Below, one piece after another: positions 1 through 64,000 of a stretch of 64,000 nt of DNA (its first letter is position 1; the number at the start of each line of letters is the position of its first letter). The stretch covers positions 1 through 64,000 of the forward strand of contig NTMA01000035.1 of NCBI GenBank assembly GCA_002917075.1. The letters are read 5' to 3'. The notes below the pieces were generated by a model. It saw only the letters and a list, made by a program, of their open reading frames with translations, was not told the origin of the DNA and did no database searches. Both the position numbers and the translations under genes were made by a program. Source of the stretch: Hawksworthiomyces lignivorus (lineage: Eukaryota > Ascomycota > Sordariomycetes > Ophiostomatales > Ophiostomataceae).

Positions 1-52
<52 letters not shown>

Positions 53-60
53 CTTTTTTT
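1..60. repeat. Poly-T homopolymer tract
   Basis: The window opens with 52 uninterrupted T, then TTC and a further short T run. Because it touches the edge its full length is unknown. It may be a real homopolymer or an assembly or contig-edge artefact. No gene is attached to it. Confidence 0.9.
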
Positions 61-3000
61 CTTGGCGTACTCATAAAGTTGCTGTGGCTAAAACCGTAAC
101 TGGATCGGAGGTGCACTTCGGTTTATCTGCATGCTTTCTTACGATGCCGTCTTTTTTGCATGATGCCGTTATCCCGTGGTCTTTGATTTCAAGCAATTCC
201 TCGCCATTCCTTGTCCAAGCGCCATATATGCCAGTGAAAGACTTGATGAAAGCACCCAGCGTGTGCAACCAAAGCGTCTATAATGCTCTGAAGGCAGGCT
301 GCATGACGACACTGTGAAACATTTTAATTTGATATGGTGTTTACATGTCCCAGTGCATCTGCAGCTTTATTCGAGCACCAGAATGGAAATCCCAGCACCA
401 ACGTTGGCGGATATGACTGAGTCACAATTCTTTTGAGGCACGATGCGTCATTGAGTCTCTACGATCAACTATTTGACGCTACAAGATCCAATGGAGGCAG
501 GCAACCATTCAAATCGATTCTGCGCATACCAAAAGTAGACGGTATCCACACATACCTCTTCTGGTGGCATCAGAGGTGTTCTTCCAAATGAGCTATGTCC
601 GTCGTGCATCGTGCATCGTGTTGAGATGCCTTGGATCCAAGACATGTTGATGTGCTCCTGCACTGCCCATGTTTGGGGACAAAGTCCGAGCTACCAGCCA
701 AACACATCAGTGATCCCGCCGCGGGCTTCAACGTGCGCAATGCAGCCAAGTGCTGGCCAAGTTGTCGTTGCTTAGGAAGTTTGGCTTGCTGCCATTGAAT
801 TTTGTAACGCTTGGATGTAAACACAGGAAAGAGGCTCTTGGTGTTGTTGAATAATACAGCAATATGTATCTAGTAAGCCCATAGCTAAAACATTCTTCTC
901 CTCATGCGTTTTCCTCTCTTTTCTCTCAATGCCTTTTGCATGCTCCTCCATTGCTTCAAGAAGGAGCGTTCCCTAGCAACGATCTCTACGATATCTCCTC
1001 TTTCTTTCACAAACCGTGTTGACAAATCTATGCAAAGAATCGTACTACTCCATATAGGGTACTCTCACTCCTGCCAGCCCCTACAGGCGTAGATCAAAGC
1101 GCGGAGGCGTACGAGGCAACCGAAGGATATCAACAAGCTTGAAGAGTACTGTCGGACAGGCCCATTAGATCAAATACAGGAGAAGCTGTGACTCCAAATT
1201 AGGTGACCACATGAGTCACACTTTGAGCCAATACAAATATCCTTGTGCAATTTAAGCTTGCCATCGCCGGCAAAGATGTTGGATGAACCATATGAATCAA
1301 CAACTGTGGTAGGCTTCAGTAAGAAGGCTTTCTCGATCGTCCACTTTTTCTAGAGAGCTAAATAAACAAGTAAATATGCGAGGATGCTCTATGCAGTAGT
1401 TTAATTATTAAATTGTGCTAGATATTCAACCTGTGCATCTTGCTGTCGCAGAGCCCAAGCCAAAAAAAAAAAAAAAAATTGTATCAGCGCCATCCCATAT
1501 CTTGCTGATATCAATCGCAAATACGAAATTGAAGAACCTCTATTAATAGAGTTGAGTGATTTACAAACGAGCCTGAGATCTAAAACCCGTACTGAGGGAC
1601 GGAAAACTAAAATAAAAATAAAATAAAATAAAATGGACAATAATTACCAATGGTAACCAAATCAGGACACTAGACTAACTTGGAGACGAACAAGAGAAGA
1701 GCTGCAGCAGAAGAGAGAGAAAAGCTTAGGAGGATACCACCGGACGAGATCTCCTTACGGCTTGTTGCGGGCTCGGAACGGTTCCTGAACACAGGAACAC
1801 CCGGCACGTCTCTCATCTGTTCGCGGTGCAGGTTCGGAGGCTGGTGATTTGTGCGTCTATTTAAAGTGTGGCAGGTCAATGCATTGTAGTGGGTCTTGTT
1901 GTTTTTTCCTCGCTTCCATGGCCTGCAGCTAGTAGACACAATAGTGAATCACACTGCTCTTTCCCAGAAGTGGAAAAGAACCAGACCACAATACGAGCTT
2001 CAGCTGAGCGCAAAAAACAGGTGCAGTAGAGCCAAGTGAGACCGTACAAGCGCAAAATGGCCAGTTCGTTGATTCGTCGATCGCCAAGGAAGAGTCTGCC
2101 AGCCAGCTCGGTGCAGCCCAGCTGGTGGCGATTGTCCCTGCTATGCTTGCGCGAGGGATAGCGCCAGAGAAAACATCAAAAGCAGACCAAGCGGTTCATG
2201 TAGAGAGCAAAGCAAAATAACAGAAAATCTTTACCAGGTTACACAACTGAACGAGATGGATGAGACAAGTCAGATGAGATGAAATCCTTTTCAACACAGA
2301 GCCAAAACGCACAACTTTTGTTTCCCCAAAATTTTAAGCCGGCAGTTAATGGAATGCGGAAATTGTGCCCACGCCTGGCGCCGGTTTGCCCTACCCGCAT
2401 CCCCGGAGGAACCCGCTCGGAAAGAAGAAACATCCAGAACTTCCAAGCCAAAGACCCCCCCCCCCCCAAAGCCAGCGGTGAGGGGGTCGGCTGGGAGAAA
2501 CAGAGATGTCGTAAAGAAAGTTCCGTCTAGTGGGGCCTGCCTCGTGTTGTTCGTCTCCTCCACTTTTCTCGACTCCTTCGCTTTATCAGAGATCACCCTA
2601 GAAGGTGCGGTTGATTGGTCTGTGCCCTAGCTGCTGAACAACCAGTGGAGAAGGATAGCTGGATAGCTTCATTGGCTCTGTGGGCTTGTGTTTTCGGTGT
2701 CTTTTGTGCGGGATGCCTGTCTGCTGGCAGAGGTCTCGAGGAGAATTTGCATCCTAAATCTAGTGGATCTCTAAGGTGCGCACCGTTGGCCGTTGCATCA
2801 GCAACCTGACCTCTGGGACTGTCTCTACGTACAATGCGGCCTCCCGCGGTATACTGACATCCTCTTCAAAAAAAAAAAATAAATAAATAAATAAAAAAGA
2901 AAGTTGGAAAACTGAGAACAGCAAAAATCGGGACTCTTTAGCGAAGACTCATCATACTGTTTTTTTTTCTTACTCGCGTCATGCCACCAAGATTTGGCTG

Positions 3001-3700
3001 CAAGCACCAAATTTCATTTGTTTTGTTTCCCATAGTCTTTATCGTTACTTCTGCCCTTTACAGTTAGTTGTATTTCGTAAGCATGTGCTCTTCCTCTTCC
3101 TTCTTCGCGCACTTCCTTCTTACTTTGTTTTGGTTGAGTGGCTGGAAATGGTAAGAACAAAACAATCTTCTGCATTTCTGTGCATAAACTTTGCCTCGGG
3201 GGCTGGGATGTGCCCCTCACAGCACCGCTCTTTCCTTCTCACGCGATGACGTGTGGGTTGCAAGCACAGACCATTCTGGACCACTGCTTACCATCGTGCT
3301 TGCCTCGGACGGGCTGCGAGAGTGCAGTAGGCTGCAACAGCCATTTACAGTCAATCTGAAGGCATCTACAGTGGGAAAGTTTTCTAGGTTCTTTGGCTTT
3401 TCGAACTCTGGTCTGCCTCATTTGCGCAATCACGTAGCCTTTCTTCTTCCTCTCTGGTCAGCGTGTGGGATTCTACGAGTTGCTTGTTTTATCTGTGGTG
3501 TAAACATCATTTGGCTTGCCACAACAATGACTGTATTGTATCCGACATGATGACATACAATGAGAATCGCCGCCTCTTGGAAATACTTCATGTGCTAAAA
3601 AAAAAAAAGGCACTTTATAGTTCACTGTAGCTGTTACAAGTACTCTATACTCCATAGCGACTCTGGTTGTTCTTGCCGAAGACTGCATGATTCACTTATC
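61..3700. other. Gene-poor intergenic DNA
   Basis: I see no gene here. All open frames are under about 105 codons, overlap on both strands and mostly begin at non-ATG codons. The stretch contains short low-complexity runs: A16 near 1465, C13 at 2455-2467, and an AAAT/poly-A run at about 2868-2900. No transposon ends or RNA gene were recognised. Confidence 0.6.
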
Positions 3701-3839
3701 GTGACCCCTCCAACTGCCCAAAAAAGTGTGCCATCCTCTGTCAACAACTGCACCATACCAGCACCGATTCGCTCGAGTGCGATTTTCTGGCTATTGCATC
3801 ATGATCAACTTTAAAATCCTCGACTGTATCAATTTGTGG

Positions 3840-5145
3840 CTGTCTGACTGGCTTGGCTCCTCATCATCTTCTCTCTTTTTTTTTTGCCTCTCCCTTACCT
3901 GCTTTTCCTCTCGCTGCTCCGCTCTGTCCGAGGTCAGCCTCTCTAATTCGACATCCATCTACACTTCTACATTCACTACCACAGTTTTTGCTATACCCAC
4001 TCTCTTATACACCCAAGTCCATGCAGATGCACACTGCATTGTCCAGCTACCCTGCGGCGCAAATGGATTGGCTCACTGGCAAGCTGCAGCCACATGGCGA
4101 ATACGAGGTCGCCTTCCAGCATCTATCGTCTCTCGTCTGTCTCCTGTGAGTGGTCGCTTTTTACTTAGCGTCTGCCTTCTCTGGTCTATTGGCCTCTTGC
4201 GACACTTTTCTTTTCCTCGATTTCCCCTCTCCCCCGTCCAGCCCGCTTGCGGTGGCTATGAGGTAACCGTGCATCCGAGAGCATGATTTTTTGCGCTTTA
4301 TTCGAGAAAATGGAGCGATCACAGTAATATGCTAGCCAGAAAATCCACTGAACCTGCTCAATATGCCGCTGTACAATCACGAGCTGCTCGCCAACTTCTC
4401 TTTGCTTTAAAATTTTTTTTTTAAGCTGGCGCTAACACCAGCAGCTTGAGAAAGCTCCGAGCGGAAAAAGAAAATCGTAAGAATAGAGAAGGTCGGTCAT
4501 AGACACAATCGTCCAATCTCGATATGCCTTGGCAATTCCATCAGGGTCCAGTCTCGATATCTCGTATCTGACAAAAGCCCATCGTCGTTTCTTACTTTAT
4601 CTTCTCCTCGCCCCTCTCTTAGTTTGCTCTCTTCTCACAAGACCGCTTTTCTTTTCCTCAAGTCTCTCGTTATTCTTCCTTTCTTCCGCCTTTCTTGTGC
4701 AATTTTGTGAAGCTCGTTTCTCAACGGAGTACCCCATACCACTCGTTTGCTTTCTCTTCCAATCAGCAACACTTGACCTGCGGCCGAATATCTTACTCAC
4801 ATCTTACATCCCACATCGATCAACCTCATCCGAACACTACTTTATCCTCTCAAGATAAGAACAAACGCACTCGGGTCACACCACTGCTGACTGTCTTTCA
4901 CACACATTTGCTCCTTAACAACATTGTACTGTCTCACCCCCGGTGTGCTGCACCTAAAGCCGTCGGGGCTGACCTTCAAATATTTGCGTCTTACTACAAG
5001 CTCTTTATCTTGATAAGAAAGCATCCGCACCCGTTTCTAGATCTCTGCAAGATATTTACCGTTGCACATCTCGACCGCTCACCCAATCAGTCTCCCCGTG
5101 AGACATCTCTCTACTAGTTTCTGTGCTACAACCGATAGCATCAAG
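3840..5145 (+). promoter_or_regulatory. Pyrimidine-rich promoter/leader
   Basis: The top strand is strongly CT-rich (repeated tctc/cttt/ttcc tracts) up to the start codon at 5146. Such CT-rich stretches are common in promoters and long 5' leaders of ascomycete genes. Overlapping open frames such as 3726-4286 are rich in Ser, Leu, Phe and Cys simply because of the CT bias and are not taken as genes. The transcription start and any leader intron cannot be fixed from sequence alone. Confidence 0.5.
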
Positions 5146-7653
5146 ATGGCGACAACAGAGCGCCGCCGGAGCATTTCTGTGTTCTTCGGCTTCAGGCAGG
5201 AGACCAAGCCTGACCCCATGTCGAGCAGTGCTCCAAAATTGAGACGAAAATTGCAAAAAGTTACGAAACAAACCGACATTGAAGGTCCTGGTATTTCTAC
5301 CGGCGCTTCCGTCTCAGGAAGCCGCATTCAGACTGTCAAAATTCCCGGTGACGATTCATTCTTGTCAACGAAGTACGAGACTTTCACCCCTGCTGATCCC
5401 GATGCCAGCAGAGAACCAAGGATAGACAACACCAGAGACGGCAAGAAAGACAAAGATGTCGCTGCCAAGGACAAACGAGTTAGCAGGGATAGCAAGCCGA
5501 GGTTCTTTTCAAGGTCTTCTAGCACCAGCAGGGTTCCCAGCATCCCCACGACTATCCGGCCCCCAAGTTCTGGCCAAGCCGTTCGAACGACCACCAACAA
5601 ACCTGCTCATACTAAGAATGATTCTGTCGACAGCGCCATCTCTTTTGGTACTCCATCTACTGCCGCTGCCAATGCGGCCTTCACATCTATTACCGGCATG
5701 CAGACGGCAAAAGACGCTACTTTTACAAGCCCGGTAGTTTCTTCTGCACCCATCAGCAGCACTTCCAGTAGCAGGACCGGCGATCATGATTCTGATACGA
5801 CCGACATCGAAGTCCAAGCTGGCGATCAGGTCAATGCTCTCAGTATCGATGCTAATGCAAATATGCAGAAGCAAACAGCGCAAGCTGCCTCCCAAGCTGC
5901 AATTCTGCAGTTAATGGAAGCTCATGAACGTGCAAGTGCTCAGGAAAGGGCCAACAACAGAAAAAGTTTTTACAACAATGGCACCGCTTCGGCTGCAGTG
6001 CCGTCCCCGACAACTCCAAAAGACGACCTAGGCAATGAATCTGTCCAGAAGCCATTGACTTTATCTCATGCGACGTCTCAGGTACATCCATCGCGCGAAT
6101 ACACTCGGTTCCACCGCCCCTATCGCCACTCACAGCAACCGGCCACCCTTTCACAACAGAGCCGCTTCACGCAGCATTCGTCTTATAGATCTCGCAAATC
6201 AACTATTACGCCAATTGCTGTGTCAGCTCTGCCTACGACGGTTTCATCCCATGCGCCCTCATCAGCTGTTTCCACTACATCATCAGCCTCGCTATCCTCA
6301 CCTATGTCAGCAGCTTTTTCTATGTCGTCAGCGTCGCTGTCCCCTTCATCCGCATCTTCATTTTCACAGTCATACAATACGTTGCCGCTGTCATCACCTG
6401 GATCAACTTCTTGCGCTTCTTCGAGAAAATTTTCCAACACGTCATTTGCCCAAACTCAAGTCCACACCACACGCAGGAGTAAGGACCATCCAGCGCCCGA
6501 GCTCAGCTACTTATCTCATGCTAGCCGCCAAGATTCGACGGTACCAGACTCACCGGCGTCGATAGCTTCCAGCGGCTCTGGTAGGCCCAAGTCACGCCGA
6601 AAGGTAAAGACGCCAGTGTATGCCATTGGACAGTTGGAAAACGCCAACACAGATACTTGCAAACGAACAAGCAACGAGCTCGAGAAACTGTCGACAGCGA
6701 ACCATGACGCTCTCCACATCCAGAATCTAGCAGAACCACCTAGTTTTAAATTACCAGCGCTGGCCGATGCCACTGCCGAACTGGCTTTGCTACAGTCCAA
6801 GTCTAGCATTGAATGCATCGCTGAAGAATACCGCGCACTTCTCGTCTCACGAAGCTCGCATTTTACCGACGCGCAGTCCGAGTTTGATGCTGACGAGTCT
6901 CGTCGTCCGATGTCAAGTAGTCACAATAGCAATAGCAATAGCGACGATTGCAGTTTCTCGCAGCGAGAATCAAAGTCTTTGTCTAAGGCGGTCCGGGTTG
7001 CCTCTCCCCACATCTCCAAGACCGATATCGGGATTGACTCGCATCTGCCGCATCCTCCAGTGGCTTCGGAGGCATTTGCTTCTCTTCTTGAAAATAAAAC
7101 GTCAATTCCTCGGCCGCCTCCTCTGCGCACGCCAAGCTCTCATCGCCACAGCAACGTTCCTAATTACAAGTCGCCTTCGCCGCCTCCGGAGAACATCAGT
7201 CTGCAGATTTGTCTTGATCTTTTGGCACGAGAGCTCTCCTCTGCTGTGACGCACAGGTCGTCACCGGCGGCGGCGGCGGCAGCAGCTCGCCGTGCAGTAG
7301 GTCGCCAACAACACAGCGCAAACAGAGGCTTCCGCCATCCTACTCTAGCGGGCCCTCTCTCGGACTCATCTCTTGCGCCGCCCCCCGATTCGGCAGCCTC
7401 GGCACTACAGATACTAGTCATGATCGAAGCCTATGAGCGACTGCGTGACCGGCTGATAGCTGACGCGCGCAAGGTGAAGAAGAGAACGGCCCGCGGCAAC
7501 GACGTCAGCGCCGAGCAGATCGAATCCATGTTTGGACTGTGGCTGAAAGCCCTGTACCAGATTCACGACACGCTAACGTACTCCTCAGAGGAGGAGGAGA
7601 CCGAAGAGTTTGACAATACAAGTCAGAGCGACTATGACTCGGCTACCGAGTAG
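5146..7653 (+). CDS. Ser/Thr-rich hypothetical protein with conserved-looking ends
   Basis: A single-exon frame of 835 residues. I start it at the ATG at 5146, in good context (atcaagATGgc), not at 5062 where the frame first opens, because the extra 28 residues come from CT-rich leader. Residues 1-60 are basic and begin MATTERRRSISVFFGF. The middle (about 100-660) is Ser/Thr/Pro/Ala-rich and probably disordered, with a short poly-Ala run from a GGC/GCG repeat near 7265. The last ~140 residues look folded: helices around ISLQICLDLLARELSS and LQILVMIEAYERLRDRL, then an acidic tail rich in Glu/Asp. No catalytic motif, signal peptide or membrane segment is visible. This layout (basic RRRSxSxFF start, disordered core, helical C-terminus) occurs in uncharacterised ascomycete proteins, and I assign no function. 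It has no close same-strand neighbour. Confidence 0.85.
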   Translation: MATTERRRSISVFFGFRQETKPDPMSSSAPKLRRKLQKVTKQTDIEGPGISTGASVSGSRIQTVKIPGDDSFLSTKYETFTPADPDASREPRIDNTRDGKKDKDVAAKDKRVSRDSKPRFFSRSSSTSRVPSIPTTIRPPSSGQAVRTTTNKPAHTKNDSVDSAISFGTPSTAAANAAFTSITGMQTAKDATFTSPVVSSAPISSTSSSRTGDHDSDTTDIEVQAGDQVNALSIDANANMQKQTAQAASQAAILQLMEAHERASAQERANNRKSFYNNGTASAAVPSPTTPKDDLGNESVQKPLTLSHATSQVHPSREYTRFHRPYRHSQQPATLSQQSRFTQHSSYRSRKSTITPIAVSALPTTVSSHAPSSAVSTTSSASLSSPMSAAFSMSSASLSPSSASSFSQSYNTLPLSSPGSTSCASSRKFSNTSFAQTQVHTTRRSKDHPAPELSYLSHASRQDSTVPDSPASIASSGSGRPKSRRKVKTPVYAIGQLENANTDTCKRTSNELEKLSTANHDALHIQNLAEPPSFKLPALADATAELALLQSKSSIECIAEEYRALLVSRSSHFTDAQSEFDADESRRPMSSSHNSNSNSDDCSFSQRESKSLSKAVRVASPHISKTDIGIDSHLPHPPVASEAFASLLENKTSIPRPPPLRTPSSHRHSNVPNYKSPSPPPENISLQICLDLLARELSSAVTHRSSPAAAAAAARRAVGRQQHSANRGFRHPTLAGPLSDSSLAPPPDSAASALQILVMIEAYERLRDRLIADARKVKKRTARGNDVSAEQIESMFGLWLKALYQIHDTLTYSSEEEETEEFDNTSQSDYDSATE

Positions 7654-8990
7654 CACCGCGGTGGAAGCAAATTACGCCACTCCTTTACATCTTTTTGTGA
7701 AATTTTTTATGCCAGCTCATTAAAGCTTTTTTTTTGTTTAATTTTTATGTTATATACGTAGGGACAACCAAATTTTATGGTCCCTCTTTTTTAATGACAC
7801 GATGGTGATGTCCACAATATTTTTTAATATATTTTTTGTATGTCTGATGAAGGAAGATTTTTACATTACGATTGTTTTACGTCGGATGGCTTTCTCGGTA
7901 AAAATAGGTTTGGATACGAGAATAAACAAGCAACGCAATGTAGTACATTTGATATGTAGGTTTACCTTTTATATATACGCTTTTATAAGACATAATTTAT
8001 TCCGAAGTTTCTAGCGATTTTATTTGCACCTCGTTTTCACTTCTGATTTAGAGTCACCGAATACTGCCATACCACTAAATCTACGGAACTACCAATCTTT
8101 TACATTGGTAATTGGATACCATTTCTAGAGAATGTTCTCCGCGTCAAGGGGCGTGGATAATGTGGCACTGGAATTACCAGCTCTCGGTTTATCTTTGACC
8201 TACTTCTGTAAAACTTAAATCACGGGAGATATTTAGTTCGGGTAGTTTCGTCAATTCCTCGGCTCTGCGTGTAACACCAAAGAGCTACTTTATATGCATT
8301 TTCTGTGATGTTTGACAACCTCATGTAGTTTAGGTTATGCAGACTTTTGGTGGAACGTTCAACCTTGAAACGCTGCAAAACTGCCCGATCGAAATCTAAC
8401 TCCAACCTACACGATTAAGAATAGGCTCAATATCTTCTTTACCATCACCATTTTTAATAGCCCGGTCAATCCAATACATACCAGCCCAAATATGTAAAGA
8501 TAGGCGACGTCAGCTTCCTACTCATTTAATCACCGAGGAGTCAATATTATGGCTGTATTAGAATTAAGATCTAAGGACTGACATATGTCTTGCGGTAATA
8601 GACTTACAAGGACACGTCCCTGCAGTTAATTCTGTTATTAGTCAGTTCCTTGGAAATGTTCTCATTTCATCTACTAGTCAGTGGAGAGCGAACTGACCCA
8701 ATGGAGATCTCCACTTTGATGAGGGCATAATCAGCCACCTATGTATGAACCAGCTGTTTTATTCAAGAATCACAACTCATCTGTGTATAGCGAGAATCCA
8801 TCCTCAGGCGAAATTCGGTATTGATCCTCCCCACCTGATAAGTTCAAGGCCTTTGAAAGGAAGAATGCTACATTCCTTGCCACTGTGCGTAAGAAGTCAG
8901 CGATCTCCGGAAACTTTGTAGAGATTCAATTTTGAAACAGGAGCTGTCTAGAAGAAATCGCCTCGGGAAGTGGATTCTTAATGTTAAAAT
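7654..8990. other. AT-rich intergenic region between convergent genes
   Basis: This is the 3' flank of both the Ser-rich gene (+) and the zinc-cluster regulator (-). T-rich, terminator-like sequence follows the stop at 7653. Small frames near 7802-8014 and 8220-8405 have the AT-driven composition of non-coding DNA. I see no gene. Confidence 0.6.
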
Positions 8991-11740
8991 TTAATAAGAT
9001 TCCTGAATGCACTTACTGTCTGACTTTTTACCGAGGAACCACAGAGCCCGTATACATTCCTCACATTTTTGCAGACAACTTTGGAGCACCTCTCTCCCAT
9101 GGCCTAAGATGTCCTTCTCGCTCTGCAGTTTAACGTCTGCTGCCGCTTGTAAATGAAGCATAGCGGCCTTTGTAAAGGCCCGGATTAGGATCATGGTCCA
9201 TGGCTCTGTCAAAATGGTGCCTTCCTTGACGGCCAAATGAAAGCTCGGCAATTGAGGCTCTGCCTCTGAACTTTGTATGCCGCTTGGGGTGGCAATTCTC
9301 GCCAAGTCAGAGAGCTGGCCTGCGCTCGACTTCCTGATACTGGCCACTATATGGTCATCGAGGCGCGCTTGTGTGGAAACCGGCAAACCTAATCCACTGT
9401 CGTCAATAAGCTCGATTAAGTCGGCAAGCATTAACGCAGCAAGATGCCAATGTGCCAGAATGCAGACGAACCAGCCTCGTATGCGTGCAGGTACTGAACT
9501 AAACTGCTCAATGAGGTCTCGAAAGAAGAACCCGTAGGTGGTATTCCAGTATCTGTAGACTAACAGAGCATCCCGTATGCCCTCTTCCATGGGCTGCCCG
9601 GTAGTCTTTTTAGGAACCCTAACCATATTTTGGAGATAGTGGACATATCGATAGAGGAGGACTTTTACTGGCGCAGACCTTGTTACCATGTCAGCGGCTT
9701 CGTCATAAGAACATGGCCAGCGAAGCTGAGACCGGTATGAGCGCTCGGGATTATCCTGGATGAATAAGTCAATGCGCCACCGTTGGTTTTGAGAAGTACC
9801 CTTCTGTTGGAGTGTCGAGGGCTGGTTCTCATCCTCAGGACACACGACTTCTGCCGCCTCATGCTGACTGTCCTCATCAGCAACAACCACTGGTCTTTCA
9901 TTCATGGACGACGAGATAGTATCGAACATGATTGCAAGCCAATATAGCAGATCGACTGTTTCTCTGTCTTGGGGGCTTATGGAGTCTGGGGATATTGGCC
10001 GATCGCTATGGCCATCATCAGTCCGCAGCACACCCGCTTCATACCCGTCAAATTTGAATTTTAGGGCGTGCATTTTTCGAACTGCCCTCTCCATGAACAC
10101 GGGTGGCCCTTCTTTTGCTATGATACTGCGGATACGAGAGAGAATCGAGGCCCTGGTTAGATTTGGTGCCCTGTCGGTTCCAGCTGGAACTATATCATCA
10201 TCTTCTAATTCCGATATATCACCTTCTTCCCATGGTTTCTGTGTTATCGCGAATATCAATTCGGCACAGACAATCCGATACGACTCGATATCTTCACAGT
10301 CTTGCAGAGAGCTCCGAGCTTGTTCCCAGAGAGACCGTTGAAGATGTCGATCAAACTCTCCCGAAAGTCTGCCAAATTCCATATTCAAATCGCCTGTTGT
10401 GTATGTCTCTCGTTGCCTCTGACTGTTATATGCCCATTGTGTCGCAAAGGCCATTATGACTAGGTGGAAAACTCTCTGAGCCTTTTGGCTTTGTGCTTTT
10501 GTGAGTTGTACGAGTCCCTTCGACTGCGCCATTCGGTCAAGTTTGATGACGCGGTGGTATATTCTATTTGTCCACTTCTCTCCCTGATACTCTTGCCTTG
10601 ATCCATCTGTCGAAGTATCTGAGGGACTAGCAAACAGCTTGTATGCACCCACGATATCTCTCTTTAATCGATAGTCTCCCTTGTATGGGCATGTTTCTTC
10701 TGTAAGCCAGCATGACAGATTGTGTTCAAGGACATCGTGATAAATTTGGAGAAGGCTTTGTGAAATGCTGTCATTATTCATCTTAGTAGCCATGGTCCAC
10801 TCTAGTGTGGAAAAACCGGAGGACGTCGAGGGTCGGCGTCGAGTGGTCGACAAGAGATCATTTGAAACAGAAGCAGGAAACGCGTTTAGATCGTCCAGAA
10901 TTGATAGTGATAGACCTCCGGGTCTCCAATCTATGGCAGATGACTTTGCAGACGCTGCATCTCTTCGAACGTCATGGTTCGCTTTGTCTGTTTCACATGT
11001 AGGCAGAATGCATGCGTTTGCAGGACTAAAGGGGTCGAATGACAAGTTGTTCAACAAGTCAAAGCTGTCCACCATACTCCCGTCGAACTCCGAAATTGGA
11101 CATCCACTGTCATTAAGGAAGTCGTCAAAATTCGTAGCAAATGCGGACGGGCTATTGAGAGGTGACGCTTGGGGGGGCATGACATTATGCCAAAGTGACG
11201 CCTCCGGAGATTCCAGAGACAGGATCTGCTGGTCATATGACAGTGTATCCTCAGCCTTGCCCTTGATATCTGTAGTCCATGGCTCTGAATGCGAAGAAAA
11301 GCTCGATGATGTTGTGTCGTTGTCCGTTCGCCGGTGCTTAGTTCTACTAGATCTACTTGACGGAGAAGGCGCTGCTTCATTCGGCTTGAGTTGTGAGCGT
11401 GCCCAGTTCAATGTGCACCTCTTTCTAGTTTTGAAACAATAAGAACATGGCGTATGTGCCGACTCCAATAACCCAGCCCTTCGAGAAGAATTTGCTGCTA
11501 TGTAATTAGCAATGAAATTTAACGACGGTGCAGTATATACTGAAAGCTATGCTGCTCACCATTACCAGAGCCAACAGACCGTGATTTTTGATGCTCAATT
11601 CCTACCCCGTGAGGTGGGCTACCGGCGCCATTAGTATGACTGTCTCTGAGGGATGGTGCATCACAAGCCCTCTTTGCTTTTCTGCACTGATCGCAAGAGT
11701 GATTCTGGCGCCTCATTGCCATGGCATCTCCGGTATCCAT
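8991..11740 (-). CDS. Zn2Cys6 transcription factor, AlcR-type cluster spacing
   Basis: Two exons: 11740-11560 and 11497-8991, with a 62-nt GTGAGC...TAG intron (frame GGT AAT G|CA GCA). The product is 895 aa. The zinc cluster lies at about residues 16-85 and is split by the intron: CDQCRKAKRAC in exon 1 and CSYCFKTRKRC in exon 2. The loop between the third and fourth cysteines is unusually long, recalling AlcR-type clusters; homology to AlcR itself is not claimed. A linker rich in Ser and acidic residues follows, then a helical middle-homology-like region (about 600-800, including RGWFVCILAHWHLAALMLAD). Such proteins act in the nucleus as pathway regulators. It faces away from the BVMO/hydrolase pair with the hydrolase between them, so it is a candidate regulator of that pair. 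ATG 11740 is preferred; a second in-frame ATG follows closely. Confidence 0.9.
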
Positions 11741-12278
11741 ATGCTAAGTCGTAAAATTGATGTTGTCTTTATTCCGCGTGCTTATGAGAGGACGAGATGA
11801 TGGGATAAGCAGATCTACTCTTGGGAAGGGAGAGACTAGGGTGCACTTTCGAACAATTAGCTGGAACATCCGGTACACCGAAAGCCGAGTTGCATTGCCC
11901 ACTTTCCCCGCAATGTGCTAAGCATCATGGTGTGTTGTGTCCACGTATGTGTGGACAATGGTTGCGGAGATCTTCTGCGGGGACATCCAATGGCCTGCCA
12001 ATCTCGGATTGGGAAGCTGAGGTTGTGTCTGTACAGTAGCTCCTTTCACTTTCTGCTTAGATTCACATTACGTATGTGATGGCATTTTTAATTATCGCGC
12101 AGCCAAGTGCTGATAAGAATTATATATCTTAAACCTGTATTGAGTCAGACTAAGGATTTTACGAAGTCAAATGTCTCAGAAGCAATCAAAAAGAAGCATC
12201 TAGAATTTCACTGGACCATATTGCTCCTTTAGTGCAAAAAAATGCCAAGGAAACGTTAGAACTGGCATTGTGATATCA
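11741..12278. other. Intergenic region upstream of regulator, downstream of hydrolase
   Basis: This holds the promoter of the minus-strand regulator and the 3' end of the minus-strand hydrolase. A 72-codon plus-strand frame (11821-12039) has no supporting features. I see nothing else. Confidence 0.55.
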
Positions 12279-13680
12279 CTATTTATTCTCTTTCAGAGCT
12301 TTATACACCTCTGCTTCAACTGTAGCCCAAAGTCCAAGGACTTTGGCATCAGCAAAGGGTAGTATTTGTGTGCACACAATTCCGGCTACACCATTCTCAC
12401 GATCACACCACCACCACAAGTTAGGGAGCCCGGCCCAGTGGCCAGTTGACTTGGAACGGCCAGTGTCGCCGCCATTGCTGAGCATAAATGTGAGGCCCCA
12501 GCCTTGAGGCGGGTTTCCCGCAACGGGGTATAGCTCCGGGATGCGGTTGGTCAAGTCCGGCTTGGCATCAGGGATAACCTGCCGGCTGGCGTTTGGCATA
12601 TTTGGGATCTGGTTCCGGAACATCTCATCCACAGTTTCTTTACGCAAGAGCTTTGCACCAGTCCGTGGGCATGTCCCATCGTTGAGCAGCACAGCCAGCA
12701 CCTCTATTGGGGGAATCTCATTAGCAAGAAAAAGATCATGCCGGGGACATTGCAAGGCGACTGAGAAGTCAGCAACACGTACTGCAATACTCCTGTGGCT
12801 TGGCAAACATTCCGGCACCGCCACTGTTAAACACGTTCGCAACCTCGGCGGTATCACTGGGATTGACCACCAGGGGCAATCGCAAGAGATGATCCCTTGG
12901 CCTGAGGACACCGTCTTTGTCTCTGGCGTGCATGTAAGCGAGTTTCGCTCGCATCTCGTGAGAAGGGATCATAGACATGTTTTCGAGTCCCAGCGGTTGA
13001 AAAATATGCTTTTGCAAATAATCATTTAGCGTGGAGCCCGTCACGCGCTCGAGCGCAATACCGGCCCAATCGACATTTGTCTAGACCAATAGGTGAGCGT
13101 CAGCAACTACACATTCTTGATGAAGCATTTCGCTTGGGATACGGGATCTGCATACCCCATATTCCCAACCTTCTCCGGGCTGGAAAAGTAATGGCATCTT
13201 CATATCATCGAACCGACCAGAAAACTCGTCCAGGCCAGCTGGAAAAGCCCAATCTCTCAATCTTTCATTGAAAAACGAATATCCAAATCCGGCCGTATGA
13301 GTAAGAAGCATTCGCAAAGTGATTCCTTTCTTCTTGGCTTCAACACGACCATCTGGAAGCAACACCTGCAACGTCTTCAGTTCGGGACACAGGCCTTCTA
13401 TCTGCGCTGCATCATCCAGCTTCAAAATGCCCTGCTCCACAAGCTGCATACAGGCAAGGCCCGTAAGCATCTTGGTACATGAAGCGATCCAAAATATGTT
13501 GTCGAGTGTCATGGCTTCATTCGCCACGAGCCCTCTTTTTCCAGATGAGTGAGCGAACATGTCTCTGCCATCTTTGCCGATGACAACCACGGTAGTCCCA
13601 GGGATATCAACCCGAGGATCTGAACATGCCGCATCCACTATGTTTCGGAGGTTCGCGAGAGTCTGCTCGCTTAACGACAT
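12279..13680 (-). CDS. Serine beta-lactamase-fold hydrolase / transesterase (LovD/EstB-like)
   Basis: Three exons: 13680-13156, 13080-12783 and 12703-12279. The introns are 75 nt and 79 nt. The product is 415 aa, typical of this family. The nucleophile motif S-x-x-K is SCTK at residues 67-70 (IASCTKMLTGL). A Tyr in WEYG at about 174 just before intron 1 is the likely second catalytic residue, continued as TNVDWAG after splicing. HTAGFGY and the Gly-rich GGAGMF segment are also family-like. There is no signal peptide, so it is probably cytosolic. Known relatives hydrolyse esters or transfer acyl groups; none shows that true beta-lactams are the substrate. It is divergent from a Baeyer-Villiger monooxygenase 824 bp away, which suggests that it cleaves the ester product (inference). 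Confidence 0.9.
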
Positions 13681-14504
13681 GTTTGTTTAACGCAAGCTAA
13701 TCTTTTGTATATTAAAATGGAAAATTATCACAGTATGCTTGGAATAGATTGCTTGCAGACGAGTTACGAAGCTTTGCTTAACAGTCTGCCGAGATGCGGT
13801 AAATTCTATACTAAATCCTTATATACGTAGTCCTACCCAATGACGTCGAAGTCCCCGCAGCGACGCCTTTCGAAGATCGACTACCCCATGATGTTCTCCA
13901 TGCAACTGCGGTTCCGGGAATCTGGGGTAATCGAAGAGTTCCAATTGCGGTTCCGCAAAAGAGCGGGGAAGAGAACCGGTCCCTTCACAGCACTCAAGTG
14001 TACGATTCGCAATATGGCGGAGCCGAGGGTCGTAGTTTGGAAAGAAGCTACAGTAGAGTTTGCGGAAACGAAAGTTGAGTAGATGATTGCGGCACCACGG
14101 CTTGGCACTTCATCTGGTACACTGTTTATCGTAAGGCTGGGTAATTGTACCACGTGCTGTCGAACCTCAGATGTAGCTGCTAGAAACAGTGCGTGCTTTT
14201 GTAACAATAATCAAACCTGGAAGAGGTAGACACACGTCTGATAATTGACATCATCTTTCTAGGTGTACCCATTCGCTTTTTAGATGGGCAGCGTATACTG
14301 TGTGGTATTCAACGATGACACTTAGGGTAAAGAAGTATACAAATCGATACACGTGTATATAAACTCGCAGTTTGTCTCTATTTTGATAATGAGCAAGAAG
14401 TCTAGAGATATCGCTCAGATAAATTTTTTTTAAATTTACCCCTGATTACCAAGACATCGTTTATAAGAAAATCCCATACAAGGTGAAAACACAAAATCAT
14501 CAAC
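13681..14504. promoter_or_regulatory. Bidirectional promoter, hydrolase (-) / BVMO (+)
   Basis: The region between two divergent start codons. It contains the 10-mer TGCGGTTCCG twice, at 13907-13916 and 13946-13955. Each copy includes CGG-TT-CCG, an inverted CGG pair typical of Zn2Cys6 dimer sites. A single CACGTG E-box lies at 14151-14156. Co-regulation of the two genes is inferred from this geometry. Confidence 0.6.
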
Positions 14505-16515
14505 ATGGGAGAGCCAATTCCTTCTCACCCGAAGAAATTCAACACTGAGCTTACGGATTACTCTGTCACCAACGCGGAGGCGACGGGCCCATATGCCAAA
14601 GATCTTGAGGTTGATGCACTCGTAGTAGGTGCTGGTTTTGGTATGCGCTAATTTTATCCAGCTGAGACGATATGGCAATTGAACTGACTCTTCGCCTCTC
14701 CGCAATCTAGCTGGCATTTTCATGCTCAAGACTCTCCGCGACCAAGGTTTGAAAGCCGTCATATTTGAAGCTGGCAATGATACGGGTGGCACATGGCGAT
14801 GGAACTGCTATCCTGGAGCCGGTGTTGACTCAGAGGTTCCTGAGTACGAGTTTTCTTGGCCAGAGGTTTGGAAGACATGGAACTGGACCAGCAACTATCC
14901 CACGTACCAGGATTTACGAGCCTACTTTGATCATGTCGACAAAGTTCTGGACATCAAGAAAGACTGTGCCTTTAATACAGTCGTTGTTGGTGGCCATTTT
15001 GATACTGGCCTTGGCCGCTGGATTATCCAGACTGAGGATGGCCGGACGACAAAAGCTAAGTACCTCGTACTAGGCACCGGTTTTGTAGGTGACATCTATG
15101 ATTGCATTCCATTTCTTGTGGTGTCCCGATTTCTTCCCTGAGATATAATGCAGATGATTTAGTAGGAGTATTTCGCTGACTCTTGATCTTTTACACTTTG
15201 CAGGCTGCACGGAGATACATTCCTGATTGGCCGGGAATGGACAAGTTCAAGGGTGTCATCCACCATTCTTCTTTCTGGCCAGAGGAGAAAGTTCAAGTCA
15301 AAGGCAAACGATGTGCCGTAATTGGAACCGGTGCTACTGGCGTGCAGATTGTCCAGGCTTGGGGTCCAGAGGCTGGAGAGGTCAAGGTCTTCCAGCGAAC
15401 TCCAAACCTGGCAGTTCCGATGCGAAAGAGACCACTCAGCGTAGAGGAACAAGAGCGAAGCAAAAAGTTCTATCCTGAGCTTTTCAGATATCGAGAGAAG
15501 AATTTCGGCGGCTTCCTTTACGACTGGTCAGAGAAGAACACATTTGACGACACTCCAGAAGAGCGCGAGGCTTTCTATAACCAGGTCTGGACGGATGGTG
15601 GCTTTCGATACTGGGTGGCACTGTACAAAGACAACCTCCTCAACGCCGATTCTAACCGCGAGTCATATAATTTCTGGGCCAAAAAAGTGCGAGAGCGGAT
15701 TGGTGACCCCAGGCTGAGGGACCTATTGGCGCCTCTCGAAATGCCTCACTTTTTTGGAGTCAAGCGGCCATGCCTAGAGTACAACTACTACGAGCAGTTC
15801 AATCGGCCATCTGTAGACTTGGTTGATATCAAGAACAATGCGATCAAGGAGTTTACCGAAACAGGGATTACTCTCCAAGATGGAACGCATCACGAGTTTG
15901 ATGTCATCGCGGTCGCGACCGGCTTCGTAAGTTCTACCACGTTCAAAGCATCTGCTAAGTCGTGCTGACAACTTCACTTCTCGCTTAGGATATTGTGACC
16001 GGAGGTACGTAAGCCCCAAGACTCTATATGTGCTGTGTTACTAATTTGATTGTGCAGTTATGACTCAACTGGGATTGAAGAGCCTCAACAAGACCGCACT
16101 GAAGGATGAGTGGAACTCTGGAGCTACGACTTATCTGGGGACCACTGTCAGCGGCTACCCCAACATGTTCCACATTTACGGTGTCCACGGCCCCACGCTT
16201 CTGAGCAATGGGCCATCAACGGTGGAAGTCCAGGGCCGGTGGATCGCAGATACCATCGATAAGATGGAGCAGGAGAATATCAAATACATCAATCCGAAGC
16301 TAGAATCGGCCAAGGCATGGAAGCAGCATATTCTCGATCTGAATAACGGGACACTCTTCCCAACCGTCAAGTCTACTTACATGGGTGGAAGCATTCCGGA
16401 TAAAGTTTTCGAACCGGTGTGTTACTCAGGTGGAATTCCAGCCTACAAAATCGAAATCCGAAAGGCGCTAGATGATTTGAGCGGATTTGAAGTAGTCAAT
16501 GCCACAGGGGCGTAA
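14505..16515 (+). CDS. Baeyer-Villiger flavin monooxygenase
   Basis: Five exons: 14505-14640, 14711-15084, 15204-15926, 15989-16004 and 16058-16515, giving 568 aa. The introns are GTATGC, GTAGGT, GTAAGT and GTACGT types with standard AG ends. The FAD Rossmann motif GAGFAG is at residues 42-47, interrupted by intron 1. The BVMO fingerprint FxGxxxHxxxWP is met exactly by residues 185-196 (FKGVIHHSSFWP). The NADPH Rossmann GTGATG is at 211-216. VATGF precedes the fourth exon, which is a 16-nt microexon encoding DIVTG. No targeting signal is evident. The enzyme inserts oxygen next to a carbonyl to make an ester or lactone using NADPH and O2; the ketone substrate is unknown. The divergent hydrolase fits a ketone-to-ester-to-acid plus alcohol route. 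Confidence 0.95.
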
Positions 16516-17336
16516 CGACCAGTAATCGCTTGCGTTCATGTAAAGAGAATATATGAAACACATCACTTCAACATATTTAGGTACAATAGTAGCACATAGT
16601 GATTCTATATGAACTCACATTATGGCAGCATGAACCTAGTATTTCTATTTTATTTATATATATTTACAAAATAATAAAACGCCGTTCTGGTTTGTATGGT
16701 AACCATATACGCTATGAATAATACTTTCTGTAAGTCTGGAGCCGCTGTTGCAGCTACAGGAACTGGCGGTCACCCTGATTAGGAAATGAGTGGCGTATCC
16801 CTTCTTACCTATTGGCTAGAGTCTTTTGGCCTCCTCGACGACCACATATAAATACTACTGTGAAGGGATACGATCCAGTTACGATGACGTTTTGATTTTT
16901 TTTCTCTTCAATTTGCTCTGTTCAGCTTCATTTGACTTCATCCTCAATCCTTAAAGTCCTCTAGCTACCTAGGATAAGGCACGTATCTCTTTCCTCCTAT
17001 TGGTCTGGATCAGCCGTGCTAGAGCTCTCTTCAGAGATCCAAGGCTGGTCATACGACAGTAGCTTGTTAACACAATTGCGTCTCGTGACGCGACAGAAGC
17101 TTGGACGAGGCCCCATTTCCAGAATACCAGTAAAGTAGTACTGAAGGTATGCGGAGCAAGGTTCTGTGCAAGCAAAAAGCCGATGTGAATCTCGAAACTA
17201 GATCGCTGGGAAAGAGAGTCTGCTCGTTCTAAGAAGAACTTGTACAAATTCTGTCGGGACAACTCTGCTTTGGCTTCACGCGGCAAAGTACTATCAGGAG
17301 AAGAATGCCATAATATAGAAAAGGACACCATTAAGA
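16516..17336. other. Convergent intergenic region with an unassigned ORF
   Basis: This is the 3' flank of the BVMO (+) and of the second regulator (-). A minus-strand ATG frame of 120 codons (16969-17331) starts 6 nt after the regulator stop and is somewhat protein-like. It carries no motif and lies in the expected 3'UTR, so I leave it uncalled. Confidence 0.45.
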
Positions 17337-19145
17337 TTAGCTCCCGAAGAAAGTTGTGAGTCGGGTATCATTCATCATGGGCAGTTCCTGGGAAAATATT
17401 GCCACATTAGGGTCACCGGGGAAGTTCACAGAGGTAATTGATGATGGCTCGAGCATCCAGTCAGCCTCTTGTAAGTGGTCATTGAGTAGTGTCTCGAGGG
17501 AGAGTTCGGTTGTTGGTAGATGTGATGATGAGCCTTGTTGACCGTTCTCTGCCGAGAGACTATCCTGGTTAGTGAATCGAGGAGCTGAATGTTGCGTTCT
17601 CACGCACGAAATGGAAGGTCTTTGCTCGGTTGCGAGGATATCGGCCGATGACGGTTGATTTGCAGCGAGAGCAACTGCAAGGCACACGAGCCGGTAGAAG
17701 CGTGGATGGGGGCAGGACTGCAGTATCTTTGCAATTTCTTCTGCAAGGTAAAAGACTTCTGCTCGATCGACAAAGTCTTTTTGCAGCCTAGCGACATTTA
17801 AGACGAACACGACTGCCTACGCTGTCAGCAAATAGCCAAGACACAGTTGCATGCCGGCTACGAGATACTAACCAGAGAAAGTGGCAGACAAGGCAGTGTA
17901 GTTTGTTGCCCAGCGGAGATGCCATCGATACGCAGATATATGTATGATGTGTCTAAGTTGCGTCATGGAGATTGAGACAATATACTTGACGAGTTCGGCT
18001 ATGGGGCCATCCAGCGGCCCATTCGACATGCTCGTAAATCCTAGTTCTTTTTGTAGACGACCTAGAATAGCACAACCAGTGAACATGACGGCATAATTTC
18101 TCTGGCCCGTCAAACTTGCTCTCTGAAATGATTGAGGCTCGAACCCAGATTCTATAGCAACCACTATTAGTAAATAGGTTTGGGGTGATATGATCTAGAG
18201 AAATATGTATTACCTTCGTGAATATTGTCCCAGAATTCTAACCAGTCTTGATATACGGTTTCCATTTTCACTAAGTCGCTGAGGGCGTCCGTTAGATCTT
18301 CGAGACCTCGTCCAATATGTTGCTGAAAGCGCTCTGTGTCGGTTAGCAAATGTACGAGAACAGAGTAGGGGAGCAGAAAATTGGAGAACAGTACCACGAA
18401 GTTGTACGATCTCCACTAGAGAAACGACCCGGAGGTCAGCAGGCTTGAACAGAGTATGCCTCCGAAACCTCGTCAGATGGTCAATTTCAATTGCGTCCAG
18501 CCGGGACGTTGTTGCGGTCCCCACAGCGATCTCCCTCTCGATAAAGCAGATGGTAAGCCAGATTCTGACATGGCGCACTAGCAGTTTCTGCTCCTTCAGA
18601 GAGCGCTCAGAGTCGTCTCTGGTCGAGACCAATCTTTCCAGAGACGAGTCTAGTTGGAGATCTTTTGCCATCTGAAGTGTATGTCCTATGGCAAACCAGG
18701 CTTCTTCTGAATATGCCGCTAGTATAAGCATAGCCTGCACATTTCCAAGTGTGGTTGGCTTTTTGAACAGGCTCTGAGCGGCGAACTTTTTTGCTTCTTC
18801 TTGGATAAGAGACACTGAGGAGTCGAGTAGATCTATCGTGGGCTCGATGCAGCATGCTAGAGCCAGAATAGCCGTGAAGCAAAACGGTTCTCGCATGCGG
18901 AGGCTGTCAAATGTGTCCAGGACGCTGTCAAATATCGGTAGAAAATTACCAGCAGATGCCATGAACCTAATGCGTTTAGCTCACAGATTAGTCCTCAGGC
19001 GTTCTATTATAAAGAGAATAAAGAAGTGTTTGGTGGCAGAGACTCACAAGCTGAAAAGATTCCTAGCCTGTGATTCTGTCATGAGGCCCCTCGACACAAC
19101 GTCCGGAATTTCTTCTGTTGCGCCTAAGAAGCCCGTGCCTTCATT

Positions 19146-19176
<31 letters not shown>

Positions 19177-19763
19177 ACCGACTGGGTCTTGGACAAAGGG
19201 CTATCAGAATTTCCTATCCGCTCTTCCGGGCTTGACATTTGGTGAACGGCAGAGACGGGGGCGCGGAGATCCTGAGCCGTCAAGCCGATGATCGACTCTG
19301 TTGATATCTGCTGCTCTGTACTGTTAATAGATGAAAGAGCAGGCCGATGTAGTCTGCCGTCGAGTGATTGAGCTGCTGGTGAAGCAGATGGTAGAGATTC
19401 TGCTGAGGACGCAAAGGACTCGGGTGGAGTAACGGCTGAGACCCGCGCCGAGATAACTGCGGACCTTATCTGCTGTCGTACGGCGCCCGCCGGTGAACGT
19501 AGTGCTGGCCTTCTACTTCGGGGAGCTGCAAGCTCAAATATGCATTCGGCCCCTTTTGCGATACACCTTTGACAACGCGCGTCAGAGCTACTAGCATATC
19601 CCGAACAGCGCAACTTCTGCTCGCGGCAGCTGCGGCATGCCTTGAGTGTTCTTCTACCGTCCTTCGAGAGGCCTTGACCATTCTTTCTGCCAGATCCTAT
19701 AAATCTGCTGTAGTCAGAATGTATGATCTGCAGCGACGGGCTGTCCATCCTTCTTCTCTTCAT
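17337..19763 (-). CDS. Zn2Cys6 fungal transcription factor
   Basis: Five exons: 19763-19048, 18966-18395, 18333-18214, 18163-17873 and 17812-17337; the frame sums to 724 aa. Intron signals are strong, for example GTGAGT...TTAG (first) and GTACTG...GCTAAC...ACAG (second). The zinc cluster is near residues 40-70: CRSCREQKLRC, then CQRCIAKGAEC. A Gln/Arg-rich stretch (GCTGCC-type repeat at 19147-19173) and Ser-rich linker follow. The fungal middle-homology domain covers about 240-560, starting SLFMASAGNFLPIFDSVLDTF and including MLILAAYSEEAWFAIGHTLQMAKDLQL. I start at ATG 19763 because the frame upstream opens at a TTG. It is divergent from the dehydrogenase at 21490 and may control it. Exon ends for the two small middle exons are the least certain. 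Confidence 0.9.
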
Positions 19764-21489
19764 TGAGCGCAACGGTCAGAAGGCTGCCAGACTGACTTAA
19801 ATGAGGAGACGACATGGAAATCCTGTAAAGAGACCAATCGGGCAGAAGTATCAGAGGATGATAGATGAAGAAAGCTTTGTCAGATATGAGATACTCCGCG
19901 TTTACAACTGTGCAGCACATTATTTGCTCCCTGGGAGCCAGTGTCGGATCACCCAACTTCCCTACTCCTAAATTACCTGCTAGGCCCAAAGCGGAGGCAC
20001 ACGCTCGCCACATTGCTTGCACTTCATGCGGAGACAAAGCACCTTGCTCGTATAATAGGTGTACACTAGACTTTCTCTGGTCTAACACTGGGCATGGGCA
20101 CACACCCCTCATCGGTAGAAAAAAGCATAACTTTGTTGAATTTGAGTTCTGATATCGTCTATGTTGATATCGACCACATCGAGAACTGTCATAGTTCAAG
20201 CGGTATACTGTAACTTTATTGTCAAGGGCGGAGATTCTTCAAATGCCTGCTCTCATTGACATTCATACTTGAACTTTTATGCATAACTTCTTACCTTGGT
20301 TGCATGTCTTTCTAAAATACTGCATCATCCAAGGACCGCCTAGGCTAGGTTAAACTTGGCCGATCTGGGGTAGTTTGCTAGCTCGTCCAATAATTTACAG
20401 GCTATGTGCAGAGGCAGCAAACACTTCTGTGGCCAAATGACAGCAACCCACCAGAGACGAAACTAATTGCAATCGTTGCATAGCAATACAGCCAAACCAA
20501 TGGGAATCGCAATATCGGGTATATCTTCAGCAGCTTTCTGATTTACACTTGCACATTTGGACTCACCGATAGTAGGTGCAGCTCAGTAAGTTTGCAAGTG
20601 CCAGGAAAAAGTCTTCAGAATGACGGTGCGTCAGGACTTACACCCCTCTCATGTATTCGAAGTTACGATGTCTACGCTAATGCTTTTTGCTCTCTAGCCT
20701 GCCGCGGACTCGGAATGCAGCTCTTCTCCAGGAAGAAGAACCAACTGGTATATATCACCGCGAACGAACAGCGAATACAATCTTTGTGTACAAAGCTCGA
20801 CAAGGAAATGCCATAAGTACACCGATGCCGGATCCTTCGAACACTGTATGCAGTTCGACATTGACCAGGCCATTCTGTAATAAGCCTAGCCAAATGACTC
20901 CATCATAAAAGCAGGAAAATGAAACTGAGATTCGGAAATTTCCATTTGAGGATTCGCCGGTAGATCTCGGGGAAAAGCCGATATCCCATTACCCAATGAG
21001 GTATTCTGCACAGTTATGGAAAGCCGGTTTTCCGAGATCCTTGTGCGGAGGACCTTAGTCTGCGTGCTCCCGGCTATCAGGACGCAGAGGTGGGTATACA
21101 GCAAAGACGAAGCTCTTTGCGGCGCAGAAAAGCCTAGATGGACAATCGAATATCGCAAGAACTATCTTTTCTATGAGTGTGCATTTGTTCAGACCAACAG
21201 CGAAATCGCAAAAGTTCTGGTGTTAATGCTGATTCCCTATTTGGAAATTCCCGAGGTTGTATACCTACCTCATCTCCTAACAGAGGGCACATAGTTTCCG
21301 TAAGACCCCATGTCAGCTCAAACAGTGCCTCAAAATACTATATTGCGGCTTTGTATAAGAGAAAGAGAGTTTGACCTTGTCGTAGTAAGAAATAAGTCTG
21401 AGCAGAGGCTGGAGCTTCTAGTTATTTAGGCGTCACGGCCGCTATCTCTCATTCTCTATATACTATATCCCCTAACTCACCTCATAATT
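19764..21489. promoter_or_regulatory. 1.7-kb divergent intergenic region
   Basis: This lies between the minus-strand regulator and the plus-strand dehydrogenase, so it contains both promoters. Short frames on both strands (all under 165 codons, no motifs, mostly non-ATG starts) are not taken as genes. No repeat or RNA gene was recognised. Confidence 0.5.
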
Positions 21490-22862
21490 ATGGCTGTTGG
21501 TACATCTTTGCCGCGCGTTAGTGTTGTTGGGCTTGGTGCGATGGGAATTGGCTTCGCTAGAAACCTGCTGAAGAAGGGTTTCGAGGTCTACGGGTACGAC
21601 ATTGTTCCGGAGCTTGTGGACAGATTCGTGAAAAGCGGCGGCAAAGGCACCGCGAGTCCGAAGGAAGCCGCCGAACGGGCCGATATCCTTCTTATTATGG
21701 TCATCAACGCGGCCCAGGTCACCAGCGTGCTCTTTGACACACAGAATGGTGCAGTGCACGGCCTTGGTAAAAGCTCTTCTGTTATTATCTCTTCTACTAT
21801 CCCTGGAGCGTTCGCCCGTGAAGTGCGCCACCGCATAGACACAGAATTTAATCGCCCGGATATCCTCCTGCTAGACTGTGCCGTTTCGGGCGGCGCCATA
21901 GGTGCGGCTACCGGCGAGCTAACGGTTTTTGCCTGTGGAAGCGATGATGGGTTTGAGTTAGCAAGCCCAGCCCTTCACGCTATCGGCTCCAAGATCTACA
22001 GAATCAAGAACAAGGACGGTGGCATTGGCGAAACTGGGTCCGGAGCTAATGGTAAAATCGTCCACCAGGTCATGACTCAGATCAGCATTGCTCTAGTGGC
22101 CGAGATTTTTGCACTTGCTGTGCGGGCCGACTTCAATACGCAAGAGCTTTATGACTATCTTCAGTCAGGTGTGGCCGGCAGCTGGATCACCGAAAACCGT
22201 ATCCCGCATGCACTGGAAGGTGACGAGACAGTCTACTCAGCAATGACCAACAGTCAGAAAGACTCATCTATTATCGTTCAGACAGCCTCTTCACTGTCGT
22301 TCCCGGTCCCGCTTGTCGCACAAGCAGAGCAGATTTACCAGACAACAGTATGCATCGGCTGGGCTGGAATGGAGGACGCACTGCTTTGGAGGCTCTATGC
22401 TCGCGAATACCCCAAAGATGCCGTTTTTCAGAAGACAAAGACCCCTAGGGGCACCGCAAACCAGGCGCTGAGCTTTGAAGATATCGCAGACATCATGGTG
22501 GGTGTGCACCTTGCGGCGTCGTCGGAGTGGAAGGGCTTTACAGATGCCATCGGGTTGAACACGGAACAGATGCACGAAATTGTCTGTGGAGCCGCTGGCT
22601 GGAACTTGCAATTCGAGAAATTCGCACCAAAAATGAACAAGGGGCCTTGGTATCTTCAGGAAATTGAAGAGGCCAAGGAAATTGGTATCAAATTGGTTAG
22701 TTACAGAATATATGTTGCCTGTAATATGTGGAATGACAAAGCTGACAATGGCGGCAGGGCAAGGCACTGAACAAAGCAAATGCACTTGGCGCAACTCTGC
22801 CTATCGCATCGACCGCCTTTCAAGCGTTTCAGCTACAGGTGGGACCCCTTAAGATCGAGTGA
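21490..22862 (+). CDS. NAD-dependent beta-hydroxyacid dehydrogenase (threonate/3-hydroxyisobutyrate type)
   Basis: Exon 1 is 21490-22695 and exon 2 is 22758-22862, with a 62-nt GTTAGT...GGCAG intron; 436 aa. The N-terminal Rossmann fold begins VSVVGLGAMGIGFA (GxGxxG at about 15-20). The substrate-binding DCAVSGG motif of this family is near residue 133, and the catalytic-Lys segment is GSGANGKIVHQV (about 187-198). A first helical C-terminal domain follows. After a linker (about 313-330) a second, similar helical segment appears (from about ADIMVGVHLAASSEWKGF), so the protein is longer than the usual 290-300 aa enzyme. This fits the longer L-threonate dehydrogenase-like group, but the substrate is not proven. 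No partner four-carbon-acid kinase is seen nearby. The extreme C-terminus could contain one further intron at CAG|GTGGGA near 22838. Confidence 0.85.
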
Positions 22863-23277
22863 AAGCTAATGTTCAAGATGAGCAGGAACAGGTTATATCC
22901 TTCTCTTGCAGAGTACGGGCGTCTCATAATATTCTAGAACCAGAATGATTTGTCAAAGCAAGAGAAGAAAGCATATAAATCAAATTTAAATATTATTGTC
23001 TCAGCTTTCAGAAAATGCTTTATCCTTCTCTTAAATCTATGAAGACGACGTACACTCCCGTGGTGACCAGGGATTTTCTAAATAAGATGCCCACTTGCTT
23101 TACATAGTCACACACATCTCTCGCGTATGATATCTATACCAAGACTCCTGTATTCATTTAGCTAGTATATACATGCAGTACAGCTGCATAATTTCTTGGG
23201 TCAAGAGTTCTATGACTTTATGTTTAGTTCTCTTCTAAATTGTTTTATATATTCTACATTCACTTCTATTTCGGCTT
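22863..23277. other. Convergent AT-rich spacer
   Basis: 3' flanks of the dehydrogenase (+) and the DUF1907 gene (-). T-rich stretches are compatible with polyadenylation on both strands. I see no gene. Confidence 0.6.
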
Positions 23278-24246
23278 CTAACAAAGCAGCTTTGCCTTAT
23301 CAATCTGCACAAACGCATGGGCAACATTAAAATAACCCTCGTACTCTATCTCGTGCGAACCTTCATCTCCCAGATCATGGTGATAATGACCGCCTCCGGG
23401 CTTGTCATCCGAGAAGCAGTGGGTGTGCTCCAACCGGATACCGAGTTGTTTCGGGTCGGCCGAGTGAAAGACGGAGAGGCATACTATTGGCCCGGAGAAG
23501 TCATGGTATGTCAACCACGAATCAAGCTCTCGCTCGTCCCTAAATGGTAGCCTATCATCGGATGGAAAATGTGGCATGATATGGAAATGAGCCCGGCCAG
23601 TCTTGAGAAGGAAAGCGCCGCCTAGTGAAATCTGGCGCTCTGGGCCGAACGCCTCGTTCAGTGCTGAGCGCATAAATTCGGTAAAGCTGCTAGTGCTACC
23701 ATGCCGGCCTTGGGCCGTTACCTTAATGACCGGTCCTGGTAGACCCAGAGAACCATAAAGGTTTACCATAAGCGAGCAGTCTAAATTATCAGAGAGGCTG
23801 CATTCCACGCGGGAAGCTCCGTTACCTTCTTCGCAAACGATCTTAACAGAGTGCGTGAGGTTCTTGACGTTGTTTTCAAAACCCGCTTGCCAGCTTAAGT
23901 TAGGAGACAGCTCCGAATTATGGCCGTGAATATGACGTGGACCAGCACCGGCGCCGATCAGAGATCCACGATCTGGGCTCAGCTTCATCGCTTTAGCCAA
24001 CTCAAGTAAGGAGTATTTTTTATCAAGTCGCGGTCGGGGAAAGAGGTGTGCTTGACCGCCAACGTCGGCGATGATTTGGCTGCCAGCCAGGCCTTCGGCA
24101 GCCAGACTGAAAGGAGGTTTGCTCAAATCCGGACAGTCAACTACTGTGGCTGAGGACGTGGTATAGTTGCGCGGGAGTGCAGTTGCTAACGCCTCAGCAA
24201 TCTCCCGTAGGGAGGGAGGTGACAGCTCAAGCTGTGTGCTCTCCAT
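23278..24246 (-). CDS. C11orf54/DUF1907-type zinc-binding protein
   Basis: Single exon, 322 aa from the ATG at 24246 (MESTQLELSPPSL). The frame stays open upstream to 24471, and another ATG eight codons upstream is possible. The length matches the human C11orf54 family (about 315 aa). Family hallmarks are GGQAHLFPRP near 90, the His-rich RAHFHIMPHF segment near 240, and an H-T-H pair followed by GGGHYHHD near 285-303. These are the candidate zinc ligands. The animal protein is reported to have ester-hydrolase activity; the natural substrate in fungi is unknown. No signal peptide is seen. It is convergent with the dehydrogenase and divergent from the permease. The permease promoter lies in the 1-kb gap, so co-regulation with it is possible but unproven. 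Confidence 0.85.
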   Translation of the reverse strand: MESTQLELSPPSLREIAEALATALPRNYTTSSATVVDCPDLSKPPFSLAAEGLAGSQIIADVGGQAHLFPRPRLDKKYSLLELAKAMKLSPDRGSLIGAGAGPRHIHGHNSELSPNLSWQAGFENNVKNLTHSVKIVCEEGNGASRVECSLSDNLDCSLMVNLYGSLGLPGPVIKVTAQGRHGSTSSFTEFMRSALNEAFGPERQISLGGAFLLKTGRAHFHIMPHFPSDDRLPFRDERELDSWLTYHDFSGPIVCLSVFHSADPKQLGIRLEHTHCFSDDKPGGGHYHHDLGDEGSHEIEYEGYFNVAHAFVQIDKAKLLC

Positions 24247-25297
24247 AATGGTTGTTGGGAATGTATGCATGCAGTAGAAGATACCTATTACATTTCCTAT
24301 TGCCTTTGTTGAGATTACATGCGACGGGCTTCTTATCGAGCAAGCTATAACATGTATTCTCGGGGTCAACCTAAAATGGCAATTTCCGAGAACATCTTGC
24401 AACTCCACACTTCTCCAACAACCATTTCCCGAATATGCCTTAACCACATCTACAACTTCCACCATCCACAATAGCCTAGTTTCAGCTTGCTAAATCAATA
24501 TTCGCTCTTTGCCCACGCCCATGAGTTCTTTTTGGAATAATAATTGTTATGTGAGCCGTGCTCTATCAGGTGTTGACGATTCTAGAAGGTTGGTTTTGCG
24601 GCGATCGAGAATAGCGTATACCATGGCGAAAAGTAAGAGCATGGCTAGGCGAGACGCCCTATTGATGGAGGTGCTAGAAACGACTAAGAAGTTTTGAGTG
24701 ATCTTATGTGCCACAGAGGTGTGGCAAAAGCATCGTTAGAGTGTGCATTTGCAACACAAGAGGTTTTTTTTATTACCACTTTTGTGCTTTAAGGGCCATA
24801 GCATACTGAATAACAGATAGTTACTTTAAGACGCTCTGTCACCTGTAGATATATTAGCTAGTTTTGATAAATGTGACTAGGCTTTTTTTTGTGCATACAA
24901 GCGTATGGCCTACAGGTCGTCATATTAGCAGAGCTTTGGGATGTCCGAACTTGTTATATGGAGAATGCTGGACGGCATATTTCCTAAATTGTAAAACCCG
25001 AACTAACTATCACCAGAATCCGGGGTACTCCATGAATGCGGGGATTGACATATAGGGTGTCGGTTGCGCCCCGAGTCTCTATTGCAAGAGCGATAATATG
25101 CTAGAGAATGGAAGGTAGGCAGAGTGAAAATCGCTAGGCATATATAACAATGTATCACGTCTTCTAAATTGCCATGGGCTCTTTTTCCCTTGTTTGGTGC
25201 TGAATTCTCTTGCATTTCCTTAATAAAACTACAGATATTTGATTCGATTTTTCATTAATCATTTTACTCTTATATGCTGTAGCTTAGAGCATCACCT
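24247..25297. promoter_or_regulatory. Divergent promoter region, DUF1907 (-) / permease (+)
   Basis: One kilobase of AT-rich DNA between divergent starts. Small frames (24509-24697 and others) lack support. No binding-site pair stands out. Confidence 0.5.
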
Positions 25298-27099
25298 ATG
25301 GCAGCAGAACAGCTGCCCCAGGTCACGGAAGTGACTTCCGACAAGGCATCTGTCACTCTCGAACACCAGGAGATCCCGCATCTCACCGAATCCAATGTAC
25401 CCTACAAACTTCACGATGCTATCTCGGACATTGACCCAAAGGCAGAGAGGCGGCTTTTGAGAAAAATTGACCTCCGTTTGAGCGGCACTCTTTGGATCCT
25501 ATACCTCCTTTCTTACATGGTAATACAGTGCACAACTTTATATGCGTAAAACAAGCCCCTGTTAACAATGCTTTTTCTAGGACCGAACCAACATCGCCAA
25601 TGCCAAGATTGCCGGCATGGAGAAAGATCTGGCTCTCACGGACAATGACTATTCTCTTGCCATCGTACTCTTCATTGTGGGCTATATAACGGGTGGCGTT
25701 CCGTCAAAGTATGTCCTTATTCTTTTCGTTGGGGGTTAAGTATCTGCTGACGCAGGTAGCATGTTCCTGTCTCGCTTCCGGCCTACTATCTATATACCCT
25801 GCATGATGGCTCTCTGGGGCACTGTGGTGGCCTTCATGGGAATGATGCGCACTGCCACACAGCTAATTGCTCTGCGCCTCGTGCTCGGCCTAGTGGAGGC
25901 TACCTTTGTAGTATGGTTCTATTTGATAACCCTTTCCCCCCGTCCATATTTACTGTCCCCTAGTACGGAAGAACTTCGCTCACAGAAACTATGATAGCCC
26001 GCGGTCGCCTTTCTTATCTCAACATGGTACAAAAAGACAGAGCAGTCCAAACGGTTCATGATGTTCACGTCTGCTGCGGTCTTGTCGGGTGTCTTTGGTA
26101 GCGTTACTGCTGGAGCTATCAGCGCTTCCCTCGATGGTGCTCATGGTATCACCGGCTGGAGGTGGCTGTTTATCGTGGAAGGCGTGGTCACTGTTGGCAT
26201 TGCAGGCCTCGCGTATTTCACTCTTGTGGACTACCCTACGACGTGCAAAAGGCTGACACCAGAAGAGCGAGACCTAGCCACGCGCCGCCTTTTGGCAGAC
26301 GGTGTCACGCACTCAGCTGATGGCGAGCGTGCAATTTCACACTGGCGAGCTCTCCGAGCTGCGCTCACCAACTGGAGAATCTGGCTCCTCATTGTTGGTT
26401 ACCATTGCATCATCTCGACCCTGTCACTCTCGTACTTCTATCCTTATATTGTAAACGGCCTTGGGTATACTGCAAACGAAGCACAGTGAGTTGCGATAAA
26501 ATAAAAATATGTGGCGGACTGCCGACTAATTCTTTCTCCAGATTCATGACAGCACCGATGTGAGTAGAGGCGCGCCCCTTCAAGGGCGGCCAAGTCCGTA
26601 ACAGCTGGGAGCCACCTGATAAACTAACCCCTCGTGCAGCTATGTTACCGCATTCTTTGTCGCAGTACCTTGCTGCATTTTAGCTGATCGCTACTCTCGA
26701 TATCGTGGTCTCTTTATTTGCGCTGGCCTCTTTATAGGCGCCATTTTGAGTGGCTTAACTATGGGCATTCTCGGTTACGTACCTCGATACGTATTTCTCT
26801 GTTTTTTAACAGCCTCTATCTGGACGGCAAACCCCATATCAGAGTCTTTTGAGGCGTCCTCCATGTCTACCATCGAACCCGAAGTCCGAGCAATTGGTTT
26901 GGCTCTCATGAACTCTCTTGGGAATACGGCACAAATATATGGTGGTTACCTCCTTCCTTCTACTGATGCCCCGAAATATGTCAAAGGATTCTCTACATTT
27001 ACGGCTCTCCTGCTCTTTGGAGGGTGTGTCTATGTATCCGCCATGATGTTGTTCAGGCGGTATCCATTCACTCCAGTCTTGGCTGCCAATAGACATTGA
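25298..27099 (+). CDS. MFS transporter, Dal5/anion:cation symporter type
   Basis: Six exons: 25298-25519, 25581-25708, 25760-25910, 25998-26485, 26542-26559 and 26640-27099; 488 aa. The fifth exon is only 18 nt. It encodes part of a QFMTAPIYV-type segment expected in this family. Family signals are YLLSYMDRTNIANAKIAGM in TM1, VPSNMFLSRFRP, the cytoplasmic STWYKKTEQSKRF motif, GWRWLFIVEG, and the TM11 region with SSMSTIEPEVRAIGLALMNSLGNTAQIYG. About 12 membrane helices are expected. Relatives carry allantoate, nicotinate, vitamins, dipeptides or other carboxylates across the plasma membrane; this one's cargo is unknown. The exon 3/4 join (TTTGTA|GTATGG...GATAG|CCC) is the least certain but keeps the family's residue count. 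Confidence 0.9.
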
Positions 27100-28236
27100 G
27101 TAGCAAGAGAACGATTACAAGTGCTCACCGTGCGCGTATATGCTGATTACTGTTTGAAAACTCAAAGGAGCCTCAAGGACAAAACTATTTTGGAAGACAT
27201 AGGTGGCGTCATTATATCCTGTAACTTGGCTATTAGCTATGTAGAGGTACCATCAGTAAGTATATACAGCTTCAACGGCACTTTACCTGTTTGGCGGTGC
27301 TTATTTCTTTGGATGCGAGATGTTAGACAGATAGCAGAACAATATACCACACGAATCTCCTATTCGAGGATGAATCGCACCAAGAGGGGGGGATTTGAGA
27401 AGACTTTTTGCAGCTGTGAAACGCTGTACTTGGCCTGCTTACTGTGTAATAGTGTTATTCTGTTTGTTTTCTCAGGGCGGCCTGGTATTGATACTGCCAA
27501 CCCGCAGAGGGAAACGAAGCAAAGGAGGGGTAATAACCAAGGAGAAGTAATTTGTGGTCCTGCAGATTGATTTGAAAGGCTCCTTTTTGTCCCATATGAT
27601 TTACGTACCGATTGCACCACCGTTGTAGCCTGGTTAAGCTCCGTCGACCATTCGTCATACGGCTAAACGTGACTCCGCCTAGACAAGTTAATTGAAGTTA
27701 TTCGAGTTTTTGTCCTGAACGTACTGGTTCCACTTGAAAACGTCTCAAACAGAAACTCTGCCACCGTGTTTACCATATCCATTTGTCACTGAGGAATTTA
27801 CACTGCGCCGTATCATAGTGAGCTTAGCTAAAACTTGGTTATATAACGAGGGCGATACTCATAGAACTGCCCTCTTCGAAGCTTATGGGCTTCTTACATT
27901 GCAGTCTTGAAGTTGGATGTTTGTTTGCATAACAAATTAACAGCTCGATATTCATTGCTACCATCTTGCCGCATGCCTGCAGCTCCCGCCCTAGGCCTAA
28001 CAAGGCAGCTCGTTGTGTGGCGCATCCTCGTAAGGCCAGACTTAAGGCTAAAGACGAATACTGGTTGCGTAAAACACACTGAAACCTGGGTGCCTGGCAA
28101 GATGAGAACCAAGATATTAAAATCCACAAACCATGTAGCTTCCTTTCACTTGGTGAACTTCTCAGATTTTCTTAATACAAAACAGCAATAAACGTGCATG
28201 CGCCCTTGTCACGACTTCTCTCTATTAGACATCATC
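27100..28236. other. Intergenic region before the TAP-like peptidase
   Basis: 3' flank of the permease and promoter of the peptidase. A 149-codon plus frame (27121-27570) begins at GTG and has no homology-like motif. I see no gene. Confidence 0.55.
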
Positions 28237-30159
28237 ATGTTGTCGCCGCCGCTCTCCTTTCTGGTCCTGTGCCAGGCCAGTCTCGCCACTCTGGTGACAG
28301 CTCATGAACATCACCACCAGCAACAACAATCAGCCGAGTTCGATTGGTCCACCATCGAGCCCTCGCCCGAGCTCAAATACCACGACTGCAACAATGGCTT
28401 CAAGTGCGCCATGCTGCAGATGCCGCTCGACTGGCAGGACCCGACCAACAATGCAACAGTCGCCATTGCCGTCACCATGCTGCCCGCGGTCGTCCCCGAC
28501 ACGGACCCGTCCTTTGGCGGATCCATTTTCCTGAACCCTGGCGGTCCAGGCGGTTCCGGAACTGTCTTCATGTTCGGCCGTGCACAGTCCCTGCAGCAGA
28601 TTGTCGACGGCAACAAGCACTACGAGATGGTGTCGTTTGATCCGCGTGCCGTGTCACGCAGCCTGCCAAACGGCGACTGCTACGGCGACGAGTTTGCGCG
28701 CCAGGCGGTCGAGTGGCAGCGGCGCAGCATGCCGCCGCTGGTCAACGACACGGCCGTAGTGGACGAGCACCTGCCATACGCCCAGGCGCGCGGCAAGCTG
28801 TGTGCGCGCGACGCGGACGAGACGCGGCAGTACTTTTCAACACCGGCAGTGGCGCGCGATATGTTGGGCATTGTAGATGCCATTGACGCTCTGCGGAAGA
28901 AGACGCTGCGTGCGGGCGGCGGCGTTCTTTTTGAGAAGGAAGGCTCTCAGAAGGTCATTACTGGCAGAGGCCATGATGCAGAGGATGGGTCCACAGAGGT
29001 GGAGGAAGACCTGCCGCGTCTCCAATACATGGGCTTTTCCTATGGCACCATGCTGGGCAACACCTTTGCCTCCATGTTTCCCGGCCGAGTCGGCCGCGTC
29101 TTGCTAGATGGTGTCGTCGATCCGTTCGACTACACTGGAGGGGTGGGTTTGAAATGCACCTGAACGATGATGTTCTACTATGCTAACTGGATGAATCCCT
29201 AGCTCTGGAAGAGAAACTTGATGGACGCCGATTACATCATCGACGAGTTTTTCACCACCTGCTTCGCCCTCGGCGACCGCTGCACCCTTCTCGAGCCCAG
29301 CGACACAAGCGCGCGGTCCATCCGCACCCGCGTGGAGGCCTTTATCAAGTCGCTCGAGGTGTCTCCGGCCGTATTTCTCCCGGAGAGCGCCAGCATGCCC
29401 GTCATCATCCACGGCTCCGACGTTCGGATGCTAATCCTAGCTGCTATCTACTTCCCCATTCAGACTTTCGTGGGCCTAGACATCGTCTTGTCTCTCGCCA
29501 TCGCTGGTGAGCTCGGCCCCCTCGCGAGCGTCATCAGCCTTCCCACAGTCACCCAGTCATGCACGCGCTTCGGTCCACCGGCGCCTGGGGACGCCTACAG
29601 CTGGAGCAGCGACACGCAGCAGACGTACATATGTGGTGATGCCGAGCCCGTGACCGGCATGTCTGCCGAAGCGTTTGCCGAGTACGTGGGCTCCCTCGCG
29701 GATGTGGCGCCCATGGTCGGCTCAGTCTGGGCTCAGATAGCGATTGATTGCACCGGCTGGACGGCGCGGCCCAAGTGGCGCTACACTGGTCCGTTTGCGT
29801 CGCCGCCTGCGAATGCCAGCAGAGTTCCGGGACACCCGGCGGCGCCGCTGCTGTTTCTGTCGAGCCGCTATGACCCGGTGACGCCGCTGATGAATGCTTG
29901 GCTGGCGTCGGAGGGCCACCCAGGCTCGGCGGTTGTCGTCCAGAACTCGTCGGGCCACACTGCGCTGTTTGCATCGCCGAGCCGGTGCACTAAGAAGATT
30001 GTGGAGCGATTCTTTGAGTTTGGCGAGGTGCCCGAGGACGGCACCGTGTGTGATGGTGATTGCAAGCCCTTTGAGGCTTGCCCACAGTCTAGTTACAGCG
30101 CGCTGAGCTGGGAGGATGCACTGCAAGAAGTTCTTCCGCGGTTTCCTCTGGGCATGTGA
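28237..30159 (+). CDS. Secreted TAP-like alpha/beta-hydrolase (tripeptidyl aminopeptidase-type)
   Basis: Exons 28237-29142 and 29203-30159, with a 60-nt GTGGGT...TGCTAAC...CTAG intron; 620 aa. I chose ATG 28237 over 28198 because it places a clean signal peptide first (MLSPPLSFLVLCQASLATLVTA). The oxyanion segment NPGGPGGSG is at residues 100-108. The nucleophile is Ser268 in GFSYGT. The C-terminal TAP-like domain supplies Asp526 (SSRYDPVTP) and His554 (SSGHTAL). Cys pairs near the C-terminus (CDGDC, then C) suit an extracellular protein. Bacterial relatives remove tripeptides from N-termini; fungal members are poorly characterised. GC content at third positions is clearly higher than in its neighbours. 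Confidence 0.92.
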
Positions 30160-30702
30160 AGTAGAGAGGCGACGAGGCAAGGGAATTCTAGACTACAACA
30201 GGAAACGTCAAAAGCTAACTAACCCGGGAGAAAAGGCGGCATTGGCATTGTACAATAAAGAAAAGATTTGGCCGGCGCCATTTCAAGCTCATATTAAATG
30301 AGATAGCGAAATATTAAAATGGACAGTTCTGCTCTTTTGCAGAGTTCTTTTCCATTTCTGGATTTTAACTTCCTAGAGCTCCCGTCTCCAGTTTGTGAGC
30401 TATCTCGCCGTCGCTTGCCGAATTGGTCCTCTTCCACTACCACTCTGATAAGGGTCAAGATTCGACGAACCCCTTAATTGGCGATGGGACTTTAGCGCCA
30501 TATCTTATTAGCAACTTGCCGACTTCGGTTTTCGGCCAGGATCCGACTACCGTCATCGGCACGAGGAAAATAGATATCTACCCTTTGGCTGATCTTTTAT
30601 CTTATCTGATTTTACATGAAGATATATTTGTGATAAACACATATCCTGTATCACCGTCACAGACGAAAAATCGTTCGTAAGACAAAGCCGCAGGTAGACA
30701 AG
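30160..30702. other. Intergenic region, promoter of the hydantoinase-DUF917 gene
   Basis: No gene is seen. Short frames have no motif. The fusion gene's start codon follows at 30703 in an acaagATGaaa context. Confidence 0.55.
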
Positions 30703-33700
30703 ATGAAATCACCACGGACGCTCCGTATTGGTATTGATGTTGGCGGGTAAGATACGGCAAAATCTCGATGATTCATGCACACAGTATCCTGTTTCTGCGA
30801 CCGCTGATGATGATACAGGACAAACACGGACGGTGTCATCCTGGATCTGACACGGTCCTCTCAGGCTGAGATGGGTATTCTAGCATGGAACAAATCGAGC
30901 ACAACCAAAAACCCGAGTGATGGTATCAACAATGTCATCAAGAGAATGTTTGAGCAGTCGCAGGTCGACCCCAAGGATGTCGCAAGCGTCACCATCGGTA
31001 CGACCCATTTTATCAACGCCGTCGTAGAGATGGACCAGTCTCGTCTCGCAAAAGTGGGGGTGATTCGACTGGCGGGGCCTTTCTCCAAAGATATTCCCAT
31101 CGGCATCGACTGGCCACCGAGATTGCGCAAGATCATCTGTGGGCATCGCGGTATTATCGATGGTGGCTTGGAGATTGACGGGACTTTGATCGCCGAGCTG
31201 GACGAGGATGCAGTAAGAAGCCAATGCGAGGAGATTAAAGCCAAGGGGATCAAGAGCATCGCCATTGTCGGTGTTTTCAGCCCTATCGATATCGTGTTTA
31301 GGCAAGAAGAGAGGGCCGCTGAGATTATTCGAAGTATTTATCCCGAAGCCGACATTGTCTGCTCAAAGGACGTGGCCAACATTGGGTTTCTCGAAAGGGA
31401 GAACGCCGCGATTCTCAACGCCTCTATTCTTGCTTTCGCTCGTTACACCATCCATTCGTTTCAGAGTGCCATTTCTCGTCTAAATCTAGAATGCCCAGTC
31501 TTTGTTACTCAGAACGATGGCACCATTCTTCCTGCTGCTGTCGCCGCGAGATTACCCATCCGGACGTTCTCCAGTGGTCCCACCAACAGTATGCGGGGCG
31601 CGGCATTTCTACTGCAGGGCCAGGACCAGGAGGTCATGATGGTCGTCGATATTGGAGGGACGACGACCGATGTGGGCCTTCTTCTGAAGAATGGCTTCCC
31701 GCGACAATCCGCAGCTTATAGCGAGATCGCTGGTGTTCGCACTAATTTTTCCTATCCAGATGTCAGGAGCGTCGGCCTCGGAGGCGGTTCAATAGTGTCA
31801 TACGACAAAGCTGGAAACCTGACAGTTGGCCCCGAGAGTGTTGGGTACCAGATTCAGCAGAAGGCGATCATATTCGGTGGAAATATTCCCACTGCTACTG
31901 ATTACACTGTCCTGGCAGACAATAAAGTGAACATTGGAACCCGATCGAAACTAGACGGGAATAACCTCGAGGCATCACTGCCTGAATTCAAGGCCAAGGT
32001 CAAGTCTATGCTGGAAGGCATTGTGGACACGATGAAGACATCACCGGAAGACATTCCCGTTGTTATGGTCGGAGGAGGTGCAGTTATAGCTCCCGACAGC
32101 CTCAAGGGTGCCAGCAGGGTAGTAAAGCCGAAGTGGTCGGAAGTGGCCAACGCCATCGGCGCTGCAACTGCCCGTGTAAGTGGCGTCGTCGATTCGGTCG
32201 AAAGTACCGAGACGAAGACAAAGGACGAGCTTATGCAAATTCTGTCCAAAAGAGCCATTGACAAAGCTGTAGAGAATGGGGCCTTGAGGGATACAGTGAC
32301 GATTGCGGAGATGGAGACTTTCCCGCTTCAGGCAAGCCATATCTATTAGAACGAAATCATTATGCTCGTAATTTACTAACAGCCATGTCTTCTAGTATAT
32401 TGCTAACAAGTCTCGGATGATTGTGAAAGCAGTGGGCGACTTCGACTACTCTCGAACAGACTTTGAGGACATCCCTGTCAACGCAGACATAAGCTTGGAC
32501 GTGTCTGTCGATGACACGAACCATGTGGCTCAGAAGAAGGCAGGCGTCGAGGACTCTTCCGAGATCCCTGGCTCTTCCCGTTCAGTCGTTTTCAACAAAG
32601 ACTACATCACTTCGTACAAGCCAAATGTCACCAATAGGCAATGGCTTCTATCAGAGACAGATCTAGAGTTCATCACTATCGGCTGCTACATTCTAGGAAC
32701 TGGAGGCGGCGGTAACCCCTATCAACATTTTCTTCGTCTCCGAGAGATGCTGCGGGGAGGCGCTACCATGCGGGTCATCTCTCCTCATGATCTCAGCGAT
32801 GACGATGTGGTTGCATGTGGTGGAAGCAAAGGATCTCCACAAGTTTCCATCGAGAAGCCCCATGGTGACGAGTGCGTTCTTTTTCCAAGTATATAGGATG
32901 AAGGATTTCAACTGACAATATGCACAGAATTCTCGAGTCACAGCGTGAACTTTACGAGTATCTCGGCAGGAAACCGACTGCTGTCATCCCACTAGAGATT
33001 GGGGGAGGCAACGGGCTACAAGGCTTGGCTATTGGTGCTTCTTCGGCACTGGATATCCCGGCCGTTGACGGAGATTGGATGGGCAGGGCTTATCCAGTCT
33101 CGTGGCAGACCACACCTGTTGTATTCGAGCCGAAGCCAGTGATGGTGCCAACATGCATCTGCGATGGGAATGGGAGAATAATTGTAAGACTTCCCGCAAA
33201 GCTAATGAGAGAAGCCGCTAACCAGAACGGACGTAGATTATGAAGAAAGCACGCTCAGAGCTTGACGCAGAACGCGCCCTCCGTGCTGCCTTGTCGCAGA
33301 TGGGCTCCCATGTAGGTTGCGCTAAAGGGCCTGTCAGTGGCAGGAACACAAAGAAGTGGGTTGTTGAGAACACCATGTCGCTGTCGTGGAGGATCGGCCG
33401 CGCGGTGATGTTATCACGATGTAGCAACACGGTCGACACCGTGGCCGAATCTATTATTGCCGAGGTTGGCGGTGCAGAGTCTGCCAAAGTTCTTTTCAAG
33501 GGCAAGATCATCGGCGTTGAGCGCATTACTCGGATGGGACACGCGTACGGCGAGGTCATCATCGAGTCCACTGCGGCTCTAGAGGGCTCCGAATCGGCTA
33601 AGGAACGTCTCATTATACCCTTCAAGAACGAAAACATTTACGCCAAAAAGATTGATTCCGCCAACAAAGTAGAGGTATGTCGTCTTTTAGCCGAAACGCC

Positions 33701-34010
33701 TTGCGCAATATCTGGGTATGAAGAAAAATTCTGCTAATCTTAATTCAACCTGCAGATTCTAGCCATTGTACCAGACCTGGTCTGCGTTATCGACGCACAA
33801 AATGGCGAGGCTCTTGGTACTCAAGAGTATCGCTATGGCTTGGCCGTCATCGTCCTCGGCATAACCGCATCGGAGAAATGGACTTCCACCGCGAGAGGTC
33901 TTGAGATCGGCGGCCCGAAAGGTTTTGGATTTGACGATCTCGAGTACAAGCCTCTTGGAAAGTTTTCTAAGCCACGCAGTGTCATCGATGAATTTAATAT
34001 ATCTAGATAA
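30703..34010 (+). CDS. Hydantoinase/oxoprolinase (HyuA-type) fused to DUF917
   Basis: Six exons: 30703-30746, 30819-32331, 32396-32871, 32928-33183, 33237-33674 and 33756-34010; 993 aa. The N-terminal half is an ASKHA-fold HyuA domain: RIGIDVGGTNTDGVILD at about 8-24, IGTTHFINAV, RTFSSGPTNS and the second phosphate-binding loop VDIGGTTTDVGLL. The C-terminal half from about residue 600 (LLSETDLEFITIGCYILGTGGGG) is a DUF917 domain with EIGGGNGLQG and PAVDGDWMGRAYP motifs. The second intron uses a GC donor (CAG|GCAAGC...TCTAG), since reading through meets TAG within a few codons. HyuA domains usually do ATP-dependent ring opening of hydantoins or 5-oxoproline. The substrate of the fusion type is not known. 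No signal peptide, so it is probably cytosolic. Confidence 0.92.
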
Positions 34011-34684
34011 GAATGACGTCCGCCTATGCCATATCATAAATCCAAAGGCCTTATCAGTCTTAGAGGTAAATAAACAGACTGTCGAACTAGAACTATCATT
34101 GAGTATATAACGCATTTAAACATGGTCCCGCTAGGGGCGGCGTGAGTCCTGACAATGGGCGGGCTTAATAGACGCATGAAAAGAGGTGCTATTAATGTTA
34201 GCCCCATTTGATCAATACATATCAATGACTGTCTCTGTAGCATATTATATGTCGTTATCCTTAATGTAAACTTCTTGAGCTAACGTAGGCTCAAGTAGTT
34301 AATATTCTTCTCTAGCTGAGCTAGCATACGTACATGCTTATTGCAAGCTCTAATACTTGGATGTGCAACAGAAGCACTGCAAGAAATTGTAACGAAGGAC
34401 GTCAAGTGTGCGAGGAGATGCCGGAAGACTAATTACTAACCATCTTGAGCTCTACGCAAACCGATGTATGGAGTCATCTACCTCAGCAGCTACCACGACA
34501 TTTTGAAAACTATTCCGTATACTGATAAATATTGTTTAAAACAAACACTTGGTTAACGAATAATAAGTGCCCCCTTTAGTGGGATATGCTAGATAATTGT
34601 TTAAACATATCACCCTCACCTAATCCAAATCGCAAGATACCACATAGGATCTAAAAAACACATCGCCAAACCAAAGGCAGCCAG
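34011..34684. other. AT-rich intergenic DNA
   Basis: Strongly AT-rich with many TA steps, compatible with old repeat-induced mutation or simply neutral drift. I recognise no gene or intact element. Confidence 0.5.
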
Positions 34685-35077
34685 TCACATCACTTCGGGT
34701 TCCGTTGTTAGGATAATCGTCACAAATCGGGCTTTGATAAGCAGTAACCATATATAATTGTCAGCGTAATGATTGATATCATATATATTTATAAAGGCAG
34801 AACACATACTGTGACAGCCGCCAGAGAGCTTGTTGACCATCAAAGTACGAGTATTGTCATGAATAGGGAAGCAGAGATCAACCCAGCCACGATCAACATA
34901 ATTATATCCCCAAGAGTGGTCCACTTTAGGATAATCGCAGTCACCGGTCCACGTATCAAATTCAGCGACGCGGTCATTGTAGAAGTAGGCCATATCTCGG
35001 CTGCGCTCTACATTTATTGGCGTGCCAGTTGGGCCGAGGATAATTGCGGCAGTGGACGTGATGGTTGTGAGACGCAT
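34685..35077 (-). CDS. Small, possibly secreted hypothetical protein
   Basis: The ATG at 35077 is real, and the frame is 130 codons. The N-terminus MRLTTITSTAAIILGPTGTP is hydrophobic and could be a weak or decayed signal peptide. The next ~65 residues contain three Cys and many aromatic residues (GDCDYPKVDHSWGYNYVDRGWVDLCF is the densest part). After SGGCH, a GTATGT donor, a GCTGAC branch site and a CAAAG acceptor would remove a 79-nt-range intron and keep the frame. A shorter protein of about 100 residues is therefore also possible. I do not recognise the family. Its AT-rich surroundings and small Cys-containing form recall fungal small secreted proteins, but function is unknown. Confidence 0.4.
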   Translation of the reverse strand: MRLTTITSTAAIILGPTGTPINVERSRDMAYFYNDRVAEFDTWTGDCDYPKVDHSWGYNYVDRGWVDLCFPIHDNTRTLMVNKLSGGCHSMCSAFINIYDINHYADNYIWLLLIKARFVTIILTTEPEVM

Positions 35078-35974
35078 TTTGTATGACTTCGACGTAGAGT
35101 AGATAGTTTGGGGTTGGAGAAAGAAAAGCGTTCTGTGACTGTGAGATATCTTGGGTTAATGTAGAGATACATATAATGTTTTTGGTCATCTACGATACGA
35201 ATTGCCGAGAGACAAAACTAGAGGTCAAGAAGCTGCCGTCCTGAATACTTTACCAAATGCAATTTTGAGATACTTTCACCTAGAAACTGACACCATATGC
35301 TCATATACTCAGTCACGTGCTAATCAGTGCTGTATAAACTAGATGGCTTGCAACCGATCATCTTAAATTAGCGAGATAATTGTTAAAATAAATCGTTCGT
35401 GCTAGTTAATAATGATTTTTGTCTGCACTTGACAATAAATTAAACCTATCCTATGCACGTGGCTAGGCGTGTGACGGGGCCTGGCGTATCCTAGAATAAA
35501 CCTTATTTTTAGCCGAGATTTATATATTATTCGTATTGAGAGGCTATATTGAAAGTTCGCCTTTATTTAAATTTGACTCCGCAACTAGCTGTTGTAGACC
35601 CACGGCTTAGAAGCACTGGTTATACGATACGATTGTACGGGGTTGCCGTACCTGGCCGTAAAACGGACAACCACCGGCCTTCTATATTATCGCTTACCCT
35701 GTACCGTATTTTACATACAACTTTTGAGACTACATGAGTCCATGACAATCACCGGCCGCATCATAATCTAAGTAGAATATTGTATGTCTCGTTGTCGTTG
35801 TTCACTTTTAATCGTTTCATCACTACATATTAAAATTACAGACCGGCTCTTGCTTCCCCCTCACTATCGCCATTGACCTCTTCGATCTCTGTGCAAACCA
35901 TTCCTCGCTTCAAGTTTCCCGCTGGCCATTTCAGCCAGCGGGAGTATGATGGACCTAGAATATTGGTAATACCC
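35078..35974. other. AT-rich intergenic DNA
   Basis: No gene is recognised. A small hairpin-capable segment GTACGG-GGTTG-CCGTAC lies near 35635-35651. E-box CACGTG motifs occur near 35315 and 35456. Confidence 0.45.
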
Positions 35975-37250
35975 TTAAGGACATGAGTCGCCCATCCTTG
36001 CATATACCACTAACCACTCTAATGTTTGAAGCAATACAGTAAAATGTGCTAGAAGAACAAGGGAGGTTGGCTCTTCATTCTTGATGCTGAGAACAAATTC
36101 ATCCGATAAGCAGTACAGCCATAGCATGATCCGTTCTGACTTTCCCTTGACACCAATCTTAGGGTTTGCAGAGGTGCCATAAGTCTCTTTGAAGCACCAA
36201 GATAGGAGAGACAGCATTTCCTGACACACCGCCTGTATTGACTCCGATGCGTCATAAACAAGTGACGAGAGTCCACTTAAGGTTTCCTCCCACTCAACGA
36301 AGTCGAATTCGATGTGACACTTAATAAATGGCGCTACGGGATCTTTGGGTGGCAGCGGACCCAGTTCGCCTGAAAAAATGACATCGATCCCGATTGTCTC
36401 TACCACGACTCGTACGCCACGAAATAGCTCCCACCACGCCACCTCTTCTCCCTCGGAGGTGACGGGCAAATGGCGGTGACTGGGTTTCTTAGCGAACGTG
36501 CAGGAGCAGACTAAGACGGTGGCGATATAAAGTGCCGGGCTGTTGTTCTTAATCAAGTTTGCAAGTTCTGCCATAACTTGACAAAGACCAATGGTTAGAT
36601 CAGCCTCGGCTCTCTCTCTCAAAGAACTCGGTTCACTGGGTGAAAGGCTTAGACGGTGAAGCCCTGACAAAGTCAGAATAAGGTGAAGAACATAGTGATT
36701 GCGGAAGGCAAGGCGTGGGACTCTATCTCGCCACAGAGGTGTATCACCGAGAGTAAGAGATGTATGGCTTATGTAATGGTGGTAAAGCTCTACATCGTTT
36801 GCAGTCCAATGTAGATGTAACGGTGCTTCTACTTGAATGGGTTGCGAGGAGAACACTGTCGACGTTGTGGTCGAAACCTTTGATTCTTTCGTCGTCAGAA
36901 ACTGGTAAGGAGATGGCACAAATGTGACAAAACTCCAAGTCTTGCGGGGTCTGCCTCGCCTCCTACTTGTCAGCCGACTCTCTGTTGCAGTATTGCTTTT
37001 TGCTGTGAGAGTAAAGTCGCTTGGTATAGATAGACGCGAGCAATTACCGTAGGCAGGTTTCATTTCGTCGTACTAATGCGTAGTGATTGATGTTACTTTA
37101 CAGGAGTTCTGAGTTAATAGCGAGGAGGTATTCGAGGTCGTGCACCAAGCTGCTGTGTAATCCTACCTTGATTCTTCGTCTTTTGCATCGGCAGCAACCA
37201 TTTCGTGACTTATGCTGCGGTTTTCTCTGCCGTGAAGGGGCCCAGTCAAG
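35975..37250 (-). CDS. Zn2Cys6-type regulator with a degenerate zinc cluster
   Basis: Exon 1 (open from 37250 to 37167) encodes RNGCCRCKRRRIK. A 94-nt GTAGGA...CATTAG intron follows at the position usual for this family, and exon 2 is 37072-35975. The canonical RRRIK-C-DE...C-xx-C...C pattern reads RRRIK-Y-DEMKPA-Y-GNC-SRLSIP-S. Cysteines 3, 4 and 6 are therefore Tyr, Tyr and Ser. Cysteines 1, 2 and 5 remain. No in-frame ATG exists between the upstream TGA (37251-37253) and the cluster. The only clear start is ATG 37063 inside exon 2, which would give a 362-aa protein without a DNA-binding domain. The remaining ~330 residues look like a normal Upc2-type fungal regulatory domain and are unbroken. 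It is either an early pseudogene or a protein kept for something other than zinc-cluster DNA binding. Confidence 0.7.
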
Positions 37251-37931
37251 TCAGATGCCCTCCGACAAAGGCTGCGTTGTCATGTTAGCTCAGCCAACTA
37301 ATCTTGTCACATAAGCTACACTGCTCCCTACCATTTTAGACTTAATACATAGGGGTCTTTATATAGAATCCCATTAGCAAAGGACCTAGTGCCAGAACAG
37401 AGTCGAGTAGTCGTGTTATCATGGGTCTTCGCTGTTGGTAATAAATATAAAATCATCTCGAACAGGACACAATAACCTAACAAATTAGTCAAGTCAAGCG
37501 GGGCTACTTTGAACCAGAAAAGCTAAGTTCCATACAACTGAAAGTTAGCTATTTAGCCAGTTAACTATTTAGCTAGATATATCTACTATCGTGTTATGGT
37601 GAGAAAGTCACAGCGCGAGCAAAGAGATCCATAGCCAAAGAAAGAAAGTTTGTACACAATTTACTGTAAAAGAGCAGAGGAATAACAATTTTGATAATTT
37701 GTTTGTTTGAGACAAATAAAATAGACTGAGTCGTTATTTCAACTATTGACGTCTATCGTTCAAAACAATGTTTATAATTCCAGCTCGGGATATGCCGCCG
37801 CATTTTTCAAATACCCCAAGATATTATTAACTCTGAAATAATATGTTGGCACCCTTAAACCACGTGAAAAGCATCTGTCTGTACAAGATCCTGCAAACGC
37901 CCTTCAAACCAAAGTAGAGGCAATTTGCAAC
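37251..37931. other. AT-rich intergenic DNA
   Basis: 5' flank of the degenerate regulator and 3' flank of the phospholipase gene, both on the minus strand. Any upstream exon of the regulator would lie here, but none is convincing. A CACGTG motif is at 37861-37866. Confidence 0.45.
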
Positions 37932-39713
37932 CTAAATCTTTATCCACTCGAATTTAACGAGCAGCGAGCATTTTGTCTCCCGCCCCTTCAGGTCTAGCAT
38001 GGGGATGAATTTCCACCCTGGCTGCACGTACGACAGCCGCACAGCAGCCACCACGAACTTGGGGTTTGCCGACCAGCTTTCGTCATTCTTGATCAGCAGT
38101 CGCAGAAACGCGAGCTCGTTGTCCTCATATTCCCATTCCAGGACCTCGTCCCACAGCGGATCCGTCGGCGGTGGGCCCTCCTCCCCGTTACCCGAGATTA
38201 GGGCTCCTAGAGCCTTGAGACCAGTGCGTTTGTATACGTTTGTCTTCCGCTTGCGCTCTGCTGGCGGGGCACCTAGGTCGTCCGGGTGCACTAGCGAGCA
38301 GGTCAGATACGGCCGCACCGTGTCAAGGTCCCGGCCCTGGGCGATGGGGATCCCCGCAGCGCCGGCTACGTGCAGCCGCAGCTGCACACGCTGGCCCGTG
38401 CTCAGATCGTAGGAGCCGCCCTCCCGCAGCGCCGCCGGCTTGAGCACGTAGCCGTCGGAGCCGCGAAACAGGGCCTCGTTCAGCTGCATCGTCGCGTCGA
38501 ACCGCTGCCAGTTCAGCGCGGACACCTGCGCGCCCGCCGCCCAGAACGGCACCGGGTGCAGGTTGCGCGAGGAGATGCGCGTCCCCTTGGGATAGACGCG
38601 CATCAAGTGGCGCGAGTTGTGGCGCGCGATGGCCGCCCGCTGCGCGGGCAGATGGGCTGCCAGTCCCGACTCGGACAGGTTGATGAGGTGGTGGTGCGGT
38701 CGGTTCTGGAGCTCGCCCGGGTCGAACCAGCTGTTGTTGCCCGGCTTGACTGACTGTGCGTACACGCCCAAGGCCGCCAGCTCGGGAACGATGACCGCGG
38801 CGCTGGTCGCCTTCTTTTTGTTCTCATATTCTTCACGTGCCCGCTTCTGGTCCACGTCGTCCTCGTTGTCCTCGCCGCCCGAGCTGCTCGAGTCACTCGA
38901 GTCTTCTGACGTATCATTCTTCTCCTGCTCGCCGGGGATGTGGTGTTCTACCATGACGACCACCTTGGCGCCCAGCTCATCCAGCGTTACGTGCTCCTCT
39001 GGCTGGCCAGAGGGCAGCGGCTGCGTGAGTAGCCGGCCGCCCAGCACTTCAGTCATGATGTCCACGATGCGGCGCTGGCCCTGGGCACTGCAGTGGTTCT
39101 CGAGCGAAATGACGATGGGGCTGGGTCGACAGGAAGAACCCCTCTCTGCATCTGCTGCTTCCCGGTCGATGACGTCACGTATGGTCTCACACACTGCACG
39201 TAGTGGTATGTTGGACACGAGCGTGAAGCCGTGTGTCACCTTGGGTTCCTCAGCATTGTTGTCGTTGTCCCAGGCATCAATCTCGACACAACGCGAGCCC
39301 GTCGTCAGGGCTATGGCGTAAGCGTCAGCGCCAGAGTTTCCATACAACTGGTGGGCCTTGAGGTAGGTATTATGGCTGGAGCTGATAAAGTATTCAGGCA
39401 GACGGAACGAGCGATCGGTCAGCTCGGGGGGGAGGATCGCATGGGGCTGCTCTAGGAGAGCCAGCAGGGCGGCGCTGTGATCTTCTTGACCGAGACCGGC
39501 CTCGTCCTGGCGGAGAATCTGGCGGTCAACAAGGAATGCCTTCAAGGCACGGCTGACGTGAAGATCGTGCTTGGCTACGTCATTGGCCTGGACGCCATGA
39601 CCACCGCCGCCAATAGTAGCCTCGTCGATCTCTTCTCCTTTCTCATCATCATGATTCTGAGAGCGAGAAAAGGGGTTGAAAGAGGCGAGCTTGCCAGTCA
39701 GAGCTTTTGCCAT
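37932..39713 (-). CDS. Phosphoinositide-specific phospholipase C
   Basis: Single exon, 593 aa, true ATG at 39713. After a short N-terminus with a degenerate EF-hand-like stretch, the X box carries the catalytic set: His114 and Asn115 in SSSHNTYLKAHQ, Glu144 and Asp146 in CVEIDAWD, His161 in THGFTL, and Glu205 in SLENHCS. An acidic Ser/Asp/Glu-rich linker (about 265-305) separates X from the Y box (VYAQSVKPGNNSWFDP, HLMRVYPKGTRISSRNLHP, ALNWQRFDATMQLNEALFRGSDGYVLKP, given in pieces). A C2 domain ends the protein (VQLRLHVAGAAGIP...VRPYLTCSLV). There is no PH domain. It should hydrolyse PIP2 to inositol trisphosphate and diacylglycerol at the plasma membrane in a Ca2+-dependent way. It is delta-like in architecture, as in other fungal PLCs. 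Confidence 0.96.
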   Translation of the reverse strand: MAKALTGKLASFNPFSRSQNHDDEKGEEIDEATIGGGGHGVQANDVAKHDLHVSRALKAFLVDRQILRQDEAGLGQEDHSAALLALLEQPHAILPPELTDRSFRLPEYFISSSHNTYLKAHQLYGNSGADAYAIALTTGSRCVEIDAWDNDNNAEEPKVTHGFTLVSNIPLRAVCETIRDVIDREAADAERGSSCRPSPIVISLENHCSAQGQRRIVDIMTEVLGGRLLTQPLPSGQPEEHVTLDELGAKVVVMVEHHIPGEQEKNDTSEDSSDSSSSGGEDNEDDVDQKRAREEYENKKKATSAAVIVPELAALGVYAQSVKPGNNSWFDPGELQNRPHHHLINLSESGLAAHLPAQRAAIARHNSRHLMRVYPKGTRISSRNLHPVPFWAAGAQVSALNWQRFDATMQLNEALFRGSDGYVLKPAALREGGSYDLSTGQRVQLRLHVAGAAGIPIAQGRDLDTVRPYLTCSLVHPDDLGAPPAERKRKTNVYKRTGLKALGALISGNGEEGPPPTDPLWDEVLEWEYEDNELAFLRLLIKNDESWSANPKFVVAAVRLSYVQPGWKFIPMLDLKGRETKCSLLVKFEWIKI

Positions 39714-39828
39714 AATGTCTGGTAATGGAGCGAGTTAGTAGCTGTAGGTGAGTGTTGGAGAGGGGGTTGCCAAGCTGTGGCTTGCTTGGGATGCTTTATG
39801 TAGCTTAGACAACAAATAACAACAATAA

Positions 39829-39846
39829 CACGTGTTGCAACACGTG
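39829..39846. promoter_or_regulatory. 18-bp palindrome with two CACGTG E-boxes
   Basis: CACGTGTTGCAACACGTG is perfectly self-complementary and lies 116 bp upstream of the phospholipase start codon. CACGTG is the core for bHLH factors of the Pho4/Cbf1 kind. Two cores with a symmetric TTGCAA centre suggest paired dimers. Confidence 0.65.
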
Positions 39847-40176
39847 ACTTAAATTGCATCCACACACACGTTAGGAAGAAGACACCGGGGCTATTTCACT
39901 CGTATCACCGCGGGATGGCTCAGGTCTGCCCAGTTGCAGTTGCGTGCAGTCCTGGCTGTGATTGCGATTTCGTGTTTAGAGACGCTTAGCGACTGTATCG
40001 GCGTGTTTGGCGTCTATGTCCGGCCTAAAATACTACGTTGTTGGTTTGGTAGGGCTGAAAATATAAGTGGATTTGTCTTTTGTTCCAAGTAGATGGGCTG
40101 CCCACGGCATGCAAAATTACGTCGTCCGTGATAAACGTATTTGTATAGTCCTCCCTTGACTCTATTTGTTCTACAG

Positions 40177-40262
40177 TGTTAAGTTATAAGGTACTGTTAC
40201 ATATGTCCAAGGGGATTGATCCTTTTTGTACTGGTACAGTGGCCTAGTGGCATCACTTAACA
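40177..40262 (+). repeat. Small inverted-repeat unit, copy 1
   Basis: Bounded by TGTTAAGT and its exact complement ACTTAACA. The interior shares TATAAGGTACTG, a GTACTGGTAC near-palindrome and GCCTAGTGGCA with the copy at 40547. It includes TGGCCTAGTGG, which fits the Pol III box A consensus. Similarity to copy 2 continues some 25 nt to the right. Confidence 0.55.
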
Positions 40263-40546
40263 TACAATTTCTTTGTGGCTATGACTCAGTTTTCGTTTTC
40301 TTCCTTGGTTCATTCTTTTACAAGCCTTATCACCCGCAGGATAACGGTCTGCCTAGTTTCTAGGAAGTGACTGCGGTGTTGCTGACCCTGTCCGTGGCTC
40401 TATCGAAGAACAGGGAATTTAAAATGAATTTCACAGCCTGGTACAAGCCTGCATCTGTCAGACTGGTCATCGTCATAGATATTGCGTAAAGAGATCTACT
40501 GTGACAAAACCCAAAGGCTTTTTTTTTCTATCGGTATTGAGCTAAG

Positions 40547-40643
40547 AGTTGTTGATTTATAAGGTACTGTGGCATGTGTCTAGTCCAAATAGATTAATCC
40601 CTTTCGTACTAGTACATTAGCCTAGTGGCAGCGCTCAACAACT
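40547..40643 (+). repeat. Small inverted-repeat unit, copy 2
   Basis: Bounded by AGTTGTTGA and its exact complement TCAACAACT. It is a diverged direct repeat of the unit at 40177-40262 and contains GTACTAGTAC and TAGCCTAGTGG at matching positions. The paired ends differ from copy 1 but are complementary in both. Confidence 0.55.
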
Positions 40644-40964
40644 GCATATGTCGATATCTTTGCTGTGACCTACCTTACGCTAGTAAAAGACGTAACCCGC
40701 ATGGAGAGCCTCGACCTACTCACTGGGTGACGGCTTGTTAGTGTACAATATACTTTATATAACTACTACTACAGCAAGTCGTGATAGCTTCGCACGAATA
40801 CAATTTAGGAGTTGTCGCCTCTATTGTGCTGTGGTAGCAATGTCAAATCAAGCTTTTTAACGGCACAAAAGCCAAGAGCCGTAACAACAGAGACAGCATA
40901 GCGATGGCTTCGACATGGATATGTCGAGTTATTTATATAATCCTAGAAATCTCTACTATCGTAT

Positions 40965-43900
40965 CTAACGAATGTGTACAGGTAAGCTTTCCTCCTCGGA
41001 CAAGTGCGACGAGAGGAGATACCCCACGCCAACCCTTTCGTAGACGTCCGGAGCAACTGGCTTGATAATCAGGGACCAGCATGTGGGATCCCAGTTCGCC
41101 AGATCAGCTTTGGAGTTCTCCTCGCCCTCCTTTTTCTCTTTAATCTCCTTGCCAAGCACCACGCAGCGGAGAGCGTGCACGTCAAGCTCTCCGGGTACGT
41201 CTATGACAAGGCGTTTGAGTCCGTCCACCCGTTCAATGTTAAATTTTCTCGCGCGCCCCAGGAGGTCCATTGATATCGTGCTTCGGTGGTTATTATGAGT
41301 CCCCGTAACCGAAGCACCGTTGACGACTTCAAAGGTGCTCTGGAGGTCCTCGGTCCAGTCAACTTTTTTAAAGGGGACCTTGACGTATGTTATGGGTCCT
41401 TCGTAGGCCATCCACGACCATGAAGGCACGGGGCGATCGTCCGGGTACTCGATGCGCTTTAACGCGATGTCGTCCGGCCGGCACCACAAGAGACTGCGTT
41501 GCAGGTACAACTCGAAGGCGCCGTAGCCGCCACGCGTTTTCAAAGTGTGGAGTAGCCGCTTTTCGAGCCCTGCGATGGCAACAGCCCGGTTGTCGGCCTG
41601 CGAAAAGGCCAACCGCGAGTATATCTCGTAGATGTTCTGGTAGAAGATGATGCGCCCGTCTTTGAAGTACGTCTGTGCCGATTCGGGGAAGTCAGAGTCG
41701 CCGAGAAAAGTGGCCTTGGGGCTGGCGTTTGGGGTAGAGAGGTTAGCACAATAGGTTCGCTAGTGACAAAACAAGGCAATGGGGAATACGGTTCTTTACT
41801 TTAGTAGCTTTGCCAGCGTCTCGCAGTGGACGCCATTCCCACACTCCCAGTAGACCTGGGTTGACGTGAAGTGGATCGTGCGGCGCGAGAGGGCCCGCTC
41901 CTGTAGCACCCACCCGCGCTCGTTGAGTGGGCCGTGCTCGACGTCGGCGCTGAAGTTGTCGATGGCTTTGCAGATGTAATACGTCCCGCGCTGGGGCGAG
42001 TCGACGGTGATGCACGATCGCTGCAGCGGATCCCGTGGGCCCAGGAATCCCTCGAGCGACGACCTGGCGGAGCTCGCGGCGAGCGTGCAGTACGCGGCGC
42101 TGAACACCTCTTCCATGCGGCCTGCCTCAGCCTTCCAGTCCTGCTGGTCCTGCTGGATGATGCAGAGCGAGTCGATCCAGAGATAGCGGATGCCCAGAGA
42201 GCGCGTGATGCGCACAGCATCGCGGAACGTCTGCGGCAGTCGCGCCTCGTCGATGCGCTGCCTATGCGCGTCGATGTTGCTCCGGTACGTGCAGAGGCGT
42301 TGGTCCTCGGTCAAGTTTCCCCAGCGGTGGCTCAGTGCCACGTACTTGCCCGTCTTGTGGGTGTACCCGTCGAGAAGGCGTAGACTCGGACTCACCGCGT
42401 CGCCGACGTCGAGGACTCTAGTTGGCAGGAGGTTCTGGCCCGCGATGGCTGACTTGGAGAGGCAATTGTGCGACTCCTCATCTTCATCGCAGACCCTGAG
42501 CCATTCTCTGAGGAGTGCGACCTGCTCTGCACCTCCTTGCTCGGGCAAGACAGGCAGCCCGAGCTGGGCAAACGAGGGAAGCTCGACCTTGGAGTCTAGC
42601 GGAAAAAATGAGTTTGAGCAAATTAATAAATAATGGATATGCGTGTTATACTTACCCGGATCCGCATAGAGCGACAGGGCCGGAATACCTTCGGGGCCGA
42701 TCTTTAAAGTGGACTCCTCGCGACGCAATTCTGCTTTGCCCGACGCAGCATCCCGGCTCTGGAGAGCGGTCTGGTATATCAGCCTGCATAGGTCGCAATC
42801 CATTGCGCTCTCTTTCAACAGGGAGATATCAAAGCTGCGTTTAAATCCTGGAGCCCAGACATCCATGTCTTTGCAGTCGTCGCACAACTCCGGGTCCGAA
42901 GAAGGACGTGGCGGCCGCAAGCTCGCCCAGCCAACCTTGCCGCCAACCTTGTCGCCAGCCTTGTCACCAACCTTGTCGAAGAAGCTTCGCGCAAAGACGT
43001 TATCGGCCCTGGACTCCCAGATATCGTTCAACTTGACAGCTTCCTATAACACTGATTAGGCCTTTGGACAGCGTATGTGTGCCTAGGTCGGAGAAAACTC
43101 ACCGCCTATCCATCGGTTAGTTAAGCCGCGATACTTAACTCTTCATTGAAAACCAACATGGCAACTAAATTAGTGACTTACCGCCTAGTTAGATTCGTGA
43201 TTCGTTAGTTGATCTGTTTGAATCTAGAAAGGGAAATTTGAATACTCACATTCTGTTGTTACACCAAGAAGCAGGTGTCAGTAGTCGCCGATGGTTTGAT
43301 ATGTTTGTTCCTGGGGACACTTACGTACTTCACATAAGTTGCTTTAGTCACATGAATAACATTAAAAATGGTAGAGGTGCGGGTCAGAGAAACTTACTTC
43401 TTGAGCTGAAGCCGTTGAAACGGGTGCTCTCGTACTGCGACGATCATCCGGCGCTTTGTCGACCAAGATAACAATGTCCCCTGCGCTTTCATATTTGCCA
43501 TTTTCTGATTCTGAAGATGATTGACCTGCCAGTGAAACAGGACCCTTAGGATGATCTGCGTTCCTAGGCACTGTCAGATTAGTACTTCCCGGAGCGGCTA
43601 GTGACCTGCGCTGCTTTGCCTTCCAGAGGACTGGGTCAAACAGATAGGTTGAATCCGTTTTAGCCCGGTCGTAGATTATAGTCATAGACGCAAAGAGCTC
43701 GTCAGCCATAGCTCGGCCTTCATCTTCAGACTCGCCGGGCTCAAGATCATCTCTAAGCTTCACCTTCAGCATTCTTGTTGTCACAAGGTTCAGCAGCGCA
43801 TTGAGCACATTTTCCTTGACAGGGCCGCCGTTGAAGCCCAGGCGTTGCGACATGTCGCGGATGGCCCCGTCAACAACGTCATGGATGACGTACTTCCCCT

Positions 43901-45404
43901 CCCTATAGTCCCAGAAGCGCCGCAGCTGATTGATGCTGTCCAGCTTATCGGGTCCGTCGAGAAGCCAAATGAGGAACTCGAGGTACACGCAGCCCATAGA
44001 CCAGACGTCGTAGGCGCGTGAGCGAGCCTTCACCTTTTTCTTGTCTCGCTGCTTGCTCGCACTGTCATCCGCTGTCTCGTCGTCTGGTTTGTCATCGCAC
44101 TCGGGCGGCTCGTACCGGAATGTGCCGGTTGTTGTGATCGTCGGCTTGCTGCGGTTGCGCGTGGCCTCGATGTGGAACTTGGCTAGTCCCAGATCCGCAA
44201 TCTTCAGAACACCCCTTCCGCCCTCCTCGGTGAAACGAAGAATGTTCTCGGGCTTTATGTCGCCATGGCGGCCGTTCTTCTCGGCAATGGCGTTGAGGCC
44301 GTCTGCGAGGCCCCACATCTGCTCCAGCGCCCACAACACGAGCTCTGATTCCCGTTGGAGCCGTGGAGCCGTCTCCTTGCCTTCGTTCTCCCAGTACTCC
44401 CGGAGGTTCCCGCCGTCCGCCCACGGAAACATGAAACACAGGGCATCGCCCCTCTGGTACGTAGCGATCGGCTGGATCAGGTGACGGTTCTCTAGCTCGC
44501 TGATAATCTGCAGCGTGTTCGCCTCTCGCCTGAAGTATTTGTCCTTGTCGCGCTGCAGGTGCTTCACTGCAACGCGAGGCTTCGTGCCATCGGGCTTTTT
44601 TTCATAGTTAGGTTACACACGCACCCAGCAGATAGAATTTTAACATAAACAGGAGATTCGATGTCGACCTACTAGAACTATGACCTGTTGATGTGCATCG
44701 TGAACGCACACTTGGAAAACGCGACTGAAGTAGCCCGATTTCTCAGGGGCATTGAGAATAGGGATAAAGGGCAACGGTCGAGACGGATGGAAGATGTGTT
44801 CCAAGGTACCCTTCTTAAAAATAGGTGCGAGGAAGTACCACTGACTACTTGTGAAGCTCTGGATGTAGGAGTCCTTCCACTCGGAGAAGGCGTCCCAGCG
44901 CTTGGGCTTGAGCGTGTTAGAGCCCTCGTTCAGTGATCCGACGTCGAAGAGGCCCCGCTTCCGGTCACGCTTCTCATTAGAACGTCTCTTCCCCGTATTC
45001 ATCTTCATCTTCCACTGGATCGGGAGATCGCCATCACAGAATTCGCTGTCTCGAAGTGAACTGAGGAGCCAGAGCTCGTCGATACTGACTAGTGTTAGAA
45101 ACGATCGCTTAGCCACGTCCGAAGCGAACTTCACGAGGCCTTCGTCGGGCTTGATGTCATCTTCTTCGAACGCAGCTTCTATCTCGTCTCTCGTCGTGAA
45201 ATGCTCTATTTTGTCCGCCGGCAGAAACTTCTGGTCATCATGGACGCTATCTACTAGATGGTCAAAGATTCTTTCCCTGAGTGAACGGAGCGATGCAGTC
45301 GACGGTGGTGAATCTGGTTCATCTATGAGACTTTCCGAAGCAGAGTGAGAAGTATCAGGGGCTACAGCGATATGCAGTGGCAATATAGGCTTAAGAGTAC
45401 CCAT
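40965..45404 (-). CDS. Predicted N-module + protein kinase + HET-domain fusion protein
   Basis: Proposed exons: 45404-44673, 44594-43398, four 3-nt exons (43327-43325, 43252-43250, 43184-43182, 43105-43103), 43043-42656, 42595-41800 and 41721-40965. The total is 3,882 nt, in frame, 1,293 aa. Residues 1-244 are an N-terminal module (FSEWKDSYIQSFTSSQWYFLAP, LPFIPI) shared with the kinase at 50039. The kinase domain follows: Lys255 in VAVKH, HGDIKPENIL at 354-363 (HGD instead of HRD), ADLG instead of DFG at 377-380, YEPPE, and DVWSMGCVYLEF. The HET domain starts near residue 860 (YVALSHRWG), then LPQTFRDAVRITRSLGIRYLWIDSLCI and NERGWVLQERALSRRTIHF, with a C-terminal tail. HET domains trigger cell death in fungal incompatibility. 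The HET exon frame opens with no nearby ATG, while the kinase exon ends at a perfect GTAAGT donor, which supports one gene. Two separate genes remain possible. Confidence 0.75.
43044..43397 (-). other. Five-intron ladder with four 3-nt microexons
   Basis: On the minus strand the interval between the kinase and HET exons reads as five back-to-back introns of 70, 72, 65, 76 and 59 nt. Donors are GTAAGT, GTAAGT, GTGAGT, GTAAGT and GTGAGT; acceptors AAG, CAG, TAG, TAG and TAG. Branch-like CTGAC, CTAAC, CTAAC and CTAAT occur in introns 2-5. The 3-nt leftovers are TAC, AAT, GCG and GCG (Tyr-Asn-Ala-Ala). The whole interval is 354 nt, so single-intron removal also keeps frame. Confidence 0.6.
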
Positions 45405-47321
45405 CTTAATGGCACGCTTGCTCCTGATTCAGCACTTCTTTGATTTAAGTGTGCTTCCTTAAGTGTCGATTGTTAATGTTTTTCTCAAGTCTGATTAGGG
45501 TGTATATTTCCCTAGTAGGGATAATTTGGTTTGCGGGACAGAAAAAAGCAGAACCATTTACTCGGAGTACAATCGAGACATCGGCAAATCTACCTTCAAA
45601 TTTAATGGGGTCTGAATTGTATGAGTGTTTGGAGAATAAGAAGGTTTCAGCCCGATCAAGCTTGAGTATCAGCGGCCCGCACCATTTGAATTCAACAGCC
45701 CAAAGACGGAACAATTTCAACATAATCTCCATACGCCAATCCTGACATGGCTTGGGCACCCTGAAGTGCGCCCTCCGAAAAGCCCTGTCTACGAATTCCG
45801 TGGCGGCCAATGACCAGGCTGATCTCCCGTCTGCGGCTTAGGCTGTCCACTCTCCACACCACCAATCCAAGGCTATAGAGCCCGCACCAAAATTTACTAG
45901 ACTGCAACTAGGCATAGAGACCGCCAGCGCAAAGTGCCCCGACTCGATACAGTCTCGGCCCCTCAATGCTAGATGTCTGTGTGCGGCGCATAATTGCGCC
46001 CGGGGCACAAAGAAAAAATGCACATTAATCTTTGCGGCTTCAGCCTTGTAGGACGCTGCACACATGCGACAGTTAGTCTCAACTTCAATTCCCAAATATG
46101 TTCCGCTCACTCATGAGAGGGAGAGAAAGCGCCACATATTGAGCCTAGTTGAAGCTTTGACCTTCGCTACGAAGCTTGTTGCAATAGAGTTAATGAGACA
46201 AAAGGAGACAGCTAAGAGAGTGGAATGGTAGAGAAAGTAAGGGAAAGAGCAAAGTGGACTTGCTGAGAACGCCTCATTCTTCAATGGAGAGTAAAACAAA
46301 CAGGGAAAGGCTGAGACGAAAGAGATAGCTTTCTAGTAGTGTATACGACAGCTAATTTCTTTCAACGTGCTCAACCAACGTACTGGGTCAAGTAGGCTTC
46401 AATGCTTTGGGCTGGATGGACTCGTTGCTCGCACAATGACTTGATAATATTTACATTGCAATGAGCCAGGGTGGGATATCTGTGTAGCAGTAGAACTAAC
46501 GGAGATTGGTCTCTATCGATGACGGCCTATAAGCACTCATGTCTACTTAAATCATCATTGCCATTATAGGTTTTTTACAGCGACTTTAACTGTTAGGTTT
46601 GGGGTGTCGAATCTGAAATGCAGCGTCTGCTATATCGAAAAGCTCAGGACCCGTTTTCTCGCCTGTGAATTAATCTGTATTTATATACATACCCGTCTTA
46701 TACAAGTACCATATCTCTCGTCTCATCTACCAGAGCCAGACTCTCAACATCCGTTGCAGACCGTGCTGGGATATCTCTGCTAACCTGCTAGTCAAACCGG
46801 GGGTCTACAGTGTAATGCAAGCTGGCTCCTTTTGATTCTGTACTCTATTTATGGGCCTGTCGCTTTAGCTGCGAGTTCTCTTCACTCTTTATTCTCCGGA
46901 CGGACTAGTACTCTTGGTGAGGATTCGGGTTGAACGACAACAGGTTCTAAAATTTGATAATAGAGCGGAGATCACATGCGTCTCACACGTTCTTATGGCC
47001 ACTTGGCCACAGCACCTTTCGTGCCTTGCGCGTCTATCTATAAAAATAAATTGACTAAAATATTCATAAATACATCGTAATTCATATTTCGCTCTGCCTG
47101 ACAATATAACTAGAACTAGGCTCGGAGTGCGAGTGGCCTATTCGTCTCTTCGTATGCTGAAAGTTCAAGTCCCGTACCCGGGCATCCTCAAGCGCCATTA
47201 TCCCCGTTATCCGAGCCATCCTAGACGATATCGTGGCTCTCTCCCAATCCCCTCACCCGTATAAATATGTACTGTCGAGCCTGTAGAGATTGGGAAGTAT
47301 TTGCGACTTCCGTGTGCGCTA
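45405..47321. other. Gene-poor region upstream of the kinase-HET gene
   Basis: Promoter of the kinase-HET gene and further non-coding DNA. The 121-codon minus frame at 45445-45810 starts at TTG and lacks motifs. A tRNA-like GTTCAAGTC near 47163 has no matching stems. I see no supported gene. Confidence 0.5.
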
Positions 47322-47588
47322 TTACGCAGTCTCTTCTTCGTGTAAAATGCGTTGTAGACCCGTAGATAAATCTGGTGAATTTCGACACAGTCTAACTACC
47401 TCGCCTGGGTCAACGTCTAGGGCTGGGTCAACGTATATGGTATACAGGTTGTGTCGCATCTCCACCTTGACAGTTCTAGCCCCACATATTTGTGGCAGAA
47501 CCTCTTTCAATTCGCGCTGGCTGAGGAGACTAGAGTGGATTTGGATGATGTCCACGTCTAAGTCGTGGCCGGGACTCCTCTTGGACAT
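47322..47588 (-). CDS. Possible small hypothetical protein
   Basis: An ATG-started frame of 88 codons. Its translation has a protein-like mix of charged and hydrophobic residues (LSQRELKEVLPQICGARTVKVEM) and no low complexity. No motif, signal peptide or membrane segment is visible. No family is recognised, and it could be a fragment of a longer decayed gene or chance. It lies alone in a 4.6-kb gap. Confidence 0.3.
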   Translation of the reverse strand: MSKRSPGHDLDVDIIQIHSSLLSQRELKEVLPQICGARTVKVEMRHNLYTIYVDPALDVDPGEVVRLCRNSPDLSTGLQRILHEEETA

Positions 47589-50038
47589 TGCTTGTATTGA
47601 AATCTGAAAGATCGAGCTTGGTATCTTAACTCAAGACTGGGCACCGGGCCAGATGAGATGGATCTTGTTGAATCCACAAAGGTAGGTAGTGGTGTTTGGA
47701 GACGATGAGGATGACAAAACTACCATCGACAACGGGGAGACCCGAGGGAAGGGACAGACTAATATGGCGAGTGCTTACGCACACTAGAGGGAGCTGATCT
47801 TTGCCATGTGGCGGAGGCGGTGCATTTAGGCGCCTTTGGTCCTTTGTACCCTGATAGGCTGTTTTTTGGCCCATTGACGAATCAGCATCCGCTGTGGCTT
47901 GCTCAAAAGTGAAAATCGTCGGATTTTTGGCTCCGACACGCTACTTCAAGAAATTATGAAATCACCATGAGCTGAACACGTGCACAGCTTGTTGGGCGTT
48001 CAGGTGGCTCATGGAATGGTGTGCTGTCGCCAACGGGTGACAGAAAATAGAAGTGATTCGGTGTAGGCTGAGGAGGGCACAATCCTGTGGCGTAGTGACA
48101 TTCCGCACGTCTTGTGTCCAAACTTTGCACGAGCACGTATTTTGGGGCGTAAATTTGGGTGTGTGCCGAGTGTGCCTAAGCGGACACCCCCAAAACCAAT
48201 AATGCACCCAACCAAGCGAATCCTTGCGCTGAGACAAATCCGACTCAAGTGTGCGCGTGGACGGGCAGGCAAGCTCGTAAGGCGGCTCGGGTAGGCAAAC
48301 TGCTGCTTTCTTACGTCTTTAGGCGATAATGCTGTTTGACATCAGTGGCCATACAGATACTGTAAGATTGCCTTTCTATTCCACACACATTCTCAGTTGT
48401 CTCCTAATGATGCGGTCGATGCTGCCTATGAATATAACGGCTACAATAGACCCCGGAAGACTCACTGCTAATGCCAGGTAGGCGTCGTCTCTTGAGACGC
48501 TAGGACCTAAAAAAGGCACAGTGCAAATTGAAAGATCCTCGCGACGTCCCGCCGTCTACCAGCGGCGGTAAGAGGAGGGTCGAATCGCCCGCTAATTATT
48601 AAGATTGGGGGCGTCAGCTATTCAGCCTCCGTTTAAACTTATGATGAAAGCTCAAAGGTGCACTTAGCTGAGAATGGAGACTTGCATAAACTTACATATT
48701 TGATGCACAAACCAAAGGGATTCTACCTCGGTGACAATCTGTTAAATGATCGCAGCCTTGCTCTCATCGCTTTCTTCCTGACAGGCATGACGAGCGCGAA
48801 GTATGACACACTGCCGTAGGGTCTGGTAGCGTCCGCTGCGGGGTTGAGGCTTGCCGGTTCCCAGTCTCTCCCGCCACATGTATATCAGTGGAACAGCTTC
48901 ACAAGCCCTCTGGCCCTGTCGCGCAATGAACCCTGAGTGCAGCCGCATTGTTGGGGGCCTTGACGGAGGCACTTTCGAGCGCTAAAAATGCGGCTGAGAC
49001 TTCTGCTGAAGAGTTTTTTGTGGGGATCTCCCCAAGACAGGCAGGTCATATAATGAAATGGATCCCCGTCACTTGCAGAAGGCTGCATTCCAATATTGTC
49101 GATTGGCTCGCTGCTAGCGAATAGGTGCTCCACAACCTTTCCAATTTCTCTCGCCTCGCCTCGCCTCGCCTCGTCTAGCCCCTCCGTCGTCGTCTCGTTT
49201 TCTCAATAGGGACCACTCAAGTGCTCGCCCAGCCACGGCTTGCGTTCAAGCTAGACACACTTCGTAGCCGCATCTCCTCTTCTCTTCCAGACGTAGAACA
49301 CTTGCTTCTCTACCCGGAGCCAGACTATCATCTGAAAAAAAAATGAAAAAAAAAAAGGTTGTGGAGGGCTATCACGCCGCACCTGTCCCAGTCTCAGCGC
49401 GCAGAGCCGCCATTCCAAGTTAGGTCAAGCCCGTAGCATCCGTCAAGTGGCTAATTCACGCTGGCGGGAAGAAGAAGCTACTGCTTATGGCGGTACGTCA
49501 CGTACCTATAACCCCTACGGCCGCCCACTAATCCTAGAGCCAACCTGTAATAGCACGGTAGCTCCCTCGTCCTTTTATCTTCCCATCCAAGCACTCTCCA
49601 AGCAAACTGATCAACCAGAACTTGGTCGTTTTCCCCAACTTTTCACGCCATTATCTCTTGTCCTCTTTTAATACCGGTGTGCCATCGCAACCTGGAACAA
49701 GACTGCTTCTCTGCCCTTGGTCGAACTGACCTGCAGCGTAACAGCTTCCCTTACATTGGCACGCTGATGTCTGCAATCGCACCAGCCACGCGTCCGCGCA
49801 CTGTGATGGTCGATGGCGTCGACAGCTAATAATCTAATATGCTATGCTATGCGTTTTTCTTCGATGCAGCAGTGTTGAACAGATTCTCTGCAGGGATAAC
49901 CTGAATTGCTCTTCTTGATATGCGAAGAGGCGTGCGTCACAACTATTGTTTCCTCTCTTTCGTACACGAACAGTCCTCGGTATCGCCACACAGTGAGAGG
50001 TTAGAACCGGCTCTTCGGGTCCGGGAAGTGAAGTGCAG
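47589..50038. other. Gene-poor region and promoter of the second kinase gene
   Basis: No protein gene supported. It contains a TCGCC pentanucleotide microsatellite at about 49151-49170 and A-runs near 49336-49358. The last ~300 nt are the leader of the kinase at 50039. Confidence 0.5.
49151..49175. repeat. (TCGCC)n microsatellite
   Basis: Four tandem TCGCC units followed by a variant TCGTC. Simple-sequence repeat in non-coding DNA. Confidence 0.8.
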
Positions 50039-53000
50039 ATGCCTCAGTCGCCAAAGATGGACAACATGCCTACCATGTTAACTTTTGACGATGACTCACA
50101 CGCCACAGATGGCGGCCCTGCAATACATGTTGATGGCTACGACGCCACCCGCTCGGAGGCAGCCAACCGATTTTCAGACCCATCGCTGTGGGATAATCAA
50201 TTCACGTCTTCGCACCTAGGTGCCACCGGCTTACCTTCGGAAAAGTCGCTGCGGGATAATCAATTCGCGTCTTCACACCTAGGCCCCGCCGGCCTGTCTT
50301 CAGACAGGCCGCTGTGGGATAATCAATTCAAACCTTCGCACTTGAGCACCGCTGGACTGCTTCCGGAGCGGTCGAGAAGCCCAGTTTTTGTAGTTAGCCC
50401 GGTTGACGGTAATGAGCGACCACTCGAAGACGAAGACTACCAACAGGGCCACATCTCGGCCTCCGACACCGACCAATCTGATGTCTTTAAGAGCATCACG
50501 ACAGTCGAAGACTTGGGCTTCGGGGTAGATGCGACTTCTCAGAAGCACAGATCCCAGGTAGATGAAGCAGCTCCCGGAGCTGCGACGTTGGACCTGCCTG
50601 CTGCTGGGCGGTCTGCGCAACCTGCCTTGGAGAACGGTGATGCGGCTGTTTTACAGGAGGTCGGTAGTTTTTTTGCAGTACAGCAGCATGACCCTAGCGC
50701 AAGCGCGGAAGAACTGGTTAAATTCCTCGAAGATGAAGCCGGGCCCGACAGCACCGCGGACGCTGTCGACGACATCGACGCTGCGACCCTTGGGGAGGAA
50801 ATTCGTTCTTCATACTCGATTTCTCAGCCCAGCGGTTCGAAATTCGTGCCACTCGACGTCTTGTACAAAATCGTCAACGCACACAACGTCCGAATTCTAC
50901 TACGAAAGGCATACCAACATCTCACGGAAAGAGACCTAAATAAGTGCTGCCGCCAGATCTGTGGGCCAGACGTATTGGGCACAGACGAAGGCACGGGCTG
51001 TCGCAGGATATTCGCCATTCTGATTCTTCTTGAAAAGGTCCACTGCATTGTAAACTTTATTCGTGCCGGGCTACGTGATACCCATCTACCACTGAGAATA
51101 GAACGAGATCTGAACCTTCACAAATTCCTGGTCTACCACAAGAATGACATTCATCGTGCCAAGCCCCTCACTTTCTTTTATGACTGGCGCAGTAGCGACC
51201 TGGAGAGCTTTGACTACAACCAATGGTACATGATGGCACCCTTCTTTCATCTTCGTGGCAACCACGTCTGCTTCTACAAAGACATAGACCGACACATTGT
51301 TCTACCTTTTATTGAGTATAAGCGGGGGATGCAGCAGGGCGGCCATGGCACGGTCTGGAAAGTTAAGATCCATCCAGCCCATCATAGCTTTCAGTCTTCG
51401 CAGGTGAGTCCACTTAGGTTCTTGATTCCTCGATACTCGTACCTGACTAACCTAAATCTCCCCAACAGGATTTTCCCGAACAGAACCCTTATTTTGCAGT
51501 CAAAGAGCTCCATTCTGACAATGCCACTGCATTTCGCAAAGAGGTCGAGGTCTTGGAGAAGTTCAGCGGGTCAAGTAAGAGACATCCACACCTGATCCGG
51601 CTGCTCCTCACCTTTCAACACAGACAAACGTATTACCTCGTCTTCAACTGGGCAGATGGCAATCTAAAGGAGTTTTGGGCTCTCAACCCTCGTCCTCAAA
51701 TCTGTCTGAAGAACGCCCGCTGGCTCATGGAGCAGTGCCACGGGCTTGGTAATGGCCTGCGCAAGATCCACCAAGCCAAGTCGTGGCCTAAACGGAAGGG
51801 GGGTGGAAAAGGGGATGAGAAGGAGGGCGGGGACGCAGAATTGCTCATAGACGAAAAAGAAAAGAACTGGGGCAGGCACGGTGATATCAAGCCGGAGAAC
51901 ATACTTTGGTTTAAGTATCGATACCAGCTTGTCATTTCCGACTTTGGCCTTACACGATATCACACATCCCTCTCCAAGTCGAAGGTACCACACGAAAGTC
52001 TCGGCGGTTATTCACCTAACTACCGACCCCCAGAGTACGACCTGAAAACTCCCATTTCCCAGCGATACGATATCTGGGCCCTGGGCTGTCTCTACCTCGA
52101 GTTTATCTCCTGGTACATACTTGGCAGTGCTGCAACCCTCAAGGATTTTGTCGACGCACGCCTGAAAGATGATATTATCAGCGAGATATTCGAAGAAGAC
52201 AAGTTCTTCAACATCATACCCAACGAAAGCCGGTATCCAGGTCACGCCAAAGTGAAAGACTCAGTAAAAGAAGTAAGTAGTGGTCTTTCCTCTGTCAAAC
52301 GCTGTTGCAAAACCTAGTCGATTTGTTCGGGGTACTAACTGAGTGAAATTCAAGTGGATACAAAAAATTCGTGACCACGCCAGCTGCCCCATATTCATCC
52401 ATGACTTCTTGAATCTGATTGAGGAGCACATGCTCATTCCCAAGTCCGATGAACGGTGGGAGTGTGCCCGTGTTTGTGCCGAGCTCAAAGCTATCAATAA
52501 TCGATGTGAAAAAGATGGCGCTTATTGCATGAAGGACCTGAACTCGACGAAGAACGGCATTATGCATAGCAGTCTAGCTAGTATTGCGGGCGACCGACCT
52601 GAGGTGTGTCTTACGCTTTTGCTGCATCTTATATCTCCCGATTTAGTTTGCAGCTAACATGTTAATCTGAGTAAGACGTCGATGATAGATGGCCAGATTC
52701 CAGAGCGCTCCATACACAGCCTTGATAGTGCTATGTATGATACGGCGCCCGCCTACACAGGCTCTATGCCACAAGACAGCATTCTCGACCAAACCCACTC
52801 GACGCTGAGAGTGCATGATAGCAACGAGCAGGGGCTGCACACCAAAGGCAAAGGCAAAGGCAAAGAGATCCCCCAAAGTTTAGAAGGCAAGCCGCTAGGT
52901 GGCATACCAGACCCTCCACCTGCTGCCACAGCAGGGCACAGCTTGGAAACCGTGGAACTTCCCGATACTGGTGGCAATGATAAGGAGGAGCGTGACCCCC

Positions 53001-53596
53001 CTGGAATGCCAACTGAGGATACTTTCCAAACATCTCAAGCGTCTGAGAACCCAGGCACCATCTTCACTCACCATACTACTCCATCCCTAAGTGTCCATAC
53101 TTCCCTCGAGGGTCTCAGCGGATCAAGAGATTTCAAAAAGCCAAGCCTTCCGTCCAGCTCTTCTAGCAGGGTTGGCAAAGACAGCTCCTATGACGGGCAG
53201 CCGTTAGCAAGGATTGTAGAGTCGGGGAACACGAAAGGAGAACCACCGCAACAAGTTGGTGGAGCCCCACCGCGTGCTAGCAGCACGCGGAGCCGGGAGA
53301 ACCAGTCTAGTCCTCCACAGGACAGCCAACCGCTCGACTCATCTTTTAATCATCCGAGTACAACCCCCGCCACTCCTACCGCTGCGCATCCTAGTGCTGC
53401 TCTTCGTACCGCCAAGAAAGTCAACCAGATGGAAAGCGCCCCGAAACCACATTCACTTGCAGCGGAACATAATGAGCCTGTGGTGCAAGTTGACTCCATA
53501 GCGCCGACGGATGCGGTCCTGTCTCAAGGGTTCTGGGGTGGACTGAAGCAGATATTTCGATCCTGTGGTTGCTTCGGGGAAGAATCCTCGCGGTGA
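50039..53596 (+). CDS. Protein kinase paralogous to the kinase-HET protein
   Basis: Four exons: 50039-51403, 51469-52272, 52355-52603 and 52676-53596; 1,112 aa. I start at ATG 50039, since the frame's earlier opening codon at 50033 is GTG. Residues 49-111 are three tandem 21-residue repeats (SLWDNQFTSSHLGATGLPSEK type). The N-module shared with the kinase-HET protein spans about 270-430 (FFYDWRSSDLESFDYNQWYMMAPFF is its clearest part, then VLPFIEY). The kinase domain has a glycine loop GGHGTVWKV, Lys467 in FAVKE, HGDIKPENIL (592-601), SDFGL (612-616), YRPPE and YDIWALGCLYLEF. An ~180-residue post-kinase region and a low-complexity C-terminal tail of ~300 residues follow, ending in a Cys-containing RSCGCFGEESSR. 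A Lys/Gly/Glu-rich insert sits in the lobe before HGD. HGD in place of HRD is seen in both paralogues. Substrate unknown; incompatibility or innate-immunity signalling is inferred from relatives and neighbours. Confidence 0.88.
50183..50371 (+). repeat. Three 63-nt tandem coding repeats
   Basis: Three consecutive 63-nt units in the kinase N-terminus, in frame, 21 residues each. Each unit has [SP]L[WR]DNQF at positions 1-7, then an SHL and an AGL or TGL. The GATAATCAATTC core is identical in all three copies. Confidence 0.9.
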
Positions 53597-54124
53597 CGAT
53601 ACTCTTACCTCTTTATCCTGGTTGCGGGCACAAACGCATAGTAGAAAAATTCGAGAAGTAAGACTTCGTGGCACGTTTTGAGATGTATAGAATATTATTC
53701 ATGGTCGTGCGAGCATATATGCATTTTTGGGACATATTTTTGTGTGAGGCAGTACTCTAGCGACATTATTCATGTTGATACCCCGTTGGCTGTATATTAA
53801 ATTGTAGAAGATTTAGAGGTAAATGATACAGGCTTATCTTAGAGGTTCGCAGGTGACATTATAACATAGTACTTTCTACACCCTGCAGTGTCTATATTTG
53901 TCTTTGTGATATGCCAATGGTTGTCTAACCATCGCATCCGGGTTACTACTGGAAGGCCTTGCAACCATGCTGATCACAAAAATTCTCCTTATTTAACTCG
54001 CGTTTTACCCATCATAAATTTTGAAATTTTAAAGTTAAAAAATACTACGGCATTGGTATCACTACCTAGTTTCTTGTTGATCAAAAGCATTGACCTTGAA
54101 GAGGCTCGTGATCGTTTGTAGCAG
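53597..54124. other. Convergent intergenic spacer
   Basis: 3' flanks of the kinase (+) and of the ankyrin pseudogene (-). AT-rich, no gene seen. Confidence 0.6.
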
Positions 54125-55720
54125 CTAGTAACGTAGTCTTTTACCTCTCACTTTAACAGCAGCACCATTCTCGGCTAGCAACTGCATGATAGCCTCGTTG
54201 CCATTCCTGGTGGCACATGATAACGTTGTCTGGCTATATTTACTTTGCGTATTAACAGAGGCACCATTATTTATTAACATCCGCACGATGGCCTCCTGGT
54301 CATTCTTTACGGCCCACCATAGTGAGGACCGGTCATTGATATCTTTCGCTTCGACGACGGCGCCTGTCTCGATTAGTAACCACACGACGGCCTCGTGGTT
54401 ATTTGCGACGGCTAACAGTAGTGGCGTCCAGCCGAATTTTTCTTTTGCTCGATGGCTGCTCTATTCTTGATTAATAACCGCACGATAGCCTCATGGCCAT
54501 TCTCAGCAGCGTATGATAACGGTGTTCGGCCACGATTATCATCCACTTCAACGGCGGCACCCATCTCCATGAGCAGCCATACGATAGCCTCGTGGCCGAT
54601 CTCAGCAGCCCACGACAGTAACGTCCGGGCATTGATATCTTTCGTTGCAACATTGACGCCTTTCTCGATTAGCAGTCGTACAACTGCCTCGTGGCCATTC
54701 CTAATAACCCAACATAGCGGCGTTTGGCTGTAATGATTTCCCGCTTCGATTGCGGCGCCTTTTTCAATTAATAATTGAACAATAGCTTCATGGCCATTCT
54801 GGGCGGCCAACGACAGTGGTGTCTGATTATCATTGTCTTTTGTTGCAATGGAAGCGCCTTTATCGACGAACAATCGCACGACGGCTTCGTAGCCATTTTG
54901 GAGGCCCACGATAGCGGCGTCCTGCCGTACTTGTCTTTCGCGTCGACAACAGTCTCCTTCTCGATTAATAACCGTACGATACTCTCGTAGCCCTTTTCAG
55001 CAGCCAACGATAGTGGCGTGCGGGCGTCGTTATCTTCCGTTGCAGTAGCAGCATCCTTCTCAAGTAAGAGTCGTAAAACAGCCTCGCGACCGTTCCGAAC
55101 CGTCCACCACAGTGGCGTTCTGCCGTTGATGTCTTTTGCTTCGACCATGGCGCCTTCTTCAATTAATAGCTGTACGACAGCCCGGCAGCCACTTTCGGCA
55201 GCCCATGACAACGGTGTCCGGTCGTTGAAATAGCCGTACGATAGTCGTTTAGCCATTCTCAGCAGCCCATGACAGCGGCGTTTAGGCGTTGATATCTCTT
55301 GCTTCGAGAGTAGCGCCTTTATCGATCAACAGCCGTGCAACAACCTCATGGCCATTCTCGGCAGCCCATGACAGCGCTGTCCGGTCATTGTTATCTTTTG
55401 CGTCGATAACGGCACCCGTTTCAATTAATAGCCGCACGACAGCCTCGTAGCCACCTTCGGTAGCTACGGATAACGGCGTCCTGCCGTCATCATCTTTCGC
55501 GTTGACGGCAGCACCCTTCTCGACTAGTAGCTGCACAGCGCCTTCCGACCCTCTTTGGAGGCCCATCAAAATGGCGTTTGGCCGTGTTCATTATGTATTA
55601 CTTCGATAATAAGGGTTTTTTCCTCAGTTGGGAGACTATCCATCATCTCCAACGCTATATTATCTATCTCTCGCCAAGGGCCGTGAACCAGGTAAATTTC
55701 TTATGCTTCTTAATGAGTGA
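54125..55720 (-). pseudogene. Broken ankyrin-repeat gene
   Basis: The minus strand encodes a run of about a dozen 33-residue ankyrin repeats (NGHEAIVRLLIEKGA, DxxGRTPLSWAAE pattern), but in several frames. Breaks seen: TGA at 55566-55568, a one-base shift beside GGGCCTCCAAA at about 55554-55565, TAA at 55282-55284 and 55249-55251, loss of most of one repeat near 55230, a second one-base shift at the same GGGCCTCCAAA at about 54896-54907, and a third near 54440. Upstream of the repeats about 40 residues (HGPWREIDNIALEMMDSLPTEE) remain, with no start or N-terminal effector domain. Such repeats usually form the ligand-sensing end of fungal NLR-type proteins, but the nucleotide-binding part is absent here. 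Single-base deletions could partly be assembly errors; the stops and the missing repeat part argue for true decay. Confidence 0.85.
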
Positions 55721-56361
55721 CAGGAGACATCAATAGCGAGGATGACATGGCCGACTTAGGTGATGCACTGGCTTAATGATAGGACCGCAATATTTGTGTT
55801 ATGAGAATGGGCTTAGATCAATAGCTATCGAAATTGTTGGATCACTCTCGGATTTCGGCCAAATCAGATGTCCGGATGACCTGTTGACATACAAAGTGTA
55901 GGAAAAGTTACCGTACTGTGTTTAACAGTTACAGCTGTACGCGAAGTGATTGTTTTTACTCTTCAATAAACTACTTAAGACTGTGTCTGAGCGCAATTAT
56001 GAGGTTAAGAACAGCAGAGGGCTACTTGTAAAATTCATTATATACATGTGATTGCAAGTGGCAGCAGATAAAGAAAGAGTGCATCACACATTGTGTCCGA
56101 GTTCTCTTCTACAACGCCAAATCTGCTTCGCAAAATTTCTCACAGCTAACTCAAGAGGCCTTCTGGGCTGAATATCTTTGTGGTAGCTGATTGTAACCTT
56201 TGGATAGTCGTCCCTTGAAGTGCTGTTGGCGCGCCTCCTAACAGAGTTAAGAGTCTGGAATGAGATAGAAATTTGATTATATGACCACTTGTCATGGAAC
56301 AGGACGAATTAAAATGCCCACTGGGTTGGCCCAGCCCAGCTTTTAGATTAACAAAAGGCGG
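55721..56361. other. Intergenic DNA upstream of the ankyrin pseudogene
   Basis: No open frame of note. If the ankyrin gene once had an N-terminal effector or nucleotide-binding domain it should have been here, but none is recognisable. Confidence 0.55.
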
Positions 56362-57423
56362 CTAGGACCAGTGATAATCGGTACCGTGATTCACCCACAT
56401 ACCCGCCCGTTCATACGTACGCCACGGGAAGTGACTTGGAGCTGGCTGCTGTTCCAGACTGGAAGTAGTCGGCCGAGAATAGAAGTAGGTGGTGCCGTGG
56501 TTTATCCACATACCTGGCAGCTCGGGGGTGGGTGCTCTGTCTGGGGCTACACGCGCTGGCCGCCTTCTGGAGTGGAAGAACGACGAATGGGAAGAGAAAT
56601 AGTCGGTATTGTGGTTTACCCATACTCCTGGCGTCAACTGGAGTGCTTTCTTCGTCTGTAGGGATGCAAGCATGGCTCTATCCACTGTGGCACCAGAAAT
56701 TAACGATGCTATTAGTCGTGATTCTGGCCCCGTCCCCGACTCTGACTCCGAGCCTGGATCTGGTTCCCACAGTCTGGCGTGCTCTGGGAAGGTGAACATT
56801 GTCGCCCAGAATCGTCGAAATCTCTGCCTGTCCTCAGGCTCTGTAACATAGGATATCAACTGTGATATGAGTTTTTGCTCTTCCGTTAGATTTAGTCCTG
56901 ATAGCCCTGATAGTTCCTGCACAAATTCTACTTCAAGCTCCGCCTCAGGCTCCGCCTCAGCTTCAAACTCCAGTTCTGCCTCAAACCTCAGTTCGGCCAG
57001 AATATCCAGATCGGCCTCAGACCCCGGGTCCATCTCAGACTCCACGTCCATCTCAGACTCCAGTTCGGCCTCAGACTGCGGCTCCACCTCAGGCTCTGGC
57101 CCCGCAGCAGGCTCTGGCCTTGCTTCGGACTTCGGTTCTGTCATCAGCTCTTGTGGTTGGCAATGGTCCTCTGGGACAGATGTTTCTAGCACAGACATGT
57201 TAGCCTTCGGTTGTTGCCGTGCTTCATGCACCATAGGTCCCTGGTCATTAGATATTGGTCCTGCTTCTGGCACCGGCCGTAAGAGCGTAGATTGCCCGCC
57301 CGAGAAGGGGCCTGTCCCATTGTTTTCATGAGCCGCTCCCGCGCTCTCCCTGGACGGCGACGCATCCTTTGATTTTATAAATCGCCCAAGGCGGTTCTTC
57401 AAGGCGTTGCGAATAGACGGCAT
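56362..57423 (-). CDS. Acidic protein with three C-terminal W-[VI]-N-H-x-T-x-Y motifs
   Basis: Single exon, 353 aa, true ATG at 57423. Residues 1-25 are basic (RNALKNRLGRFIKSK), 90-165 are a low-complexity Glu/Ser/Pro/Ala stretch of short SEAELE-type repeats, and 170-220 look folded (LTEEQKLISQLISYVTEPEDR, then RFRRFWATMFTFPEHARLW). The C-terminus carries three copies of one 14-residue motif at 265-278 (PGVWVNHNTDYFSS), 303-316 (PGMWINHGTTYFYS) and 340-353 (AGMWVNHGTDYHWS), 38 and 37 residues apart and separated by Pro/Arg/Ser linkers. No signal peptide or enzyme motif is visible, and I do not recognise the family. Short aromatic/Asn/Gly motifs repeated at a protein end, near HET, kinase and ankyrin genes, recall fungal amyloid signalling motifs, but this motif matches none I know. 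Confidence 0.7.
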   Translation of the reverse strand: MPSIRNALKNRLGRFIKSKDASPSRESAGAAHENNGTGPFSGGQSTLLRPVPEAGPISNDQGPMVHEARQQPKANMSVLETSVPEDHCQPQELMTEPKSEARPEPAAGPEPEVEPQSEAELESEMDVESEMDPGSEADLDILAELRFEAELEFEAEAEPEAELEVEFVQELSGLSGLNLTEEQKLISQLISYVTEPEDRQRFRRFWATMFTFPEHARLWEPDPGSESESGTGPESRLIASLISGATVDRAMLASLQTKKALQLTPGVWVNHNTDYFSSHSSFFHSRRRPARVAPDRAPTPELPGMWINHGTTYFYSRPTTSSLEQQPAPSHFPWRTYERAGMWVNHGTDYHWS

Positions 57424-58084
57424 GGGGGGCTACTACATGTAGATCTTGGGTAATATCTTATCCAGAAACCGATAACACGCCTGCAAAGAATACCGATGTC
57501 CAGTGAGCGCTACCGTCCCAAGATCTGCTGTATGCTGATACATTCGCACAAAAAGAAACTTCAAGCCTTGCCTGTGTGCTCGTAAGATACTTAGGAACCC
57601 CTCTTGCTCATGGGGGGCTTACCGCGCTCGTGTGGTTTGATGCGTATTTTCAACCAATTATTAGAGAATCCGCAAAATGTATTGTAGGACGGGAAGATAC
57701 GAAGAATACGATTCGACTGTCCTTTTGAGTTAGATCAAATTGTCGCGTGAACTTACACTACGGCGCTTTATCCTACATAAGCTGGGCTGCTAGTACTTCT
57801 TAAAAGACGACCTTAGCTTCTGTACATGTCTGATAACTAATTAAGGTAGTCGGTTCTAGTCGCGCTGATAACGCTTGTAGTGATTTATTAGATGTTATTG
57901 GACTCTCGAGATTACACAACAACGACACAAAACATTATTAATGCCTCGCCGCCTTTCTCTGTCGCGGGTGATGGCACCACTTTTGGCGGCCTTTGCAGTG
58001 CATGATTTATCATCATAAAATGCTTTCTAGTATGTTTGTGGGCGTCTAGACTAGATGCAATCTATCAATTGTGTGAAATTATCC
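57424..58084. other. Intergenic spacer
   Basis: Promoter of the W-N-H motif gene (-) and 3' flank of the FAD oxidoreductase (-). AT-rich, no gene seen. Confidence 0.6.
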
Positions 58085-59615
58085 TTATAGACTGCTCGCG
58101 AGCTGGCTTGTAATCTTGTCTACTCTTTCTTTGGTGAATTGAAAGCACTCTGGAAGACCAGTAGAGGCCCATGGCTGACCTAAAACGAGCTTGGCCAGCC
58201 CAGGGGCGCAAGTGAAAATTTTTGCCATTCCTGTGACAAGTTTGTCAGAACCAATATAAAGAAATAGATCAAATAGCAATGATACGAACCATGGCCGTTA
58301 AATCCAGCACATATCCATTGTCCATTGAGACCGTCGATTGCACCGACTAATGGTACAGAATCTGGTGTCATTCCAATGATTCCAGTCCACACGTGGGATA
58401 ATCCTTCACCGTGCCGAAACCTGCTTTCGTCTTCGCTCGAAGAGATCAGTAGAAATTCACGGACTGCGCTTTGGGCCGTAGACTTGTCGTATTGTGTGTC
58501 GTCGAAGGTCAAGATACGGGCCATGTTTTCCGGGCTTCGATCTGAATCTACTCTTGTTCCAGACCCCCCAAGGACAACTGTGCCGTCATTAAGCGTATTC
58601 ACAGAGAAAAAGCTTCGGCTGCCGTATCTCAAAGCCATTGTATGCTTCATTGTGTTTTCACCAGAGAGTGATAAGGGCGGCACAAAGGCGTGGATTTGTC
58701 CCCTTCGGGGCGTAATGACTTTATGCAACTGGGGCAAAAGGAATGCTGCATAAGCGTTTGTGCAGTGGATGACTGACTCAGATGCGACGACTCCCCGTGG
58801 GGTATAAACATTCCATCTGAGCCCGGTCTCTACTAAACCGTCATATTTAGTAATCTTCAATGCAGGGCAGTGCGTCCAGAGCTTTCCACCCCTGCGAATG
58901 ACGTCGCTCAAAATCCACTGCGCCAGCTCTCCAGGATGGTTGGACGCAGCAGGGAATTCATATGCACAAAGAGCAGTAGGGACTCGCGTTCTAGCTATTG
59001 CTTCTTGCCCTTGGTAGAATTTGATACCGGAGACGTCACCACCAGCGGCTTTGTATGCCAGGAAGGCTTGGGCCAGATAGTCTGTACATTCCTGCGAAAG
59101 GCCGACTTCGAAGGTATTTGTGTACCTGAAATTGCACATGATATTGTTGGCTTTCACAAATTCTTTGACCTTAGCAAGAACAACCTTTTCATCTTCAATT
59201 ATCTTCTTAGCCTGTTCGGGTCCATGAATTGCAGCATAATCGAGAAACCCGCGAAAAGCATCTAAAAGTGTGCAAATGTACGGTTAAGCTAGATGCTATG
59301 AGATAGAAAGAATGTGAGAAGAAAAGAGGGTTGCTGCGTACCAGGTCTAATATGACCAGCGTTTCTGCCCGTAGCGCCGGCGACAGCTTCTTGAGCTTCG
59401 AGGATGAGGATATCGTCAGCCGCCACGCCTCCTTCGATTAGTTTCCAGGCCGTCAGAGCTCCCGAAATTCCAGATCCAATGACTAGGTACTTAACGGAAG
59501 CTGGAACTGAAACTACAGAATTTGAATGTAAGTAGGGAAAGCTCCGTGTCGTCCTGTGCCAATGCGACAGGCTAGAAGCAGCGGCCGGCAGTGATGGCGG
59601 CTCCATGATTAACAT
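58085..59615 (-). CDS. FAD-dependent oxidoreductase, DAO family
   Basis: Three exons: 59615-59342, 59261-58290 and 58230-58085; 463 aa. The introns are GTACGC...TTTTAG (80 nt) and GTTCGT...TCACAG (59 nt). The FAD Rossmann motif is YLVIGSGISGALTAW, followed by ILILEAQEAVAGATGRNAGHIRPG, the typical DAO-family second segment (GATGRN-GH). The C-terminal part has GIIGMTPDSVPLVGAI and ICAGFNGHGM, the usual late FAD contacts. Relatives oxidise the C-N bond of amino acids or secondary amines, giving an imine and H2O2. I start at ATG 59615; ATG 59606 (MEPPSL) is equally possible, and the TTG upstream is not a start. It precedes the 5-oxoprolinase-type gene on the same strand, with a 1-kb gap holding its own promoter. 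No clear mitochondrial or peroxisomal signal is visible. Confidence 0.92.
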
Positions 59616-60603
59616 CGGCAGTAAAAGTCCTCTCAAGCAGAGGCGCTTATCTTCTTGCTTAGAGATATGCTGGATCTGATCTCACGATGTAGATGAAATT
59701 GTCATTTCCTCTAAAAGTACGACGAACACCTTATAAGAACAGAATGCGCGGTGTGGCTCAATGGCCGATTATAGGGTGCCTGTTTCCAACTACCAGCCCA
59801 CTAACACGAATAACATAAATCCGGGTCCATTCCAATGTTTGATGGCGATTAAGCTCTCGCTTTGATTCCCACTCGACCTAACTGTAGAAAGAAGAGGCCG
59901 GAGTGGGGCCGCCATGTCGAGCGGAGAGGACCGCTCCAATCAGATTTACAATTTATGAACTACGTAGTTTTTGTACTTGGTAATAACAACACTGTTGCCT
60001 ACCTTCCACAGTCAATAACTATGAATGACATAATAGTTTAGATGATAGTTCCATTTAACCGATGTCCTCTTGGTGTCTTTTGAGGCTGTTTTCTTGTTTT
60101 GCTTGGAAGGTAGTCATTTTCAGCCGCCTTTCTCACGTCTTCGAATCGGTATCTGTGTTGTTCTACTTAGACTATTTAATATCGTCCATATTGTTTTTAA
60201 ACAGTATTTCCTGTTTAAGCAGAATATTATATAGAACAAGAAGCTGTTCTATCTAGACTACCAAGCGTAAAATAAAAGGCGAAAGAAGAGAAGAAACTCG
60301 GACTATTCAATACGTATTACACATATATGTACTGTCTAATTTTTGATGCGATACATCCCATCCTCGATTGCTCATGTCTATAGAATTTAATATACAAAAG
60401 GAGGGTTAGATTATTATTATCTGTAGTAAGGCATCACAGGGTTGACACAGCCAAGCACCACAAAACTAGCAAAACAGCCAACTCAGTACTATTTATAACC
60501 TATTTGTAATAAGACTAATACATAAAAATGAAATAATCATGTGCGGCGCATATAAATAGCAACTACCAAGGCTAGATTTATACCATTTGAAGCAGCCCTA
60601 GAA
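59616..60603. promoter_or_regulatory. Promoter region of the FAD oxidoreductase gene
   Basis: Contains the oxidoreductase promoter and the 3' flank of the oxoprolinase gene. A box-A-like TGGCTCAATGG at about 59754-59764 is present, but no tRNA fold follows. The left half is AT-rich. No gene seen. Confidence 0.5.
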
Positions 60604-63600
60604 CTAGTTCTCCATTTGAACCGCAGCAAACTGATGTAAGCTTCCGGTTGCCCTAACATGTGCCGTACTTAGCTTATCCAACGTTGTGCCAGAACTTGTA
60701 CCGTTAACCACGCCCTGTATTATGGAAGAATCCTCGTAATTCTTGTCCTCAAGCTTTGCAGGGCCCCAGCCACCACCTCCAGGTGTGTGCATTTGCATCT
60801 GCTCTCCCCGTTTGAGCGAGACGATGCCTTTCGCGCCGACGTTCACAGTCCGCATCTTGCCGCTGTAATGGCGGATCAATGCGAGGTTGAGCCCTGCTTT
60901 CCCAGGCTCGCCTCCCGCCATACCATACGGTCGGTATGAGCGCCTCTCAGTGTTCAGGGCAAACTTCATTGCGCACCGCGGTTCGAAAATGCGAATCACG
61001 CCATCTCCGCCATGGTGCAAACCTTCACCCCCTGAGCTTGGTCGCAGGCTAAACTGCCGTAGAAGCACCGGAATACGTTTTTCGAGTACCTCTAAATCCA
61101 TTACACGAGTGTTTGTCATGTGCTATCCATTCGCATTAGCAATAGCAGGATTATAAGGAAATTTTGACGGGTTGGGCAAATGTCTTACTGTGTGAACACC
61201 TGAGACACCATTCCAGGTGGGACCAGCACCACTGCCGCCACAAATAGATTCTCCATACATGAACGTATAACCAGCGAAAGGCTCCCCGGTCTTCGACACC
61301 TCTCCACCAAACATGGACATCGCATTCATCGTACCCTGGCTAGCCGCGCAAGCCTGGAATGCTCTCAAGACGACGTCTGTGACCCTGTTGGCCGCCGAAG
61401 AGTTGCCGGCGTAGACTGCGGACTCTGGGTCCGGTGAAATAACTGTACCCTCTGGAACCACTATATCAATTGGCGAGAGGCAACCCTGATTAAGTGGAAT
61501 ATCGTCATTGATGATGGATCGCATGACGTAGATGATGGCGGATCGCACAATACTAGGAGGACCATTCGTATTGTCATTCGTCTGGTACATGGTGCCTGTG
61601 AAATCAAATTTCGCACTGCCCGTCTCTGGGTCAATGGTGATTTTGAGGTGGATTTCTGTGCCATCATCCATCGAGTCGAACGCGACAAGTGGCTTTGGGT
61701 GAAGTTTCGCAATCTTCCTGAGATGCTTGCGGACTGCATTTTCTGCATTGTTTTGTATCGCTTCCATGTACTTTTGGACAACTTCCACACCATACTCTGC
61801 GAACAATTCCTTGATAAGAGTGCTGCCTCTTTGATTCGCCGCGATCTGAGCTTTCAGATCAGACAAGTTCTCGTCGATGCTATTTGACCCAGTGCAACCC
61901 GGAATCTTAGCCGGTTCCTCCACAAAGATACGTCGAACGCCTGTCATTCGTTCCCCTCGTTAGAAAACCTGACCTAGTTGTCAAAAAAGATGGCGTTCAA
62001 TGCGATGGGGTACTAACCATTTTCATCAAAGATTCCTTCGGAAACAAGTTTGAACGAATGGATGACGGCACCTTCTTCCTCGATACACGTAGAAAGAGGG
62101 TGGCCTGACATTCCTCCCAGCCCTCCAATATCACGATGATGCCCTCGTGCCGCAGTATAAAACAATATATTCTTGCCGGCTTCATCAAATACGGGGGTCA
62201 CTACAGTGAGATCTGGCAGATGCGTCCCGCCAGCCACTGGAAAATGAGGAGATGCGTTAAACATTCGTTGTATTACACTGCTCATGGAGACGGAAAATGA
62301 CTTACTGGGGCTGTTTGTAAGAAGCACATCACCAGGCTTGAGTTTTCCAGCATGTAGCGCATGCTGGTACTTGATGGCATGTTGCATGCTGCCCAAATGC
62401 ACCGGGATATGTGGTGCGTTGGCCACCAAGCCGCCATCAGGGCCGAAGATGGCACAGCTAAAATCCAAGCGTTCCCTGATATTCAGGCTCACACTGGTTT
62501 TCTGCAGCGTCAGGCCCATCTGCTCTGCGATGCTCATAAATCTGTGTCCAAAGATCGACAGCAAAATTGGGTCCACGACACTGTATGGTTGGCTTGTTTT
62601 CTTTTTGGCGCTACCGACTCGGATTAGAACTCTTCCTTCCATTGTAATCGCACTGGCGCCAGGAAGGACAAGGATGGTTTGTGTGTCATCCAATATAATA
62701 GCGGGACCCTACAGCTGGTTTTAGTAAACTGTCCGACTGTCTCTGGTGAATACTATTAATGCAGCTTACAGAGATAGAACGATTAAGGGGCAGGTCCTCA
62801 AGCTTGTAGACATAGGTAGAGACACGTCCAGTTTCCTGGAAATACACATTAGCGGTAGCGCACGCCAGTGACTTGTCGACTGGGACTAGGTGGGCGTCTG
62901 CGTGTGCCAGTTGTTCTGTGAGACCCTGGCTTTTAATTGCTAACAATGGATCAGCAGCAACACCACGCACGCGAATGTCATCAACAATGATCGGCCGTCC
63001 GGGAACGTCGAATGAAAACTCCGTGTTGTGTCGCTCAGAGAATGCAGCAATAAAGCTGCCATCCACAGGCTCCGGGATCATCAATGACGTGCCCGTTCCC
63101 TGGTATCGCAGGTTTAGATAGCGCTCATATCGAAGGTTAGACCCTTTGAATCCTTGCTCCATCAGCTTCTCGCGAGTTTTCTCCTCCAAAGCATCCAATC
63201 GGGTATGAAGCCTTGGCAAGGAGTCGTTGCCAAGCACCTCTGAGCTCGGTTCAAAGCTCTCGTGAACGACGTCTGCCAATGCCATGCCGTATGCCGAGAG
63301 GATTGACGAATATTTGTGTATTACGACCTCGTTAATGCCCAGGACACGTGCGACCGAACATGCATGTTGGCCCCCAGCTCCGCCAAATGCCGCAAGTCGG
63401 TGGCTTCGCGCATCATAGCCCTTGCCCTCTGTCAATGATCGAATAGGACGGCACATGGATTCGTCAGCAACGTTTAGGAATCTAAGAATCGTTAGTATCA
63501 TGTCTTGCCCAGTTTATGCGTCTTCGAATGCGTGAGTGGTATAAACGCACCCAATTGCCACCTGCTCAGGGGTAAGGTTGTTGCCTGTCTCCTTATTGAT

Positions 63601-64000
63601 AGCAGAAGCTAGCTGGTGAAACTTTTGGGCCACGATATCAGAGTCCAAGGGCATATCTTCAGACGGGCCAAATATTTTTGGAAAATATTCAGGTAGCAAT
63701 CGACCCAGGAATAAGTTGGCATCTGTAACGGTCAGAGGACCGCCTTTCCTGTAACAGGCAGGGCCAGGATGAGCTCCTGCGCTGTCCGGCCCGACGACAA
63801 ACAACCCGTTCTTCCAAAACAGAATCGATCCGCCACCCGAGGCAACAGTGTTAATATCTAGCTGGGGCGACTGGATTGTGATTCCTGCCGTAGTGGTTTC
63901 GAAAACATGCTCAAATTTCCCAGAGTAACGCGATACGTCGGTGCTAGTGCCGCCCATATCAAATCCAATTACGGGCTTGGCATCCATAGGATCATATGTA
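60604..64000 (-). CDS. 5-oxoprolinase / hydantoinase A+B protein (N-terminus outside window)
   Basis: Six exons are visible: 64000-63551, 63481-62770, 62708-62306, 62236-62018, 61940-61189 and 61122-60604. They encode the last ~1,017 residues of a protein usually near 1,280 aa. The visible HyuA part begins [24 protein letters not shown], with [15 protein letters not shown] and GGAGGQHAC. The HyuB part follows from about [21 protein letters not shown], with [60 protein letters not shown] (rebuilt across the last intron) and a Gly-rich TPGGGGWG near the end. This single-chain A+B layout is that of eukaryotic 5-oxoprolinase, which opens 5-oxoproline to glutamate using ATP in the glutathione cycle; a hydantoin substrate cannot be excluded. 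The frame is open to the edge. Confidence 0.93.

Follow-up and report, generated by a model that had tools for sequence, protein, structure and literature searches.

The kinase-HET linker of a predicted gene on the minus strand of the window (the whole 64,000-nt stretch of DNA that was analysed) probably contains four genuine single-codon exons, set one after another between five short introns. This reading is based on the DNA and its reading frame, and on comparison with two paralogous genes and with the proteins of related fungi.

The ladder and the gene that carries it

The predicted parts of the gene and of its ladder are as follows, in minus-strand order.

44673..45404, minus strand: kinase exon 1; putative start codon and 3' end, placed by the open frame and relatives
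44595..44672, minus strand: putative intron within the kinase part
43398..44594, minus strand: kinase exon 2, with Pfam Pkinase, ending ...SAQE in phase 0
43328..43397, minus strand: ladder intron 1, 70 nt, GTAAGT...GAAG
43325..43327, minus strand: predicted microexon 1, TAC (Tyr); Tyr also in microexon 1 of paralogue C141 (TAT) and in part of the relatives
43253..43324, minus strand: ladder intron 2, 72 nt
43250..43252, minus strand: predicted microexon 2, AAT (Asn); Asn also in microexon 2 of C141 (AAC) and in part of the relatives
43185..43249, minus strand: ladder intron 3, 65 nt
43182..43184, minus strand: predicted microexon 3, GCG (Ala)
43106..43181, minus strand: ladder intron 4, 76 nt
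43103..43105, minus strand: predicted microexon 4, GCG (Ala)
43044..43102, minus strand: ladder intron 5, 59 nt
42656..43043, minus strand: first exon of the HET part, beginning EAVKLNDIW
42596..42655, minus strand: putative intron in the HET part, 60 nt
41800..42595, minus strand: second exon of the HET part, with the Pfam HET domain inside
41722..41799, minus strand: putative intron in the HET part, 78 nt
40965..41721, minus strand: last exon of the HET part, with stop codon

Four steps of the form AG-NNN-GTRAGT follow one another on the minus strand (AG/TAC/GTAAGT, AG/AAT/GTGAGT, AG/GCG/GTAAGT and AG/GCG/GTGAGT), at the coordinates that the original prediction had given for them, and the intron lengths it reported (70, 72, 65, 76 and 59 nt, normal for fungi and 342 nt in sum) were recovered, as were its uniform GTRAGT donors. 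All five donors and all five AG acceptors are unbroken. A branch-point-like motif is present in each of the five introns, starting 20, 29, 24, 15 and 16 nt before the AG; that of intron 1 is the weaker CTAAA, and the acceptor of this intron is GAAG, not YAG. Phase 0 is kept throughout, from the GAA that ends the kinase exon, through the four codons, to the GAA of the HET exon, so that the frame is preserved between the kinase and HET exons, as had been claimed, and the predicted mature linker reads ...SAQE-Y-N-A-A-EAVKLNDIWES.

The two sides of the ladder are most likely one gene, spliced together, as the domains on both sides and the full-length fused relatives indicate. A Pfam scan of the four exon frames, which are frame-compatible, returned Pkinase (2e-18) and HET (2.1e-31), the latter over the full length of the Pfam profile, and neither a NACHT nor an ankyrin domain was found on these frames. 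With Pkinase and HET in one predicted protein, the gene falls within the fungal kinase-HET fusion family. Of 7992 candidates scored against residues 1-1200 of the joined protein, 569 are relatives at E <= 0.001. The 120 of these that were listed carry kinase and HET labels, and the best of them, from Thozetella sp. PMI_491, is 52 percent identical over 97 percent. The donor of kinase exon 1, GTAGGT, is uncertain, having been picked by frame and by likeness to relatives.

Just inside the first HET exon, at 42930-42978 of the window, lie about four copies of a 12-bp repeat, coding around KVGDKAGDKVGGKVG; 13 other alignment rows lack, or nearly lack, the twelve residues at this place. Adjoining the kinase-HET gene is a single open frame (37935-39734, minus strand) for a phosphoinositide phospholipase C with X and Y domains. 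The window also holds a weaker second kinase match (51484-52128, plus strand) with an ankyrin-repeat frame near it (54415-54996, minus strand), and two separate hydantoinase/oxoprolinase-like regions (30814-32346, plus strand; 61126-63513, minus strand).

Specificity of the series and sister ladders in two paralogues

Within the window, AG-N3-GTRAGT occurs six times on the minus strand, four of them within about 230 nt, and not at all on the plus strand, while the other spacings from 0 to 24 between AG and a GTRAGT donor occur 0 to 4 times per strand. With the looser donor GTRNGT the count for spacing 3 is unexceptional (11 on the minus strand vs 15 for spacing 2); the unusual feature is the chain of steps, not the plain count of spacing 3. 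Of 100 Markov resamples of the window, 98 had a longest perfect-donor chain of 1 and two had no such step, against the observed 4, which bears out the original view that chance repetition is unlikely.

Across the whole genome (43,707,421 bases), a pattern of three such donors gave three overlapping matches, all inside the window ladder, and none in the control. Perfect-donor steps with gaps of 40-70 nt numbered 14, 7 and 9 for exons of 3, 4 and 2 nt, respectively, as against 24, 13 and 17 in the reversed controls; steps of 3 nt with gaps of 71-100 nt numbered 8, two of them in C154, with 9 in the control. A genome-wide habit of single 3-nt exons is not supported, perfect steps being no more frequent than in the reversed controls. 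Six of the 14 steps belong to two kinase-HET ladders (three in C121 and three in C154), and the other eight, read by eye, contained no chain above 1.

When donors looser than GTRAGT were allowed in 47 loci, overlapping loci being counted apart, three kinase-HET genes, and no other locus, contained chains of 4, 5 and 6 steps; in 940 Markov resamples the chain never exceeded 2. Among the exon lengths tried, only 3 nt exceeds this value, chains for lengths of 1, 2, 4, 5, 6, 7 and 9 never rising above 2. A scan of 23 further loci gave no ladders beyond those of the window and C154. These chain scans took in 43 of the 88 HET match rows wholly and left out the 89 NACHT match loci, and imperfect-donor ladders elsewhere in the genome would escape the perfect-donor genome searches. 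The genome has at least 88 HET and at least 89 NACHT match rows (matches, not genes), a large nonself-recognition-type repertoire.

A genome search with the kinase exon gave 11 matches, and one with the HET frame gave the HET match rows just mentioned; besides the window, two places had both kinase and HET matches, C141:265853-268623 and C154:45627-48713. As read from the DNA and the frame, ladders are present in the kinase-HET linker of both paralogues, and several consecutive 3-nt exons can be placed in all three genes (4 in the window, 4 in C141 and 7 in C154). The C141 chain of 5 steps counts a GAC that we take as the end of the kinase exon, leaving four microexons; a GCT step in C141 was rejected as a microexon, since one of the introns beside it would then be about 15 nt long. 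The first of the seven C154 microexons (AAC, donor GTAGGC) was added by eye.

The C141 linker reads D-Y-N-V-F-QSSKLNGIW and that of the window E-Y-N-A-A-EAVKLNDIW, and all five intron positions agree; the C141 microexons are TAT, AAC, GTG and TTT. Microexons 1 and 2 encode Tyr and Asn in both genes with different third bases (TAC/TAT, AAT/AAC), and the two proteins are 42 percent identical in the kinase part and 47 percent in the HET part. C154 reads Q-N-P-Y-T-T-P-D-LDDVW, with seven microexons (AAC, CCC, TAC, ACG, ACC, CCT and GAT) and eight introns of 66-116 nt; its microexons span residues 11 to 5 before the Trp, and those of the window and C141 residues 12 to 9. Perfect GTRAGT donors are found in five of five ladder introns in the window, six of eight in C154 and one of five in C141, and by the rule applied, no branch-like motif is present in the fifth ladder intron of C141. 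Compared in 153 pairs, the 18 ladder introns proved mostly dissimilar; the best pair, at z 3.2, consists of the fifth introns of the window and C141, which occupy matching positions, and the next pair has z 2.8. Ladders in the same linker of two sister genes point to a real splicing arrangement, not to chance, and a ladder in the linker appears to characterise this group of kinase-HET genes. The simplest account of the five shared intron positions would be that the ladder is older than the split of the window gene and C141.

Linkers of the relatives and the weighing of explanations

Aligned by script, 93 of the listed 120 relatives had a recognisable Trp anchor after the linker, and in 24 of these 93 a Tyr lies 12 (n=17) or 11 (n=7) residues before it; for the window Tyr to sit at 12, the other three microexons must be included as well. 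Examples with Tyr in the linker are P0003 (TYNVPQLSKLNNVW), P0004 (EYNNRETNKLNDTW) and P0011 (EYNELHRRNLDDVW). Of the eight relatives nearest to the window over the linker, five have Tyr-Asn at this place (P0003, P0004, P0005, P0007 and P0011) and P0021 has Tyr-Ser, and the four-codon form of the window linker fits seven of these eight better (by 2 to 22) and P0002 worse (by 4). The two closest relatives of the window, both from Thozetella (P0001 and P0002), have no Tyr-Asn at that place. Among the 15 closest over the linker, the four-codon form is better in nine and the shorter form in four, with two ties. Over all 120 listed relatives the shorter form is better in 57 and the four-codon form in 41, with 22 ties, when the window is compared, and the corresponding counts for C141 are 66, 30 and 24. 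Scored against a profile of the 93 anchored relatives, the four-codon form comes 5th of 16, after every one-codon form, and against a profile of the 69 relatives without that Tyr it comes 15th of 16. Among the 15 relatives closest to C141, 12 are fitted better without the codons and one with them, with two ties, and four close to C141 (P0053, P0054, P0030 and P0037) are short of exactly four residues where its microexons lie, as in P0054, DNQE----QSSKLNDIW vs DNQDYNVFQSSKLNGIW.

These sequences are gene models, in which real skipping and absence of the codons would look alike. Gene-finders are often unable to place 3-nt exons, which would yield the same shorter models. The models of P0006, P0009, P0013, P0015, P0022, P0028 and P0047 break or run on at the kinase-HET joint (AQE and then RVS in P0006), which is suggestive of introns read through after a 3-nt exon, or of annotation failing on tiny exons. 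The contigs of P0011 (3,611 nt) and P0062 (4,370 nt) have 218 and 329 nt beside the codons, less than the 342 nt of the ladder introns, and their linkers (DEYN-ELHRRNLDDVW and GLYGTVS-ALRKLNDVW) read as those of spliced RNA would; these two are probably spliced transcripts, or else their genes have no such ladder.

Two scans of viral contigs gave no relative, and a scan of prokaryote genomes gave nine loci, five of them short kinase matches; the four that were read (L071-L074) had HET or kinase alone, with no fusion and no chain. The contigs of these four are filed as bacterial (Hymenobacter RYN_300 and Deltaproteobacteria CPC1) and are possibly eukaryotic contamination. A protein search with the linker region gave no match, and one with the linker alignment gave a single protein, P0121, which starts ...NDIQ-ALRKLND.

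The shorter models bear on a different explanation, in which the interval is one composite 354-nt intron removed stepwise, the 3-nt steps serving as stepping stones whose codons are usually left out; the stepping stones would let short-intron recognition work on a long intron. We consider this explanation rather unlikely, though it is the one to which several of the comparisons above lend weight: skipping all four codons keeps the frame, the C141-type models lack exactly four codons, 12 of the 15 relatives closest to C141 prefer the shorter form, and this form is also ahead for the window among the listed relatives. However, shorter models are also expected if gene-finders miss 3-nt exons, and codons that never reach the protein should not be conserved, so that the Tyr and Asn kept between diverged paralogues with changed third bases, and the Tyr matched in 24 of the 93 anchored relatives, count against a composite intron. 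Stepwise removal of one long intron had been among the options listed in the original prediction, and it keeps this small share of the probability. True 3-nt microexons, another of those options, emerged as the best supported through the intron positions and the Tyr and Asn shared with the diverged paralogue, and through the Tyr-Asn of the closest relatives over the linker.

The other options fared less well. That the ladder was built by tandem intron duplication, by introner insertion or as nested stwintrons is very improbable. Microexons 3 and 4 and their edges look alike (TAG GCG GTRAGT), and the fifth introns of the window and C141 resemble each other, though at matching positions; yet the largest z among the ten intron pairs within the window ladder is 1.6, and a DNA search, which skips very common words, finds the interval once in the genome, namely itself. 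Introner insertion and tandem duplication are both disfavoured by the unlikeness of the introns and by the single match of the interval in that search. Nested stwintrons were rejected because no donor or acceptor is split: each donor is a whole GTRAGT, each acceptor a whole AG, and each intron has its own branch-like motif. It is scarcely credible that the series arose by chance, or that the interval is an ordinary gap between two separate genes. A kinase-only product is possible, since the frame of kinase RNA left unspliced would close after 11 codons of intron 1, but fused relatives are plentiful, a chain of 4 appeared in none of the 100 resamples, and the two paralogues have ladders as well.

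Proposed splicing of the ladder and known systems

If the four single-codon exons are genuine, each intron, being complete and of normal size, could be recognised by the spliceosome across the intron, that is, by intron definition, a general view of fungal splicing. The introns would presumably be removed one after another, because splice sites 3 nt apart could hardly be occupied at once. If one of the five introns is retained, whichever it is, and the other four are removed, a stop codon comes before the HET domain, and with intron 1 retained the frame ends after 11 further codons in the window, 6 in C141 and 34 in C154. Skipping any set of microexons keeps the frame, because each microexon is one whole phase-0 codon. 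A HET-containing protein would thus be made only from completely spliced RNA, and microexon skipping would give rise to linker variants, so that the array could be a gate or a linker diversifier. HET domains are reported to be sufficient to induce cell death when overexpressed (PMC12881547), and a splicing gate would therefore make sense.

We put forward a broader proposal tentatively, and regard it as possible but somewhat doubtful as a whole: the ladder may be old and widely shared in fungal kinase-HET genes, mostly missed by gene models, and may gate a cell-death effector through splicing: the kinase without HET would result from incomplete splicing, and kinase-HET from complete splicing, its linker being one of 16 splice combinations (12 different peptides). 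If the codons are indeed included, a single linker would be built up a codon at a time over consecutive introns, and at positions that agree between two genes whose proteins have diverged to the extent given above. Such genes would make a strong natural test case for the lower limit of exon size in fungal splicing, for the accumulation of introns at a single site, and for the question whether cell-death proteins of fungi are restricted or varied through splicing, and a number of public kinase-HET gene models may be wrong at the joint.

Series of small exons are known elsewhere. The micro-exon genes of schistosomes contain short exons in tandem, most with lengths divisible by three, from which in-frame variants can be formed; they differ from the present genes in belonging to an animal parasite, in their larger microexons and in encoding unrelated proteins. 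In the filamentous ascomycete Trichoderma virens, one microexon of the transcription factor gene Xlr2 has been studied experimentally and is either included or left out (PMC11121469); it is likewise a microexon in a filamentous ascomycete, but a single one and not a single-codon ladder. The abstract of that paper describes functional microexons as previously undescribed in filamentous fungi, and its references include Iotti et al. 2012. In stwintrons (PMC9024468, PMC12403724), one of the splice elements of an outer intron is interrupted by an intron lying inside it; the likeness lies in the consecutive splicing of closely packed fungal introns, whereas the donors and acceptors here are whole. 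In recursive splicing, joining one exon to the exon before it places a donor at the new junction, from which the next step proceeds (PMC6224609). The ladder differs in that each of its steps contributes a codon, and in that the paralogue has the same amino acids at two of the four.

The original prediction knew of no fungal gene described with such a series, and on this point it has to be corrected. According to three papers that cite Iotti et al. 2012 (PMC4986451, PMC3689799 and PMC10197012), the nank (NACHT-ankyrin) genes of Tuber melanosporum have multiple or tens of 3-bp, codon-sized microexons, which are alternatively spliced and diversify the protein. For kinase-HET genes, a search of titles and abstract openings, in a library from which subscription journals are mostly absent, brought up no report of a single-codon ladder. 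The likeness to nank lies in the series of 3-bp exons and in the nonself-recognition type of the fungal gene family. The nank genes are truffle NLR genes, in which, according to one review, the microexons diversify sensor domains; the genes described here are, in contrast, kinase-HET fusions with 4 to 7 predicted microexons, placed in the linker and at positions common to two paralogues. Thus, codon-sized microexons are already known in fungi, and what is new here is the gene family, the place in the protein and the positions shared by two paralogues.
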